64,000 nucleotides of DNA. Origin: a bacterium. Its GTDB lineage: Bacteria; Myxococcota_A; Bradymonadia; UBA7976; UBA1532. The notes beneath the pieces were generated by a model that was not told the DNA's origin, ran no database searches, and worked only from the letters and a program-made list of their open reading frames with translations. Shown here piece after piece: positions 1 to 64,000 of this stretch. A program made the translations under genes and the position numbers. How positions within the stretch are numbered: position 1 is the stretch's first letter; each line of letters starts with the position of its first letter. The stretch spans positions 372,001 to 436,000 of the forward strand of contig JAUHXC010000002.1 of assembly GCA_030427205.1 (NCBI GenBank), written 5' to 3'.

Positions 1-1
1 G

Positions 2-3000
2 GAGGCGTCGCTCTTCTTCCTCGCGGTCGGCGACGAGACCGGGGCGGTCTGCGACGGCCTCGAGGTCGATTCGGCCTGCGAAGGCGACACCGACTGCGTG
101 CTCAAGCTGCATCAGGACGAGGTCACGCCGCTGGCCGATGGCGGGACGGTCTTCGACTTCACCGGGCCCGACGGACGCTGCAACGCGGCGACCGGCGACG
201 CCTTCGGCTCGGCGTCGGTCGAGGTCTGCGACGGCATGGACAACGACTGCGACCGGGTGGTCGACGAGGGGATCCCCGGCGTCGGCGACCGCTGCGAAGA
301 CGGCGTCGGCGCCTGCAATGTCGTGGGCGAGCAGGTCTGCGACCCGGCCGCGCGCCAGGTCGTCTGCAACGCCATGCCCGGTCAGCCGCGCGCCGACGAA
401 GACTGTCCGGCGGGCGACGAGACCTGCTGTGACGGGATCGACGACGACTGCGACGGCGCCGTCGACGAGAACATCGCGTGCAGCCCCTGCGCCGACGACG
501 CCGAATGCGCCGACAACGTCGCCGGTCAGCAGTGCGTCGAGGGGCGGTGCCGGTTGTGTGATCCCAACGACCACGCGGGCTGCGCCGACACCGAGCTGTG
601 CTGCGGCGTCGGCGGCGCGTTCGGCTGCGAGCCGGTCTCGTTCGGCCCGGCGGACGGCGAGCAGTGCGCCGCCTGCGGCACGCCCTGCGCGGTGGTCCGC
701 GACGGTGAGTCGCTCGCGAACGCCGACAACTGCACCGATCGCACGTGCCAGTGCGGGTTCGGCCCGGCCTGCGCCGATCCCAGCCCGTTCTGCGTCGGCG
801 GCGCCTGCCTCGAGTGCCTGGGCAATGACGACTGCGAAGCGAACGAGCTGTGCTGCGACGGCCGCTGCGAGCCGACGGGCCCCGAGACCCAATGCGACGC
901 CTGCGGCGAACCGTGCGATGTGGCGGTCTCGAACCGCTGCGTCGACCGCCAGTGCCGCTGCGGCGAAGCCGAGCAGTGCGTCGGCGCGCGCGCCGCGTGC
1001 ATCGCCAACTCGGCGTGCGACGACGACCCGGGCAACCCGGCCTGCTCGCCGCGCAGCTTCGAGTGCGAAGAGTGCTTCGCCGATCTCGACTGTCAGGAAG
1101 ACGGCGACGCCAGCCCCGAGCCGGCGTGTGTCGATCGCCAATGCCGCGAGTGCAAGTCCGATGACGACCGCTTCTGCGCCGGCCCGTCGGCGGCCGATGG
1201 GCGCCCCGAGTGCGTGATCAACGACTGCTTCGAGTGCGACCGGCGCAACCACGACGGCTGCGCCGAGGACGGCGACGCGCCGTTCTGCGACGTCGACCAG
1301 AATACGTGCCGCCAGTGCCGTGACGACGCCGAGTGCCAGTCGCGGCCCGGCGACCTGAACCAATGCGTCCAAGGGCGTTGCGTGGTCTGCGATCCCGAGA
1401 CCTACGAAGGCTGCCCCGATCCCGAGAGCCCGATCTGCGATCGCGGCTCGCTGACCTGCCAGCCGTGCCAGACGACTGAGCAATGCAACGCGAACAACGA
1501 GCCCGACGACCTCGAGACCGAATGCGTCGAGGGCCAGTGCCGCGGCTGCAACCCCGACGGCAACCAGGGCTGCGGCTCGATCGGGCCGACCCCGATCTGC
1601 AATCCCGACACCCTCGTCTGCCGCGGCTGCGCCGGTGACGACGAATGCCCCAGCGTCGCGCCCGGCTCCGCCGAGGACGCCGATCGCGACGGCGACGGCC
1701 CGATCGCCCCGGCAAGCGCCAGCCCGTTCTGCGTCGACCGCCAGTGCCGGGAGTGCAACCCCGACAGCCACGGCGGCTGCGATCAGGAGGGCCCGCGGCC
1801 CATCTGCCGCGCCGGTGACTGCCGAGCCTGCGAGCGGGACGCCAACTGCCTCGAGCGGCCCGGCAACCTCGACCAGTGCATCCCCGATGGCCCGGCCGCG
1901 GGTCTGTGCAAGCTGTGCGACCCGGCGGACAACGCGGGCTGTGATGATCCCGCCGCGCCGGTGTGCGATCCGCAGACCTTCACGTGCGTGGGCTGCGCGG
2001 AAGACGCCGAGTGCAATCGCGGTCGGGATCCGGGCCTGGCGTCGCTCGAGTGTGTCGCCGGCCTGTGCAGCCAGTGCGATCCCCGCGACGGGCAGCTCAA
2101 CGTGGGCTGCGACCCGCTCTCCGACGTGCCGATCTGCGACGGTGAGCGCAACTTCTGCCGGACGTGCATCTCGTCGGCCGAGTGCGTGGGGCTGCGCGAC
2201 GATCGCGGGGTCCCCGTCGATCTGCCCGGCTGCGTGGAGGGCGCCTGCACCGAGTGCGACCCGGTGACCCAGCTCGGCTGCCCCGATACGCAGATCTGCG
2301 CGCCGGACGGCCGATGCCGCGCCTGCACCGTGGACGCCGACGACCCGCTCAACCGCGCCGGCGACGCCGAATGCGCCCAGGGCGAGGGCGATCGCGACCA
2401 GTGCGTGGACGGCGTCTGCGAGGTCTGTGACCCCGTCGACTTCGCGGGGTGCAACCCGGCCAGCGGCGCGCCGGTCTGCGACGCCGGCAGCAAGACCTGC
2501 CGTGGGTGCGAGCCCGACGCCGAGTGCGAAGCGGGCGACAACCGGCCGGTCAACCCCGTCGGGCAGCAGTGCGTCGCCGGCTTCTGCCGCGCCTGCGATC
2601 CGAGCGACGGCGCGCGCAATGCCGGCTGCGATCCGGTCGGGACGACCCCCTTTTGCGACCCCGACCAGTTCAACTGCGGCCCGTGCGGCACCGGGGTCGA
2701 GGGCGATGATACCCGCTGCGAGGACAACGCGGGCGTCGGGCTCGACCAGTGCATCGGCGAACGCTGCGCGCAGTGTGATCCCAACAACCACGATGGCTGC
2801 GCCGAAGCCGACGGGCCGCCGTTCTGTGATCCCGGGCGCGCGGTCTGCCGCGCGTGCGGCAACGACGCCGAGTGCTTCATCCGGCCGGGCAACCGCGACC
2901 AGTGCGTGGGCGGCCAGTGTGTGGTCTGTGATCCGGCGGACGACGCGGGCTGCAACAACCCGAACCGGCCCGTCTGCGATGATGCCCAGCGTACGTGCCG

Positions 3001-6000
3001 ACCGTGTGCGGCCGACAACGAGTGCCCCGGCGCCTTGCTGTGCGTGACGGGCCGCTGCGTGCAGTGCGACCCGGGCGACAACCGCGGGTGCGACGTGGCC
3101 AGCGGCACGCCTTTCTGCGACCCGGGCAACTCGACCTGCCGCGCGTGCCGGCTGCTCGACGACGACGAGACCGGAGATCCGCGGGATACCGAGTGCGTCG
3201 GCGCCGACTTGCCCCAGTGCGTCGGCGGCAGCTGCAACGAGTGCGACCCCGCGACCCACGACGGGTGCGCCGAGGATGGCCCGACGCCCTTCTGCGCCAA
3301 CGGGCAGTGCCGGGCTTGCGGCAACAACGCCGAGTGCGTGCTGCGGCCGGGTGACCTGGACTATTGCAGCGCGGGCGAGTGCGTCGAATGCAACCGCGAC
3401 ACCGAGGCCGGCTGCCCGGGCGACTCGCCGGTGTGCGACGACGATCTCCAGTCGTGCCGGCGCTGCCGCAACAGCACCGAGTGCGTCGGCAACCAGGAGT
3501 GCGTCGACGGGACCTGCGTCGGCTGCGCGCCGGGCACCAACGACGGTTGCGACGAGGCGAGCACCGCGCCGTTCTGTGATGGCGGGACGCTCGTATGTCG
3601 GGCGTGCGCCGTGGACGGCGAGTGCGCGGGCAACCCGAATGGCGACCAGTGCTACGCCGATCGCTGCGTCGAGTGCGACCCGAGCGGGGCGCAGCAGGTC
3701 GGCTGTAATGTAGGCAGCACCGAGCCCTTCTGCGCGTCGGATGGCGAGTGCCGCGAGTGCCGCGCCGACGCCGAGTGCGTGATCGCCCCGGGCGATCGTG
3801 ATCAGTGTGTCGGCCGGCGCTGCGAGGTCTGTGATCCCGCCGACGACGCCGGCTGCGAGCCGACGAGCGATACCCCGGTCTGCGGAGGCGCGGCGGGCAA
3901 TCGCAGTTGCCGCGGCTGCAATAACGACGGCGAGTGCAGCGAGAACCCGAGCGGCGATGAGTGCGTGGGCGGTTCGTGCGTGCAGTGTGATCCGGCCAAT
4001 AACAACGGCTGTGATCTCGGCGGCGCGGCGCCGGTCTGCAACGCGCAGTCCCGGACCTGCGTGCCGTGCGAGCGCGATGCCGACTGTGGGGGCAACCCCA
4101 ACGGTCGCCAGTGCGTGGCCGGGGCCTGTGAGCAGTGTGATCCGGCCGACAGCACGGGCTGTGGCGAGCGGGACGCGAACCCGATCTGTGACCCGGCCAC
4201 CAAGTCCTGCGTCGGCTGCACCAACAACGCCCAGTGCATCCTCCGGCCGGGCGACCTCGACGTCTGCGTCGGCCCCGAGTGCAAGCTCTGCGATCCGGCG
4301 ACGAACCTCGGCTGTGGCGGGGTCACGCCCATCTGCGACGACGGCGACGCCTGCGTCGGCTGCACCGAGAACGACGAGTGCGGCGTGGGCATCCAGTGCC
4401 TGCCCGATGGCTCGTGCGCCGGCTGCAACCCGGGCAATAACGCAGGCTGCCTGGCCGACAGCCCGATCTGCGACGCCGGCGACCGCCGCTGCCGTCCGTG
4501 CCGTGACGACGCCGAGTGCAACGGGGGCTACTGCTTCGCCGGCCGCTGCGAGGTCTGTGATCCGGAGGGTCACGCCGGCTGTGGGTCCGACCAGCTCTGC
4601 TGCCAGAACGGCGCGATCTTCAGCTGCGCGGAGACGACGCCCGGCACCCAGTGCGCCGCCTGCGGTGTCGCCTGCGATGCCGATGGGGATCCGGCGACCA
4701 ATGGCAGCAACGTCTGCGCCGATCGCACCTGCCGCTGCGGCGCGCTGGTCGAGTGCCAGGATGATCAGCCGTACTGCCTCGGTGACCACCCCGACGGGGC
4801 CTGCTCGGAGTGCCGCGACAATGGCGACTGCGACGCGCTGAGCGATACGCCCATCTGCGGGGGCGACGTGCAGGGCAACGACAGCAATACCTGTCGCGAG
4901 TGCGCCAACGACGACGAGTGTCGTGGCCATCAGCGGGGCGAGCAGTGCGTCGCCAGCGGCGCGTGCCATGTCTGCGATCCGGTGGACGACGCCGGCTGCG
5001 TGGCGGGCAGCAACCGCCCCGTGTGCGGCGATGACTTTACTTGCCGTGGTTGCCGGAACGACGTGGAGTGCGCCGACAACCCCAACGGCGGGCAGTGCGT
5101 GCGCAACCGCTGCGTGCAGTGTGATCCAGCCGGGGACGCCGGCTGCGATGACCAGAGCAACGCCCCGGTCTGCATCGACGGCAACGTGTGCGGTTGCGCC
5201 GAGGACAGCGATTGCAACGGCAACCCCGTGGGCGACCAGTGCGTGGGCGTCATCTGCGCCGAGTGCGACCCCGACGCTGTGGGCGGTCTCGCCGCCGGCG
5301 GCTGCGACCTCGACAGCGATACGCCGTACTGCAGCCCGCAGAGCCTGACCTGCGTCGGCTGCGCCGGCGACGACAACCGCTGCCCCCAGGGTACGCTGTG
5401 CGACGGTGAGCGCTGTGTCCCCTGCCTGCTCGGATCCCACGACGGGTGCAACGCCGACGAGCTGTGCTGCGGCGCCGGCGGTCAGCGCGCTTGCCAGGCG
5501 GCCGATACCGACGCGTGCACCGCCTGCGCGGGCGGCGGATGCGATCCCGAGGTCGCCAACGCCTGCGACGAGCGCGAGTGCCTGTGTGGCGCCGAGCCGG
5601 CGTGCGAGGGCGGCCAGGTCTGCGCCGGCGGGGTCTGCGCCGAGTGCCGGGACGATGTCGACTGCCAGGGGGCCAACGGCCGGCCCATCTGCGACGACGG
5701 CACCTGCCGTGAGTGCGTGACCGAAGGCAACCGCGGGTGCGACCCCGACTCCGATGCCCAGATCTGCGGCACGGACAATACCTGCGTCGCCTGTGATGAT
5801 CCCGACGCCCCGATCGGCGCGTGCGCCGCGGATCCCGACCTCGGCAACCTCTGCGTCCTGAGCACCTGCCAGGTCTGCAACCCCGACAACCACGCCGGCT
5901 GCGCGGCGGACGAGTTGTGCTGTTCGGCGGCGATCGACGCGCCGCCGACGTGTGTCCCGGCCGACGAGGATCGCTGCGACGATTGCCTGCGCGCGCTCGG

Positions 6001-6052
6001 ACGTTGCAATGAGGGGCAGGTGTGCGAGAATCGCGAATGTGTCGACCCGTGA
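2..6052 (+). CDS. Giant secreted Cys-rich tandem-repeat protein with MopE-like metal-binding motifs (5' end outside window)
   Basis: Frame is open from base 2 (EASLFFLAVGDETGAVCDGLEVDSACEGDTDC...), so the listed start at 98 is not the true start. Two motifs CDGMDNDCDRVVDEG / CDGIDDDCDGAVDEN, then about 30 modules (count by eye) of type C..D.EC....QCV.G.C..CDP....GC.....P.CD....C..C. Confidence 0.9.
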   Translation, partial: EASLFFLAVGDETGAVCDGLEVDSACEGDTDCVLKLHQDEVTPLADGGTVFDFTGPDGRCNAATGDAFGSASVEVCDGMDNDCDRVVDEGIPGVGDRCEDGVGACNVVGEQVCDPAARQVVCNAMPGQPRADEDCPAGDETCCDGIDDDCDGAVDENIACSPCADDAECADNVAGQQCVEGRCRLCDPNDHAGCADTELCCGVGGAFGCEPVSFGPADGEQCAACGTPCAVVRDGESLANADNCTDRTCQCGFGPACADPSPFCVGGACLECLGNDDCEANELCCDGRCEPTGPETQCDACGEPCDVAVSNRCVDRQCRCGEAEQCVGARAACIANSACDDDPGNPACSPRSFECEECFADLDCQEDGDASPEPACVDRQCRECKSDDDRFCAGPSAADGRPECVINDCFECDRRNHDGCAEDGDAPFCDVDQNTCRQCRDDAECQSRPGDLNQCVQGRCVVCDPETYEGCPDPESPICDRGSLTCQPCQTTEQCNANNEPDDLETECVEGQCRGCNPDGNQGCGSIGPTPICNPDTLVCRGCAGDDECPSVAPGSAEDADRDGDGPIAPASASPFCVDRQCRECNPDSHGGCDQEGPRPICRAGDCRACERDANCLERPGNLDQCIPDGPAAGLCKLCDPADNAGCDDPAAPVCDPQTFTCVGCAEDAECNRGRDPGLASLECVAGLCSQCDPRDGQLNVGCDPLSDVPICDGERNFCRTCISSAECVGLRDDRGVPVDLPGCVEGACTECDPVTQLGCPDTQICAPDGRCRACTVDADDPLNRAGDAECAQGEGDRDQCVDGVCEVCDPVDFAGCNPASGAPVCDAGSKTCRGCEPDAECEAGDNRPVNPVGQQCVAGFCRACDPSDGARNAGCDPVGTTPFCDPDQFNCGPCGTGVEGDDTRCEDNAGVGLDQCIGERCAQCDPNNHDGCAEADGPPFCDPGRAVCRACGNDAECFIRPGNRDQCVGGQCVVCDPADDAGCNNPNRPVCDDAQRTCRPCAADNECPGALLCVTGRCVQCDPGDNRGCDVASGTPFCDPGNSTCRACRLLDDDETGDPRDTECVGADLPQCVGGSCNECDPATHDGCAEDGPTPFCANGQCRACGNNAECVLRPGDLDYCSAGECVECNRDTEAGCPGDSPVCDDDLQSCRRCRNSTECVGNQECVDGTCVGCAPGTNDGCDEASTAPFCDGGTLVCRACAVDGECAGNPNGDQCYADRCVECDPSGAQQVGCNVGSTEPFCASDGECRECRADAECVIAPGDRDQCVGRRCEVCDPADDAGCEPTSDTPVCGGAAGNRSCRGCNNDGECSENPSGDECVGGSCVQCDPANNNGCDLGGAAPVCNAQSRTCVPCERDADCGGNPNGRQCVAGACEQCDPADSTGCGERDANPICDPATKSCVGCTNNAQCILRPGDLDVCVGPECKLCDPATNLGCGGVTPICDDGDACVGCTENDECGVGIQCLPDGSCAGCNPGNNAGCLADSPICDAGDRRCRPCRDDAECNGGYCFAGRCEVCDPEGHAGCGSDQLCCQNGAIFSCAETTPGTQCAACGVACDADGDPATNGSNVCADRTCRCGALVECQDDQPYCLGDHPDGACSECRDNGDCDALSDTPICGGDVQGNDSNTCRECANDDECRGHQRGEQCVASGACHVCDPVDDAGCVAGSNRPVCGDDFTCRGCRNDVECADNPNGGQCVRNRCVQCDPAGDAGCDDQSNAPVCIDGNVCGCAEDSDCNGNPVGDQCVGVICAECDPDAVGGLAAGGCDLDSDTPYCSPQSLTCVGCAGDDNRCPQGTLCDGERCVPCLLGSHDGCNADELCCGAGGQRACQAADTDACTACAGGGCDPEVANACDERECLCGAEPACEGGQVCAGGVCAECRDDVDCQGANGRPICDDGTCRECVTEGNRGCDPDSDAQICGTDNTCVACDDPDAPIGACAADPDLGNLCVLSTCQVCNPDNHAGCAADELCCSAAIDAPPTCVPADEDRCDDCLRALGRCNEGQVCENRECVDP

Positions 6053-6065
6053 TCAGGAGGAGCGC

Positions 6066-6890
6066 GTGAGGCAGCGCAGAACTCGACTTCGCTCAGCGCG
6101 CACGCGGGCTGCGTGCCTCGCCCTCGGGCTCGCCTGCGCGGCTGGAACGAGCCCGATGCTGCCGGGCGTGGCGCTGGCCCAGGAGTCGATGGCCGGGCCG
6201 CAGACGATGGACGAGGCCCGCGACCAGGGCGTGCTCTACTTCCGCAAGAAGCGGTTCCGGCAGGCGATGCCCTTGCTCGACAAGGCGTACGGCATGCCCG
6301 GCGGGGCCCAGGACTTCGCTGTCGTCTTCTACCGGGGGCGCACCGCCCAGAAGCTGCTGCTGCTCGAGAAGGCCTTCGAGATGGCGTCCCTCGCCGCGAC
6401 CCTCGCCGGCGACGACCGGCGCCGGGCGGCCAACGCCAAGGAGTTCCAGACCGAGCTGGACAGCCTGTTCGGCAAGCTGACGCTCAAGGCGGCGGAGGGC
6501 GAGACCAACGCCAAGGGGCGGATCTTCTTCGAGACCAAGACCGGGATCATCAATCGGGCGAAGAAGAAGCAGTTCGCCACGATTCAGGAGCGCTTCAAGA
6601 CCACCGACATCACCCTGCCGACGACGGTCTACCTGCCCTATGGCGACTACCTGGCCAACAAGGTGCCCGTCGCCATCGTTCAGGGTGAGGCCGCCCCGGA
6701 GATCGAGATCTTCCTGCAGGTTCAGAAAGGCGAGGAAGACGACGATACGCTGATGTGGGTCGGCATCGGCGCGGGCACCGCGGCCGCGGTCGGTCTCGGC
6801 GTGACCGCCTTCCTGCTCTGGGGCCAGCCCGAGGACGAGACCTTGGAGCAGCTGCGCATCGGGCTGCCCGGCGAGGGCGGCGGGCAGTAG
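6066..6890 (+). CDS. Secreted/membrane TPR-like protein with C-terminal TM segment (paralog of 9283..10062)
   Basis: GTG start with AGGAGG just upstream; signal-like N-terminus; EARDQGVLYFRKKRFRQAMPLLDKAYGM; C-terminal LMWVGIGAGTAAAVGLGVTAFLLW. Starts 13 nt after the Cys-rich gene. Confidence 0.85.
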   Translation: MRQRRTRLRSARTRAACLALGLACAAGTSPMLPGVALAQESMAGPQTMDEARDQGVLYFRKKRFRQAMPLLDKAYGMPGGAQDFAVVFYRGRTAQKLLLLEKAFEMASLAATLAGDDRRRAANAKEFQTELDSLFGKLTLKAAEGETNAKGRIFFETKTGIINRAKKKQFATIQERFKTTDITLPTTVYLPYGDYLANKVPVAIVQGEAAPEIEIFLQVQKGEEDDDTLMWVGIGAGTAAAVGLGVTAFLLWGQPEDETLEQLRIGLPGEGGGQ

Positions 6891-6920
6891 GGCGGCGGGC
6901 AGTGAGCCGGCGGGCAGTGA
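6876..6920 (+). repeat. 15-bp x3 tandem repeat spanning the stop codon of the TPR-TM gene
   Basis: GGCGGCGGGCAGTAG / GGCGGCGGGCAGTGA / GCCGGCGGGCAGTGA read directly; each unit ends in an in-frame stop. Confidence 0.85.
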
Positions 6921-6924
6921 GCCC

Positions 6925-7488
6925 CTACTCGCGGCAGTCGTCCTGCAGCGCCTCCGGCAGCAGCATCTGACCCGAATAGGGGTGAATGATCCCATTCGCC
7001 ACGACGATCGGCGCGCCTACGGTCTGGCCGTCGACGAGCAGGTTGTCGAAGTCGCCGTCGAGGCTGACCCAACCGAAAGACGACACCTGCATCTCCGGCT
7101 GCTCGGAGTCGGCGACCGTGCCCAGGTCGTCTCGGGAGTAGGCCCGCCCGCCCAGAGGGATCTGATGCCGCAGCGCCAGCCGGAGGCTGCCGTTGCTGGT
7201 CCACCGGCTGCGGCAGCGGCTGGGGATGGCACCCACCGCGCTGTTGTCGGGCACGAAGATCGTGACTTCCGGGCGCGCCATGAGACCCGCGAGGCTGTCG
7301 TCCCCCTCGTCGCCGAGTGAACCGAGCAGCTCGGCGTATGCGCTGTAGGCCGGGCGTTCGAGGACGTCGGCGATGCTGGGCGGCGACGGCGGCGGATCGT
7401 CCATCGGTTCCTCCTCGCCACAGCAAGCCAGCAGGGCCAACGCGCTCAGCGCGAGCCCCGTCGAACGGACGAAGGCGAGTCGAAACAT
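6925..7488 (-). CDS. Fasciclin (FAS1)-like lipoprotein
   Basis: Lipobox-like LALLACC; FAS1-type segments VTIFVPDNSAVGAIP and GAPIVVANGIIHPYSGQMLLPEAL. Confidence 0.75.
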   Translation of the reverse strand: MFRLAFVRSTGLALSALALLACCGEEEPMDDPPPSPPSIADVLERPAYSAYAELLGSLGDEGDDSLAGLMARPEVTIFVPDNSAVGAIPSRCRSRWTSNGSLRLALRHQIPLGGRAYSRDDLGTVADSEQPEMQVSSFGWVSLDGDFDNLLVDGQTVGAPIVVANGIIHPYSGQMLLPEALQDDCRE

Positions 7489-7530
7489 GGCGTCATCTCC
7501 CGATGTCGGTCGTTGCGGGCCAGGGATACA

Positions 7531-9057
7531 TCACGGCGCCGGCTGACATCTAGCGGTATATGGCTCGACGAGGAAAACGCCGCCCATGATGTGCACGACC
7601 CCGTTGGCCATCGGCACCGAGCGCAGCAGCGGCAGATCGTCGAGCAGGAGCCCCCCGTCATCGCCCCGGCGGACCACGACGTTTCCGCCCGACTCCATAG
7701 CGAGTGGAATGCCCTCGGGGACCTCGTCGGCGGTCTCTGCGAGCAGCTCGGCGGTCAGCACCTCCCGCTGGTTGCCGAACGTATGGTGGTCGATGAAGCG
7801 TTGGCCGTTGACGATGATCGCGTTGCGGCAGCCGGCCGACAGCGCGCCCAGCGCCTCATTGCTCGGGGCGAAGAACGTCACGACGCCCTCGGCGCCCTCT
7901 CCGCCTTCCAGGTTGCTCAGATCGGCGGCCTCGCCCATGACCCCGATCAGCTCCCACAAGACCTCCAGGTCCGCCTCGGCCGCCAAGACCGCCGTCCCGT
8001 TCGGCTGCAGGCATGCCCGGTCGGCGCAGACCTGCCCCTCGGGACACGGCACGCCGCACGCAGAGCAACCCACGAGCGGGTCGGTCGGCGCGCATGCGTA
8101 GGGCGAAGGTTGCTGGTCGGGCCCTTCTGGCGGCCGACAACACAGCTCGGCTGCCCCGCAAGCCCTATGGTCCACGGCGCCGCACGCGCGGCAGACCCCG
8201 TCGTCGCAGAGGTCCTGCCCGCAGTCCGCGTCGACTGCGCAAGGGCCGCAGATCCCCGCCTCGCTGCAGGCTTGCCCCGCTGCGCACTCGGCGCGGTCGC
8301 GGCACTCGATCTCCAGGCAGACGCCCGCCTCGCACAAGCGCCCATCGCAGTCGTCGCGGCCGCGACACTGTATGTCCAGGCAGAGGCCCGCCTCGCACAG
8401 CAGCCCAGCGCAGTCGCCCTGATCGCGGCACTGGATGTCCAGGCAGAGACCCGCTTCGCACAGCAGCCCGCCGCAGTCGTCCTCGTCGCGGCACTGGATG
8501 TCCAGGCAGACGTCGGCTTCACACAGCCGCCCGTCGCAGTCGTCGCGGTCGCGGCACGGGAGGCACGCGCCGTCCGCGCATCGCTCGCCGGCGCACTCGT
8601 CGTCTGCCATACACGCTCGGCAGCGCCCGTCAGCCCCGCAGATGCCATCGCATTGAGTATCGTCCTGGCAGGGCAGGCCCAGATCCGGCTGCGCGTCCGG
8701 CTCTCCTGCGTCTGCGGGCGTCGCATCCGCCCGGGTCGCATCCATCGGCGGCGTCATGTCGGCCATACCCGAGTCCGCCGGTGTCGCATCGGTCGGCGGA
8801 CGCCAGTCCGACATCCCGCCGTCCGTCGGCGCCGCGTCCTCGGGCGACGCGTCGTCTCGCAGATCCGCGTCCGCGCGCCCCCGGTCGACCTGTACGCCCT
8901 CGTCGGGATCGCCGACATCCGATCCGCTGTCCCCGTCCGGTGATGGACCGCGATCGGGCTCGGCTGCATCCATCGAACCCAGCGGGAGACCGTCCCCATC
9001 ACACGCTGCCAGTCCGAAGAACAACGCGATCACTACCGTTGCGGTTTGTCGGCCCAA
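7531..9057 (-). CDS. Cys-rich repeat protein with C-terminal fasciclin (FAS1) domain
   Basis: Lipoprotein-like N-terminus (FFGLAACDGDG), 21-aa Cys repeats (CRDRDDCDGRLCEADVCLDIQ...), then VTFFAPSNEALGALSAGCRNAIIVNGQRFIDHHTF...NGVVHIMGGVFLVEP. Confidence 0.85.
   Translation of the reverse strand: MGRQTATVVIALFFGLAACDGDGLPLGSMDAAEPDRGPSPDGDSGSDVGDPDEGVQVDRGRADADLRDDASPEDAAPTDGGMSDWRPPTDATPADSGMADMTPPMDATRADATPADAGEPDAQPDLGLPCQDDTQCDGICGADGRCRACMADDECAGERCADGACLPCRDRDDCDGRLCEADVCLDIQCRDEDDCGGLLCEAGLCLDIQCRDQGDCAGLLCEAGLCLDIQCRGRDDCDGRLCEAGVCLEIECRDRAECAAGQACSEAGICGPCAVDADCGQDLCDDGVCRACGAVDHRACGAAELCCRPPEGPDQQPSPYACAPTDPLVGCSACGVPCPEGQVCADRACLQPNGTAVLAAEADLEVLWELIGVMGEAADLSNLEGGEGAEGVVTFFAPSNEALGALSAGCRNAIIVNGQRFIDHHTFGNQREVLTAELLAETADEVPEGIPLAMESGGNVVVRRGDDGGLLLDDLPLLRSVPMANGVVHIMGGVFLVEPYTARCQPAP
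8303..8560 (-). repeat. 63-bp tandem coding repeat (21 aa, about 4 copies)
   Basis: Conserved ...CACTGGATGTCCAGGCAGAG... recurs at a 63-nt period (8303, 8366, 8429...). Confidence 0.8.
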
Positions 9058-9282
9058 GACGCTCTCCCCTGCCGGCTGGTCCGTGCCCCATGATGCGCCA
9101 CAACCGTCGCTTCATGCGAGCACATCGCGTCGAGCCCAGGGCGACCCGCCGCCTTGGGGCCCGCGTATCGTGGGCGGTCGACCGGCTCCCGGCGAGCGGG
9201 CCGTCGGCGAGATCGCCCGGGGACCTTTCCATCGACGCCCGGTCGGCTATACTCCCCCTGCGCCAACTGCTGGGAGCGCTCG

Positions 9283-10062
9283 ATGATCCGCCGAATCGCC
9301 CTGACCCTCGCCCTCGGCGCGCCGCTGGCCCTCGGGCCGGTGACGCCGGCGGCGGCCCAGCAGAGCGGCCGGCTCGTCGAGACCCGGGACCAGGGGGTCC
9401 TCTACTACAAGAAGAAGCGGTTCAAGCAGGCCCGGCGCTACCTCGACCGGGCCTACGCGATGAAGGGCGGACCGGGCGACTTTCCGACGGTGTACTACCG
9501 CGGCATGACCGCGTTCGTGCTCGGTCAGGTCGACCTGGCGTACGAGATGATGACCGTCGCCGAGCGGCTCGCCGTCGATGATGCGCGCAAGCGCCGGGTG
9601 AAAGATCTGGGCAACCGGATCCGCGAGCTCTACGGCCCGGTGACGTTCAAGGCCTCGCCCAACGAGACCAACTCCCGCGGGCGGATCTTTTTCGAGGCCA
9701 AGACCGGCATCATCAACAAGGACAAGAAGGAGCGCTTCGCCGCGGTGCAGGAGCGCTACCAGACCACGTCGGTCGAGCTGCCGGCGACGCTGATGCTGCC
9801 CTATGGCGAGTTCACGGCCAACGGCATCCCCTTCACCGTGGTGGAGCGCGCCGAGAAACCGCCGGTCGTCGAGATCTTCCTGCAGGTGGTCGACGAAGAC
9901 GAGGGCGGCGCATCGGTCGGTGGCCTGGATACGTCGACGTGGGTGTGGATCGGCGTCGGCGCGGCCGCCGCTGTGGGCATCGGCGTCGGCGCGGCCCTCC
10001 TGCTCGGCGGCGATGAAGACCCGCCCCCCGAGTCTGCCGACCTGAGGCCGGATTTCCGGTAG
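9283..10062 (+). CDS. Secreted/membrane TPR-like protein with C-terminal TM segment (paralog of 6066..6890)
   Basis: MIRRIALTLALGAPLALGPVTPAAAQ signal peptide; ETRDQGVLYYKKKRFKQARRYLDRAYAM; shared block NETNSRGRIFFEAKTGIINKDKKERFAAVQERYQTT; C-terminal VWIGVGAAAAVGIGVGAALLL. Confidence 0.87.
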   Translation: MIRRIALTLALGAPLALGPVTPAAAQQSGRLVETRDQGVLYYKKKRFKQARRYLDRAYAMKGGPGDFPTVYYRGMTAFVLGQVDLAYEMMTVAERLAVDDARKRRVKDLGNRIRELYGPVTFKASPNETNSRGRIFFEAKTGIINKDKKERFAAVQERYQTTSVELPATLMLPYGEFTANGIPFTVVERAEKPPVVEIFLQVVDEDEGGASVGGLDTSTWVWIGVGAAAAVGIGVGAALLLGGDEDPPPESADLRPDFR

Positions 10063-10150
10063 CCTCCTCGCCGCCCCGCATGGGGCGCGCACCGTTGAGC
10101 GGCGGTATGATATTTATGGAGAGTCGTTCGGCCTCGACCCCGGGGGGTTC

Positions 10151-13100
10151 ATGGACTCGCGCTCACCGCTCGACCTCCGGGTCGGTCTTCTCGCCCTGAT
10201 TCTGGCGGCGTCTGCCGTTGGCTGTGAAGGCACGCCGGCCACTGCGCCCGCCGGCATATCGTTCTCACTCGAGGTCTGTGCGCCCCGCGCCGAGGGTGAT
10301 CAGGCCACGGGTTGTCGCGCCCGACTCGCCGGGGCCAGCATGTGCCTGGTCTTCGTGCCCGGGGACGATCCGACGCGGGCCCGGCGGATGCCGCTCGCGG
10401 TCCAACTCGGGGGCGCGATCGAGCCCGTCGACGACACCACGCTGAACGTGCAGGCCGGCGAGATCGCGCGGGCCTCCATCTTCGTCTTCCGCGATGCCAT
10501 CGACTGCGGCGCGCTCGAGATCGAGCGCATGTGCACGGCGGCGGATGGCTGCATCGCCCGCTACGGCCCGGTGGACGAGATCATGACGCCCGGCGCCACG
10601 ACGACGTTCGACTTCACCGTGGACGGCGTCTGTCAGGCACAGCGGCCGGATGACCCGGGTGAAGCCCTCCGGGAGATCTGCGGCGACGGGATCGACAACG
10701 ACTGTGACGGCGCGGTCGATGAAGAGTTGAGGGTCACGTGCAGCGTGGGGCTGGGCGAATGCCGCACCGAGGGGCAACGGCAGACCTGCACCGACGGGGT
10801 ATATGCCTGCGACGCGATCCCCGGCCCCCGGCAGTCCGACGCCAACTGCAACGGGCTCGACGACGACTGCGACGGCGTACCCGATCAGGCCGGAGATTGC
10901 GACAGCTGCCTCTTCGACAATGACTGCCTGTCGATGCCGGGAATGGGGCAGTGCGTCGACGATACCTGCGTCGAGTGCGATCCGATGGACAACGCCGGCT
11001 GTGAAGCCGAGGCGCCGGTGTGCAACGCTGCGACGCTCACCTGTGGGCCATGCGTGAACGATGGCCAATGCCGGGGGGGCGTCTGCGTCGACGGGGCGTG
11101 CCGGGCGTGTGATCCGGCGCGGTCTCGCGAGACCTGCGCCGAGACCCCGGAGACGCCGATCTGCGACGCCGAGGGCTTCGAGTGCCGGCCGTGCATGGTC
11201 GGCCCGGACTGCGAGGGCGACTTCTGCTTCCAGGGCCGCTGCGTCGAGTGCGACCCCGTCGGCAACGCCGGCTGCGAGGAGCCCACCTTCATCTGTGATG
11301 GTAACCGCTTCGAGTGTCGGACCTGCGAGCGCAACATCGAATGCGAGACGCGGGATCCGGCGAACCCGGTCTGCACCGACGGCGTCTGCGCCGAGTGCAC
11401 CGTCGGCAGCAACGACGGCTGCAGCGATCCCACCCGGCCGGTATGCATCTCCGATCCGCCGGGTTCGGCGGCGCGGTGCAGCCCATGCACCCGCGACGGC
11501 GACTGCTCGACCGATCAATGCAGCCCGGATGGGCGCTGCGTCGGCTGCGATCCGCAAACCCAAGCCGGCTGCGAGCCGCTGGGCGGACAGCCGATCTGCG
11601 ACGCGGACGAGTTCTGCCGCCCCTGCGTGGCAGACTTCGAGTGCCCGGGTGACGCGGTGTGCAGCGGCGGCGCCTGCCGGGAGTGCGCCGACGCAGACGC
11701 GCGCGGCTGCGCCGAGGACGGCGCCGAGCCGATCTGCGACGGCGGGAGCTGCCGACCCTGCGCGGCCGACGCCGAGTGTGCGCTGCGACCGGGAGAGCGC
11801 GAGCTCTGCGTCGAAGGTCGCTGCGCGCCGTGTGAACCCGAGACCAACCGCGGCTGCGCCGACCCGACCCCCGTATGTGGTGAGGAGGGCTGCCGGGCCT
11901 GCCTCGACGACGCCGAATGCCCGGGGCGCAGCCAGTGTGTCGACCGCGTCTGCCAGACGTGTGATCCGGCCGACAACGGCGGGTGTACGCCCGAAGCGCC
12001 GATCTGCGCGCGAGATGGCAGCCGCTGCGAGCCCTGCAACGCCGACGGGCAATGCCCCGGGGCCGACATCTGCGTCGGCGGGCAGTGTGTCGAGTGCGAT
12101 CCGATGACCAACCGGCCGTGCCTCGCCGACGGGCTCGCGCCGATCTGTGACCGCGCGACGGCGACCTGTGTCGCCTGTTCGGACGACGCGTCGTGCGGTG
12201 GGCTGCAATGCCTGCCCGATGGCCGGTGCACCGAGTGCGATCCCAACAATGGCGACGGCTGTGAGGCTGATCCTGCCCGCCCGATCTGCGGCGCTGATGG
12301 CGTTTGCCGGGGCTGCGGGGCCAATAGCGACTGCACCGACGCCGGCCTCGAACCGTTCTGTGACGTGCGCACCGAGCGCTGCGTGACCTGCGTCGAGGGC
12401 ACGAACGCCGGCTGTGATCCGAGCGGCACCAGCCCCATCTGCCAGGCGGGCAGCCAATGCCGCGGCTGCCGCGGTGACGAGTGCGGCGACGGCCTTCAGT
12501 GCCTCGCCAACGGCGCCTGCCGGGGCTGCAACCCGGATGGCAACGTCGGTTGCGGTGGAGATACGCCCATCTGCCAGAACGGGCAATGCGTGCCCTGCGT
12601 CAACAATGGTCAATGCGATACCCGGCCGTTCCTCTATTGCGTGCAGGGGCGCTGCGGAGAGTGTGCGCCGCCAGCCCCGGAGAACGACGGGCTCGGCCAG
12701 GGCTGCGATACCGACAGTGATCGACCCTTCTGCTCTGTGCGCGGCGACTGCATCCGCTGTGGCGCTGCCGAACAGAGCTGCGAAGACCTGGACGATGGGC
12801 GGGACTACTGCGTCGCCAACGGTCAGTGCGTCGCGTGCAACCCCGACCTGGACGCCACCGGGTGCAACGTGAACGGGGGGGAGCCGGCGTGCGACGCGCT
12901 CGACTATACGTGCCGCCCCTGCGAGAACCACGGCGAGTGCGGCGAGCTCTTCTGCGACGCGGGTCGCTGCGTCGCGTGCGCCCCCGATGGCAACCTGGGC
13001 TGTGACATTGCTGGGGTAGATCCCATCTGCTACCCGGGCAACCCCTATGCCTGTGGCGGGTGTGGCCGCGACGATCAATGTGACGGCAACCCCAACGGGA

Positions 13101-13270
13101 CGGACTGTCGCAGCGGAAGCGGTCGGTGCGGCTGTGGTGACGATGGCGATTGTACCGACAGCCCCTACGGCGATCGCTGCAGGGGCAACGGCCTCAACCG
13201 CCGGTGCGGGTGCGCCGGCAACGGCGACTGCCCGGACGGGTCGAACTGCGCGGGCGGGCGCTGTCAGTAG
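10151..13270 (+). CDS. Large secreted Cys-rich repeat protein with MopE-like motifs
   Basis: Signal/lipoprotein N-terminus (LILAASAVGCEG); CGDGIDNDCDGAVDEE, CNGLDDDCDGVPDQ; repeated CDP...GC....P.CD.....C..C modules like 2..6052. Confidence 0.9.
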   Translation: MDSRSPLDLRVGLLALILAASAVGCEGTPATAPAGISFSLEVCAPRAEGDQATGCRARLAGASMCLVFVPGDDPTRARRMPLAVQLGGAIEPVDDTTLNVQAGEIARASIFVFRDAIDCGALEIERMCTAADGCIARYGPVDEIMTPGATTTFDFTVDGVCQAQRPDDPGEALREICGDGIDNDCDGAVDEELRVTCSVGLGECRTEGQRQTCTDGVYACDAIPGPRQSDANCNGLDDDCDGVPDQAGDCDSCLFDNDCLSMPGMGQCVDDTCVECDPMDNAGCEAEAPVCNAATLTCGPCVNDGQCRGGVCVDGACRACDPARSRETCAETPETPICDAEGFECRPCMVGPDCEGDFCFQGRCVECDPVGNAGCEEPTFICDGNRFECRTCERNIECETRDPANPVCTDGVCAECTVGSNDGCSDPTRPVCISDPPGSAARCSPCTRDGDCSTDQCSPDGRCVGCDPQTQAGCEPLGGQPICDADEFCRPCVADFECPGDAVCSGGACRECADADARGCAEDGAEPICDGGSCRPCAADAECALRPGERELCVEGRCAPCEPETNRGCADPTPVCGEEGCRACLDDAECPGRSQCVDRVCQTCDPADNGGCTPEAPICARDGSRCEPCNADGQCPGADICVGGQCVECDPMTNRPCLADGLAPICDRATATCVACSDDASCGGLQCLPDGRCTECDPNNGDGCEADPARPICGADGVCRGCGANSDCTDAGLEPFCDVRTERCVTCVEGTNAGCDPSGTSPICQAGSQCRGCRGDECGDGLQCLANGACRGCNPDGNVGCGGDTPICQNGQCVPCVNNGQCDTRPFLYCVQGRCGECAPPAPENDGLGQGCDTDSDRPFCSVRGDCIRCGAAEQSCEDLDDGRDYCVANGQCVACNPDLDATGCNVNGGEPACDALDYTCRPCENHGECGELFCDAGRCVACAPDGNLGCDIAGVDPICYPGNPYACGGCGRDDQCDGNPNGTDCRSGSGRCGCGDDGDCTDSPYGDRCRGNGLNRRCGCAGNGDCPDGSNCAGGRCQ

Positions 13271-13409
13271 GCGACGGACCGCCGCTGTCGTCGGGTCTGC
13301 CGCGACGATACAGCCGGCCTCCGAATCACGATCTGCTTGCCGCCCCCGCGACCACGCACTACCGTCGCCCATAGACCATGTCCCGTAGACCTTCACCCGG
13401 AGCCCCCGC

Positions 13410-14042
13410 ATGCTGCGCATCGCATCTGCCGCCCTCGCCTGCCTCCTGCTCGCCCCGGCCGCTCTCGCCGAGACACCGCCGGCCCCCTCCGCCGAGCTGA
13501 CCCCGGACCAGCGCGCGGCCCTGGGCAAGATCGTGCCGTCGGGCGGCTTCGCGCACTTCAGCGGCATGACCGAGGGCGCGTGCAAGATCCCCGTGCTCTA
13601 CGCCTCGGGCTACAAGCCGTGGACGCTGACGATCGTGCACGCCGACGCGATGAAGTTCGACGGCCCGCGCGAGGCCTCCGAGAACGCCGGGCCGTCACTG
13701 CCGGGCGTCTTGGAGACCTATCGCCGTACGGTCGAGCGCTGCGGCTTCCCGGTGCCCGCGGTGACGGGGCAATCTCCGCTGAAGGGCAAGAAAGCGGCGC
13801 CGCGGCAGGCCGATCCGGCGCTCATCGGCACCCTGCCGGGCCCGGCGACGCTGGCGTATCTCTCGGGCGCCGCGGAGAACATGCACAACCTGCCCGCGGT
13901 CTTCGTGATGCGCCACGGGGACACGCCCGTCGCCGTCGTCGCCGGCAAAGGGCATCCGATGAAGGCCTTCCCGCTGCCCGGTGGCTGGAATGACGCCATG
14001 ACCGCCTATCAGGCGCTCTTGAAGGCCCGCGGCTACCGCTGA
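13410..14042 (+). CDS. Secreted protein of unknown function
   Basis: MLRIASAALACLLLAPAALA signal peptide; no family recognised. Confidence 0.7.
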   Translation: MLRIASAALACLLLAPAALAETPPAPSAELTPDQRAALGKIVPSGGFAHFSGMTEGACKIPVLYASGYKPWTLTIVHADAMKFDGPREASENAGPSLPGVLETYRRTVERCGFPVPAVTGQSPLKGKKAAPRQADPALIGTLPGPATLAYLSGAAENMHNLPAVFVMRHGDTPVAVVAGKGHPMKAFPLPGGWNDAMTAYQALLKARGYR

Positions 14043-14052
14043 GCCGCCCTCC

Positions 14053-14955
14053 TCAGGCGGTCACGTTGCGGCAGATCCACTCGGCGTCGTCCGCCAGCGG
14101 CGCATCCTCCACATCGAGCGCGTAGAGGCCCAGCGCGGTGGCGTAGTGCGCCGCGGTGACTCGCGCGAGCGCTTCGGTGCCGGCGTCGACTGAACCATAG
14201 ACGGCGAAGAAGCCCGGGCGGGCCGCCGGCGGCAGGACGGTGTAGGCGATCGAGAGATCGATGCCCGGATGGCTGATCATCACGTCGCCCCAATCGATGG
14301 CCCCGCACAGATCGCCGTCGCCGTCGACCAGCAGATGCCGCGGGTACAGATCGCCATGGCAGACGGTGCGCGCGGCGCCCGGCGGCGGGCCGGCTCGATC
14401 GACCACCGCCTCGATGCCCGCGAGCCACGGCGCGTAGCGGGTGCCCATCAGCCGCGGCAGCCGGCTGCGCGTGAGGCGCCGGCGCGCGTCGATATCGCAC
14501 TTCGCCGTGTCATCGGGGGCGCCGGCGGACCGGGCCAGGTCGATCGGCAGTCGATGCAGCGCCACCAGAAACTCGGCGATCTGCGGGGCGAGGCGCACGC
14601 GGGCATCGGCGTCGAGCCGTGCCCGATCGAGCGTGCTGCCCGGCACGAAGCGATGCGCGATATAGGGCGCGGCGTGATCGGGCCCGGGCTCGCCGACGTA
14701 TTTGGCGGCGGGCACCGCGATGGGCAGGTGCGGCGCCAGCGCCGGCAGGACCCGGGCCTCGATCCGGATCAGCTCGACGGCCAGCGGTCGCCGTGGGAAG
14801 CGGAACGTCCACTCACCAAACCGCCAGACGTCGTTGTCCCAGCCCTCCCCCACCCGCTGCGGCACACAGGCCGCCGTCCCGGGCACCAGCCGCGCAGCGA
14901 GGGCTCGGGCGAGGGCCGCGTCCACGGGGAACTGCGGCGTCCAGGGGTCGGGCAT
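14053..14955 (-). CDS. Aminoglycoside phosphotransferase (APH)-family protein
   Basis: Brenner-type CHGDLYPRHLLVDGDGDLCGAIDWGDVMISHPGIDLS. Confidence 0.88.
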   Translation of the reverse strand: MPDPWTPQFPVDAALARALAARLVPGTAACVPQRVGEGWDNDVWRFGEWTFRFPRRPLAVELIRIEARVLPALAPHLPIAVPAAKYVGEPGPDHAAPYIAHRFVPGSTLDRARLDADARVRLAPQIAEFLVALHRLPIDLARSAGAPDDTAKCDIDARRRLTRSRLPRLMGTRYAPWLAGIEAVVDRAGPPPGAARTVCHGDLYPRHLLVDGDGDLCGAIDWGDVMISHPGIDLSIAYTVLPPAARPGFFAVYGSVDAGTEALARVTAAHYATALGLYALDVEDAPLADDAEWICRNVTA

Positions 14956-14967
14956 GGGTGCTCCGCG

Positions 14968-16890
14968 CTACGGCGTGATGCCGAAGCCGTCTTCGTCGTA
15001 GATGCGATCGAGCGTCGCGGCGTACTTCTCCTCGACGGCCTTGCGCCGGATCTTCATCGTCGGGGTCAGCTCGCCGCCGACCTGGCTGAAGTCCTGCTCG
15101 AGCAACGCGAAGCGCTTGACCCGCTCGACCTGCGACAGCGCCGCGTTGCCCCGGCGGACCGCCGCCCGGATACGCTCGCGGTACTCTTCGCGGGCGACGA
15201 TCGGCGCCATCGCCGCGGAGAGCGCCGCGCTGCGCTCGGCGGGGTTGGCCATCAGCTCGGCGCTCAGCCGCTCGACGGTCTGCTTGTCGACCCAGCCGTT
15301 CTGAAGGCCGAACCCCAGCGTCTCGAGCGGGCCGGGCACGACGAGCGCGCTGACGAACTTGCGGCCGTCGGCGTGGGCGTGCACATGGCCGATGAGCGGA
15401 TCGGCCGCCTTGATGGCGTTCTCGATGTTGGCCGGCGTGAGGTTCTTACCGCCCGCGGTGATGATGATGTGCTTCTTGCGATCGGTGATGCGCAGGAAGC
15501 CGTCGGCGTCGATCGCGGCGATGTCGCCGGTGTGCAGCCAGCCGTCGACCACGGTGCGCGCCGTCGCGTCGGGGTCGCGGAAGTAGCCGCCGAAGACCGC
15601 CGGGCCCTTGATGAGCAGCTCGCCGTCGGCGGCGATGCGCTGTTCGAGACCGGGCACGAGCTGACCCACCGTGCCGATGCGCGCCTGACCCGGCGCGTTG
15701 ACGTGGGTGACGACGGTGGCCTCCGTCTGGCCGTAGACCTCGTAGAGCGGCAGCCCGGCCGCCCAGAAGAAGCGCATGACCTCCTTGGGCGTCGGCGCCG
15801 CGCCGACCAGCGAGAAGCGCACCCGGCCGCCGAAAGCCGCCTGCACCTTGGAGAAGACCAGCTTCTCGGCGATGGCGTACTTCAGCCGCAGCCCGAAGGG
15901 GATCGACTCGCCGCGCCGCATGCGCTCACCGCGGGCCTCGCCGACCCGCTCGGCCCAGGCGGCGATCGCGCGCACGGCCGGTGGTTTCGACTCCAGCTCG
16001 CCGCGCACCCGGGCGTAGGCCTTCTCGAAGATGCGCGGCACCGACCCGAAGATGGTCGGCTGCACCTCGCCCAGCTCGGTGAGCACCGCCCCGATGCTGC
16101 TGGCGAAGGCGGTGGCGTAGCCCAGCGCGATGCGGGTGTATGAGGCCAGGATGCGCTCGGCGACGTGCGCCATGGGCAGGAAGCTCATCGCGAGGTCGTT
16201 CTGGCGGAAGTCCTGGAAGCTGTCGGCCTGGCGCATCATCCACAGGATGTTGGCGTGGGTGATCATCGCGCACTTGGGCGGCCCGGTGGTGCCCGAGGTG
16301 TAGACGAAGATCGCCGCGTCGTCGGCGGCTCGGGCGGTGACCCGCCCCCGGATCGCCTCTGCGTCGAGCGGCTCTCCGGCCAAAGCCGACGGGTCGGTGA
16401 GGCGGGGGTCATCGCCGTCGGCCAGCCACGCGGCGTCCCAGGGCACGATGGCCTCGACGCTCTTCAGATCGGCGGTCGCTTCGAGCACCACCGCCAGCTC
16501 GCTGCGGTCGCCGACCGTCACCACCCGCGCGCCGCTGTGCTCGAGGATGTAGCGCACTTGGCTCGCCGACTGCTTGGGATAGATGCCCAGGCTGATGCAG
16601 CCGGCGAGCTGGGCCCCCATGTCCTGCACGACCCATTTCGGCCGCGTCGGGCCGAGCACCGCGACGCGATCGCCGGCCTGCAGCCCGAGATCGACGAGGC
16701 CGCGGGCGACCCGGGCGGCTCGATCGCCGAACTCACCCCATGTCGTCGACAGCCACGCGCCGTCGGCCTTGTGGAAGAACGCGACGCGCTGGGCGTCGGC
16801 GGCCACCCGCCGCAGGAACATGTCGCCGAGGCTGTCGGCGTCGGGGGCGAGGTTGCGGGCCGGGGCGTCGGATCCGGTATCGAGGGGCAT
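14968..16890 (-). CDS. Long-chain acyl-CoA synthetase (AMP-binding)
   Basis: IFVYTSGTTGPPKCAMITHANI, YEVYGQTEATVVTH, GWLHTGDIAAIDADGFLRITDRKKHIIITAGGKNLTP. Confidence 0.93.
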   Translation of the reverse strand: MPLDTGSDAPARNLAPDADSLGDMFLRRVAADAQRVAFFHKADGAWLSTTWGEFGDRAARVARGLVDLGLQAGDRVAVLGPTRPKWVVQDMGAQLAGCISLGIYPKQSASQVRYILEHSGARVVTVGDRSELAVVLEATADLKSVEAIVPWDAAWLADGDDPRLTDPSALAGEPLDAEAIRGRVTARAADDAAIFVYTSGTTGPPKCAMITHANILWMMRQADSFQDFRQNDLAMSFLPMAHVAERILASYTRIALGYATAFASSIGAVLTELGEVQPTIFGSVPRIFEKAYARVRGELESKPPAVRAIAAWAERVGEARGERMRRGESIPFGLRLKYAIAEKLVFSKVQAAFGGRVRFSLVGAAPTPKEVMRFFWAAGLPLYEVYGQTEATVVTHVNAPGQARIGTVGQLVPGLEQRIAADGELLIKGPAVFGGYFRDPDATARTVVDGWLHTGDIAAIDADGFLRITDRKKHIIITAGGKNLTPANIENAIKAADPLIGHVHAHADGRKFVSALVVPGPLETLGFGLQNGWVDKQTVERLSAELMANPAERSAALSAAMAPIVAREEYRERIRAAVRRGNAALSQVERVKRFALLEQDFSQVGGELTPTMKIRRKAVEEKYAATLDRIYDEDGFGITP

Positions 16891-17027
16891 CGGGTTCTCC
16901 TGTACGGTCCGCGGGCACGGTCTGATGAGACGGGCCTGCGCACTGTAGCGGACCCGCTGCGCCGGTGGCAGTCATCCGCGTCCGCCGGTCACCCGCCGCG
17001 CGGCGTCGGGCACCGTCGAGAGCTTGA

Positions 17028-18989
<1,962 letters not shown>

Positions 18990-18991
18990 GG

Positions 18992-19167
18992 CACCGTCAG
19001 GAAACAAGTCGTCCATTCGGACGCGACCTCACGCGCCAGGGCCGGCTTACCGCTTCGGCCGCTTCCTCGACGTACCGCTTGGTACGACTTCGTCGCGGCC
19101 TGTAGGGGCGCTCGGCCCTGGCGCGCGATCTCGCGCCCTCGGTAGATCGACTTGTTTCCTTCCGGTC
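18992..19167. repeat. Long imperfect palindrome / hairpin (~160 bp) in an intergenic region
   Basis: Nested arms share one centre (~19079): AGGAAACAAGTCG 18999-19011 with 19148-19160; CGCGCCAGGGCCG 19032-19044 with 19113-19125; GGCCGC with GCGGCC; CGTACC-GCTT-GGTACG 19071-19086. Confidence 0.9.
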
Positions 19168-19243
19168 CCTGAGGGGCGACATCCGTGGTAACACCGACCG
19201 CCGACAGCGTATGTTGCCGGTGAACCGACCGGGGAACCGAGGC

Positions 19244-20077
19244 ATGTCATCGCGCCGCCTGCTGCTCATCGGACTCTCGCCGCTGCTGCTCGTCGCGTCG
19301 GCCCACGCCGGCCCGTGGAGCAAGTCCGCCGGCGAGCTGTACGTGAAGCTGTCGGGCGGGGCCTTCCTCGCCGGCGAATACGTCGATCCGGCCGGACGCA
19401 GCGCAGACGACGTCGACTTCCTGGGCATCACCACGGCGCTCTACGCCGAGCTGGGCCTCGCCGAGCGGCTGCATCTGGTCGTCTACGTGCCGCACGTCGT
19501 CGCCCGCAACGCCTTCGCCGGCACCGGCGATCGCTACCTGAGCTATGGCGGCGGCGACGCGCGCGTCGGCGCGCAGTACAGCCCGCCGCTGCCCTTCCCG
19601 GCGGCGATCCGGATCGAGACGAAGGTCCCCCTCTACGATCTGAGCGAGCCCGGCGGCCTCGAAGGCCCGCTGTTTCCGGCGCGCGGCGACGGGCAGATCG
19701 ACGTCGACGGGTGGCTCGCGGCCGGCGGATCGGCGGGCGCGCTCTATGGCTTCGCCGAGCTGGGCTATCGCCATCGGACGGCCACGTATACGGGCGGGGA
19801 CATGGATCAGGACTACGCCGGCTCGGCGCTGGCGTATGGCCAGCTGGGCTATACCTTCGGCCCTTCGATCATCGTCGCGCTCAACGCGCAGGCCGTCGTG
19901 CCGCTGGAAGACGACGGGCGGACGAAGGGCTACGCCACCGTCGGGCCGTCGATCTACGCCCCGGTCGGCGGCGGGCTGGCGCTCGAAGGCTACTACGACG
20001 CGACGCTCTGGGCGCGCGCCGCCAGCCGGGGCCAGACCGTCATTCTCGGGGTCAGCTACGCAGGGGAGGTCTGGTGA
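19244..20077 (+). CDS. Outer-membrane beta-barrel-like secreted protein
   Basis: MSSRRLLLIGLSPLLLVASAHA signal; alternating beta-strand pattern; C-terminal ILGVSYAGEVW. The listed ORF starts at 19211; the exact start is uncertain. Confidence 0.7.
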   Translation: MSSRRLLLIGLSPLLLVASAHAGPWSKSAGELYVKLSGGAFLAGEYVDPAGRSADDVDFLGITTALYAELGLAERLHLVVYVPHVVARNAFAGTGDRYLSYGGGDARVGAQYSPPLPFPAAIRIETKVPLYDLSEPGGLEGPLFPARGDGQIDVDGWLAAGGSAGALYGFAELGYRHRTATYTGGDMDQDYAGSALAYGQLGYTFGPSIIVALNAQAVVPLEDDGRTKGYATVGPSIYAPVGGGLALEGYYDATLWARAASRGQTVILGVSYAGEVW

Positions 20078-21033
20078 TGGGCGAGCGGATGCGCGCGGGG
20101 TTGCCGCCGGTATCGGGGCTGCTGGCGGGGCTGCTGGCCGGGCTGTTGCTGGCGGGATGCGGCGAGTACGTCGCCTACGAAGCCGGGCCGATCGCGGTCG
20201 AGCCGGGCGCCGGCGCCGACGTGCTCGACGAAGAGACGCGCGCCGCCTTCGCGGCCGCCGAACGCCTCGACCACATCGCGTGGGAGGGCCTGCTGGTGCG
20301 CTTCGTGCGCGACAGCGACGACGGCTTGCAGACCTTCGTCGACTACGACGGCCTCGCCGACTCGCCCGAGGCGCGCTTCTCGCTGGTGCAATACCTGGGC
20401 GTGCTCGACCTGATCGATCCCAGCCAGCTCGCCGATCCCGCCGAGCGGCTGGCCTTCTGGATCAACGCCTACAACGCCAACGTGCTGTGGGGCGTCTTGC
20501 AGGCCTACGGCGGCGACCCGGCGTACAGCGTCTCGCAGACGGGCTTCGCCTTCTTCAAGGTCGCCGCCTATCGGGTCGGCGGCGCGGTGCTGTCGCTCGA
20601 TCAGATCGAGCAAGGCATCATCCGCGGCGACTTCGCCCACGCCTCGGTCACCGAAGCCGACGCCGAGACCCGGGCGCAGATCGAGGCCTGGCACGGCGAG
20701 GTCTTCCCCGACGGCCCGGCCGACGCGCGGATCCACGTCGCGCTCAACTGCGCGAGCCTCGGCTGCCCCGACCTGCTGCCGACCGCCTACCGCGCCGCCG
20801 AACTGGAGGCGCAACTCGACGGCGCCGCCCGGCGCTTCGTCGCCAACCCGGTCAAGGGCGCCGGCCCCGACGGCGTCTCGGCGCTGCTCGTCGACTTCTA
20901 CCCGCAGGACTTCGTGGCCGAGTTCGGCGATTGGCAGGGCTTCGTCGAGGCCCACCGCGCGGCCGACGCGCCGACGGTCGATTTCGGATCGACCATCGAG
21001 TACGACTGGACGCTCAACATCCTGCCCGAGTAG
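20077..21033 (+). CDS. DUF547-family lipoprotein
   Basis: Lipobox LLLAGCGE; AFWINAYNANVLWGVL and IHVALNCASLGCPDLLPTAY typical of DUF547; TGATG overlap with the upstream gene. Confidence 0.9.
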   Translation: MGERMRAGLPPVSGLLAGLLAGLLLAGCGEYVAYEAGPIAVEPGAGADVLDEETRAAFAAAERLDHIAWEGLLVRFVRDSDDGLQTFVDYDGLADSPEARFSLVQYLGVLDLIDPSQLADPAERLAFWINAYNANVLWGVLQAYGGDPAYSVSQTGFAFFKVAAYRVGGAVLSLDQIEQGIIRGDFAHASVTEADAETRAQIEAWHGEVFPDGPADARIHVALNCASLGCPDLLPTAYRAAELEAQLDGAARRFVANPVKGAGPDGVSALLVDFYPQDFVAEFGDWQGFVEAHRAADAPTVDFGSTIEYDWTLNILPE

Positions 21034-21057
21034 CGCCCGGCCCTCGCCACCCGCCGC

Positions 21058-21978
21058 TCAGAACCAGAGCCCCGCGCCGAGGGACAGCCCCGGCAGCCAG
21101 GTATCGGCGATGCGCCCTTCTTCGTCGTGGGTGGCGAAGACCGGCAGCGTCACCTGGGCGAAGAGATCGAGCCGCCCGGTGGTCGTGCGGAAGAACTCGA
21201 CGCCCGCCCGGCCGCTGACGGCGAAGCCGGTCTGGCTGTATTCGTCCTCGACCCCTTCCCCATAGCCCGGCGCCGGACCCGCCATGCGCTGGTGGTCCAT
21301 GCCCAGCTCGATACCCCAATAGAACGACGTATCGGCCAGCGGATCGTCGAAGTAGAGCGCCTGCAGTCCGAAGCCGATGCGCCCGGTGAGCTCGAGCCCG
21401 CCGGGTGGCGGATCGGCGAGCCGATGGGCGAACGACAGCCGCGCCGCCAGATGCCAGTCCTGGGCCTCACGCCGGACCACCGCGGCGATCCCGGGCAGCG
21501 CCTCCAGCTCACCGTCGACGACGCTCATCACCTGATAGGCCTCCGCACCGAAGAACGTCGCCCCGTGCTTGAGTCCACGCAGCGTGCGCCGCAGCAGGTT
21601 GTCCCGCCGCGGCCCGCGCAAGCGTACCGGATCGTTGTGCAGCACCACCCGCAGCATGCGCTCGATGGCCGTCGCCAGATCGTCGGTCATCGCCTCGCGA
21701 TGCGGCACCTGGGTGTTGATGCGCCCGGTGACATAGGTGGTGCCCGACAGATCGATGATCTCGACCCGCAAGAACGAGCCGCAGCCCTCGTCCGCCGAGC
21801 GGTGGGTCGGGAAGCGGTCGATCTCGGTCTTGATCAGATCGCGGATGGCCGCGGCGTCCTCACGCACCGTCTTCAGCTCGACGCAGGTCTCGGTCGGCGA
21901 CTGCGCGCGCGCGCTGCCGGCCCAGAGCCCCGCGGCGAGGCTCGCCAGACACCCGACGATGACGGTTCTGCAGAGCAC
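21058..21978 (-). CDS. Predicted outer-membrane/periplasmic protein, distant paralog of the next gene
   Basis: GTG start just after the upstream stop (TGAGCGTG); signal VLCRTVIVGCLASLAAGLWAGSARAQ; C-terminal SLGAGLWF barrel-like end. Confidence 0.65.
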   Translation of the reverse strand: MLCRTVIVGCLASLAAGLWAGSARAQSPTETCVELKTVREDAAAIRDLIKTEIDRFPTHRSADEGCGSFLRVEIIDLSGTTYVTGRINTQVPHREAMTDDLATAIERMLRVVLHNDPVRLRGPRRDNLLRRTLRGLKHGATFFGAEAYQVMSVVDGELEALPGIAAVVRREAQDWHLAARLSFAHRLADPPPGGLELTGRIGFGLQALYFDDPLADTSFYWGIELGMDHQRMAGPAPGYGEGVEDEYSQTGFAVSGRAGVEFFRTTTGRLDLFAQVTLPVFATHDEEGRIADTWLPGLSLGAGLWF

Positions 21979-21980
21979 GC

Positions 21981-23057
21981 TCAGAACACCATGCCCAGCT
22001 GCAGCAGGCCGCCGGGCATGTAGGCGTCGATGCCGCCGGCGTCGACCTCGGTCTCGATGAGATAGGTCGGCGCGCTCAGCTCGGCCTGCACATAGAAGTG
22101 CACCGAGCTCGCCCGCATGAACTCGCAGCCGATGACCAGATCGACGTCGAGCCCGCCGCCGTACAGGTCCTCGCGCTCGCTGCCGCCGCGCTCGCCGTCG
22201 GGCATGATCACCGAGAAGGCGCTGAGCTGAAACTGCGCCCCGCCGCCGAGGTACATCGAGGTGACCCCCTTGGCGTCGAAGTAGCGCAAGAAGTGCAGCC
22301 CGAACGCGCCAGCGCCTTCGAAGTCGACGTGTCCGCCGGCGGTATTGCGCCGCGGCGAGCGGCTGCTGACCCCCAGGGTTCCGCGCACGAAGGCGTCGAG
22401 GCCCCACGCCTGATACTTGCCGCGATAGCCCAGGTGGAAGTCGAGCGGCGTGAGCACCCGCACCTCGTCGCTCACCGCGCCGTCGTTGCTCGTCGCCGTG
22501 GGCATCTCGGCGAAGCGAAAGCGGGTGCCCAGGCCGAGGACGAAGTGCCCCTCGCCGTCGATGGTGCGCAGATCGGCCTGCGAGTCGGCCCGCAGCACGT
22601 TCTCGCGGTTGATGATGTCGCTGATCGGCCGATCGCGCAGCAGCGCCATCGTCAGCCGCTGGGCCAGCGAGATGAACTCGTCGAGCTGCACATGGTCGAC
22701 CTTCTCTTCCCGCGAGTGGCCGCTGTAGCGGGCGAACACCGTCCAGCCCGAGCGCAGCGGATACAGCTCGATCACCAGCCGCTCGGTGCAGTTGGCCTCG
22801 ACCGCCTCGAAGCCCACCTCGTGGGTGACCTCGTACTGCACCATGCGCCCCAGATAGCGCGCCGGGTCGATCGCGAAGGGGTCGGCGGCCCGGTCGGGCG
22901 CACTTTCTTCGTCGTCGACTGAATGATCGACGTCCTCCGCGCTCCAGGACTTCGTCTCGACCTCGACACAGACGCTGACGGTGGCGGCGGCCACCCCCGG
23001 CAAGGCGATCAGGCTGGCGACGATCGCCAGCAACCGCAGGCTCGACAGGCTCTTCAT
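21981..23057 (-). CDS. Predicted outer-membrane/periplasmic protein
   Basis: MKSLSSLRLLAIVASLIALPGVAAA signal, GGAGGAG RBS upstream, C-terminal LLQLGMVF. Confidence 0.7.
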   Translation of the reverse strand: MKSLSSLRLLAIVASLIALPGVAAATVSVCVEVETKSWSAEDVDHSVDDEESAPDRAADPFAIDPARYLGRMVQYEVTHEVGFEAVEANCTERLVIELYPLRSGWTVFARYSGHSREEKVDHVQLDEFISLAQRLTMALLRDRPISDIINRENVLRADSQADLRTIDGEGHFVLGLGTRFRFAEMPTATSNDGAVSDEVRVLTPLDFHLGYRGKYQAWGLDAFVRGTLGVSSRSPRRNTAGGHVDFEGAGAFGLHFLRYFDAKGVTSMYLGGGAQFQLSAFSVIMPDGERGGSEREDLYGGGLDVDLVIGCEFMRASSVHFYVQAELSAPTYLIETEVDAGGIDAYMPGGLLQLGMVF

Positions 23058-23288
23058 CCGGTTTCTCCTCCGTGGGCGTAGCGGGCCCGACGGAGGGCCT
23101 TTGCATCGCCCGTACCATCCCCCTCCCCGCCCCGCAGGGCGCATGGCGCCGTGCCCCACGCCGTCGTGAGCGCCCGCGCCGGGCCATCGCGGCACACCCC
23201 ACCGTGAATCTCGGCGACGGCGGCCAGAGCGCCCTTGTCAGCCGGCCGCCCGGGCTTCAGACTCGGGCAATCGAACGGAGGCGCATCG

Positions 23289-24728
23289 ATGATGGAAAGG
23301 GAACTGTGCCCCCTGTGCGGGGTGCCGCTCGAAGACGAACCCGGTCCGGTGCTCGAGGGTGTATGCCCGGTGCACGGGGTGATCGGCCGGCTGCGCGGCG
23401 TCGACGACCACGCGCCGGCCGGGCTGCTCGGGCAGGAAGCCGATGATGGCCTGTCGGTGTGGTCGGGCGAGTTCGGCGACACCTTGCCGGTGGGCACGGC
23501 TGGCTGGCGCCGGGTCGACGCGTTCGAGGTGGGTGAAGGCGGCGAGGCCGCCCGCGGCTTCACGGTGCTCGACGAAGAAGACAGCTTCCGCTCGTCGCAG
23601 AAGCTGCGCTACCCCGACGGCACCACCGTCGAGGCGCAGGGCATGGCCCACGAGGGCGGGCGCGCGGTCTGGACCTTCGAGGGGCTCGAGCCGAGCCACG
23701 ACGCGCTGATCATCGTGCAGACCGACGTGATGTACGCTGGCGGCGATCTGCGGCTGGAAGCCGGCGGCGGATCGATCGTCTTCCCGGACTTCGCGCCCGA
23801 TCGACGCTATCGCGCCCGCAACCGCGCGGTGCCCGTGCCCGGTGAGTGGATCACCGACAGCCGCCTCGAGGTCAGCCTGGGCCGGCTCGAGTCGACCAAA
23901 GACCTCAGCCACTTCGCGGTCTGGATCTATCAGGCGCGCACGCCGGTGCCCGAAGACTTCGACGATGAGTCGCTGGTCGACGAGCCGCCGGCCGGTGAGC
24001 CAGCGGTTGGCGAGCCGTCGGTCGACGAGCCGCTGCCCGTCGCCGTGCCGGTCGACGCGCCGGCGGTCGATGAGGAGCCCGCCGAGCCGTCCGCCAACGA
24101 CGACGCATACGAACCGGCGGTCGAGGCGGATCCCGCCGAGGCCGCCGACGACGCCGTCCCGGGCACTTCGGATGCAGCCGCCGACCCGCCGGAGGACGAG
24201 CGCGTCGACCTCGACGAGGGCGATCTCGGCACGGTGGACGCGGGCCCGCTCGACGAGGGCGCGCTCGCGCCCGAAGACGAGCGGCTCGAGACGGTGGACA
24301 TCCCGGCCTCGGCGCTGCTCGATCCGCCCCCGCAGACGCCGCGCCCGCTCGCGGAGTCGGTCGACGAGGCGCCGGGCGTCGAGGTTGCCGAGGAGGCGGC
24401 CGCAGAGGAACCCGCCGCAGATGGACCCGCCGCAGAGGAACCCGCCGCAGGGGAACCCGCCGCGGCCGCCGTCGACGCTGCGGACGCCGCGCCCGCCGAC
24501 GAGCAGCCGGCCATCGCGCAGCCCTCCGCACCCGCCGCGCGCCCGGCGCAGTCCGCGCCGGCCAGCGAGCAGAAGCTGGTCACCATCACCCTGGCCGACG
24601 CCGATCACGCCCACGGCATGGGGCATGTGCACCTCGCCAGCGAGCTGCGCGCCGGCTGGCGCATCAGCCGCCTGGAGTGCCTGCCCGGCCCCCGCGGCGG
24701 CTGGCTCGTGGTGCTGCTCGAGCGCTGA
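23289..24728 (+). CDS. Zinc-ribbon-like N-terminus plus acidic Ala/Pro/Glu-rich low-complexity protein, function unknown
   Basis: CPLCGVPL...GVCPVHG at N-terminus; DEPPAGEPAVGEPSVDEP and EEPAADGPAAEEPAAGEP repeats; 15-bp repeats at 24402-24465. Confidence 0.7.
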   Translation: MMERELCPLCGVPLEDEPGPVLEGVCPVHGVIGRLRGVDDHAPAGLLGQEADDGLSVWSGEFGDTLPVGTAGWRRVDAFEVGEGGEAARGFTVLDEEDSFRSSQKLRYPDGTTVEAQGMAHEGGRAVWTFEGLEPSHDALIIVQTDVMYAGGDLRLEAGGGSIVFPDFAPDRRYRARNRAVPVPGEWITDSRLEVSLGRLESTKDLSHFAVWIYQARTPVPEDFDDESLVDEPPAGEPAVGEPSVDEPLPVAVPVDAPAVDEEPAEPSANDDAYEPAVEADPAEAADDAVPGTSDAAADPPEDERVDLDEGDLGTVDAGPLDEGALAPEDERLETVDIPASALLDPPPQTPRPLAESVDEAPGVEVAEEAAAEEPAADGPAAEEPAAGEPAAAAVDAADAAPADEQPAIAQPSAPAARPAQSAPASEQKLVTITLADADHAHGMGHVHLASELRAGWRISRLECLPGPRGGWLVVLLER

Positions 24729-24878
24729 TTCGGCGATCGCCGTCGAGGCATGCATAGATCACCCACCCCGTCGTCGGGCGGCCGCGCCCGTTCGGTCAGG
24801 GGCATTGCGCATCCGTGACCGCGGGATCGATGATGGCCGTCGACGCCGCTGGCGTCGCACAATCGAAATGGAGCCGCC

Positions 24879-25451
24879 ATGACCCCCAGCCCCCGCATCT
24901 TCCTCCGCCTCGGCGCCGCTCTCGGCGCCCTGTTGCTGCTCTCGCTCGCCGCGCCCGGCCTCGCCGAAGCGGTGCCCAAGTACCAGCCCACCGGCTACTG
25001 GCTGACCGTCGGCGACGAAGACGGCAAGCCGCCGCGCTCGATCGTGCACATCACCAAGGACGCCAAGGGCCGGCTCGTCGGCAAGATCGTCAAGCTGTTC
25101 CGCCAGCCCGGCGAGAAGCTCGAGCCGATGTGCGACGAGTGCGACGAGGGCTTCAAGGGCGCCAACATCAAGGGCAAGCCCGCGCTCGGGCTGACCATCA
25201 TGTGGGACGTCGAATACGACGAGGACGACGAGTGGGACGACGGCGAGATCCTCGACCCGGCCAACGGCAAGACCTACTCGGTCAAGCTCGAGGTCATCAA
25301 GGGCGGCAAGGCGATGGAGGTGCGCGGCTACCTCGGCGTCTCGCTGCTCGGCCGCACCCAGACGTGGCACCGCACCGGCAAGCCGGCGGCCTCCGACCAC
25401 CAGCGCCTCGAGAAGGGCACCAACTACAAGCAGCTGCTCACCGCGCCCTGA
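24879..25451 (+). CDS. DUF2147-like secreted protein
   Basis: Signal peptide; PTGYWLTVGDEDGKPPRSIVHITKDAKGRLVGKIV...GEILDPANGKTYSVKLEV...RGYLGVSLLGRTQTWHR. Confidence 0.88.
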   Translation: MTPSPRIFLRLGAALGALLLLSLAAPGLAEAVPKYQPTGYWLTVGDEDGKPPRSIVHITKDAKGRLVGKIVKLFRQPGEKLEPMCDECDEGFKGANIKGKPALGLTIMWDVEYDEDDEWDDGEILDPANGKTYSVKLEVIKGGKAMEVRGYLGVSLLGRTQTWHRTGKPAASDHQRLEKGTNYKQLLTAP

Positions 25452-25619
25452 GCGGAGACAGCACACCCCGCCCATCGCGACTGGGACCTGCACGTCCCAC
25501 CCCTGCCGCGCTTCGCCGGTCACATCCCGCCAGACCCCGCAGCCTGCGGTCGTCAACGCCGCCACCGGGCTATGGCACGGCGCTTGCTGAATGATGAGAC
25601 CGTCTCTGGGAGGCGGCTC

Positions 25620-27230
25620 ATGGCGCGTTCATTCCTGACCCACGGTGCATACGCGGCGCTGCTGCTCGCCGCCGCGACGCTCGGCTGCGCCGAGGCCGAA
25701 GCGCCCGTCGATCCCCCCGAAGCGGCGGCGCCGCCTCCCCTGCCCGAGAAGCCGCCTGCGCCTCCGCAGGGCCCGATCGCGGCGCCCGACGGCAAAGCCC
25801 CCGATACGACGCAGCCCCCCGTCGACCCGTGCGGTGAGCTGGGGTTCGAGGGTCGCTGCGACGGCGATCTGGCGGTGTGGTGTGAGGATGGCGACGTGCG
25901 CAGCGTCGACTGCGCCGCGTACGGCACCGCGTGCGCGTATATCGACCCGGCCACGGGCTACTACTGCGAAGCCCAGCCGCCCGAGCCGCCGGCGCCGGGC
26001 AGCCCCGACGAGAATGGACAGGACGATCGTGCGCCCGGTGAGCCGGCGCCGGATCCCGAGCCGCCGGCGCGGGATCCGGACCCCGCGCCGGCACCGGCGC
26101 CCGGCGAGCCTGCGCCCGGCGAGCCTGCGCCCGGACCGGGCAAGATCCCCGACGGTCAGCCCGATCCGAGCCCCAGCCCCAGCCCCAGCCCCAGCCCCAG
26201 CCCGAGCCCGAGCCCCGCGCCGGAGCGTACCCCGGACCCGGCCCCCGAGCGCGCGCCCGACCCGGCGCCCAGCCCGGAGCGCCAGCCCGATCCGGCCCCG
26301 GACGCGGCCTGCGGCAGCGAGAGCTACGAGGGCCGCTGCGACGGCGATGTGGCCATCTGGTGCGACGAGGGCCGCCTCGCGCGCTTCGACTGCCGGCGCC
26401 GCCTCGACGTCGGCTGCGGCTGGGTCGACGCCGAGACCGGGTTCTTCTGCCGTCGCGACGATGCCCCTGGCCCGGCGCCCGAGCGCACCCCGGATCCGCA
26501 GCCGGAGCCTCAACCCCAGCCGGAGCCTCAGCCCCAACCTCAGCCCGACCCCCAACCCCAGCCCGAGCCGGAGCCCCAGCCAGACCCGCAGCCTCAGCCT
26601 GAGCCTCAGCCCCAGCCAGACGGCGGCTGCGACGGACTGGACTACCTCGGGCGCTGCAACGGCGACGTCGCCGAGTGGTGCCAGGACGGGCAGCTTCAGG
26701 CCTACGACTGCGGCAATGGCGATCAGACCTGCGGCTACATCGACGACGCCATCGGCTACTACTGCGTCGACCGGGGCGCCGAACCCGAGCCCCAGCCACA
26801 GCCCCAACCCGAGCCCGAGCCCGAGCCTCAGCCTCAGCCCGAGCCGCAGCCCGAACCCGAGCCCCAGCCGGACGGGGGCTGCGGCGACGTCGACTTCCTC
26901 GGCGAGTGCCGCGGCACCGTCGCCGTGTGGTGCCAGAACGGCGCGCTCGATCAGGTCGACTGCGCCACCCGCGGCCAGGCCTGCGGCTGGGTCGATGCCG
27001 ACGTCGGCTACTTCTGCACCGACCCCGCGGCCGAGCCGCCTCCCCCGCCCGAGCCCGAGCAGCCGCCCGCCCAGCCGGACGCCGGCTGTGGCGACATCGA
27101 CTTCCTCGGCGAGTGCCGCGGCGACGTCGTCGTGTGGTGCGACGACGGCGCGCTGACCCAGGTGGACTGCGCCGCCCGCGGCGAGACCTGCGGCTGGGTC
27201 GACGACGCGACCGGAAACTACTGCCAGTGA
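25620..27230 (+). CDS. Lipoprotein-like protein with five Cys-rich modules separated by Pro-rich linkers
   Basis: Five copies of C(G/D)..(F/Y)(L/E)G.C.G..(A/V).WC..G.L...DC.....CG(W/Y)(V/I)D...G(Y/F)(Y/F)C joined by (PS)n and PQPEP linkers. Confidence 0.85.
   Translation: MARSFLTHGAYAALLLAAATLGCAEAEAPVDPPEAAAPPPLPEKPPAPPQGPIAAPDGKAPDTTQPPVDPCGELGFEGRCDGDLAVWCEDGDVRSVDCAAYGTACAYIDPATGYYCEAQPPEPPAPGSPDENGQDDRAPGEPAPDPEPPARDPDPAPAPAPGEPAPGEPAPGPGKIPDGQPDPSPSPSPSPSPSPSPSPAPERTPDPAPERAPDPAPSPERQPDPAPDAACGSESYEGRCDGDVAIWCDEGRLARFDCRRRLDVGCGWVDAETGFFCRRDDAPGPAPERTPDPQPEPQPQPEPQPQPQPDPQPQPEPEPQPDPQPQPEPQPQPDGGCDGLDYLGRCNGDVAEWCQDGQLQAYDCGNGDQTCGYIDDAIGYYCVDRGAEPEPQPQPQPEPEPEPQPQPEPQPEPEPQPDGGCGDVDFLGECRGTVAVWCQNGALDQVDCATRGQACGWVDADVGYFCTDPAAEPPPPPEPEQPPAQPDAGCGDIDFLGECRGDVVVWCDDGALTQVDCAARGETCGWVDDATGNYCQ
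26161..26220 (+). repeat. 6-bp AGCCCC/AGCCCG microsatellite encoding a Pro-Ser linker
   Basis: gagccccagccccagccccagccccagccccagcccgagcccgagcc. Confidence 0.9.
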
Positions 27231-27241
27231 CGAGGCCGACC

Positions 27242-28327
27242 ATGACCCGTGCATTGCCCATCCGCCCGCTCGCGCTCGCCGTCACCCTGGCCGCGACCGC
27301 CCTCGCCTGCGCCGACGGCCCCGAAGGCCCGGACGCGCCCAGCCTCGACGCCTTCGAAGCGAAGGTCGTGCGCGGTGAGCTCACCCGCGAGCGCCCCGAG
27401 GTCGGCTCGATCTCCGTCGGCTGCACCGCCACGCTCATCGCGCCCGAGGTCGGCCTCAGCGCGGCCCACTGCTTCAACTACGGCAGCCGCGAGCAGCCGG
27501 GGCGCTACGGCACCTTCACCATCGAGACCGCCAGCGGCGGCGAGCGCCGCTACACCATCGAGCGCTACGTCAGCTTCAGCCAGCAGCTCGGCGCCGGCGA
27601 CCTCGCGCTCTTCCGCCTCGCCGAGCCGGTGCCCGCCGACGTCGCCCGCCCCGCCCCGCTCGCCCTCAGCGAGCCGGTGGCCGGCACCACGCTGACCGTA
27701 TTCGGCTACGGCTGCACCCAGCGCGGCGCCAATGGCGACTGGCGCAAGCGCAAGGCCAGCTTCCCCATGGGCACCGCCACCAACCACCTCTGCCCCGGCG
27801 ACTCCGGCGGGCCGGTCTTCGACACCGCCACCGGCGCCGTGCTGCGGGTCAACAGCGGCTACTACCTCGATGGATTCGGCACCGACATCTTCGGCGACGT
27901 GCCCCGCTACAACGGCACCCTCGCCGCCAAGATCGGCCAGTGGAGCAGCAGCGGCTCGCCCGCGCCCCAGGATCCGCAAGCATCGCCCCAGGGCCCACAG
28001 GACGAGGTCTGCGGGTTCCACCGAGCCACCCGCCGCGACTGGACCTGCTCCGCCGACGGCGCCGCCCGCGAGCGCTGCCGCAAGGGTTACGCCCCCGAGC
28101 GTGAGGCCTGCGCGGCCGGTTGTGAAGCGACCGCCGGCGCGCCCGCGCAGTGCGCCGACGCCGCCCAGGCGCGGGCCTGCGGCGCCGAATACGCCCCCTA
28201 CGACGCCTGGACCTGCACCGCCGACGGCGGCCACGTGCTGCGCTGCGCGGATGGACAGCTGGAAGTGAGCGGGTGCTTCGCCGGCTGCGCGCCGGGCAGC
28301 TGGACGACGCCCGACGACTGCCACTGA
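27242..28327 (+). CDS. Secreted trypsin-like serine protease with two C-terminal Cys-rich modules
   Basis: Catalytic contexts SAAHCFN, GDLALFRL and CPGDSGGPVF; tail repeats VCGFHRATRRDWTCSADG... and ACGAEYAPYDAWTCTADG.... Confidence 0.9.
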   Translation: MTRALPIRPLALAVTLAATALACADGPEGPDAPSLDAFEAKVVRGELTRERPEVGSISVGCTATLIAPEVGLSAAHCFNYGSREQPGRYGTFTIETASGGERRYTIERYVSFSQQLGAGDLALFRLAEPVPADVARPAPLALSEPVAGTTLTVFGYGCTQRGANGDWRKRKASFPMGTATNHLCPGDSGGPVFDTATGAVLRVNSGYYLDGFGTDIFGDVPRYNGTLAAKIGQWSSSGSPAPQDPQASPQGPQDEVCGFHRATRRDWTCSADGAARERCRKGYAPEREACAAGCEATAGAPAQCADAAQARACGAEYAPYDAWTCTADGGHVLRCADGQLEVSGCFAGCAPGSWTTPDDCH

Positions 28328-28511
28328 GCCGGGCGCGCGGGGCGAGCGGCCCCGAATGCCGCGACCATACGCAACTCGGCGTCCGTATTCGACCTGATTC
28401 TCTCACTCCCGCGTTACGCGTTAGATCTCCCGCGCGCACCCCCCCGGGCGGGCTGCCCGGAGATCCGGTCTCTGCCGACCCCACGGCGGCGACCACCGAG
28501 AGGAGCGAATC

Positions 28512-29549
28512 GTGAACATCATCGCCGAGTACATCTGGATCGACGGAACCGAGCCGACGCGACAGCTCCGGTCCAAGACCAAGATCGTACCCCTCGACCG
28601 GGATCCGCTCGATCCCATCGCGCTGGCCGACTTCCCCGAGTGGGGCTTCGACGGCTCGTCCACCGGGCAGGCGCCGGGCGGCGACTCCGACCGCAAGCTC
28701 AAGCCGGTGACGATCGTGCCCGATCCGGTGCGCAACGAAGGCGACAGCTACCTCGTGCTGTGCGAGGTGCTCTACCCCGACGGCCGTCCTCACGAGACCA
28801 ATACCCGCGCCAAGCTGCGCGCCGTGCTCGACGCCGGCGCCGACGCGGCCGAGGCGTGGGTCGGCATCGAGCAGGAGTACACCCTCTTCAAGGGCTCGTC
28901 CCCGCTCGGCTTCGGCTCGGAGCGTCGCTTCCCCGCCCCGCAGGGCCCCTACTACTGCGGCGTCGGCGCCGACGAGGTCTACGGCCGCGAGATCGTCGAA
29001 GACCACATGCGGGCCTGCCTCGACGCCGGCCTGTCGCTCTGCGGGGTCAACGCCGAGGTCATGCCCGGGCAGTGGGAGTTCCAGATCGGCGGCCCCGGCG
29101 TGGGCCCGCTGGCCGCCGGCGACCACCTGTGGCTCGCCCGCTGGCTGCTCTACCGCATCGGCGAAGACTACGGCATCAGCGCCACCCTCGACCCCAAGCC
29201 GGTCACCGGCGACTGGAACGGCGCCGGCGCCCACACCAACTTCTCGACCCGTGAGATGCGGGAAGACGGCGGCCTCGACCACATCAAGGCCGCCTGCGAG
29301 AAGCTCGGCAAGCGCATCAAGGAGCACCTCGCGGTCTACGGCGAGGGCTACGAGATGCGGCTGACCGGCCGCCACGAGACCTGCCGCTACGACGAGTTCA
29401 AGTACGGCATCGGCGACCGCACCGCCTCGATCCGCATCCCGGCGCACGTCGGCACCGACGGCAAGGGCTACCTCGAAGACCGCCGCCCCTGCGCCAACGC
29501 CGACCCCTACCAGGTCTCGCGGGTGCTGCTCGAGAGCATCCTCGGCTGA
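28512..29549 (+). CDS. glnII: Type II (eukaryotic-type) glutamine synthetase
   Basis: AEYIWIDGTEPTRQLRSKTKI, FPEWGFDGSSTGQAPGGDSD, EVMPGQWEFQIG, NGAGAHTNFSTREMR; about 345 aa. Confidence 0.95.
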   Translation: MNIIAEYIWIDGTEPTRQLRSKTKIVPLDRDPLDPIALADFPEWGFDGSSTGQAPGGDSDRKLKPVTIVPDPVRNEGDSYLVLCEVLYPDGRPHETNTRAKLRAVLDAGADAAEAWVGIEQEYTLFKGSSPLGFGSERRFPAPQGPYYCGVGADEVYGREIVEDHMRACLDAGLSLCGVNAEVMPGQWEFQIGGPGVGPLAAGDHLWLARWLLYRIGEDYGISATLDPKPVTGDWNGAGAHTNFSTREMREDGGLDHIKAACEKLGKRIKEHLAVYGEGYEMRLTGRHETCRYDEFKYGIGDRTASIRIPAHVGTDGKGYLEDRRPCANADPYQVSRVLLESILG

Positions 29550-29680
29550 GCCGCCCGCCCCCGCCGACGGGCCCCTGTTCCACAGATTTTCTGCCCGTCG
29601 GCGATCTCTCCTGCCACAAGGCTGTCAGCAGGCCCGCGCTATCCTCTCCTCGGTTGCATACACCGCCGAGGAGGCCCCAG

Positions 29681-30046
29681 ATGGAACAGCGCACCCGCTT
29701 CACCCGCATCATCCGCATCCTGCAGACCGAAGAGATCACCGCCGAGGCGCTCGCCGAGCGCTTCGACGTGTCGATGCGCACCGTCTACCGCGACATCGCC
29801 GCGCTGCGCCGCCAGGGCGTGCCCGTCGTCGGCGAGCCCGGCGTGGGCTACCACCTCGGCGAAGGCGCGCTGGTCGACGGCCTGCAGCTGTCGAGCACCG
29901 AGGTGAAGGTGCTGCTCGCCGCCACCCGCAAGGCGCTCGCCTTCGCCGACCCGCACACCGCGCGCACCCTGTGCGACATCCAGCGCAAGGTCGACGACGC
30001 CATGCCCGCCGCGCTGCGCGAGGCGATGCTGGCCGAGGCCGGCTGA
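29681..30046 (+). CDS. HTH-domain (YafY/DeoR-like) transcriptional regulator lacking an obvious effector domain
   Basis: RFTRIIRILQTEEITAEALAERFDVSMRTVYRDIAALRRQGVPVVGEPGVGYHL. Confidence 0.88.
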   Translation: MEQRTRFTRIIRILQTEEITAEALAERFDVSMRTVYRDIAALRRQGVPVVGEPGVGYHLGEGALVDGLQLSSTEVKVLLAATRKALAFADPHTARTLCDIQRKVDDAMPAALREAMLAEAG

Positions 30047-30237
30047 TGCACGGCCCGCCCCGGATCGGGCGCGACCCGACCGACGTGCAGACGGTCGATC
30101 TCGAAGCCTGGATCAGCGCCGAGCGCCGGCGCCGCGCCGATCGCCTGCGGGCGGCCCACCCCGACCTGCCCATGGTGCAGCTGCCGCTCGAGCTGCACCC
30201 GCGCGGCATGCATCGAGCGCCGCGCGCCCGCCATTGA
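30046..30237 (+). CDS. Small hypothetical protein, possibly translationally coupled
   Basis: TGATG overlap with the upstream regulator stop; 63 aa; no family recognised. Confidence 0.35.
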   Translation: MHGPPRIGRDPTDVQTVDLEAWISAERRRRADRLRAAHPDLPMVQLPLELHPRGMHRAPRARH

Positions 30238-30286
30238 TACACTGCCTCCGCCCGCGCCGCTGAGCGCCGCAGAATCGGAGGCCCTC

Positions 30287-31114
30287 ATGAAGTCCGGCAC
30301 CACCGCCCGCTCGGCGAGCCGCACCGCCGAATACGTCGCCCTCGTGCGCCAACTCGCCGGCTTCGACCCCTACGCCCACCACTTCGTGCCCCGGGACTAC
30401 GCCGCCGTCGGCGCCGTGCTCGAACGCCTCGACCCCGAGGGCCGCTGGGCCGACCGGATCGCCCTCGGGCTCAACTGCGCGATCCGCACCCGCCACCGCT
30501 GGCTCGACTGCCTGCTCGTCGAAGCGGTCGCCGCCGACGCGCAGCAGGTCGTGCTGCTCGGATCGGGCTTCGACGCGCGCCCGTGGCGCTTCGCCGACGC
30601 CATCGGCGAGCGCCCGGTCTTCCTCGTCGACCACCCGGCCACCGCCGCCGCCCGCGCCGAGCGCGGCCCCGACGAGGCGGCCAACGTGCGCCGGGTCGAT
30701 GTGCGCTTCGACGAAGAAGACTTCGCCGACCGCCTCGACGACGCCGGCTTCGACTGGGCCCAGATCGCGATCTTCGTCTGGGAGGGCGTGACGATGTACC
30801 TGCCGCGGGACGTCGTCGCCTCGACCCTTCAGCGCATCGCCCGCCGCGCCGCGCCCGGCAGCCGCGTCGGCTTCGACCTCGTCGCCGCCCGCCCCAGCGC
30901 CGATCAGCCGCTGCGCGAGCGCATCACCCGGCGCATCATGGCCGCGATGAGCGAGCCGATCGAGTCCGCGTTCGCCATCGACGAGATGGCCGGCTTCGTC
31001 GAGCGCTGCGGCCTCGAGCCGCAGCGCATCGTCGCCGCCGAGCAGGCCCCCGGCGGCGAGGGCGCGTGGCCCGACCTCTACCTCGTCGAAGCGCGGGTGC
31101 CCGACACGCCATAG
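30287..31114 (+). CDS. Class I SAM-dependent methyltransferase (leucine carboxyl methyltransferase-like)
   Basis: SRTAEYVALVRQL...VVLLGSGFDARPWRF...FVWEGVTMYLPRDVV. Confidence 0.9.
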   Translation: MKSGTTARSASRTAEYVALVRQLAGFDPYAHHFVPRDYAAVGAVLERLDPEGRWADRIALGLNCAIRTRHRWLDCLLVEAVAADAQQVVLLGSGFDARPWRFADAIGERPVFLVDHPATAAARAERGPDEAANVRRVDVRFDEEDFADRLDDAGFDWAQIAIFVWEGVTMYLPRDVVASTLQRIARRAAPGSRVGFDLVAARPSADQPLRERITRRIMAAMSEPIESAFAIDEMAGFVERCGLEPQRIVAAEQAPGGEGAWPDLYLVEARVPDTP

Positions 31115-31119
31115 GCCGA

Positions 31120-31830
31120 CCGCCTCGGCGCCGTCCGGCGATGCTTCGCCGACAGCGCTCGGTGGGTCAGCGTCGTTCGGGAGACGTTCGCCAGCGCATG
31201 CTCGGCGGTCGAGCCACGCCGGGCGAGCTTGCCGGCGGCGGGCTGGGGTACCCAGCGAACAGGGCACCGCTTCGGCGGATCTGCTGGGTCACCCAGCCCG
31301 ATCGGCACCGCTTCGCAGCCGCGCGCTCGCCGAATTCGCCCGGCGAGCGAAGCTTCGCGCTCGAACCGTCGGTGACCGAGGCGTCTGCGGCGAAGCTTCA
31401 CCGGCCGGCGTTCGGCACGATCACCGCTCGACGCGAAGCTTCGCTGCCTCTCGGCCGCAAGAGCCCGCCGAAACGTCGCCGAGATCGCCTCGTATACCCA
31501 GCGCGAGCGGGTGAAACTTCGCCGAATACGCCTCGTGCACCCAGCGCGAACCGGTGAAGCTTCGCCGTCCGGGCGCCGCCGACGAAGATTCTGGGCGAAG
31601 CGGTGCCGACAGGCGCTGGGGCACCCACCGCTTTCGGCGAAGCGGTGCCGATCTCGCTGGGTCACCCAGCCCCCCACGGGCAAGCGGTGAGCCACGGGCT
31701 CGGTACCCGAGACCTCATCGGTGAACGCCTCGCGATCCTGCTGGGACGGCGAGCGGCGGACGCGAAACATCGGCCGCTCGCTCGCGAGCGCCGACGGCCG
31801 GCCAGCGAGTCGGCGCGATAAGTGACCGCA
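31120..31830. repeat. Non-coding palindromic repeat array (41-43 bp units, orientation flips about 31456)
   Basis: GCTGGGKNACCCAGC at 31242, 31283, (31615), 31656; GGCACCGCTTCG at 31263, 31304 and its reverse complement at 31596, 31638; 43-bp tandem pair at 31486 and 31529. Confidence 0.85.
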
Positions 31831-31897
31831 TCACGCGTACTTACCATTTTTGACTTGCAACTTTTCGGTCACGAACTATCATTGTGACCACAGTCAC
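31822..31897 (+). promoter_or_regulatory. Candidate promoter/operator upstream of 31980..32906
   Basis: AT-rich island; TTGCAA (31855) - 16 bp - TATCAT (31877); GGTCAC-N11-GTGACC dyad (31867-31889) enclosing the -10; further half-sites at 31822 and 31893. Confidence 0.5.
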
Positions 31898-31979
31898 CAA
31901 GCGGGCCATCCAGCCACATTTAACAGACCGTTTTTCATACTCGGTACAACACCGGTTCATCCAACGGGAGGATCCCCCT

Positions 31980-32906
31980 ATGCAACTCGTCACCCTCGAT
32001 CGCCTGCGCAAGCTGCGACGCACCGTCGCCGGCCGTACCCTGCAGGCCGGCACCGACGTCGAGCGCCTCGCCGGCGAGCTCAATCACCCGGCGGTCATCC
32101 CCTACGCCCACCGCGCCCGCGACGCCGCGCGCGGCCACATCGACCTGCGCACCGGCCGCGAAGCGCAGCGCACCGATCGCGGCGACGGGCAGACCAAACC
32201 CATCGACACCGAGACCGACATCGAAGTCAGCATCGTGCACGACACCGCCAAGCGCTACGCCGAGCGTATGCCGCAGAGCGCCAAGGGCAAAGCCGGGGCG
32301 CGCATCTTGCGGCACTACTTCCGCCGCGGCCTCGCGGCGGTGATCCGCGTGCCCTACGAGGATGAGCTGATCCTCGTCGAGCACCTGCACGAGGGGCTGA
32401 CCGGGCGCCACGCCGCCGACGCGGCGGTCCTCGGCCTCACCGGCAACGTCGAGGCCATCGGCCGACTGATTCCGCAGTACCGGGCCTCGCTCGCCGCCGA
32501 AGAGCGCATCTCGGCCCAGGCGGTGGCCGACGCGTACGAGGCGCTGCAGGTGGCGTGGTTCGAGTTGGCGTTCGCGATCGTGACGCTGGTGCGTGACGAG
32601 GACGACCGAGTCGCGATGTTGGCGCCCGTCTTCGAGCAAGATGACCGCCTGGCCGCGCTCTACGCCGCCCGCCGCAGCGGCCGCAGCGACGTCGATCTGG
32701 ATACGCTGGACGACGAGGCCGACGCCGAAGCCGCCGCCCTGCTCGACGCCGAGCTGGCCGAAGCCGAGACCAACCGCGAGGCCGATCTCGCCGCCGAGGC
32801 CGAGCGCGTCGCCGAAGAGGTCGCCCCGGCCCCCGAGGCCGAGCCCGCCGAAGCCGCCCCCGAGGCCGACCCGCCGGCCCTGCGGCCGCTGCCCGGCAGC
32901 GACTGA
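31980..32906 (+). CDS. Hypothetical protein, unknown family
   Basis: ATG at 31980 after CGGGAGGATCC; MQLVTLDRLRKLRRTVAGRTLQAGTDVERLAGELNHPAVIPYAHRARDAARG...; acidic Ala/Glu/Pro-rich tail. Confidence 0.7.
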   Translation: MQLVTLDRLRKLRRTVAGRTLQAGTDVERLAGELNHPAVIPYAHRARDAARGHIDLRTGREAQRTDRGDGQTKPIDTETDIEVSIVHDTAKRYAERMPQSAKGKAGARILRHYFRRGLAAVIRVPYEDELILVEHLHEGLTGRHAADAAVLGLTGNVEAIGRLIPQYRASLAAEERISAQAVADAYEALQVAWFELAFAIVTLVRDEDDRVAMLAPVFEQDDRLAALYAARRSGRSDVDLDTLDDEADAEAAALLDAELAEAETNREADLAAEAERVAEEVAPAPEAEPAEAAPEADPPALRPLPGSD

Positions 32907-33050
32907 CGACCGCCGCCTCGCGCTCCCCTGCCCCTCCCCTATCTCGAGGCGCTCTGCGGCCGACGGCCCGGCCCCAGCGCGCTGCCCGACCCCCTCCTTC
33001 ATGACGGCGCGCTGCGCACGCAGATCACAGACGACCCGAACACGCGGGGT

Positions 33051-33776
33051 TCACACGCCGCGTTCGGCGTGCGGGCGAATCCAGAGATGATCGAGCGTGA
33101 TCGGTTCGGCGGGCCGACCGGGGATGAGCCGTGGGTGTACGGAGCGGTGACGATGCACCGGCGCGTCGGTCAGGGCGACCAATACCTCACCGAGCTGCCA
33201 TGTGGGGTCGGACGCGGCGAGCTCGGTGACCCAGCGGTTGATGGTCTGTCGCCAGCCCGCATAGCCGCCTTCCTGAACATAGCCGATCATCGCAGCCCGC
33301 TGGTGCCGGGCGCCGTGCCGGCCGGTCTTGAAGCGATGGATGCCACCCGTCGTGCTGAAGCGGGAGAAGACGTACTCCCGCGCGTCGCGCCGACTGCCCG
33401 GCGGTGTGGGCAGGCGCTTGCACTCGATGGGCAGCAAGACCTCGTAGCGGCTGACGGGGCGTCCGCTGAGCACGATGACGATGTTGGACGGACGGACGGT
33501 GAGGTCGAGCGCGCGGTTGCTGCTGATCTCGTCGGGGGTCTCGGTCTTGAAGGCGATCGCGTCGAACCGCTGCCGCGCGGCGTCATCGAGCGCGACCGCG
33601 AGCTGATCGTTGAGGCGCACCTCGGCCGACTCGGCGCTTCGCACGCTGTCGAGGCACCAATCGGGCAGAGCGTGAGCGATGAAGTTCAGGATGTGGTCGA
33701 TGAAGCCACCACCGACGACGAGCTCTGGCCTCAGCTGACCCCGGGCGACGGACCGGCGTTGGGTATCGGCCAGCAT
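33051..33776 (-). CDS. Putative PD-(D/E)xK nuclease partner of the adjacent methylase
   Basis: ALDLTVRPSNIVIVLSGRPVSRYEVLLPIECKRLPTP (ExK-type motif); start codon immediately follows the methylase stop (TGAATG). Confidence 0.6.
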   Translation of the reverse strand: MLADTQRRSVARGQLRPELVVGGGFIDHILNFIAHALPDWCLDSVRSAESAEVRLNDQLAVALDDAARQRFDAIAFKTETPDEISSNRALDLTVRPSNIVIVLSGRPVSRYEVLLPIECKRLPTPPGSRRDAREYVFSRFSTTGGIHRFKTGRHGARHQRAAMIGYVQEGGYAGWRQTINRWVTELAASDPTWQLGEVLVALTDAPVHRHRSVHPRLIPGRPAEPITLDHLWIRPHAERGV

Positions 33777-36632
33777 TCACGCGCCCCGACGGGTCAGATC
33801 GACGAGCGTCTCGTCTGCATCCCGCAGCGCGACCGAACGCAGCCAGAAACGCCGAACGTCGGGCTTGAGCATGATGACGAAGCGATCGTCGTACAGCCGC
33901 ACGACCCGGCGCAGGTGCAGCCCGGGGGCGTCTTCGGCGTAGACGAGGCGATCCAACCGCCCGCGCAGGCCGCCGCTGCCGGACCAGTCGAGCTCGGCGT
34001 CGCCGAAGACGAACGGTTGGCAGATGAGCCCGGACCATCGCCGGGCCGCGAGCGGGCGCAGCCCGGGGAAGAGCAGCGAGACCTGCGCGGCGTAGAGAGC
34101 GGCGAAGGCGTCGAGGTCGTCCGGGCCCGTCGGCTGGAGGGCGCTGGAGCGCCGGGCGTCGCGGATCAACTCCGAGTAGGGTCCGCTGACATCCTCGACG
34201 ATCACCTGCTCGTTGCTCGACAGATCCAGGTCGGCGGACTCAGGCATCGGCAGCGCGAGCACGGCCTGGTGGGAGATTGCGGTATTGCGGCGATTGAAGA
34301 GCCGAGCGCAGGTGATGGCCGCATACGCCCGAAGCACCACGATGTTCTGACTGAGCCAGCTCGCCCACTCTCGAAGCGTTGGCTCGCCGGACTCTTGGGC
34401 TGCGAGCCCGACCACCTGGTCCTTGAACGCGAAGCTGCCCGAGTCGAGATAGACATGGCCCAAGCCGTGGTGCTCGCGGATGAGCAGCAGCGGCGCGGAG
34501 AACAAGGCCGGCGCCCGCGGCCGGAGTATGGGGTGCGGCTCCGCGGGGACGCTGTCCATCAGCGTTTGATCCAGCCGGCCTCGGCCCAGCGCGCGACCCG
34601 GTATGTGCGGCAGCCCGAACAGATGCTCCGCGCCCTCGATCTGCCCACCGGTGCCCTTGATATAGCCCTCGCCCGTGGTCCACCCCTCGGCCTCGGCGAG
34701 CGCACCCAGCGTCCGAAACCGCGCGAGCCGGCGAGCGAAGGTGAGCGTCCGCCGGCCCCCGAGCAGCCCGCTGCGCCAGACGACGTGATCCGACAGGTCA
34801 TCGGCGCGATCGAGCCAGTGGAGATCGTAGTAGTCGACGTCCAACCCCTGGCGCGCGACGACCCGCTTGGTACGGGCCGGGGTGATGTGCAGGATCTGCC
34901 GGTCTGCCGGCGGCGGCTGGGCTTCGATCAGCACGCACACTGTCTTGGTGTCGGCGCCCGAGAACAGCCCGCGGATCTTCACCAGATCGATGACCTCGCG
35001 CAGGTCCCAGGTCTCCAGCAGGTGTGCCCGCAACCCTTGCGGCCCCAGGTTGTAGAGCAGGCCGACGGGCTGGAGCATTCCGAGCATGCCGCCCGTTCGC
35101 AGCGCGGCGAGCGCCCGCTGGAGGAAGAGAAAGGCGAGCTGCGTATCGGGCACCGGCCCGCCCACCTCGCGTTCGAAGGCCGCCTGGTGCCTCCGAGCGC
35201 CGGGTGTATCCAGCCTCGACTTGAAGGGCGGGTTCCCCAGGACGACGCCGATCTCCGCCGCCGGTTGGCCGTCGAGCCAGTCGAAGAAGCACTGCTCGTG
35301 GAGCTGCGTGCCCCGAAGCGATGGGAACAGCGGCTCGTCGTCGCGCAGCTGCTCGTCGTCGAGCGCCTCGCAGAGCGCGATGCACAGGCTGAACGCGGCC
35401 AGCTCGACGGCCCCGCCTTGCTTGTCGACGCCATGCACCCGGCCGAGCAGGCGCCTCGATGTGCCGGCATCGGGTCGACGCCAGCCGTTGCGGGCCCGCC
35501 AGTGCAGGATCAGCCGCTTGTAGGCCTCGACGAGGAAGATGCCGGAGCCGCACGCCGGATCGAGGATGATCTCGTCGCCGTCGAGGACCCGGGTGATGCG
35601 CTCGGCGCTCAACGCCTCGGCGACGACGATACGGGCGAGGAAGGGGGGCGTGTAGACCGCGCCCGCCTCATCCAGGAAGAGCTCGTAGATGCGGCTGATC
35701 AGCTCGACCGGCAGGTCGCGGAACGTATAGCGGCGCCAGAGGCACAGCTGTCCTTCGTGGTCGACGCCACCCACGAGGCGCGCGAAGGGCTCCAGATCGG
35801 CGGTGGAGATGCCGTCGCGCTCTGCCGCGTCGAGCCGGAAGACGTCCCCATTGAAGACGTCGGCGAGGCGGTCGAAGAAGTGGAAGATCGTCTCGGCGCT
35901 GTCTGCTTCGAGCACGCGGAAGAAGCGAGAGCCGGTGAGCCAGTCCTCGCCGTGCTCGCCCGCGGTCCCGGAGAAGAGCGAGGGATCGAGCCGCCCGCGG
36001 TCCTCCAGGTAGGCGATCAGGAGCGCCATGATCAGCAGGCGCTCGGCGAGGCCGTCAGCGAGCGCTGTCTGCGGGATGACATCGGTCCGGAGGCGCTCGA
36101 TCTCGGCCAGCAGGCTGGCGTGAGCGGCCCGAGAGCCGTGCAGGAGGTCGTCGGCCCGAGCGGGGTCATCCCAGATCGCGCCGAGCTGCAGCCGGGCCGG
36201 ATCCCACCACGGCTGCTCATCCAAGTCGATGGCGATGGCCGACGCGATGTCGAGATGACGGAAGGGGGCATAGCGCAGCTGACCGTCGGCCGACTCGAAG
36301 TCGGGGCGGTGGGCGCAGCGCATCAGGTCGATCCGCCCGCGGACCTTGCGATACACCAGCGGCACCGCTCCCCAGCTCCACAGGCGCTTGTGCAGCTTCG
36401 CGAAGTCGGCGTCGCTCAACCCGTCGTCTACGAACACCAGCGCGACCGGTTCGACGCGCAGCGAGCCCCTTTGGAAGAATACATACCGTGCGCCGTAGCC
36501 TGCGGCGCGCTCCAGCAGCGCCCGCTGCTCTGGGGGGAGTTCGGGATCGGCCGACCGGACATCGACGAGCCCCGTCGGCGTCCCCGCATCCGGATCCCCG
36601 AGGGCGGCCCACCAAGTGGACGGTACGGACAC
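33777..36632 (-). CDS. N6-adenine DNA methyltransferase (Eco57I/Type IIG-like)
   Basis: ILDPACGSGIFLVEAYKRL (motif I), VVLGNPPFKSRLD (motif IV NPPF), long C-terminal region. Confidence 0.9.
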   Translation of the reverse strand: MSVPSTWWAALGDPDAGTPTGLVDVRSADPELPPEQRALLERAAGYGARYVFFQRGSLRVEPVALVFVDDGLSDADFAKLHKRLWSWGAVPLVYRKVRGRIDLMRCAHRPDFESADGQLRYAPFRHLDIASAIAIDLDEQPWWDPARLQLGAIWDDPARADDLLHGSRAAHASLLAEIERLRTDVIPQTALADGLAERLLIMALLIAYLEDRGRLDPSLFSGTAGEHGEDWLTGSRFFRVLEADSAETIFHFFDRLADVFNGDVFRLDAAERDGISTADLEPFARLVGGVDHEGQLCLWRRYTFRDLPVELISRIYELFLDEAGAVYTPPFLARIVVAEALSAERITRVLDGDEIILDPACGSGIFLVEAYKRLILHWRARNGWRRPDAGTSRRLLGRVHGVDKQGGAVELAAFSLCIALCEALDDEQLRDDEPLFPSLRGTQLHEQCFFDWLDGQPAAEIGVVLGNPPFKSRLDTPGARRHQAAFEREVGGPVPDTQLAFLFLQRALAALRTGGMLGMLQPVGLLYNLGPQGLRAHLLETWDLREVIDLVKIRGLFSGADTKTVCVLIEAQPPPADRQILHITPARTKRVVARQGLDVDYYDLHWLDRADDLSDHVVWRSGLLGGRRTLTFARRLARFRTLGALAEAEGWTTGEGYIKGTGGQIEGAEHLFGLPHIPGRALGRGRLDQTLMDSVPAEPHPILRPRAPALFSAPLLLIREHHGLGHVYLDSGSFAFKDQVVGLAAQESGEPTLREWASWLSQNIVVLRAYAAITCARLFNRRNTAISHQAVLALPMPESADLDLSSNEQVIVEDVSGPYSELIRDARRSSALQPTGPDDLDAFAALYAAQVSLLFPGLRPLAARRWSGLICQPFVFGDAELDWSGSGGLRGRLDRLVYAEDAPGLHLRRVVRLYDDRFVIMLKPDVRRFWLRSVALRDADETLVDLTRRGA

Positions 36633-36777
36633 GTCAATCCCCGTGAGAGCGAGTCAGTGATGCTTTTAGCCGAACAGCGAGCGTTTGACCACCGTACGGC
36701 GATCGGTCGATCGGTCAGGAGGGCGGGTTGGTTGATGTGTCGAAGCGTCGAGCGCTGCTCAGCCCATGGCCTGTGCC

Positions 36778-37269
36778 CTACCCCGCCAGCGCCTGCTCGA
36801 TGGCCTGCTTCATCTTCGCGCCGGTGGGGCTGTCTTTCGGCGCGAAGCGGGCGATCACCTCGCCGTTGCGGCCGATCAGGAACTTGGTGAAGTTCCACTT
36901 GATGCCCTTGGTGCCCAGCAGGCCGGGCTTGGCCTCGGTGAGGTGCTTGAAGAGCGGATGCGCGCCGGCGCCTTTGACGTCGACCTTGGCGTACATCGGG
37001 AAGCTCACCGAGAAGCGGGTCTCGCAGAACTGCGCGATCTGGTCGTTGGTGCCCGGCTCCTGCCCGCCGAACTGGTTGCAGGGGAAGCCGGCGACCACCA
37101 GGCCCTTGTCGCCGTAGGCCTGCCACAGCTCTTCGAGCGGGCCGTATTGCGGGGTGAAGCCGCACTGGCTGGCGACGTTGACCACCAGGATGACCTTGCC
37201 CGCGTGCTCGCCGAGCGTGGTCTGCTCGCCGTCGATGGTCTCGACGGGGATGTCGTGGATCGCGCTCAT
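36778..37269 (-). CDS. Glutathione peroxidase
   Basis: ILVVNVASQCGFTPQYGPLEELWQAYGDKGLVVAGFPCNQFGGQEPGTN...IKWNFTKFLIGRNGEV. Confidence 0.95.
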   Translation of the reverse strand: MSAIHDIPVETIDGEQTTLGEHAGKVILVVNVASQCGFTPQYGPLEELWQAYGDKGLVVAGFPCNQFGGQEPGTNDQIAQFCETRFSVSFPMYAKVDVKGAGAHPLFKHLTEAKPGLLGTKGIKWNFTKFLIGRNGEVIARFAPKDSPTGAKMKQAIEQALAG

Positions 37270-37826
37270 GCCTGTCCTCCGGTGGTCTCGATGCGGGCGC
37301 AGAGGGCGGCCATCTGCCGGCCGACCAGCTCGCGGATCTTGGGATCGGTCAGCCGCCCGTCGACGATGGCCTGAGACGCCCCGCCGATCATCAGCTCGGG
37401 CTTGTTGAGCGTATCGGCGTCGAGGGCGACGAAGATCTGGCGCAGATGCGGCTGCATGCGCGCGGTGCCCAGCCGGCCGGGGCTGGCGCCCATGATGGCG
37501 AGCGGCTTGCCGACGAAGGGCTTGGGCTGGGTGCGCGAGAGCCAGTCGATGGCGTTCTTGAGCACGCCGGGCACCGAGTGGTTGTACTCGGGCGAGGCGA
37601 TGACGAGGCCGTCGGCGGCGAGGATGGCCTGCTGCAGCGCGGTCACCGCGGCGGGTATGCCGGCGGCCTCGACGTCGCCATCGTAGAACGGCACGTCGCG
37701 GATGGAGAGGATGTCGAGGGTCGCGCCCTCGGGCAGCAGCTCGGCGGCGGCGCGCAGCACCGCGGTATTGACCGAGGCTTTGCGCAGGCTGCCGGACAAT
37801 CCGACGAGGCGGATGGGTCGGGTCAT
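37266..37826 (-). CDS. NADPH-dependent FMN reductase
   Basis: LVGLSGSLRKASVNTAVLRAAAELLP...ADGLVIASPEYNHSVPGVLKNAIDWLSR; ATGA overlap with the glutathione peroxidase. Confidence 0.93.
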   Translation of the reverse strand: MTRPIRLVGLSGSLRKASVNTAVLRAAAELLPEGATLDILSIRDVPFYDGDVEAAGIPAAVTALQQAILAADGLVIASPEYNHSVPGVLKNAIDWLSRTQPKPFVGKPLAIMGASPGRLGTARMQPHLRQIFVALDADTLNKPELMIGGASQAIVDGRLTDPKIRELVGRQMAALCARIETTGGQA

Positions 37827-37886
37827 GGGGGGCTCCAGGTGGCGGTGTCCCTGACAAGACACATCAGGCGGAGAACCGTTTCGCGG

Positions 37887-38357
37887 TCAGCGGCGGCGCT
37901 TGCGGCGGCGGGTACGCGGGTTGGGGGCGGCGCTGTGATCGTCGCCGGCCTCCGGCGCCGGGTCGGCGAGGGTATCCGGCGGGCGCGGGGGCAGCGTCCA
38001 CGCGGGCGGCGGCGTGCGCAGGCGCCGCTCGCGGCGCTCGCCGAGGGTCGCGATGACCCGCTGCAGGGTCGGGTCGTGCAGCGGGCGGCCGTCGAGGCGC
38101 ACGCCCTTCTGGCCGTTGCAGCGGGCGCAGGCCAGCGCGAGGTTGCCCGGGGCGTGGGTCCCCCCGTGGGTCCGCGGCACGATGTGCTCGAGGGTGGTCG
38201 TCGGGCCGGGGGTGCCGTCGAGGCCAAGGGTGATCTTGCGGTTGCAGTGGATGCACTTGCCCATCAGGCAGGTGCGGCCGCCGTGCTCGACGCGGCGCCA
38301 GGTCCGGTCGACGGCGGCGCACCACAAGAGGCGGGCGTGGTGGGTGCTGCGGCTCAC
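37887..38357 (-). CDS. HNH endonuclease
   Basis: CIHCNRKITLGLDGTPGPTTTLEHIVPRTHGGTHAPGNLALACARCNGQKG. Confidence 0.88.
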   Translation of the reverse strand: MSRSTHHARLLWCAAVDRTWRRVEHGGRTCLMGKCIHCNRKITLGLDGTPGPTTTLEHIVPRTHGGTHAPGNLALACARCNGQKGVRLDGRPLHDPTLQRVIATLGERRERRLRTPPPAWTLPPRPPDTLADPAPEAGDDHSAAPNPRTRRRKRRR

Positions 38358-38379
38358 GCCGGGTAGGATGGGCCGAGGC

Positions 38380-41340
38380 CTACTCCGGGTCGCGCCATTC
38401 GCAGCTGTAGTTCTGGTCTTCGGGCCAATCGTTCGGGTGGTCGATCAGGTCGAAGCAGCGGTCGGGCGTATTCTGCGGCGGGTAGGGCCGGTCGGTATCG
38501 GCCCGGTTGTCGACCGCCTCGTCGCGCACGAACCAGCAGTGGTAGACGCCGATGATCGGGCACAGCGCGCGCTCTTCGCTGCCGTAGAGGTCGATGACCC
38601 CCTGCACCTCGCGGGCGTCGAGCAGGTCGACCCCGTCGTCGATGCTGGCGTAGCTGGCGTTGAACAGCGGCAGGTTGTTCTCGCCGGTGAAGAGCCGCGC
38701 GGTCTCGAGCGAGGCGTGGGTCATCCAGCGCACCACCTGCATCATCGACCACTGGTAGATGCGCACGTAGGCCCCCTGGTTGGCGGCCAGGGTGCTGTTG
38801 CGGGCGATGTTGCGCAGCTCGATGAGCGCGTTGAGGTAGGCGGTGTCGCTGAGCCCCTGCCCGTCGAAGCCGGCCTCGACGAGGATGTCGAGCGCGTCGA
38901 CGACGCTGGCGAGGCGCTGCTGGATGTCGGTCATGGTCTGCCGCGCCGGCGCGTTCTCGAGGGCGAGGTAGAGGGTCAGCTCGCCGAACATGGCCTGCAG
39001 CACGTCGCGGCCGCGCTCGTACTCTTCGAGGATCGAGGCGACGCCGTCATCACCCACCGGGTTGGGGATGCGGTGGTAGTCCATGACCCACAGCTCGTGG
39101 GCCATCTTGAGGTGGAAGAACGCCTGCATCGAGCTGGCCATCGCCTGGTTGTAGTCCTCGGCGTTGATGGCGTCGCCCATGTTGTCGATGTGGCCCCGGG
39201 TGAAGTCGAGGTCGGTATTGTGGCTGCCGCGGTAGAAGCGCTCGCGGGCCCGGGCCGGGTCGACGGCCAGGATCCACTCGCGGTAGAGGTTCAGCTCGGA
39301 GATCGCCAGCCGGGCCAGCAGGTTGGCCTGATCGAGGTACTCCAGCCGCTCGGGACCTTCGGCGGCGTTGGCGGCGGCGATGATCTTGACCGTCGCCGCC
39401 TGCACGGTGGCCAGCGCGCCGCCGAGGAAGCGCGGGGTGCTGTAGGGCGAGCCGGCGTAGGGGGTATTGGCCATGTCGAGGCCGCCGCGCAGATCGGCGA
39501 CGGCGCGCACCAGCTGGCGGCCGATGGCCGGGGCCGGCGGGTTGTTCGAGTTGAGCTGGCGGGTGAAGCGCTCGGCGACGAGCTCCATGCCGGCGCCGAG
39601 GTTGGCGTTGACGAAGATGGCCTCGTCGGTCGCCACGTTGCCGGCGAAGTCTTCGATGCGATAGCCGAGGGTGTGATCCCCCGGCCGCAGGCGGCGCAGC
39701 ACGACCTGCCCCTCGACGTCGCACAGGGCGTCTTCGTCGCGGATGTCGCTGTCGGAGCACGGCAGGTTGCCGACCGCGCGGGCGCCGCGGGGCGGCACGC
39801 CGTTGCCGTCGTAGCGCATGTCGGTGAGCACCCGCTCGAAGGCGGTGCCCGGGTCGAGGGTGACGGTGACCCGGCGGATGCCCGAGACGGTGCCGTCGGC
39901 GTCGTCCTCGCCGCCGCTCGACAGGGCCATGGTCTCGCCGATGCCGTAGTAGCGCCACGTCAGCCGGTCGTCGTCGTCGACGCCGCGCTGCGAGGGCACC
40001 GCGATGGTCGCCGCCGGCGGGGTGCGGTCGATGCCGAAGGCCACCGAGTTGTCGCGGGCGGTATTGCCCGCCTGGTCGGTGACCTCGATGGTCAGCTCGT
40101 AGAGGCCGTCGTCTTCGTAGAACACGGTGACCACGTCGCCGTCGCGGCCGATGTCGGCCGGCGGCGGCACGATGTCGACGTCGAGGTTGTTGGCGTCGCC
40201 GCAGTCGTCGATGACCCGGAAGCTGAAGGCGACGTCGTCGACCTCGCCGCTGTACCAGCCCTCCTGGGGCAGGTCGATGACCTCGATGCGCGGCCCGGCG
40301 TTGTCTTCGACGGTGACCCGCAGGTCGGCGTCGGCCGAGTTGCCCGAGCTGTCGGTGGCGGTGTAGCGCAGCGTATGGGCGCCGACGCCGAGCACCAGCT
40401 CGTCGGGCAGGCCGTCGAACGCCTGCTCGTCGGGCGTGCCCGGGTCGACGACGAGGGTGAACTCGAGCGCGTTGGCGTTGGTGCCGTTGTCGCCCCAGAC
40501 CAGCCGCGGCACCCGAATGCGGGCTCCGTTGGCGTCGTTGCAGTCGACCCCGAAGTTGTCGGGGATCTGGCCGACGACCTCCGGCGGCCGGGTATCGCGG
40601 ACCCGCACGGTCACGTCGGAGGCGCCGACGTTGTCGCTGTCGTCGGTGCAGGTCAGCCGCACCCGGGTATCGCCCACCGGGAAGACCGCCGGCACCGGGC
40701 CCTCGGCCGGGTTGGGATCGCAGGCGTCGGCGCAGCCGAACTCGAGCTCGACCGGCGTGCCCTGCGGCGCGGCGGCCTCGGCCTCGTCGCCGAGCGGCGT
40801 CGGGTTGGGGATCGGGCGCACCGTCGGCGGCGTGGTGTCGACGACGTCGATGCGATAGGCCACCTCGGCCTCGTTGCCCGCCCGGTCGACGGCGGTGACG
40901 AGCACGTCGTAGCTGCCCGGCGGCAGGTTGATCTCGTCGCCGGCCGGATCGATGTTCTGCGGCGGGTCGATGAGCTCGGCGGTGACCGTCGGCGCCCGAT
41001 CGCGGTTGTCGAAGACCTGGATCGGCGGGATGCGCACCGTCGCGACGCAGCCGTCGGCGGGCACCGCGGCGCGGATGTTGCCGGGGGGCGGCCGGAACTC
41101 CGGGGCCTCTTCGTCACGGGCGGCGAAGACCCGACCGCCGACGAGGAACCCGTGGTGGGCGGACTGTCCCCCACCCTCGGCGGAGCCGACGGCCATGCCG
41201 ACGATGGCGCTGAAGTGTTGATACTCGTTGTTCTGGCTCTTGCCGCCGCCGCCGCTGACGGCGAACGAGGGCATCTTGTCGGCCAGGGCCGGGCCGGCCA
41301 TGAGCAGGCTCAGGCCACAGGGCAGCATCCAACGCTTCAT
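38380..41340 (-). CDS. Large secreted protein with HYR/Ig-like repeats
   Basis: MKRWMLPCGLSLLMAGPALA signal; repeats such as LPPGSYDVLVTAVDRAGNEAEVAYRIDVVDTTPPTV and LVLGVGAHTLRYTATDSSGNSADADLRVTVEDNAGPRI. Confidence 0.85.
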   Translation of the reverse strand: MKRWMLPCGLSLLMAGPALADKMPSFAVSGGGGKSQNNEYQHFSAIVGMAVGSAEGGGQSAHHGFLVGGRVFAARDEEAPEFRPPPGNIRAAVPADGCVATVRIPPIQVFDNRDRAPTVTAELIDPPQNIDPAGDEINLPPGSYDVLVTAVDRAGNEAEVAYRIDVVDTTPPTVRPIPNPTPLGDEAEAAAPQGTPVELEFGCADACDPNPAEGPVPAVFPVGDTRVRLTCTDDSDNVGASDVTVRVRDTRPPEVVGQIPDNFGVDCNDANGARIRVPRLVWGDNGTNANALEFTLVVDPGTPDEQAFDGLPDELVLGVGAHTLRYTATDSSGNSADADLRVTVEDNAGPRIEVIDLPQEGWYSGEVDDVAFSFRVIDDCGDANNLDVDIVPPPADIGRDGDVVTVFYEDDGLYELTIEVTDQAGNTARDNSVAFGIDRTPPAATIAVPSQRGVDDDDRLTWRYYGIGETMALSSGGEDDADGTVSGIRRVTVTLDPGTAFERVLTDMRYDGNGVPPRGARAVGNLPCSDSDIRDEDALCDVEGQVVLRRLRPGDHTLGYRIEDFAGNVATDEAIFVNANLGAGMELVAERFTRQLNSNNPPAPAIGRQLVRAVADLRGGLDMANTPYAGSPYSTPRFLGGALATVQAATVKIIAAANAAEGPERLEYLDQANLLARLAISELNLYREWILAVDPARARERFYRGSHNTDLDFTRGHIDNMGDAINAEDYNQAMASSMQAFFHLKMAHELWVMDYHRIPNPVGDDGVASILEEYERGRDVLQAMFGELTLYLALENAPARQTMTDIQQRLASVVDALDILVEAGFDGQGLSDTAYLNALIELRNIARNSTLAANQGAYVRIYQWSMMQVVRWMTHASLETARLFTGENNLPLFNASYASIDDGVDLLDAREVQGVIDLYGSEERALCPIIGVYHCWFVRDEAVDNRADTDRPYPPQNTPDRCFDLIDHPNDWPEDQNYSCEWRDPE

Positions 41341-41351
41341 TCCACTCCCCC

Positions 41352-44300
41352 CTAATCGACGATGCGCGGCCAGATCACCCCGGGCGTCTGGGGCGGCAGG
41401 TTCTCGCACTCGTCATCGTTGGCGATGCGCAGCCGATAGTCGAGGCGTTCGTCGTCCTCGCCCACCGTATTGATGCTCAGCGGCAGCACCCGCACGAAGA
41501 ACGTGCGGTTGACGTCGCTGGGCTCGATGACCACGCATTGCTTCGAATTGCCGCGGGCGATCTCGGACGTCGTCGCCCGCAGCATCTCGTCGTCGTCGAA
41601 GACTTCCACGTAGAGATCGCCGTCGTCGCCGAAGACGAAGCTGGCCGCGACGGCCCGCGCCTCGCCGGGCGGCACGGTGAAGAGGAACGTATCGACGTCC
41701 TGCGGCGCGCGCACGCACAGCCACTGCTCTTCACGGTCGATCTCGTTGCGGCCGAGCAGCTCGGCCTCGCCGAAGTCGGTATTGGGCTCGTCGGGGTCGT
41801 CGTCGCAGACGAAGACCCGCTCTTCGACGGTCAGCTCGAGGTCGTAGCGCACCGTGGGATCACCCAGGCCGCTGACCCGCACGAAGTAGACCCCCGGCGC
41901 CCGGTTGTCGATGCGCACGACCTCGTCGTCGGTGGCGCTGTGCCCGTCGGGCAGCTCGCCGTTGAGCGAGACCGGGTCGCCTTCGTAGAAGAGGTCGAGC
42001 TCGAGGTCGCCCTGCACGTGCACGAAGCGCAGCGCCACCTCGATGGTCGCGAGGGTGTCGGTCTCGAAGGTGAACCAGTCCTCGTCGCCGTCGGGCCCGC
42101 ACAGGGTCAGATCGGCGTAGCGGCCGGGCGCGATGTCGGTGGAGGCGACCCGCACGTCGTTGCCGCCGTCGCTGTCGAAGTCGTCGGGCGCGCACTCGAT
42201 GAGCCCGGCGGTGCGCAGCACGTCGAGGTCGTAGCCGGTGCGCACCTCGGCGGCGGCCTGCACCCGCACGAGGTAGCGGCCGCCGGCGGCGCCGTCGAAG
42301 CGGGCGACGTTGATCCGCTGGCCGCTGCGCCCGCTCTGGATGAGCGCGCCGAACGGGTCGCGCAGCTCGATGATGGTATCGCCGGCGATCTCGGGTTCGA
42401 GCCGGGTGACCCGCACCTCGAGCTCGTCCCCCGGGCGCAGCGTCAGGCTGTACCAGTCTTCTTCGGCGCACAGCGTGCGACCGGGCAGCGTCAGGTCGAT
42501 GTCGGGGCGCAGCTCGAGGGTGCCGTCGATGCCCGGGCGCACGAACTCGGGCACGGCCATCAGGTCGTAGGCGGTCTGGGCCACGTCGTTGGGCTCGGCG
42601 TCGTCGGGCAGGCACAGCACGCCGTTGCGGTCGACGGTCACCGTCAGGCGGTAGCGCCCGAAGCGGGCCGCGTCGAGCCCGGCCACCCGGATGTAGTAGC
42701 GGCCGTCTTCGATCTGCGCGTTGAACCGCGGGGCGTCGAACTGCACGAAGCGCGGCCCGTCGACGCCGCCGCCGCCGCCATTGGGCACCGCGACCGGCGC
42801 CTCGCCGGGCCCCGGGGCGCCGGGGCCGAAGATCTCGAAGTCGAGGTCATCGCTGGCCCCGGTGTCGTTGCCCAGCATCTCGAGGCGCACCTGCAGGCCG
42901 TCGCGGGCCCCCATGTCCAGGGCGAACCAGTCCTCGTCGTTGGGGTGGATCGTCCGGTTCTCGATGATGACCGACTGCTGCTCGTCGGGCAGCGAGAGCG
43001 AGGTCGCGGTGACCGGCGCGTCGTCCACTTCGGCGGCGTCAGGGCCGATAGCGCCCGACAGCTCGATGTCGAGGGCGTAGGTATTCTCGTCGAGCCCGCG
43101 GGGGAAGACCTCGACCCACCACGTGCCGGCGGGCGACGGGTTGCCCGGGCCGGCGACGTACTCGATCAGCTCGTCGTCGTCGCTGCTGTCGCCGCGGCCG
43201 GCGACGCGGCCGTCGGGCGCGTGCAGCCGCATGTCCAGGTCGCCGTCGCCGTGCGCGAAGGTCAGCGCGACCTGGATCGAGGTGCCGGCGCTCGGCGTCT
43301 CGAAGCGATACCAGTCGGCGTCGCGGCGGCAGGCGTACAGGCCCTCGGCGGAGAAGCGGTCGCCGTCGAACGCGAGCGGCGGCGCGTCCTCGCGGGCGTC
43401 GTTCTCTTCGTAGTCGTCGTCGCGGCAGCCCTCGACGCAGCGGCCCTCGATGCAGGCCAGGTCGTCGGGGCACTCGCCGTGGGCCAGGCACGGGGGCTCG
43501 CAGACGCCGGCTTCGCAGATCCAGCCCTCGCCGTCGTCGGCGCACTCGGCGTCGTCGCGGCAGGGCTCGTCGGGGCCGTCTTCGGGCTCGCAGCGGTTGG
43601 CTTCGTTGCAGATCTCACCCCGCGGGCAGTTGTCGGGGTCGCGGCGGCAGCCGGGCAGGCAGACGTCGAGGCTGCAGAAGAGCGTCGGGCCGCAGTCGTC
43701 GTCGGTGGCGCACGGCGGGCGCTCGCAGTTGCGGGTCTCGGGGTTGCAGATCCGCTCGCGACCGCAGGCGCCGCCTTCGAGGCGGCAGCCCTCGGCGCAG
43801 AAGCCGTCCTCGCAGTACGCGTCGTCAGCGCAGTCGAGGTCGTCGGCGCAGCGCAGCGCGCAGGGGTTGGGGTTGACGCAGTTGAGCAGGCCTTCGATGG
43901 GTGCGTCGCACGCCGTCGGCAGCTCCAGCGAGCAGCTGTCGTCGGCGCTGCAGCAGACGACCTGAACCGCGCACTCGCGGGTGTCGGGGTCACAGGCACG
44001 CGGCTCGCCGTTCATCGTGCGCGGGCAGGCCTCGGGATCATCGAGGCGGCAGCCGGGCTGGCACTCGGCGCCGTCGCAGTATTCGCCCGGGAAGCACTCG
44101 CTGTCTTCGGCGCAGCTCGGATCGCGCTCGCAGAACCGCGGCTCGGCCTCGGTATTGCACCGCTCGCCGATCGGGCAGCCGCCCTCCCGGCACCCGGGCA
44201 CGCAGATCGCCGGCTCGCCGCCCACCGCCATCGGACAGTACTGCTCGGCGGGGCATTGGTCGTCGCGCACGCAGCGCACGCCGACGTCCGGATCGGGCGG

Positions 44301-44447
44301 CGGCTCGCCGTCGAGCGCGGTCTCGGCGTCCATGCCGGCGTCGGGCGTCGGCGTATCTACCGGCTCGTCTTCTCCACCGCAGCCCCAGGCGAGCAGGGCC
44401 ACGGTGAGCCACAGCGCCGACCCGGCCTGTGCTCGAAGGTGCACCAT
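41352..44447 (-). CDS. Large Cys-rich lipoprotein with pre-peptidase C-terminal (PPC)-like domains
   Basis: LTVALLAWGCGGED lipobox; N-terminal C..D.QCP..QYC modules; repeated DADWYRFETPSAGTSIQVALTFAHGDGDLDMRLHAPDG-type blocks. Confidence 0.85.
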   Translation of the reverse strand: MVHLRAQAGSALWLTVALLAWGCGGEDEPVDTPTPDAGMDAETALDGEPPPDPDVGVRCVRDDQCPAEQYCPMAVGGEPAICVPGCREGGCPIGERCNTEAEPRFCERDPSCAEDSECFPGEYCDGAECQPGCRLDDPEACPRTMNGEPRACDPDTRECAVQVVCCSADDSCSLELPTACDAPIEGLLNCVNPNPCALRCADDLDCADDAYCEDGFCAEGCRLEGGACGRERICNPETRNCERPPCATDDDCGPTLFCSLDVCLPGCRRDPDNCPRGEICNEANRCEPEDGPDEPCRDDAECADDGEGWICEAGVCEPPCLAHGECPDDLACIEGRCVEGCRDDDYEENDAREDAPPLAFDGDRFSAEGLYACRRDADWYRFETPSAGTSIQVALTFAHGDGDLDMRLHAPDGRVAGRGDSSDDDELIEYVAGPGNPSPAGTWWVEVFPRGLDENTYALDIELSGAIGPDAAEVDDAPVTATSLSLPDEQQSVIIENRTIHPNDEDWFALDMGARDGLQVRLEMLGNDTGASDDLDFEIFGPGAPGPGEAPVAVPNGGGGGVDGPRFVQFDAPRFNAQIEDGRYYIRVAGLDAARFGRYRLTVTVDRNGVLCLPDDAEPNDVAQTAYDLMAVPEFVRPGIDGTLELRPDIDLTLPGRTLCAEEDWYSLTLRPGDELEVRVTRLEPEIAGDTIIELRDPFGALIQSGRSGQRINVARFDGAAGGRYLVRVQAAAEVRTGYDLDVLRTAGLIECAPDDFDSDGGNDVRVASTDIAPGRYADLTLCGPDGDEDWFTFETDTLATIEVALRFVHVQGDLELDLFYEGDPVSLNGELPDGHSATDDEVVRIDNRAPGVYFVRVSGLGDPTVRYDLELTVEERVFVCDDDPDEPNTDFGEAELLGRNEIDREEQWLCVRAPQDVDTFLFTVPPGEARAVAASFVFGDDGDLYVEVFDDDEMLRATTSEIARGNSKQCVVIEPSDVNRTFFVRVLPLSINTVGEDDERLDYRLRIANDDECENLPPQTPGVIWPRIVD

Positions 44448-44546
44448 CAGGGCTTCCTCTCCTGGCTGGATTCCGCCTCGTGCGAATAATTGCAGTTGCA
44501 CGAGAACGTTTCAACCGGGTTGGAGCCCGCGGGGCCGTGGGGGACG

Positions 44547-45179
44547 TCAGCCCTGGCCGAAGGTGGGGCCGCCGTCGGCCAGCCAGGCCTTCTCCTCTGC
44601 GGTGTGCGTGCGCCCGAGCACCGGGTTGCGATACGGGAACCGCCCGAAGCGGGCGATGATGTCGCGGTGCTTGAGGGCGAAGTCGCGGAAGCCGCCGATG
44701 GGCTTGGTGAGCTTGGGCGGGACGTCGGCGAGCAGCGCTTCGAAGAGAGCGACGCAGCGGTTCTGCAGGTCGAGATCTTCGGCGTGCTCCAGCGGCATGT
44801 AGGCGAAGACCCGCTCGACGTGCGGCAGCTCGAGGTGCGTGCCGTCGTCGATGGTCGCCAGGGCGAGGCGGCGGGCGATGGGATCGCCGGCGAACGCGCT
44901 CGCCCGGCGGCGGTAGACGTTGCGGCTGAACTGATCGAGCACGATGATCCGGGCCAGGTTGCCCCGGGGCGTCTCGCTCCACGCTTCGAGCCCGCCGGCG
45001 ATGGCGGCTTCGACGAGATCGCCGAAGCGGCGGGTGATCTCGGCGTCCAGCTCGGCCCCGCCACCCCACCACCGCTCGCCCTGCTTGCGCATCATCTCGG
45101 CGGGGTCGTCTTCGTCTCCGAACCAGAAGTCGAGGACGGCGCGGGCCTCGGGCGGAAGGGTCTCAGCGGTCGGCTTCAT
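44547..45179 (-). CDS. DUF924-family protein
   Basis: VLDFWFGDEDDP...ARIIVLDQFSRNVYRRRASAFAGDPIARRLA...VFAYMPLEHAEDLDLQNRCV...HRDIIARFGRFPYRNPVLGR. Confidence 0.93.
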   Translation of the reverse strand: MKPTAETLPPEARAVLDFWFGDEDDPAEMMRKQGERWWGGGAELDAEITRRFGDLVEAAIAGGLEAWSETPRGNLARIIVLDQFSRNVYRRRASAFAGDPIARRLALATIDDGTHLELPHVERVFAYMPLEHAEDLDLQNRCVALFEALLADVPPKLTKPIGGFRDFALKHRDIIARFGRFPYRNPVLGRTHTAEEKAWLADGGPTFGQG

Positions 45180-46012
45180 CGGCGGGCTCCTGGGGGGCGA
45201 TGTCGGTGAATCGTGGCGCGCGGCGCTCGAAGAACGCCGTGATGGCCTCGGGGAAGTCGGGGCCCGCCAGGCTCTCGGCGAAGCGGCGGGCGTCGTCGGC
45301 GGCGGGGTCGAGGTCGACGCAGCGGGCGAGCGTGGCTTTGACGCTGCGCACCGCGGCGGGGCTCGCCGCCGCGAGGCTCTCGGCCATCTGGCCGGCGCTA
45401 CTCACGGGGTCTTCGGCGATGTGCGCGAAGCCCGGCAGCCCGTGAATGGGGGTCGCGACGCCGGCCAGCGTCAGCCAGCGCGCCGCGGGCAGGCCGACCG
45501 TCGCGACCAGCCGCGGGATGATCTGCCAGCCGAGGTGCATGCCGGCGCACCTCGGGCAATGCGACGGTGGTCTCCGGATGGGCCACCCGCAGATCGCAAG
45601 CCAGCGCCAGCCCGACCCCGGCGCCGATGACCCGCCCGCGCAGCACGGCGAGGGTCGGCATGGACAGCGCGCTCCATGCGTCGAGCATGCGGCTGCCGCG
45701 CAGCGCGAGCCGGCGCCCGCCGTCTGCCCGGATGGACTCGGCGAGGCCGGTGTCGGCGAGGTCGGCGCCATGGCAGAAGTCGGCGCCGGCGGCCATCAGG
45801 CGCACGACGCGTACCCCGTGAATGGCGCTGATGCGGTGGGGCATCGCGGTCAGGGCGTCGAGGGTATGCCAGCCGACGCGCCGGGCGTGCAGCGTGACCG
45901 TGGCGATGTGGCCGTCGACGGCGAGCGCGCAGGGCTCTGAAGTACGGGGCTCTGAAGCGGGGGGCTCTGAAGCGGGGGGCTCCGAAGCAGGGGGCTCGGC
46001 GGCGGGCGGCAT
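45163..46012 (-). pseudogene. Enoyl-CoA hydratase-like gene split by an apparent frameshift near 45550
   Basis: N-terminal half in one frame (ADFCHGADL...MPTLAVLRGRVIGAGVGLALACDLRVAHPETTVALPEVR), C-terminal half in another (GMHLGWQIIPRLVATVGLPAARWLTLAG...). Joins if one base of gaggtgcgccggcatgcac is removed. Confidence 0.7.
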
Positions 46013-46027
46013 GCAGTGCTCCGGCGA

Positions 46028-46948
46028 TCAGGGGTCCCAGTTGACGCCGACGCGGCTGCCGGCCCGCATGATGTGGGTCTCCGGCTCGCCGGCGCCGGGC
46101 GCCAGGTACTCGTAGCCGGCCCAGATCATGGCATACGGCATCACCCCGGCGATGCGCAACGTGGCCACGCCGACGCCGACGCCGACCCGGCCCCCGTAGC
46201 GCAGGCCCTCGTACTCGTTGCGGGTGGCCCGGGTCACCGCCGCCACGTCGAGGTCGTAGCGGAAGGTGCCGTCGAGCACCCGCAGCAGCACCGGGATGCC
46301 CGCCGTGGCCACCGCCTTGACGCTGCGCGCGCCGTTCTCGGTGCGGGGGAAGGTGCTGGCGACGCCGACCTCGACGCCGACGCCGATGGTGAGGCGATCG
46401 GAGATGCCGTAGGCCGGGATCAGCCGCCCGAGGCCCGTGCCGCCGACGGCGAACTCGCCCTCCTGGATGACGATCTGGCCGCTGCCCATGCTCTCGGCGA
46501 GGAAGACGAGGCGGTCGGTATTGGCCTGCACCCCGGCGAAGTCGGCGTCGGGGGTCAGCCAGAACGGGCAGTCAGCGCGGTGGTCTTCGGCGAAGCGCAG
46601 CGCGGCGGAGATGCGCTCGATGAGCAACGCCTCCTTGGCCGGGCCCAGGTCGCCCTCGGCGGCGGCCCAGATCGCCTTCGACGAGCCGCCCTCTTCGGTG
46701 AGGCGACCGTCGAGCCAGCCCGCGAGCGCCAGCCGGGTCTCGGGGGTGGCCTGGCAGGCGCTGGTCATGATCGCTGGCGAGGCCTGCTTGATCTCGTGCT
46801 CGTCGACGACCCAGTCGATGCGGGCCCGGGTCTCGATGATGCTGCGCAGGTCGAGGTACAGCGCCCGCTCGCTGGCCGCTTGGGGCAGGCGCACGCAGCC
46901 GCTGGCGAGCGCGGCGAACACCGCGATCGCGGGCAGCAATCGCTTCAT
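46028..46948 (-). CDS. Hypothetical lipoprotein
   Basis: MKRLLPAIAVFAALASGCVRL lipobox; no family recognised. Confidence 0.75.
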   Translation of the reverse strand: MKRLLPAIAVFAALASGCVRLPQAASERALYLDLRSIIETRARIDWVVDEHEIKQASPAIMTSACQATPETRLALAGWLDGRLTEEGGSSKAIWAAAEGDLGPAKEALLIERISAALRFAEDHRADCPFWLTPDADFAGVQANTDRLVFLAESMGSGQIVIQEGEFAVGGTGLGRLIPAYGISDRLTIGVGVEVGVASTFPRTENGARSVKAVATAGIPVLLRVLDGTFRYDLDVAAVTRATRNEYEGLRYGGRVGVGVGVATLRIAGVMPYAMIWAGYEYLAPGAGEPETHIMRAGSRVGVNWDP

Positions 46949-46980
46949 GAGGGACTCTCCCGCAGGCCCGCCAGGCGGTC

Positions 46981-47880
46981 CTAGTTGGCCTGTTCGTACA
47001 TGCGCGCCCCGTAGAGCAGCGCGTTCATCTGATCGCGATCGAAGATGTAGCGGGTGCGGCAGAAGTGGCACTCGACCACGGTTTCTTCGAGCTCGGCGGT
47101 CATGCGCTCGAGCTCGGCCGAACCCAGGGTGCACAGCTTGCGGGCGAAGTGCTCCCGATCGCAGGGACAGACGTAGTGCAGCTCGGTCTGCGCCAGGACC
47201 TGCGGCGCGTCGAAGAGCCGATCGAGCACCCCGCGCAGGTCGAGGCCGCCGGCGAGCAGATCGCCGATGGGCGGCAGGCGCTGGATGCGCTCGATGAGCG
47301 TCTGCAGGATCTCGGGCGACGCGTCGGGCAGCGCCTGCACCAGGAAACCGCCGGCCTGGGCCACGCCTTTGGGCCCCAGCCGCTCGCCGACGCTCACCGC
47401 GCTGGCGACCTGCTCGCTGCTGAGCAGATACTCGGCCACGTCGGCCCCGACGCCCCCGTCGACGAGCGGGATGACGCCGCGATAGGCCGGCGCGTCGGCC
47501 TCGAGCCGGCGGATCACCGTCATGCGGCCCATGCCGATGCCCGCGGCCAGATCGAGCCCGCCGGTGTCGGCCCGGGGATTCTGCACGGTCGCGCGCACGG
47601 TGCCGTCGGCGTCGGCGATGGCGTAGATCTCGCCGAGCGGGCCGTCGCCGTTGATCTGGATGCCGAGCTGCTGCTTGTGCTTGAGCCCGGCGGCCAGCAT
47701 CAGCGCGGCGGTGCTGACCCGCCCCAAGGCCATGGCGCCGAGCGGGCCGGCGTCGTGATCCGCCTGCAACCGGGTCACGAGGTCGGTGGTGCGGGCGACG
47801 ACGAACTTCACCGCCCCGCCGAGGGCGAGGCCGCGCAGCAAGAGATCTCGCTCGGCGTCGGCGGGGTGGGACTCGATCAT
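46981..47880 (-). CDS. hslO: Molecular chaperone Hsp33
   Basis: QINGDGPLGEIYAIADADGTVRATVQNP, GGFLVQALPDA, C-terminal YVCPCDREHF...VVECHFCRTRY zinc/redox site. Confidence 0.95.
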   Translation of the reverse strand: MIESHPADAERDLLLRGLALGGAVKFVVARTTDLVTRLQADHDAGPLGAMALGRVSTAALMLAAGLKHKQQLGIQINGDGPLGEIYAIADADGTVRATVQNPRADTGGLDLAAGIGMGRMTVIRRLEADAPAYRGVIPLVDGGVGADVAEYLLSSEQVASAVSVGERLGPKGVAQAGGFLVQALPDASPEILQTLIERIQRLPPIGDLLAGGLDLRGVLDRLFDAPQVLAQTELHYVCPCDREHFARKLCTLGSAELERMTAELEETVVECHFCRTRYIFDRDQMNALLYGARMYEQAN

Positions 47881-48149
47881 GACAGCTCCTCACAGATGCG
47901 GCGCCAGGCGGCGTCGAGTTCACGGCGGCGCGCGGCCGGCAGGCGGTTCCAGCGCAAGTCGCTGATGGCCCCGTCGAGGGCGTACAGCGCGTTGCGTGAC
48001 AGGCCCGCGCGCCCCAAGCGATACAGGCGGGCCCAGGCCTCGATCGCCCCGACCTGCCGCAGCTCGTCGGGGGTCGCGATCCCCACCTCGGCGAGCCGCT
48101 CGGCGGTGGTGGGGCCCAGGTTGAGCATGTATTCCAGGCGGTCGCTCAC
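47877..48149 (-). CDS. TfoX C-terminal/helix-hairpin-helix-like protein
   Basis: LNLGPTTAERLAEVGIATPDELRQVGAIEAWARLYR; ATGA overlap with hslO. Confidence 0.85.
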   Translation of the reverse strand: MSDRLEYMLNLGPTTAERLAEVGIATPDELRQVGAIEAWARLYRLGRAGLSRNALYALDGAISDLRWNRLPAARRRELDAAWRRICEELS

Positions 48150-48280
48150 GGGTCTGCTCCGGGTCGGATCCCTGGCGCCGGGGTCGGCGGCGGCGTAGAC
48201 TACCCGCTTCGGATGCGCGCGTCTGCCCCAGAGTTGCCGGATGGGTCGACTTCGACCCCGTCCCCCGCCGCGAGTCGTCG

Positions 48281-50389
48281 ATGGAGCTGCTGATCGGACT
48301 GCTGCTCGTCGGCGTCGCCGCCCTGGCGGTGCCCCGGGGCCGGGTGCGTCTGGCGGCGATGGGCGGCATCGTGCTCGGCGCGGTGATCCTGGCGGTGATC
48401 CGGCCGGCGCCCTCGGCGGACCTCGCCCGCTACCTGCCCGACGACGCGACCGCCCCCGACGACGCCCGGTTCAGCTCGTCCCGGGCGTGCCGCGCCTGCC
48501 ACGCCGACGCCTACGAGAGCTGGCACCGCAGCCACCATCGCCAGATGACCCAGGCCGTGGGGCCCGAGACCGTGCTCGCGCCGTTTGATGGCCGGGTGCT
48601 CGTCGACGGGCCGCGGACCTACCGGGTCTTTCGCAAAGGCGACGGCTTCTTCGTCGACATGCCGCGCTACGGCACCAACGGCGAGACGCCCGATCAGCGC
48701 ATGGTCCGCCCGGTGGTCATGAGCACCGGCTCGCACCACATGCAGGCGTATTGGATCCCCTCCCCGCACGTCGACGAGCCGCCGGCCCGGGTGGGTCGGG
48801 CGCTGTTCAACGATCGCTGCACCGGCTGCCACGGCACCGACGGGCGCAGCAAGGGCGAGGTCGAAGCGCTGCGCGACGCGATGCTGCTGCCCTACGAGAT
48901 CGAGCGCGCGCTCGACGAGCCGGCGCACGCGCAGCTCGATCGCCGCGATCCGCAGGGGCTGGCCGAGATCGTGCGCTTCGTGACCCGCATCCAGACCACC
49001 GGGCGCTTGATGCAGTTCCCTTTCGTCTGGTTGGTGCGTCACCAGCGCTGGGTCAACGAGGAGCATACGTTTCTCCAGCCGCCCTATACGCCCGCGGCCG
49101 CCGAGATCTGGGGCGATCCGTGGAGCGACGGCTGCGACCAGTGCCACAGCGTTCGCCCGGACTACGACTGGAGCGCCGACGACCAGCGCGGCGAAGCCGA
49201 GGTCGCCGAGCTGGGCATCGCCTGTGAAGCCTGCCACGGGCCCGGCCGGGGGCACATCGCGCTGCACCGCGATCCCGCCGCGCGCTATCGCAGCCACCTG
49301 GCCGCCGACCCGCCGCCCACCGACGACATCGTCCAGCCCGCCGATCTCGACCACCGCCGGGCGAGCGCGGTGTGCGGGCAGTGCCACGCCGAGCTGGTGG
49401 TGCACGACCCCGAGACGCGTTTCGAGCCGGGCATCGCGCTCGAGGCCCACGGCGGCGTGGTGCAGTTCACCCCCGAGAATCCGCCGCCGTGGCTCGCGCC
49501 CATCCTCGAAGACGAGCCCAACCTGCTCATCGACGCGTTCTGGACCGACGGCACGATCCGCATCGCCGGCCGCAACTACAACGCCCAGGCGCTGACCGGC
49601 TGCTTCACCCGCGGCCAGATGTCGTGCCTCACCTGCCACTCGATGCACGACGGCCCGCCGAACGATCAGCTCAAGGGGCCGGCGGTCGACGATCGGCCGT
49701 GCCTCGACTGCCACCCGGTCATCGGCGCCGACGTGACGGCGCATACCCATCATCCGGCCGAGTCGAGCGGCAGCCGCTGCTACAACTGCCACATGCCCCA
49801 CACCACCGTCGGGCTGCTGACCTTGATGCGCTCCCACCGCGTCGACAGCCCGTCGGCCGAGCGCACCGCGTGGAGCGGCCGCCCCGACGCGTGCAGCCTC
49901 TGTCATATCGATCGGACCCTGGCCGAGACGTCAAAAACCCTGACCGAGTGGTACGGGCAGCCCGATCTGCCGCCCACGGCGGACGACCTCGGCGCGTCGG
50001 CGGTCGTCGCCTGGGCCCTGCGGGGAGACGCGGTTCAGCGGGCGACGGCGGCCTGGCACATGGGCTGGGGGCCGGCCCTCGAAGCGGCCGGTTCGGACTG
50101 GCAGGTGCCCTATCTGGCCATCCTGCTCGACGACCCCTACGCCGCCGTGCGGGCCATCGCGATTGACGCGTTGCGTCGGCATCGCGGCTTCGCCGACTTC
50201 GAGTACGACTACGTCGCGCCGTCGGCTGCGCGTCAGGCGCGCGGTGAAGCGGCCATCGCGCGCTGGCATTCTGCGGGCCCGCCGCCGGATAGACCGACCG
50301 CCTTCATCGTCGACGGGCAGCTCGATCGGTCGCGCATCGAGATCCTCTTCGAGCGCCGGGACGATACCGAGGTGCGCGTCAACGAATGA
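48281..50389 (+). CDS. Multiheme c-type cytochrome (nine CXXCH)
   Basis: CRACH, CTGCH, CDQCH, CEACH, CGQCH, CLTCH, CLDCH, CYNCH, CSLCH; N-terminal hydrophobic segment. Confidence 0.93.
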   Translation: MELLIGLLLVGVAALAVPRGRVRLAAMGGIVLGAVILAVIRPAPSADLARYLPDDATAPDDARFSSSRACRACHADAYESWHRSHHRQMTQAVGPETVLAPFDGRVLVDGPRTYRVFRKGDGFFVDMPRYGTNGETPDQRMVRPVVMSTGSHHMQAYWIPSPHVDEPPARVGRALFNDRCTGCHGTDGRSKGEVEALRDAMLLPYEIERALDEPAHAQLDRRDPQGLAEIVRFVTRIQTTGRLMQFPFVWLVRHQRWVNEEHTFLQPPYTPAAAEIWGDPWSDGCDQCHSVRPDYDWSADDQRGEAEVAELGIACEACHGPGRGHIALHRDPAARYRSHLAADPPPTDDIVQPADLDHRRASAVCGQCHAELVVHDPETRFEPGIALEAHGGVVQFTPENPPPWLAPILEDEPNLLIDAFWTDGTIRIAGRNYNAQALTGCFTRGQMSCLTCHSMHDGPPNDQLKGPAVDDRPCLDCHPVIGADVTAHTHHPAESSGSRCYNCHMPHTTVGLLTLMRSHRVDSPSAERTAWSGRPDACSLCHIDRTLAETSKTLTEWYGQPDLPPTADDLGASAVVAWALRGDAVQRATAAWHMGWGPALEAAGSDWQVPYLAILLDDPYAAVRAIAIDALRRHRGFADFEYDYVAPSAARQARGEAAIARWHSAGPPPDRPTAFIVDGQLDRSRIEILFERRDDTEVRVNE

Positions 50390-50649
50390 CGCGATGGCCG
50401 ATCGCGCTGCGGGTCTGCCCTGCCGTCTGCGCGATGTGTCAGGAGACCCGGTGCGTCCCGCAGGTACATGCCCGTACATCTGCCACGAAATGAAGCACGG
50501 CCCGGATCCGGTTGCGGCCCGTACCCGTGGCCCGTGCGCATGTCGGCGACAATTCTGCGACCGCCGGGCGACAACCCTATTGATCGGAATGATCGTTTTG
50601 GCGTACACCCTTCGTCATAGGTCCGGCGAGTCCGGTACAGGAGCTATAC

Positions 50650-51459
50650 ATGATGACCTCGTCGGCCCCGCTCTCGAAGCAGCCGGACCTGCGCGCCCTG
50701 CGCGCCCTGACGTGGCAGAACCACAGCGGCCGATATGCGATCTCCGGCGCGTGCGGCAGTCACGTCGGCCTGCGATCACGCAACGAAGACGCCTTCTTCG
50801 CCAGCGCCCGGGACTCGCTGGTGGCCATCGCCGATGGCATGGGCGGGCACCCCGGCGGGCACATCGCCTCCGATCTGGCGGTGCGCAGCATACACGGGCC
50901 CCTGACCGACAGACCGCCCCGCCGCGTCCGGGTCGAGCCCGAGCAGCACCGCGTCCGCCTGATGAACGCGCTCGTCGGCTGCAACCGCATCATCCGCCAG
51001 CGCCATCCGCAGGATCCCGAGCGCCCGATGGCGACCACCGTCGTGGCTTTGTGGCTCATCGATGGCTGGGCGATCTTCGGGCATGTGGGTGACAGCCGGC
51101 TCTACCGCCTGCGCGACGGCGTGCTGACCCCGCTGACGCTGGATCACAACGCGCTCGGCGAGGCGCTGCGGCTCGGGCTGCACCCCGACGACGTCGGCGA
51201 CATCCCTCATCATCTGCTCTCGCGCGCCCTGGGGCTCGACGAGACCGTGCGGCCCGATGTGAACCACTGCTCGCTGGTCAGCGGCGATCGCTACCTGCTG
51301 TGCACCGACGGGCTGACCGAAGCGGTGGACGACGCGTATCTCGCCGCGACCCTCGCCCGCCCGGTCTCGGCCGAGCAGACCATGCGCGCGCTGCTCGAAG
51401 CGGCGATGGTCTCCGGCTCGAGCGACAACATCACGCTGGCGGTGCTCGACATCCGCTGA
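50650..51459 (+). CDS. PP2C-family Ser/Thr protein phosphatase
   Basis: GLRSRNEDAFFASARDSLVAIADGMGGHPGG...WAIFGHVGDSRLYRLRDG...LLCTDGLTEAVDD...GSSDNITLAVLDI. Confidence 0.93.
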   Translation: MMTSSAPLSKQPDLRALRALTWQNHSGRYAISGACGSHVGLRSRNEDAFFASARDSLVAIADGMGGHPGGHIASDLAVRSIHGPLTDRPPRRVRVEPEQHRVRLMNALVGCNRIIRQRHPQDPERPMATTVVALWLIDGWAIFGHVGDSRLYRLRDGVLTPLTLDHNALGEALRLGLHPDDVGDIPHHLLSRALGLDETVRPDVNHCSLVSGDRYLLCTDGLTEAVDDAYLAATLARPVSAEQTMRALLEAAMVSGSSDNITLAVLDIR

Positions 51460-51520
51460 GGCCCGGCCGGCCGAGCTGACGGCGGCCGATCTCACACCCA
51501 GCGAACTCACACGGCCAGCC

Positions 51521-54500
51521 TCACTGCCCCGCGGACGCCCCCGACCGGTGATCGTCGGCCAGCTGCTGCACGATGAACGGGCGCAGGGTCTGCGCCTCGA
51601 TGATGCGATCGATCGAGCCCACCTGCCGCGCGCGCTCGACGGTGTGCACCCCATCGAACCGCGCGGCGATCTCCGCCAGCGCCGCCGATCGCGCAGACTC
51701 ACCGCCGCCCAGCTCCGCCGTACGCCGCCGCACATCGCGGGCGAAGACGACCGCCGCGGCCGGCGCCCCGCCGATGACCGACGCGAAGCTGCCGCGGATG
51801 GCCACCGAGACGAGGCGCGGGTTGAGCGCCTTGGAGAAGACGACATAGGCCCCGCCGTGATAGCGCGAGAGCACGGCGAAGACGATCGGGCCGTCGAAGT
51901 TGACCACCGCCCGGCCGATCTCGGCGCCGTACTCCAGCTGCCACTGACCCAATGACTCGGGCGAGCCGTCGAAGCCGGAGAGGTTGGCCAGCACCACCAC
52001 CGGCCGCCGCCCGCTCGCCGCGTTGAGCGCCCGGGCCACCTTGCGCGACGCCTGGGGATACAGCGTGCCGCCGGCGAGCTGAGCCGGGCCGTCGGCGCTG
52101 GGCTGGCCCACCCGCGAGACCGGCTGGTTCTCGATGCCGATCACCGTCGCGCCGAAGCCGCCGATGCGCGCCTCCCAGACCACCGCGGTCTCGGCGCCGC
52201 GCCAGGCGGCCCAGCGCTCGACGGGGCGGCAGCCGCGGTCGATCACCGCCGCCATCACCGGGCGCACCGCGAACGGCCGCTTGCGGTCGGGGTTGTGCCG
52301 ACTGTCGAACAGCTCGCCGATGCGCTCGAAGCCATGGCCCGCGTCCGCCGGATAGGCGTCGAGGGTCATGTCGCGATCGGCGGGGTCGTCGGTGGCGATC
52401 CGCCGCGGGCGCCGCTCGCCGGGCGGCACGTAGACGTGATCGTGATAGCGGTAGATCAGCCCGTAGGCCTGGGCCAGATCGGCCGCGTGGGCCTGGGCCT
52501 GGCCGTTGGGTCCCATGACCGCGGTGTAGCCGCCCAGAGCCAGATCATCCGCCGCCGAGACGCAGCCCGAGGCGTCGAGGGCGCGCTTGCCGGTGAGCAC
52601 CATCGCCCCGCGATCGGTCATCACCAGCAGGCCGCGGGTATGCATCATCATCGTCGCTTCGGCGTTCCAATAGGCCTGAGCGCCGACGCAGACCCCGGAG
52701 ACGATGAGGTCGATCTGACCGCCGGCCTGGGTGAAACGCACGATGCGGGCCAGCACCCGGGCGGTCCAATCCAGGTTCTCGGTGCCGGTGTCCCAGTCGA
52801 TGCGGGCCCCCGCGCTCAGGGCGACCCACTCCAGCGGCAGGTCACGCTGCTCGGCCAGATCGAGCGCGGCGATGACCCGGCGGCACTCGGGCTCGGCCAG
52901 CGCGCCCATGCGCCGGGTGGGATCAGAGACCAGCAGGACCCGCTCGAACGCATCGTCGCGATCGGCGGGGCGCGAGACGATGGTCCCGACGACCAGCGCC
53001 GCCCGGTTCTGACCCCGCGGGCGGTCGACGGACACCAGCGCCGGCCCGTCGAGGTCGTGCTCGACGAAGGTGCTCGGCGGCAGATCGCCGCGGCCCTCCA
53101 GCATGCGCACGATCTCGTAGGGGTGCACGATGTTGCGCCGCCGGGCGACCACCAGCGCCTGCTCGTAGCCGGTGACCGGGGCCAGCGGGGCCAGCGACGC
53201 CGGGTTGAGCTCCAGCTCGAGGCGGTGGCCGCTGCGATCGTAGATCGAGAGATCGGACAGGCCCTCGGGCGCGCCGCCGCCGGTGAACCGGGCGCGCACG
53301 ACCAGCTTCTCCAGGCCGATACGCCGCGCGGCGGGGGCCAGTCGCGCCGCGTAGGCCTTCATCAGCGACGTGGCATACGGGATCGGCGGCACGACGCGCA
53401 ACGTGATGCGGTTCCATTGCAGCCGTCGGCGCGGATCGTGGGCCGCCCGCGCCGCCTCGATCGCCCGCACGGCCGCGTGGAAGACCCGCTCGATATGCGG
53501 CAGACGCAGCGGTCGGCCGGTGCCCAGCCGTTCGAGGCTGCGCACCTCGCCGAAGGCCAGCAGGCGCACGTCCTCGGCGTTCTCCCGGGCCCGGGCGTGG
53601 AACAGCACCACGTCGTCATCGCTGGGCAGGCGCTTGAACTCGAAGCGCTCGAGTCGATCGAGCTCGAGGCGCCGCGCGGTGCTGGGCATCACGTCGGTGC
53701 GGTCGACCCGCTCGCTGCCGTCGGCGTAGAACCGCCGGACCCGCGGATAATGCGGCCCGCGCACGACCAGGATGCAGACCTCGCCCCACGGCGGCCGGGC
53801 GCGCCCGTCGGGTCGCGCGGCGGTGACCGCCCGGGCCATGGCCTCTTCGACCGCCGCCGGGCTCTCGGGCACGAGGACGAGATCGAGCCGGCGGGTGGGC
53901 GGCAGGGCGTGGGCGGTCGCGACGAGGGCCTCGACCTCGTCGATGCGGCCGGTCACGCAGACGACCGCCTGATCCCCCTCCCCCGCCCGAAAGGCCGGGC
54001 GCTCACCGAGGGTCAGCGCCTCGAAGGGGAAGTCGCCGCCGGTCCACTCAAGGCGCCGGGCGACGCCCTCGGCGGCCACCGGACAGCCCGCCGCGGCCTC
54101 GGGCGCGAGCCCCGGCACCAGCGACTCGGGGGCGGCGATGAAGCCGGTCCAGTCGAGGGTGCCGGCCCGCAGCCGCTGCAGCATCTCTTCGGCCCGCGCC
54201 TCGCCGCGCTGGGTCAGCCGATGCAGCGCGGCCCGCTCGATGAGCCGATAGCGGGCGCGATCGGCCGCCTCGCGCACCGGCCCGAAGCGCCCCGGATCGA
54301 GGTTGCACAGCCGGTCGAGCAGAGCCGGCGGCGCGTCGGTCAGGCGCTCGATCAGCCGGGCGGCGGCGGGCACGGTCTCGGGCAGCGCGTCCTGGGCCCG
54401 GGCCAGCCGATCGAGGGCCTCGTCGGGCGCCGCCTCGGCGTCGAGCTCGTCGATGCCGTGGTGGCGCAGCGCGCGGGCCAGCGCCTTGCGCGCGCCGGCG

Positions 54501-56677
54501 CCGAGCCCGTCGGGGCCGCGGCGCAGCAGCGTCTCCATGAGCACCGACGGGGTCACCACCTCGCTGGTGCCGTCGGCGCCGTCCCGCGGGCGCCGCTCGA
54601 AGAACTCGGCGACGTCGGCGAACACCTCGAGCAGGTCGACCGCCGGCTGCGGATCGACCCGGCCGGCGTCGTCACCGAGGGTGCCCACCGGCACGTCCCA
54701 GCCCACGAACGCGGCCCGGATCCGCTCCGCGGCCGCCGCCGAGCGTGGCGGTCGGCTCTGCCAGGGCACCCGCACCCGCTCGGCGGGCTCGCTCTCTTCG
54801 CCGCCGGCGAGCTCGAGCACGACCATCAGCTGGCCCGCCCGCACCTGGGCCCCGGGGGCCACCCGGATCTCGCGCACGACGCCGGCCCGCGGGCTCTCGA
54901 CGCGCACCTCCATCTTCATCGACTCGAGCACGACGACGCAGCCGCCCGCCGGCACCGCGTCGCCGACGGCGAGCGGCACGTCGAGCACCATCGCCGCCGA
55001 GGGCGCCAGGATCGATCCCCCGCTCGCCGCGGCGACCCGATGGGCGGTGCCGTCGACGAGGTAGGTCAGATCCCCCGGCGCCCGCTCGACCCGATAGCGC
55101 CCGCCGGAGAGCGACAGCCAGCGCTGGTAGAGCCCGTCGGGCTCGTAGCGCACCGTCACCTCGCCGTCGGCGTGGCGCACCCGAAAGCGATGCGGCCCGA
55201 TGCGATAGACCTCGAGCGCGTCACCGACCTCGACCCGATGCCGATCGGCGCCGCGCGCCGGGGCCCGATCGCCGTCGGCGAGGAACCGATCGATGGCGGC
55301 GGCGAGCACCGCGACGCCGGCCCCCTCGGGCGGATCGACCGGCAGCCGATCGACGAGGCCGACGTCGAACTCGCCGGCCCGCACGTCGGGCCGGGCGAGC
55401 AGCGCGCGCAGGAAGTTGAGGTTGGTGGTGCCGCCGTCGACGATCACCCGGGTGCGGTCGAGCGCGTGGGCCAGCCGCCCGAGCGCCGCCTGACGGCTCG
55501 GGCCCCAAGCGATGATCTTCGCCACGAGCGGATCGAACTCCGGCGAGATCGCCTCGCCCTCGGTGAAGCCGGTATCGACCCGCACCCCGGGGCCCGTCGG
55601 GCTGACGAAGCGCAGCAGGCGCCCCGGCGCGGGCACGAAGCCGCGCTGCGGATCTTCGGCGCAGACCCGGGCCTCGATCGCCCAGCCGCGACCCATCGTC
55701 TCCGCCGGCAGCGGCCGGCCGCGGGCCAGATCGATCTGCGCCCGGACGAGGTCGACGCCGAAGACCTCTTCGGTGACCGGGTGCTCGACCTGCAGGCGGG
55801 TATTGACCTCGAGGAAGTACGCCGCGTCCGCCGACTGGTCGTAGAGGAACTCGACGGTGCCCGCGCTGCGATAGCGCACCGCGCTGCACAGCCGGCGCGC
55901 GGCGGCGATGATCCGCGCCTCCGCGGCTTTCGACAGACCCGGCGAGGGGCACTCTTCGACGATCTTCTGCCGCCGGCGCTGCAGCGAGCACTCGCGCACG
56001 CCGAGGATGCGCACCTCGCCCTCGCCGTCGCCGAGCACCTGGATCTCGACGTGGCGCGCCCCGTCGACGCAGCGCTCGACGAAGATGCCACCGCCGTGGA
56101 ACGAGCGATCGGCCTCGTCGCGGGCCGACGCGAAGGCTTCGGGCAGCGCCTCGGCCGCCTCGACCCGGCGGATGCCGCGCCCGCCGCCGCCGCCGGCCGC
56201 CTTGAGCATCAGGGGGAAGCCGATGCGCTCGGCTTCGCGGGCGGCCGCCTCGGCGTCGGCCACCACCGCCCACGGCGCCACCGGCACATCGCATGACTCG
56301 GCCAGCCGCTTGGCGGCGATCTTGTCGCCGAGGCGGCGCATCGTCTCGGGTCGCGGGGCGAGCAGCGTGATGCCCGCCGCCTCGAGCGCCGCGGTGAAGT
56401 CGGCGTCCTCCGAGGCGAAGCCCCAGCCGAGCCAGGCCGCGTCGCACAGCCCCGCCCGCAGCCCCTCGATGACCTTCTCGGCGTCGAGGTAGGCCCGCCG
56501 CCCCTCGCCGATGCGCACCGCGGCGTCCGCCGAGCGCACGTAGAGCGAGTCCACATCGGGATCGGTGTAGAGCGCCACCGCCATCGGGGCCTCGGCCTCC
56601 TCCCGGCGCAGCGCGTCGAGCGCCGCGAGGAATCGGACCGCCGGCTCTCCTCGGTTGACGATTCCGATACAGCGCAT
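51521..56677 (-). CDS. Single-chain multidomain acyl-CoA carboxylase (BC-BCCP-central-CT), eukaryotic-ACC-like
   Basis: BC: LMLKAAGGGGGRGIRRVE, FLEVNTRLQVEHPVTEEVFGVDLV; BCCP: VVLESMKMEVRVESP; ACC_central-like: RRLELDRLERFEFKRLPS...NRITLRVVPPI; CT: LDIATDDP-like region and GGYTAVMGPNGQAQAHA, NLSGFDGSPESLGQ. Confidence 0.88.
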   Translation of the reverse strand: MRCIGIVNRGEPAVRFLAALDALRREEAEAPMAVALYTDPDVDSLYVRSADAAVRIGEGRRAYLDAEKVIEGLRAGLCDAAWLGWGFASEDADFTAALEAAGITLLAPRPETMRRLGDKIAAKRLAESCDVPVAPWAVVADAEAAAREAERIGFPLMLKAAGGGGGRGIRRVEAAEALPEAFASARDEADRSFHGGGIFVERCVDGARHVEIQVLGDGEGEVRILGVRECSLQRRRQKIVEECPSPGLSKAAEARIIAAARRLCSAVRYRSAGTVEFLYDQSADAAYFLEVNTRLQVEHPVTEEVFGVDLVRAQIDLARGRPLPAETMGRGWAIEARVCAEDPQRGFVPAPGRLLRFVSPTGPGVRVDTGFTEGEAISPEFDPLVAKIIAWGPSRQAALGRLAHALDRTRVIVDGGTTNLNFLRALLARPDVRAGEFDVGLVDRLPVDPPEGAGVAVLAAAIDRFLADGDRAPARGADRHRVEVGDALEVYRIGPHRFRVRHADGEVTVRYEPDGLYQRWLSLSGGRYRVERAPGDLTYLVDGTAHRVAAASGGSILAPSAAMVLDVPLAVGDAVPAGGCVVVLESMKMEVRVESPRAGVVREIRVAPGAQVRAGQLMVVLELAGGEESEPAERVRVPWQSRPPRSAAAAERIRAAFVGWDVPVGTLGDDAGRVDPQPAVDLLEVFADVAEFFERRPRDGADGTSEVVTPSVLMETLLRRGPDGLGAGARKALARALRHHGIDELDAEAAPDEALDRLARAQDALPETVPAAARLIERLTDAPPALLDRLCNLDPGRFGPVREAADRARYRLIERAALHRLTQRGEARAEEMLQRLRAGTLDWTGFIAAPESLVPGLAPEAAAGCPVAAEGVARRLEWTGGDFPFEALTLGERPAFRAGEGDQAVVCVTGRIDEVEALVATAHALPPTRRLDLVLVPESPAAVEEAMARAVTAARPDGRARPPWGEVCILVVRGPHYPRVRRFYADGSERVDRTDVMPSTARRLELDRLERFEFKRLPSDDDVVLFHARARENAEDVRLLAFGEVRSLERLGTGRPLRLPHIERVFHAAVRAIEAARAAHDPRRRLQWNRITLRVVPPIPYATSLMKAYAARLAPAARRIGLEKLVVRARFTGGGAPEGLSDLSIYDRSGHRLELELNPASLAPLAPVTGYEQALVVARRRNIVHPYEIVRMLEGRGDLPPSTFVEHDLDGPALVSVDRPRGQNRAALVVGTIVSRPADRDDAFERVLLVSDPTRRMGALAEPECRRVIAALDLAEQRDLPLEWVALSAGARIDWDTGTENLDWTARVLARIVRFTQAGGQIDLIVSGVCVGAQAYWNAEATMMMHTRGLLVMTDRGAMVLTGKRALDASGCVSAADDLALGGYTAVMGPNGQAQAHAADLAQAYGLIYRYHDHVYVPPGERRPRRIATDDPADRDMTLDAYPADAGHGFERIGELFDSRHNPDRKRPFAVRPVMAAVIDRGCRPVERWAAWRGAETAVVWEARIGGFGATVIGIENQPVSRVGQPSADGPAQLAGGTLYPQASRKVARALNAASGRRPVVVLANLSGFDGSPESLGQWQLEYGAEIGRAVVNFDGPIVFAVLSRYHGGAYVVFSKALNPRLVSVAIRGSFASVIGGAPAAAVVFARDVRRRTAELGGGESARSAALAEIAARFDGVHTVERARQVGSIDRIIEAQTLRPFIVQQLADDHRSGASAGQ

Positions 56678-56766
56678 GCCACCTCCGGTACGACTCGGCT
56701 CCGGGCCCTTGTACCGAGCGACGGCGTCGGGCGCCAGAGCGGCGCGCAGACCGTGGGCGGGCGCCC

Positions 56767-57150
56767 TCAGTGGGCGAAGGCGTGGGCCTTGAGGGTGTCG
56801 AGGTCGACGAGCTCGAGGGTCGACATCTCGGTCGCTTCGAGGATGACCGGCGGCGCGCAGCCGGCCTGCATGGCCTCGATCCAGCGGCCGGCGCACAGGC
56901 ACCAGCGATCGCCGTCGACGAGGCCCGGAAAATCGAACGCAGGGACCGGCGTGCTCAGGTCGTTGCCCCGGCTGCGGCTGAACGCCAGGAAGGCGTCGGT
57001 GACCCGCGCGCAGACGGTGTGCCGCCCGCGATCCCGCGCGTCGGTCCGGCAGCGTCCGTCTCGATACCAGCCGGTCATCGGGCGACACCCGCAGATCTCG
57101 AGGGCCGTGCCGAGCACGTTGAGGGCCTCGGTCGACGTGCCGTCTTTCAT
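56767..57150 (-). CDS. DUF2237-family protein
   Basis: NVLGTALEICGCRPMTGWYRDGRCRTDARDRGRHTVCARVTDAFLAFSRSRGNDLSTPVPAFDFPGLVDGDRWCLCAGRW. Confidence 0.95.
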   Translation of the reverse strand: MKDGTSTEALNVLGTALEICGCRPMTGWYRDGRCRTDARDRGRHTVCARVTDAFLAFSRSRGNDLSTPVPAFDFPGLVDGDRWCLCAGRWIEAMQAGCAPPVILEATEMSTLELVDLDTLKAHAFAH

Positions 57151-57324
57151 GCGCCTCCTTCGGTCGCGGGTCCAGATGCCCGGGGCGCGCGGGGGGTCGC
57201 AGCCCGAATCGTTCGCCGCGGCCCACCGATCAAGTCGTGGCGCTCGCGTTCACGCTCGTGCAGAATCGGGCCGTCGTCGGCCCGACGCGCTCGGTCGACG
57301 GGGCGGCCAGCGAATCGGAGGTCG

Positions 57325-58173
57325 ATGTTGAACGGGCTGCGCTACGCGTTCAATACCAATGGCTGCGCCCACCACCGCCTCGGCGACGCGCTCGAGCTGA
57401 TCGCCGAGGCGGGCTATGCCGGCGTCGCGCTGACCCTCGACCACCATCACTTCGATCCGTTCGCCCCGCAGCTCGAGAAGCGGGCCGCCCGACTCGCCAA
57501 CCGCCTCGCCGCGCTCGGCCTGGGCCTCGTCGTCGAGACCGGCGCGCGCTTCCTGCTCGATCCCCGGCGCAAGCACGAGCCGACGCTGATCGCCCCCGAG
57601 GCGAGCGGCCGGGCGCGGCGCATCGACTTCCTCACCCGCGCGCTCGACATCGCCGCGATCTGCGGCGCCGAGGCGGTCAGCTTCTGGGCCGGCGTACCGC
57701 GACCGGGGCTCGATCGCGTCCAGGCCTCGCGGTGGCTCGAAGACGGCGTGCGCACGCTGGTCGAGCGGGCCGAGAGCCGGGGGGTGCTCGCGGCGCTCGA
57801 GCCCGAGCCGGGTCATCTCGTCGAGACGTGCGAGGACTGGCAGGCTCTGCGCGAGCGCATCCCGGGCCTCGCGCTGGCGCTCGACATCGGACATCTGCTG
57901 GTGACCGGCGAGGCCGAGCCGCCCGAGGCGATCCTCTCCCACCGCGGCCTGCTGGGTGCGGTCGCCATCGAAGACATGCGCCGCGGCGAGCACGTGCATC
58001 GACCCTTTGGCGAGGGCGACCTCGATCTGTGCTCGACGGTGGCCGCGCTGCACGCGGTGGAGTACCGCGGGCTGGTCAGCGTCGAGCTGTCCCGCGACTC
58101 CCACCGGGCGCACGAGATCATCCCCGGCTCGATCGAAGCCCTGCTCGACGCCGAAGGCATGCTGACCGCCTGA
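57325..58173 (+). CDS. Sugar phosphate isomerase/epimerase (AP endonuclease 2-like TIM barrel)
   Basis: LRYAFNTNGCAHHRLGDALELIAEAGYAGVALTLDHHHFDPF...SRGVLAALEPEPGHLVE...LALALDIGHLLVTGEA; GGAGG upstream of ATG 57325. Confidence 0.85.
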   Translation: MLNGLRYAFNTNGCAHHRLGDALELIAEAGYAGVALTLDHHHFDPFAPQLEKRAARLANRLAALGLGLVVETGARFLLDPRRKHEPTLIAPEASGRARRIDFLTRALDIAAICGAEAVSFWAGVPRPGLDRVQASRWLEDGVRTLVERAESRGVLAALEPEPGHLVETCEDWQALRERIPGLALALDIGHLLVTGEAEPPEAILSHRGLLGAVAIEDMRRGEHVHRPFGEGDLDLCSTVAALHAVEYRGLVSVELSRDSHRAHEIIPGSIEALLDAEGMLTA

Positions 58174-58188
58174 CGGTCTCGGGCGCCG

Positions 58189-59448
58189 TCAGAACTGCTC
58201 GGCCTCGGTCGAGCCGACCATCGCCAACGTATCGCCCCCGCCCAGCGCCTGGCGCACGGCGTCGAAGTAGCCGGTGCCGACCTCCCGCTGGTGGCGGGTC
58301 GCGGTGTAGCCCGCCGCCTCCGAGATGAACTCCCGCTGCTGCAGCGCGGCGTAGGCGGTCATGCCCTCGGCGCGGTAGGCCCGCGCCAGCTCGAACATGC
58401 TGTGGTTCAAGGCGTGGAAGCCCGCCAGGGTCACGAACTGGTACGCGTAGCCCATCTCGCCCAGGGCCTTCTGGAAGCGGGCGATGGTCGCGTCGTCGAG
58501 GTGGGCCTTCCAGTTGAACGACGGCGAGCAGTTGTAGGCCAGCAGCTTGCCCGGGTACCGCGCGTGGATCGCCTCGGCGAAGCGGCGCGCCTCGTCCAGA
58601 TCGGGGTGCCCCGTCTCGCACCACAGCACGTCGGCGTACGGCGCGTAGGCCAACCCGCGGGCGATGGCCATGTCGAGCCCGCCGGTGATGCGGTGGAAGC
58701 CCTCCTCGGTGCGCTCGCCGGTCACGAAGGCCCGATCCCGCGGGTCGACGTCGCTGGTCAGCAGCCGGGCGCTGTTGGCGTCGGTCCGGGCGACGAGCAC
58801 CGTCGGCACGCCCATCACGTCGGCGGCGAGCCGGGCGGCGACGAGCGTCTTGACGAACTGCGCGGTGGGCACGAGCACCTTGCCGCCGAGGTGACCGCAC
58901 TTCTTCTCGGCGGCGAGCTGGTCTTCGAAGTGCACCGCCGCGGCGCCCGCCTCGATGAAGCTCTTCATCAGCTCGTGCGCGTTGAGCGCCCCGCCGAAGC
59001 CCGCCTCGGCGTCGGCGACGATCGGCACCAGCCAGTCGCGGCTGACCTCGCCCTCGGCGTGCTCGATCTGATCGGCCCGCAAGAGCGCCCGGTTGATGCG
59101 CCGCACCAGGTTCGGCGCGCTGTCGACCGGGTACAGGCTCTGATCGGGGTACACCTGACCTGCGCTGTTGGCGTCGGCGGCGACCTGCCAGCCGCTGACG
59201 TAGATCGCCGGCAGGCCCGCCTTGACCATCTGCACCGCCTGGTTACCCGAGAGCGCGCCGAGCGACGGCACGAAGGGCTCGCTGTGCAGGGCGCTCCACA
59301 GGCGGCGGGCGCCGCGATCGGCCAGCGTGTGGGCGATGGCCACGCTGCCGCGCAGCCGGCGCACGTCGGCCGCCGAGTATGGCCGCTCGATGCCCTGCCA
59401 GCGGTGGTCGTCGAAGGTCATGGCGGCGGTGTCCGGGGTCGGCTGCAT
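58189..59448 (-). CDS. aceA: Isocitrate lyase
   Basis: [27 protein letters not shown]-type motif, [43 protein letters not shown]. Confidence 0.96.
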
Positions 59449-59472
59449 GGTGCGATCTCCTCGTGTAGTCGT

Positions 59473-59549
59473 GCCATCGCATGCCATGGCTCACCCATGG
59501 CATGCCTCGCATGGCATGTCGTGTGTCATGTGTGATGGCATATGCCATC
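59473..59549. promoter_or_regulatory. Cluster of ATGGCAT/ATGCCAT palindromes in the aceB-aceA gap
   Basis: GCATGCCATGG (59479-59489)-N5-CCATGGCATGC (59495-59505); ATGGCATG at 59511; GATGGCATATGCCATC 16-bp perfect palindrome (59534-59549). Confidence 0.6.
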
Positions 59550-59573
59550 GCTCGGGCGTCGGTCTGCGCGGGG

Positions 59574-61163
<1,590 letters not shown>

Positions 61164-61381
61164 TCGACGACCTCCGGGCAGGGTGTTGCGGCTCGGCTCT
61201 CGAGACGCCCGCGGCGCGATCGAACCGGGTGATCCGTGCGGGCGATGGATGTAAATTGACGCAACGCAGCATCACCGAACAAGGCCCTTCGATATGTGCA
61301 GAGCGTCGGATCTGAACCCGTGAACAGCGATCGACACGCGATGATGTGTGGGTGTGAAGACTTTACAAGCCGGAGGTGGGC

Positions 61382-62821
61382 ATGAGCGAGCGCATGCGAT
61401 TGGGGGGCAAGGTCCGGGCGCTGCGTCGGCGCAACGGCATGACCCAGGCGGCGCTGGCCCGCGAGCTGGACATCTCGGCGAGCTATCTCGCGCTCATCGA
61501 GGGCGATAAACGCCCGCTCACCGCGCGGCTGCTCATCGGGCTCGCGCGGATCTTCGACGTCGACCTCGCCGCCTTCGACCAGGACGACGACGAGCGGGTG
61601 ATCGGCGACCTGATGGAAGGCTTCAGCGACCCGATCTTCGACGAGCACGGGCTGACGGGCCCCGACGTGCGCGAGCTGGTGCGGGCCTGCCCGGCGGTCG
61701 CCCGGGCGACGGTGACGGCGTTCCGGGCCCTGCGCGCGGCCCGCGAGCTCTCCGAGACCCTGGCCGCCGTCGCCCTCGAGTCCGACCCGCAGGCCGCCCG
61801 CCCGGTGATGAACGACCGCCTGCCCGCCGAAGAGGTCTCCGACGCGCTGCAGCGGGCCGGCAACCACTTCCCCGCCCTCGAACGGGCCGCCGAGACCCTC
61901 TGCGCAGCGCTGGCGCCGCTCGATCGCGATCCGGTCAGCGCGCTGATGCGCTGGCTCGAGCGCAGCTGCATCGTGGTGCGGGTGGACGAGGCCGAGTCGA
62001 TGGGGCAGGCCCTGCGGCGCTTCGAGCCCGATCGAGGCATCCTGCGGCTCTCCGAGGGCCTCTCGCGGCCCAGCCTCTGCTTTCAACTGGCCCACCAGGT
62101 CGGCCTGCTGACGGCCGGCGACGCCCTCGAAGGGCCGGTGCACGACGCGGCCCTCACCTCCGATACCGCCCGCGCCTTGTTTCGGGTCGCCCTCGCCAAC
62201 TACTTCGCCGCGGCGGTCATGATGCCCTATGGGCCGACCCTGGCCGCCGCCCGGCGCACCGGCTACGACGTCGAGCGGCTGATGCATCGCTTCGGCGCGA
62301 GCTGGGAGCAGGTCTGCCATCGCCTCACGACCCTGCGGCGCAAGGGCGACGCCGGCCTGCCGCTGCACTTCGTGCGGGTCGACATCGCCGGCAACATCTC
62401 CAAGCGCTTCAGCGGATCGGGCATCCGCTTCGCCCGCTTCGCCGGCGCCTGCCCGCGCTGGAACGTGCACGCCGCGTTCCTCACCCCGGGGCGCATCCGG
62501 ACCCAGGTCTCGCGCATGCCCGGCGGCGAGGCCTACTTCTGCATCGCGCGCACCGTCGAGCGGGGCGGCGCCGGCTGGCGGGCGCCGCGCACGACCCTCG
62601 CGGTGGGCCTCGGCGCCCGCCTGAGCGACGCCCAGGAGATGGTCTACGCCGCCGATATCGACCTGAGCCGGGCCGAGCAGGCCGCGGTGCCGGTGGGCAC
62701 GACCTGCCGGCTCTGCCCCCGCACCGACTGCGCCCAGCGGGCGATGCCCCAGCTCACCGCGCCGCTGGTGGTCGATCCCGATGTGCGCGGCCTGTCCTTC
62801 TACGCCCGCCCCGATCCCTGA
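61382..62821 (+). CDS. XRE-family regulator of the ScfR/RamB type (HTH + ImmA/IrrE-like + C-terminal Cys motif)
   Basis: GGKVRALRRRNGMTQAALARELDISASYLALIEGDKRPLT; long C-terminal region ending TCRLCPRTDCAQRAMP; divergent from aceBA. Confidence 0.88.
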   Translation: MSERMRLGGKVRALRRRNGMTQAALARELDISASYLALIEGDKRPLTARLLIGLARIFDVDLAAFDQDDDERVIGDLMEGFSDPIFDEHGLTGPDVRELVRACPAVARATVTAFRALRAARELSETLAAVALESDPQAARPVMNDRLPAEEVSDALQRAGNHFPALERAAETLCAALAPLDRDPVSALMRWLERSCIVVRVDEAESMGQALRRFEPDRGILRLSEGLSRPSLCFQLAHQVGLLTAGDALEGPVHDAALTSDTARALFRVALANYFAAAVMMPYGPTLAAARRTGYDVERLMHRFGASWEQVCHRLTTLRRKGDAGLPLHFVRVDIAGNISKRFSGSGIRFARFAGACPRWNVHAAFLTPGRIRTQVSRMPGGEAYFCIARTVERGGAGWRAPRTTLAVGLGARLSDAQEMVYAADIDLSRAEQAAVPVGTTCRLCPRTDCAQRAMPQLTAPLVVDPDVRGLSFYARPDP

Positions 62822-62884
62822 CCGGGCCGATCGCGCCGCCGCATCGGGCTTGCCACGTCTCGCCAGATGCTCCACCGTGCGCCG

Positions 62885-64000
62885 ATGTCCGACTCGACGA
62901 CCACCCGGGCCGAGCGCAGCGAGCTGCGCGAGACCATCCGGCTCGCGGTGCCGCTGGCCCTGGCCACCGCCGGGTTTCAGATGGTCTCCGCGGTCGACGT
63001 GCTCATCGCCGGGCGCATCGGCGAGCAGGCGCTGGCCGCCGTCGGCCTCGGCAGCGCTGTTTTTCTGGTCGTCTCGATCTTCCCCATCGCGGTCATGTTC
63101 GGCCTCGACCCGCTCGTCTCGCAGGCGCTCGGGCGCGGCGACCGGGCGATCACCCATCAGCACCTGGCCGCGGCGAACCGACTCGCCGGCTGGCTCGCGG
63201 TACCGGCCATGGCGGGGATCTGCGCGCTGCTGGCTCTCGCGCTGCTCTTCGTCGAGTTCCAGGCCGGCACGGCCGAGGCCACCTGGGGCTACGTGCTCGG
63301 GCGCACGCCGTCGATCCTGCCCGTGCTCTGGTTCAGCGCGCAGCGCAGCATGCTGCAGGCGTGGGATCGGGTGCGCCCGGTGGCGACGTCGATGATCGTG
63401 GCCAACGTGGTCAACGCGCCGGTGAGCGCGCTGCTCGCGATGGGCGACGGCGCCCTGGTCTGGCTCGGCCTGCCGCCCGTCGGCCTCGGCGACGGCCTCG
63501 GGGCGACCGGCATCGGCCTGGGCAGCACGATCGTCTCGCTGTGCCTCGTGGCCTGGGTCGCTGGCGACATCCGCCGCCTGCCCGAAAGGCCCGATGCGGC
63601 GATCCGCCGCGCGCCGATGGGCGAGATGTGGGCCCTCGGCTGGCCCATCGGCCTGCAATTCGGCAGCGAGGTCAGCATCTTCGCCGGCATCACGCTGCTG
63701 ATGGGGCCGTTCGGCGAGACGGCGGTCGCCGCGCATCAGGTCGCGCTGCAGACCACCTCGCTGACGTTCACCTTCTGCCTGGGGATCAGCAACGCCACCA
63801 CCGTGCGGGTCGGGCTGGGGGTCGGCGCCGCCGACTGGGCCCGCAGCCGCCGCGCGGGCATGGCCGGCCTCGGCCTGGGCGTCGGGGTGATGCTGTGTAC
63901 GGCGACGATGTTCTGGCTCGCCGCCGAGCCCATCGCCCGGATCTTCACCGACGAGGCGCCCGTGATCCGCCTCGCGGCCGGGTTCTTGACCATCGCGGCG
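62885..64000 (+). CDS. MATE-family multidrug/Na+ efflux transporter (truncated by window end)
   Basis: Not in the ORF track; reads MSDSTTTRAERSELRETIRLAVPLALATAGFQMVSAVDVLIAGRIGEQALAAVGLG... open to base 64000; typical MATE N-terminus. Confidence 0.88.
   Translation, partial: MSDSTTTRAERSELRETIRLAVPLALATAGFQMVSAVDVLIAGRIGEQALAAVGLGSAVFLVVSIFPIAVMFGLDPLVSQALGRGDRAITHQHLAAANRLAGWLAVPAMAGICALLALALLFVEFQAGTAEATWGYVLGRTPSILPVLWFSAQRSMLQAWDRVRPVATSMIVANVVNAPVSALLAMGDGALVWLGLPPVGLGDGLGATGIGLGSTIVSLCLVAWVAGDIRRLPERPDAAIRRAPMGEMWALGWPIGLQFGSEVSIFAGITLLMGPFGETAVAAHQVALQTTSLTFTFCLGISNATTVRVGLGVGAADWARSRRAGMAGLGLGVGVMLCTATMFWLAAEPIARIFTDEAPVIRLAAGFLTIAA

Follow-up and report, generated by a model that had tools for sequence, protein, structure and literature searches.

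The window analysed here is a 64,000-nt stretch (G000:C26:372001-436000) of a Myxococcota genome of 11.4 Mb in 100 contigs. Six genes lie at its beginning, at the coordinates given in the initial annotation, and all six are open and have coding-type GC3. The features are as follows.

1..6052 (+): Cys-rich lipoprotein A; the window edge cuts the N-terminus, and the lipobox, ASMGC, is encoded before the window begins
2..226 (+): 3' end of the sequence coding for the N-domain of A, the remainder being upstream of the window (alignment; HMM matches)
227..466 (+): two MopE-like motifs of A, CDGMDNDCDRVVD at 227-265 and CDGIDDDCDGAVD at 428-466 (PF11617 sub-threshold)
467..6049 (+): stalk of A, irregular ~50-residue Cys repeats of no Pfam/NCBIfam family
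6066..6890 (+): TPR-TM protein A, 274 aa (sequence comparison; AlphaFold model)
6925..7488 (-): small FAS1 lipoprotein, genus-specific accessory (18.0 bits; orthologue above cut-off)
7531..9057 (-): Cys-rich plus FAS1 lipoprotein, 508 aa, genus-specific accessory (17.3 bits; orthologue above cut-off)
9283..10062 (+): TPR-TM protein B, 259 aa (sequence comparison)
10151..13270 (+): Cys-rich lipoprotein B, 1039 aa, 149 Cys, lipobox SAVGC
10223..10651 (+): N-domain of B, spanning roughly aa 25-167 and predicted to fold as a Cys-stapled beta-sandwich (AlphaFold; alignment)

Lipoprotein A starts 350 nt before the window (G000:C26:371651) and has a full length of 2133 aa with 311 cysteines (14.6%). 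A gap of 13 nt separates it from TPR-TM protein A, and 88 nt lie between TPR-TM protein B and lipoprotein B. The swapped partner order described in the initial annotation is real: the lipoprotein precedes the TPR gene in pair A and follows it in pair B, with both pairs on the plus strand. The divergent gene upstream of lipoprotein A (L009:14945-16474, minus strand) resembles exported endonuclease I and is kept in the sister species (L044:14378-15718). Elsewhere in the window, two putative lipoproteins are moderately Cys-rich (41352-44501, minus strand, 5.4% Cys; 25572-27230, plus strand, 5.6% Cys) and have no neighbouring TPR-TM protein of the A/B family. A search of a plasmid collection gave no match.

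Both FAS1 genes score below the PF02469 cut-off of 22 bits, and their sister-species orthologues exceed it (27.3 and 29.0 bits). Their distribution was restricted to the A/B locus in the two genomes of this genus, and no FAS1 gene was present at the other pair loci. FAS1 had been proposed as an adhesion component, which does not hold as a general feature, and we rejected it as a core component because of this confinement.

A common N-terminal domain with exchangeable stalks

Sequence comparison revealed that lipoproteins A and B have Cys-repeat sequence in common. Both had been described as carrying CDGxDxDCDGxxDE motifs and a CDP..GC module; the shared CDP repeats stand, and the MopE-like motifs are reduced to about two per protein, directly behind the N-terminal domain. 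The remainder of each protein consists of irregular C..CDP....GC repeats of ~50 residues (in the stalk of A, 26 C..C[DNES]P modules and 65 CxxC), which were matched by no Pfam or NCBIfam model in scans of whole proteins and fragments. No PF11617 match above the gathering score was obtained for A or B in a full-length scan, and the N-terminal piece of A reached 20 bits against a cut-off of 27. With 147 matches spread over many unrelated ORFs of the own genome, the MopE motif is far too common there to define a system or the pair. The few motifs are what stands of the earlier idea that A and B bind Ca or other metals; the binding role itself is doubtful.

The ~150 aa after the lipobox are common to all 22 partner lipoproteins identified in this study, and seven cysteines are invariant among the 21 aligned members. 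For this N-domain in B, AlphaFold predicts a beta-sandwich, with pLDDT values of mostly 85-95 across aa 61-160. It has no significant solved relative in the PDB by fold or sequence, and Pfam gave no family except the MopE motif at its end. An Ig/FnIII/CBM-like assignment was rejected, as the best Foldseek beta-sandwich matches (E >= 0.15) were not significant. The N-domain is present in 16/16 genomes of the order and, marginally, in 1/42 outside it.

By inspection, a signal peptide with a lipobox Cys is present in every one of the 21 N-domain partners whose start is intact. Together with the cysteine content, this places the lipoproteins outside the cytoplasm, as the initial annotation had supposed. 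Since the stalks of A and of the C87-type protein are about 2000 aa long, they would be extracellular and not periplasmic, and the lipoproteins are probably displayed on the surface.

Different stalks follow the same N-domain. CDP-type repeats occur in the genus of the window and in G008, strict 56-residue MopE arrays in G005 and G011 (14 and 18 PF11617 copies, respectively) and TSP3 repeats in G013 and G014. At the ABC-importer loci described below, the stalk combines short stretches of MopE motifs with tails that are Gly-rich or beta-helix-like. Unlike A and B, other members of the family pass PF11617 strongly. As the N-domain is constant while the C-terminal part is exchanged, it is likely the N-domain that is matched to the TPR-TM protein. 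In G014:C3 (L138), an open frame of 24,861 aa that gave an N-domain-like match was discarded as an artefact of masked (N) bases.

TPR-TM proteins A and B are 48% identical over 258 aa, in agreement with their earlier description as paralogues. Protein A comprises a signal peptide, a TPR region (aa 48-134), a beta-domain (aa 135-220) and a C-terminal TM helix (aa 228-252). AlphaFold models the TPR array with pLDDT ~97, the beta-domain with ~90 and a single C-terminal helix with low confidence. Pfam recognized TPR in A and B as single matches below the cut-offs, and Foldseek matches of the model were TPR proteins (probability 1.00, but E about 2e-3); on the model and these matches, the proteins are assigned the TPR fold. 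The topology is uncertain because acidic residues flank the TM helix on both sides. Pfam found PEGA in 0/22 of the beta-domains, and profile comparison with PEGA proteins matched only near the TM. Of 30 beta-domain positions conserved in paired copies, 13 are changed in unpaired homologues, E146, T147, N148, K166 and F170 among them. The residues kept only in paired copies cluster in the beta-domain and are candidates for a docking surface, although phylogeny confounds this comparison.

Pairing of TPR-TM genes with N-domain lipoproteins

A profile built from the two TPR-TM proteins of the window was searched against the own genome and 95 relatives, and matches with E below 1e-50 were taken as strong. 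Genes around the matches were called region by region with a custom caller, and with a separate greedy caller for low-GC loci. We found 22 strong matches in 15 genomes of one Myxococcota order, covering 13/13 genomes of the family and 2/3 other genomes of the order. G015, the third of these, gave divergent matches only, as did a second copy in each of the remaining two (E 1e-17 to 1e-20), and outside the order the profile gave only marginal matches. Every relative that comes from a named collection is a MAG of uncultured Myxococcota/Myxococcales.

The initial annotation had proposed this search and had asked how often TPR-TM homologues have a Cys-rich neighbour. All 22 strong homologues have a Cys-rich/MopE lipoprotein with the N-domain within two genes; the outcome that the annotation had named as refuting, homologues mostly lacking such a neighbour, was not observed. 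Twelve pairs are adjacent (A and B of the window and C87; three in G001; one each in G008, G005, G004, G011, G013 and G014), and in the other ten, which belong to one conserved cluster, the partners are two genes apart. All four TPR-TM copies of the own genome are paired. Circularity was avoided by building an HMM from the four own-genome N-domains only and running it on all ORFs of the fetched loci, in HMMER with --max since the default filters drop Cys-rich targets. This HMM matched the partner in 17/17 pair loci of other genomes and matched nothing in the 11 loci with unpaired TPR relatives.

The pairs occur in about seven unrelated contexts (A/B, C87, G008, G005, G004/G011, f2 and the ABC locus) and in both gene orders. 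Trees of the TPR-TM proteins and N-domains correlate (r=0.69, reached in 0/5000 permutations; r=0.90 among the eight copies from the own genome and sister species), a correlation that partly reflects shared species history. Because the pairs also go back to a small number of ancestors, the 22 cases lack independence, and the two genes might merely have been co-inherited by descent without any functional tie. We find this hardly credible, because the pair was kept while it changed locus about seven times, multiplied into paralogues, reversed its gene order and had its stalk replaced, and because by arithmetic a random gene would lie within three genes of one of the seven own-genome N-domain genes ~0.5% of the time. 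Functional linkage of the TPR-TM and lipoprotein genes, as first suggested from the duplicated pair, is well supported by their co-occurrence across 15 genomes. This marks the TPR-TM protein and the Cys-rich lipoprotein as a putative two-part envelope module, undescribed so far and predicted from its genes.

Kinase-linked sets and the importer locus

The own genome has three further N-domain lipoproteins. The neighbour of each is a different protein with TPR and/or PEGA and a C-terminal TM, and a Ser/Thr kinase is encoded close by. Comparable sets are found in G001, G004, G006 and G013/G014, and several f2 N-domain proteins have no TPR/PEGA-TM partner. Most N-domain lipoproteins outside family f1 are without an A/B-type partner, which makes the N-domain independent of the A/B-type TPR-TM family; the TPR-TM protein requires a nearby N-domain lipoprotein, and not vice versa. 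Kinases by TPR/PEGA-TM and N-domain genes are arranged as in an operon at L107, L108, L122 and L124 and divergently at L109, L126, L127, L132 and L137. These sets possibly form a second class of module. At L127, which is on a short contig, no TPR/PEGA gene is visible. At L107 (9100-11700, minus strand), the kinase-PEGA-TM gene upstream of the N-domain lipoprotein appears split over several frames and reads as frameshifted, either by an assembly error or by decay.

The location of several N-domain lipoproteins without an A/B-type partner in apparent kinase-TPR/PEGA-TM operons, or by divergent kinases, agrees with trans-envelope sensing. The ectodomain would then sense surface conditions or contact, and the TPR(/PEGA)-TM protein would pass the signal through the inner membrane, with the Ser/Thr kinase as receiver in class-2 loci. 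However, the A/B, C87 and ABC loci have no kinase, and the predicted cytoplasmic tails of the TPR-TM proteins are short (about 15-25 aa), acidic and unconserved. Kinases are also common in these genomes, and the adjacencies listed are raw observations. We consider sensing an unlikely role for the pair.

In 10 genomes, the pair lies in clusters of the order SBP5-OppB-OppC-OppD-OppF-(TPR-TM)-PD40 propeller-PEGA protein-lipoprotein-TPR. The best scores of the substrate-binding protein are with NikA/Opp families but stay below the cut-off, and the PD40 propeller is TolB-like (83 bits). In other orders, the transporter/TPR/PD40 cluster is present without the lipoprotein, and its TPR protein (about 390-420 aa) has a barrel-like, mostly Phe-terminal C-terminus, as judged from sub-threshold OMP/autotransporter matches. 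This Opp/Nik-type ABC importer/TPR/TolB-like PD40 cluster is phylum-wide in Myxococcota (L110, L112, L114-L117; L016, L045, L050). At L113:819-4522 (G259, another order), a TPR protein adjoins a MopE-rich lipoprotein without N-domain, possibly a parallel case. In family f2, a divergent TPR-TM copy lies at the ABC locus without a lipoprotein, and 2/3 of the f2 genomes have a paired copy elsewhere. The importer cluster is likely the ancestral locus of the pair, and we infer that the TPR-TM family derives from it.

MopE and TSP3 motifs bind ions in other proteins. An accessory role in uptake would have the lipoprotein gather metal ions or peptides at the outer membrane for the Opp/Nik-type importer, with the TPR-TM protein and the TolB-like propeller as a periplasmic bridge and with A/B and C87 as spin-offs. 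The ion-binding motifs, the importer genes beside 10/22 pairs, the best-scoring families of the substrate-binding protein and the outer-membrane-barrel-like end of the TPR protein in other orders all fit such a role. It nevertheless appears rather improbable, as 12/22 pairs are not near a transporter, metal motifs are few in A and B, the three f2 ABC loci are without a lipoprotein and the barrel matches are sub-threshold.

Comparison with known systems and a model for the pair

None of the known systems tested (TraAB, Glt, Tol and MopE) matches the pair. TraA/TraB, which mediate outer-membrane exchange in Myxococcus xanthus, are the closest working analogy; they also combine an envelope Cys-repeat stalk protein with a dedicated neighbour gene in a member of the Myxococcota. 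TraA has a Cys-rich stalk, a type I signal, PA14, TIGR04201 repeats and MYXO-CTERM, and TraB is its overlapping operon partner with an OmpA domain (PMC3325183). All defining features that could be tested fail here. Pfam found no PA14 domain in A or B, NCBIfam scans of whole proteins and fragments with the TIGR04201/TraA models gave only TraA at E 0.41, and the partner of A and B is a TPR-beta-TM protein rather than one with an OmpA domain. The pair instead has an N-terminal lipid anchor and a new N-domain.

This analogy (PMC3325183), together with the FAS1 lipoproteins between the pairs in the own genus, is what favours a stalked receptor and operon partner for cell-cell recognition or adhesion. 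The reading is very improbable given that PA14, MYXO-CTERM and OmpA domains and a significant TraA/TIGR04201 match are absent and that FAS1 is limited to the genus.

The other likenesses are partial. MopE of Methylococcus and PF11617 share the CDGxDxDCDGxxDE motif, in the arrays of G005 and G011, but A and B have only ~2 sub-threshold motifs. The myxobacterial gliding complex Glt/Agl likewise combines TPR proteins (GltC/D/E) with an OM lipoprotein (CglB) in one envelope system (PMC3169522); no NCBIfam gliding family matched any scanned component, and no AglRQS-like motor was present at the pair loci. The propeller of the ABC locus resembles TolB, but its 83 bits are far under the equivalog cut-off of 343, the window locus has no propeller and no TolQRA/Pal neighbours were seen. 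The SBP_bac_5 and BCDF genes of the ancestral locus resemble Opp/Dpp/Nik importers, but the window pair has left that locus, and the TPR-TM protein and lipoprotein are not parts of the described systems. In the library searched, we found no paper on the TPR-TM/N-domain lipoprotein module and nothing on point about MopE/Cys-rich lipoproteins or PEGA/TPR pairs in Myxococcota.

We interpret the locus, with a probability of about 0.5, as two paralogous copies of a two-gene envelope module made of an OM lipoprotein and its dedicated TPR-beta-TM partner. The first gene would encode the lipoprotein, in which a conserved N-domain, a beta-sandwich stapled by disulfides, precedes an extended ectodomain that is rich in disulfides and interchangeable. 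The second would encode an exported TPR and beta-domain protein held in the membrane by one C-terminal helix. Its TPR/beta part may dock the N-domain in the periplasm, and docking could chaperone or position long-stalk lipoproteins or couple them to the inner membrane. The part in assembly, anchoring or export that the initial annotation proposed for the TPR-TM proteins is likewise conjectural. In the own genus, the module would have been copied out of the ABC-importer-linked ancestral locus and the stalk enlarged to about 2000 aa for surface display. A more specific version is tentative, possible rather than probable: a TPR protein of the importer cluster may have lost its barrel-like C-terminus, gained a TM helix and become a generic dock for the N-domain with interchangeable stalks of up to about 2000 aa, giving a lineage-specific trans-envelope display module.

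Large Cys-rich/MopE-type proteins are very numerous in Myxococcota, and we know of no route, anchor or role for them. One class of these proteins can now be defined by its N-domain, and it has a lipid anchor and a partner gene that is obligate. The constant N-domain and exchangeable stalk suggest that the N-domain is likely the handle and the stalk likely the payload. The connection of the module with the phylum-wide cluster of ABC importer and TolB-like genes offers a starting hypothesis for its origin and role, and deleting one small gene would allow the assembly and function of this Cys-rich class to be tested.
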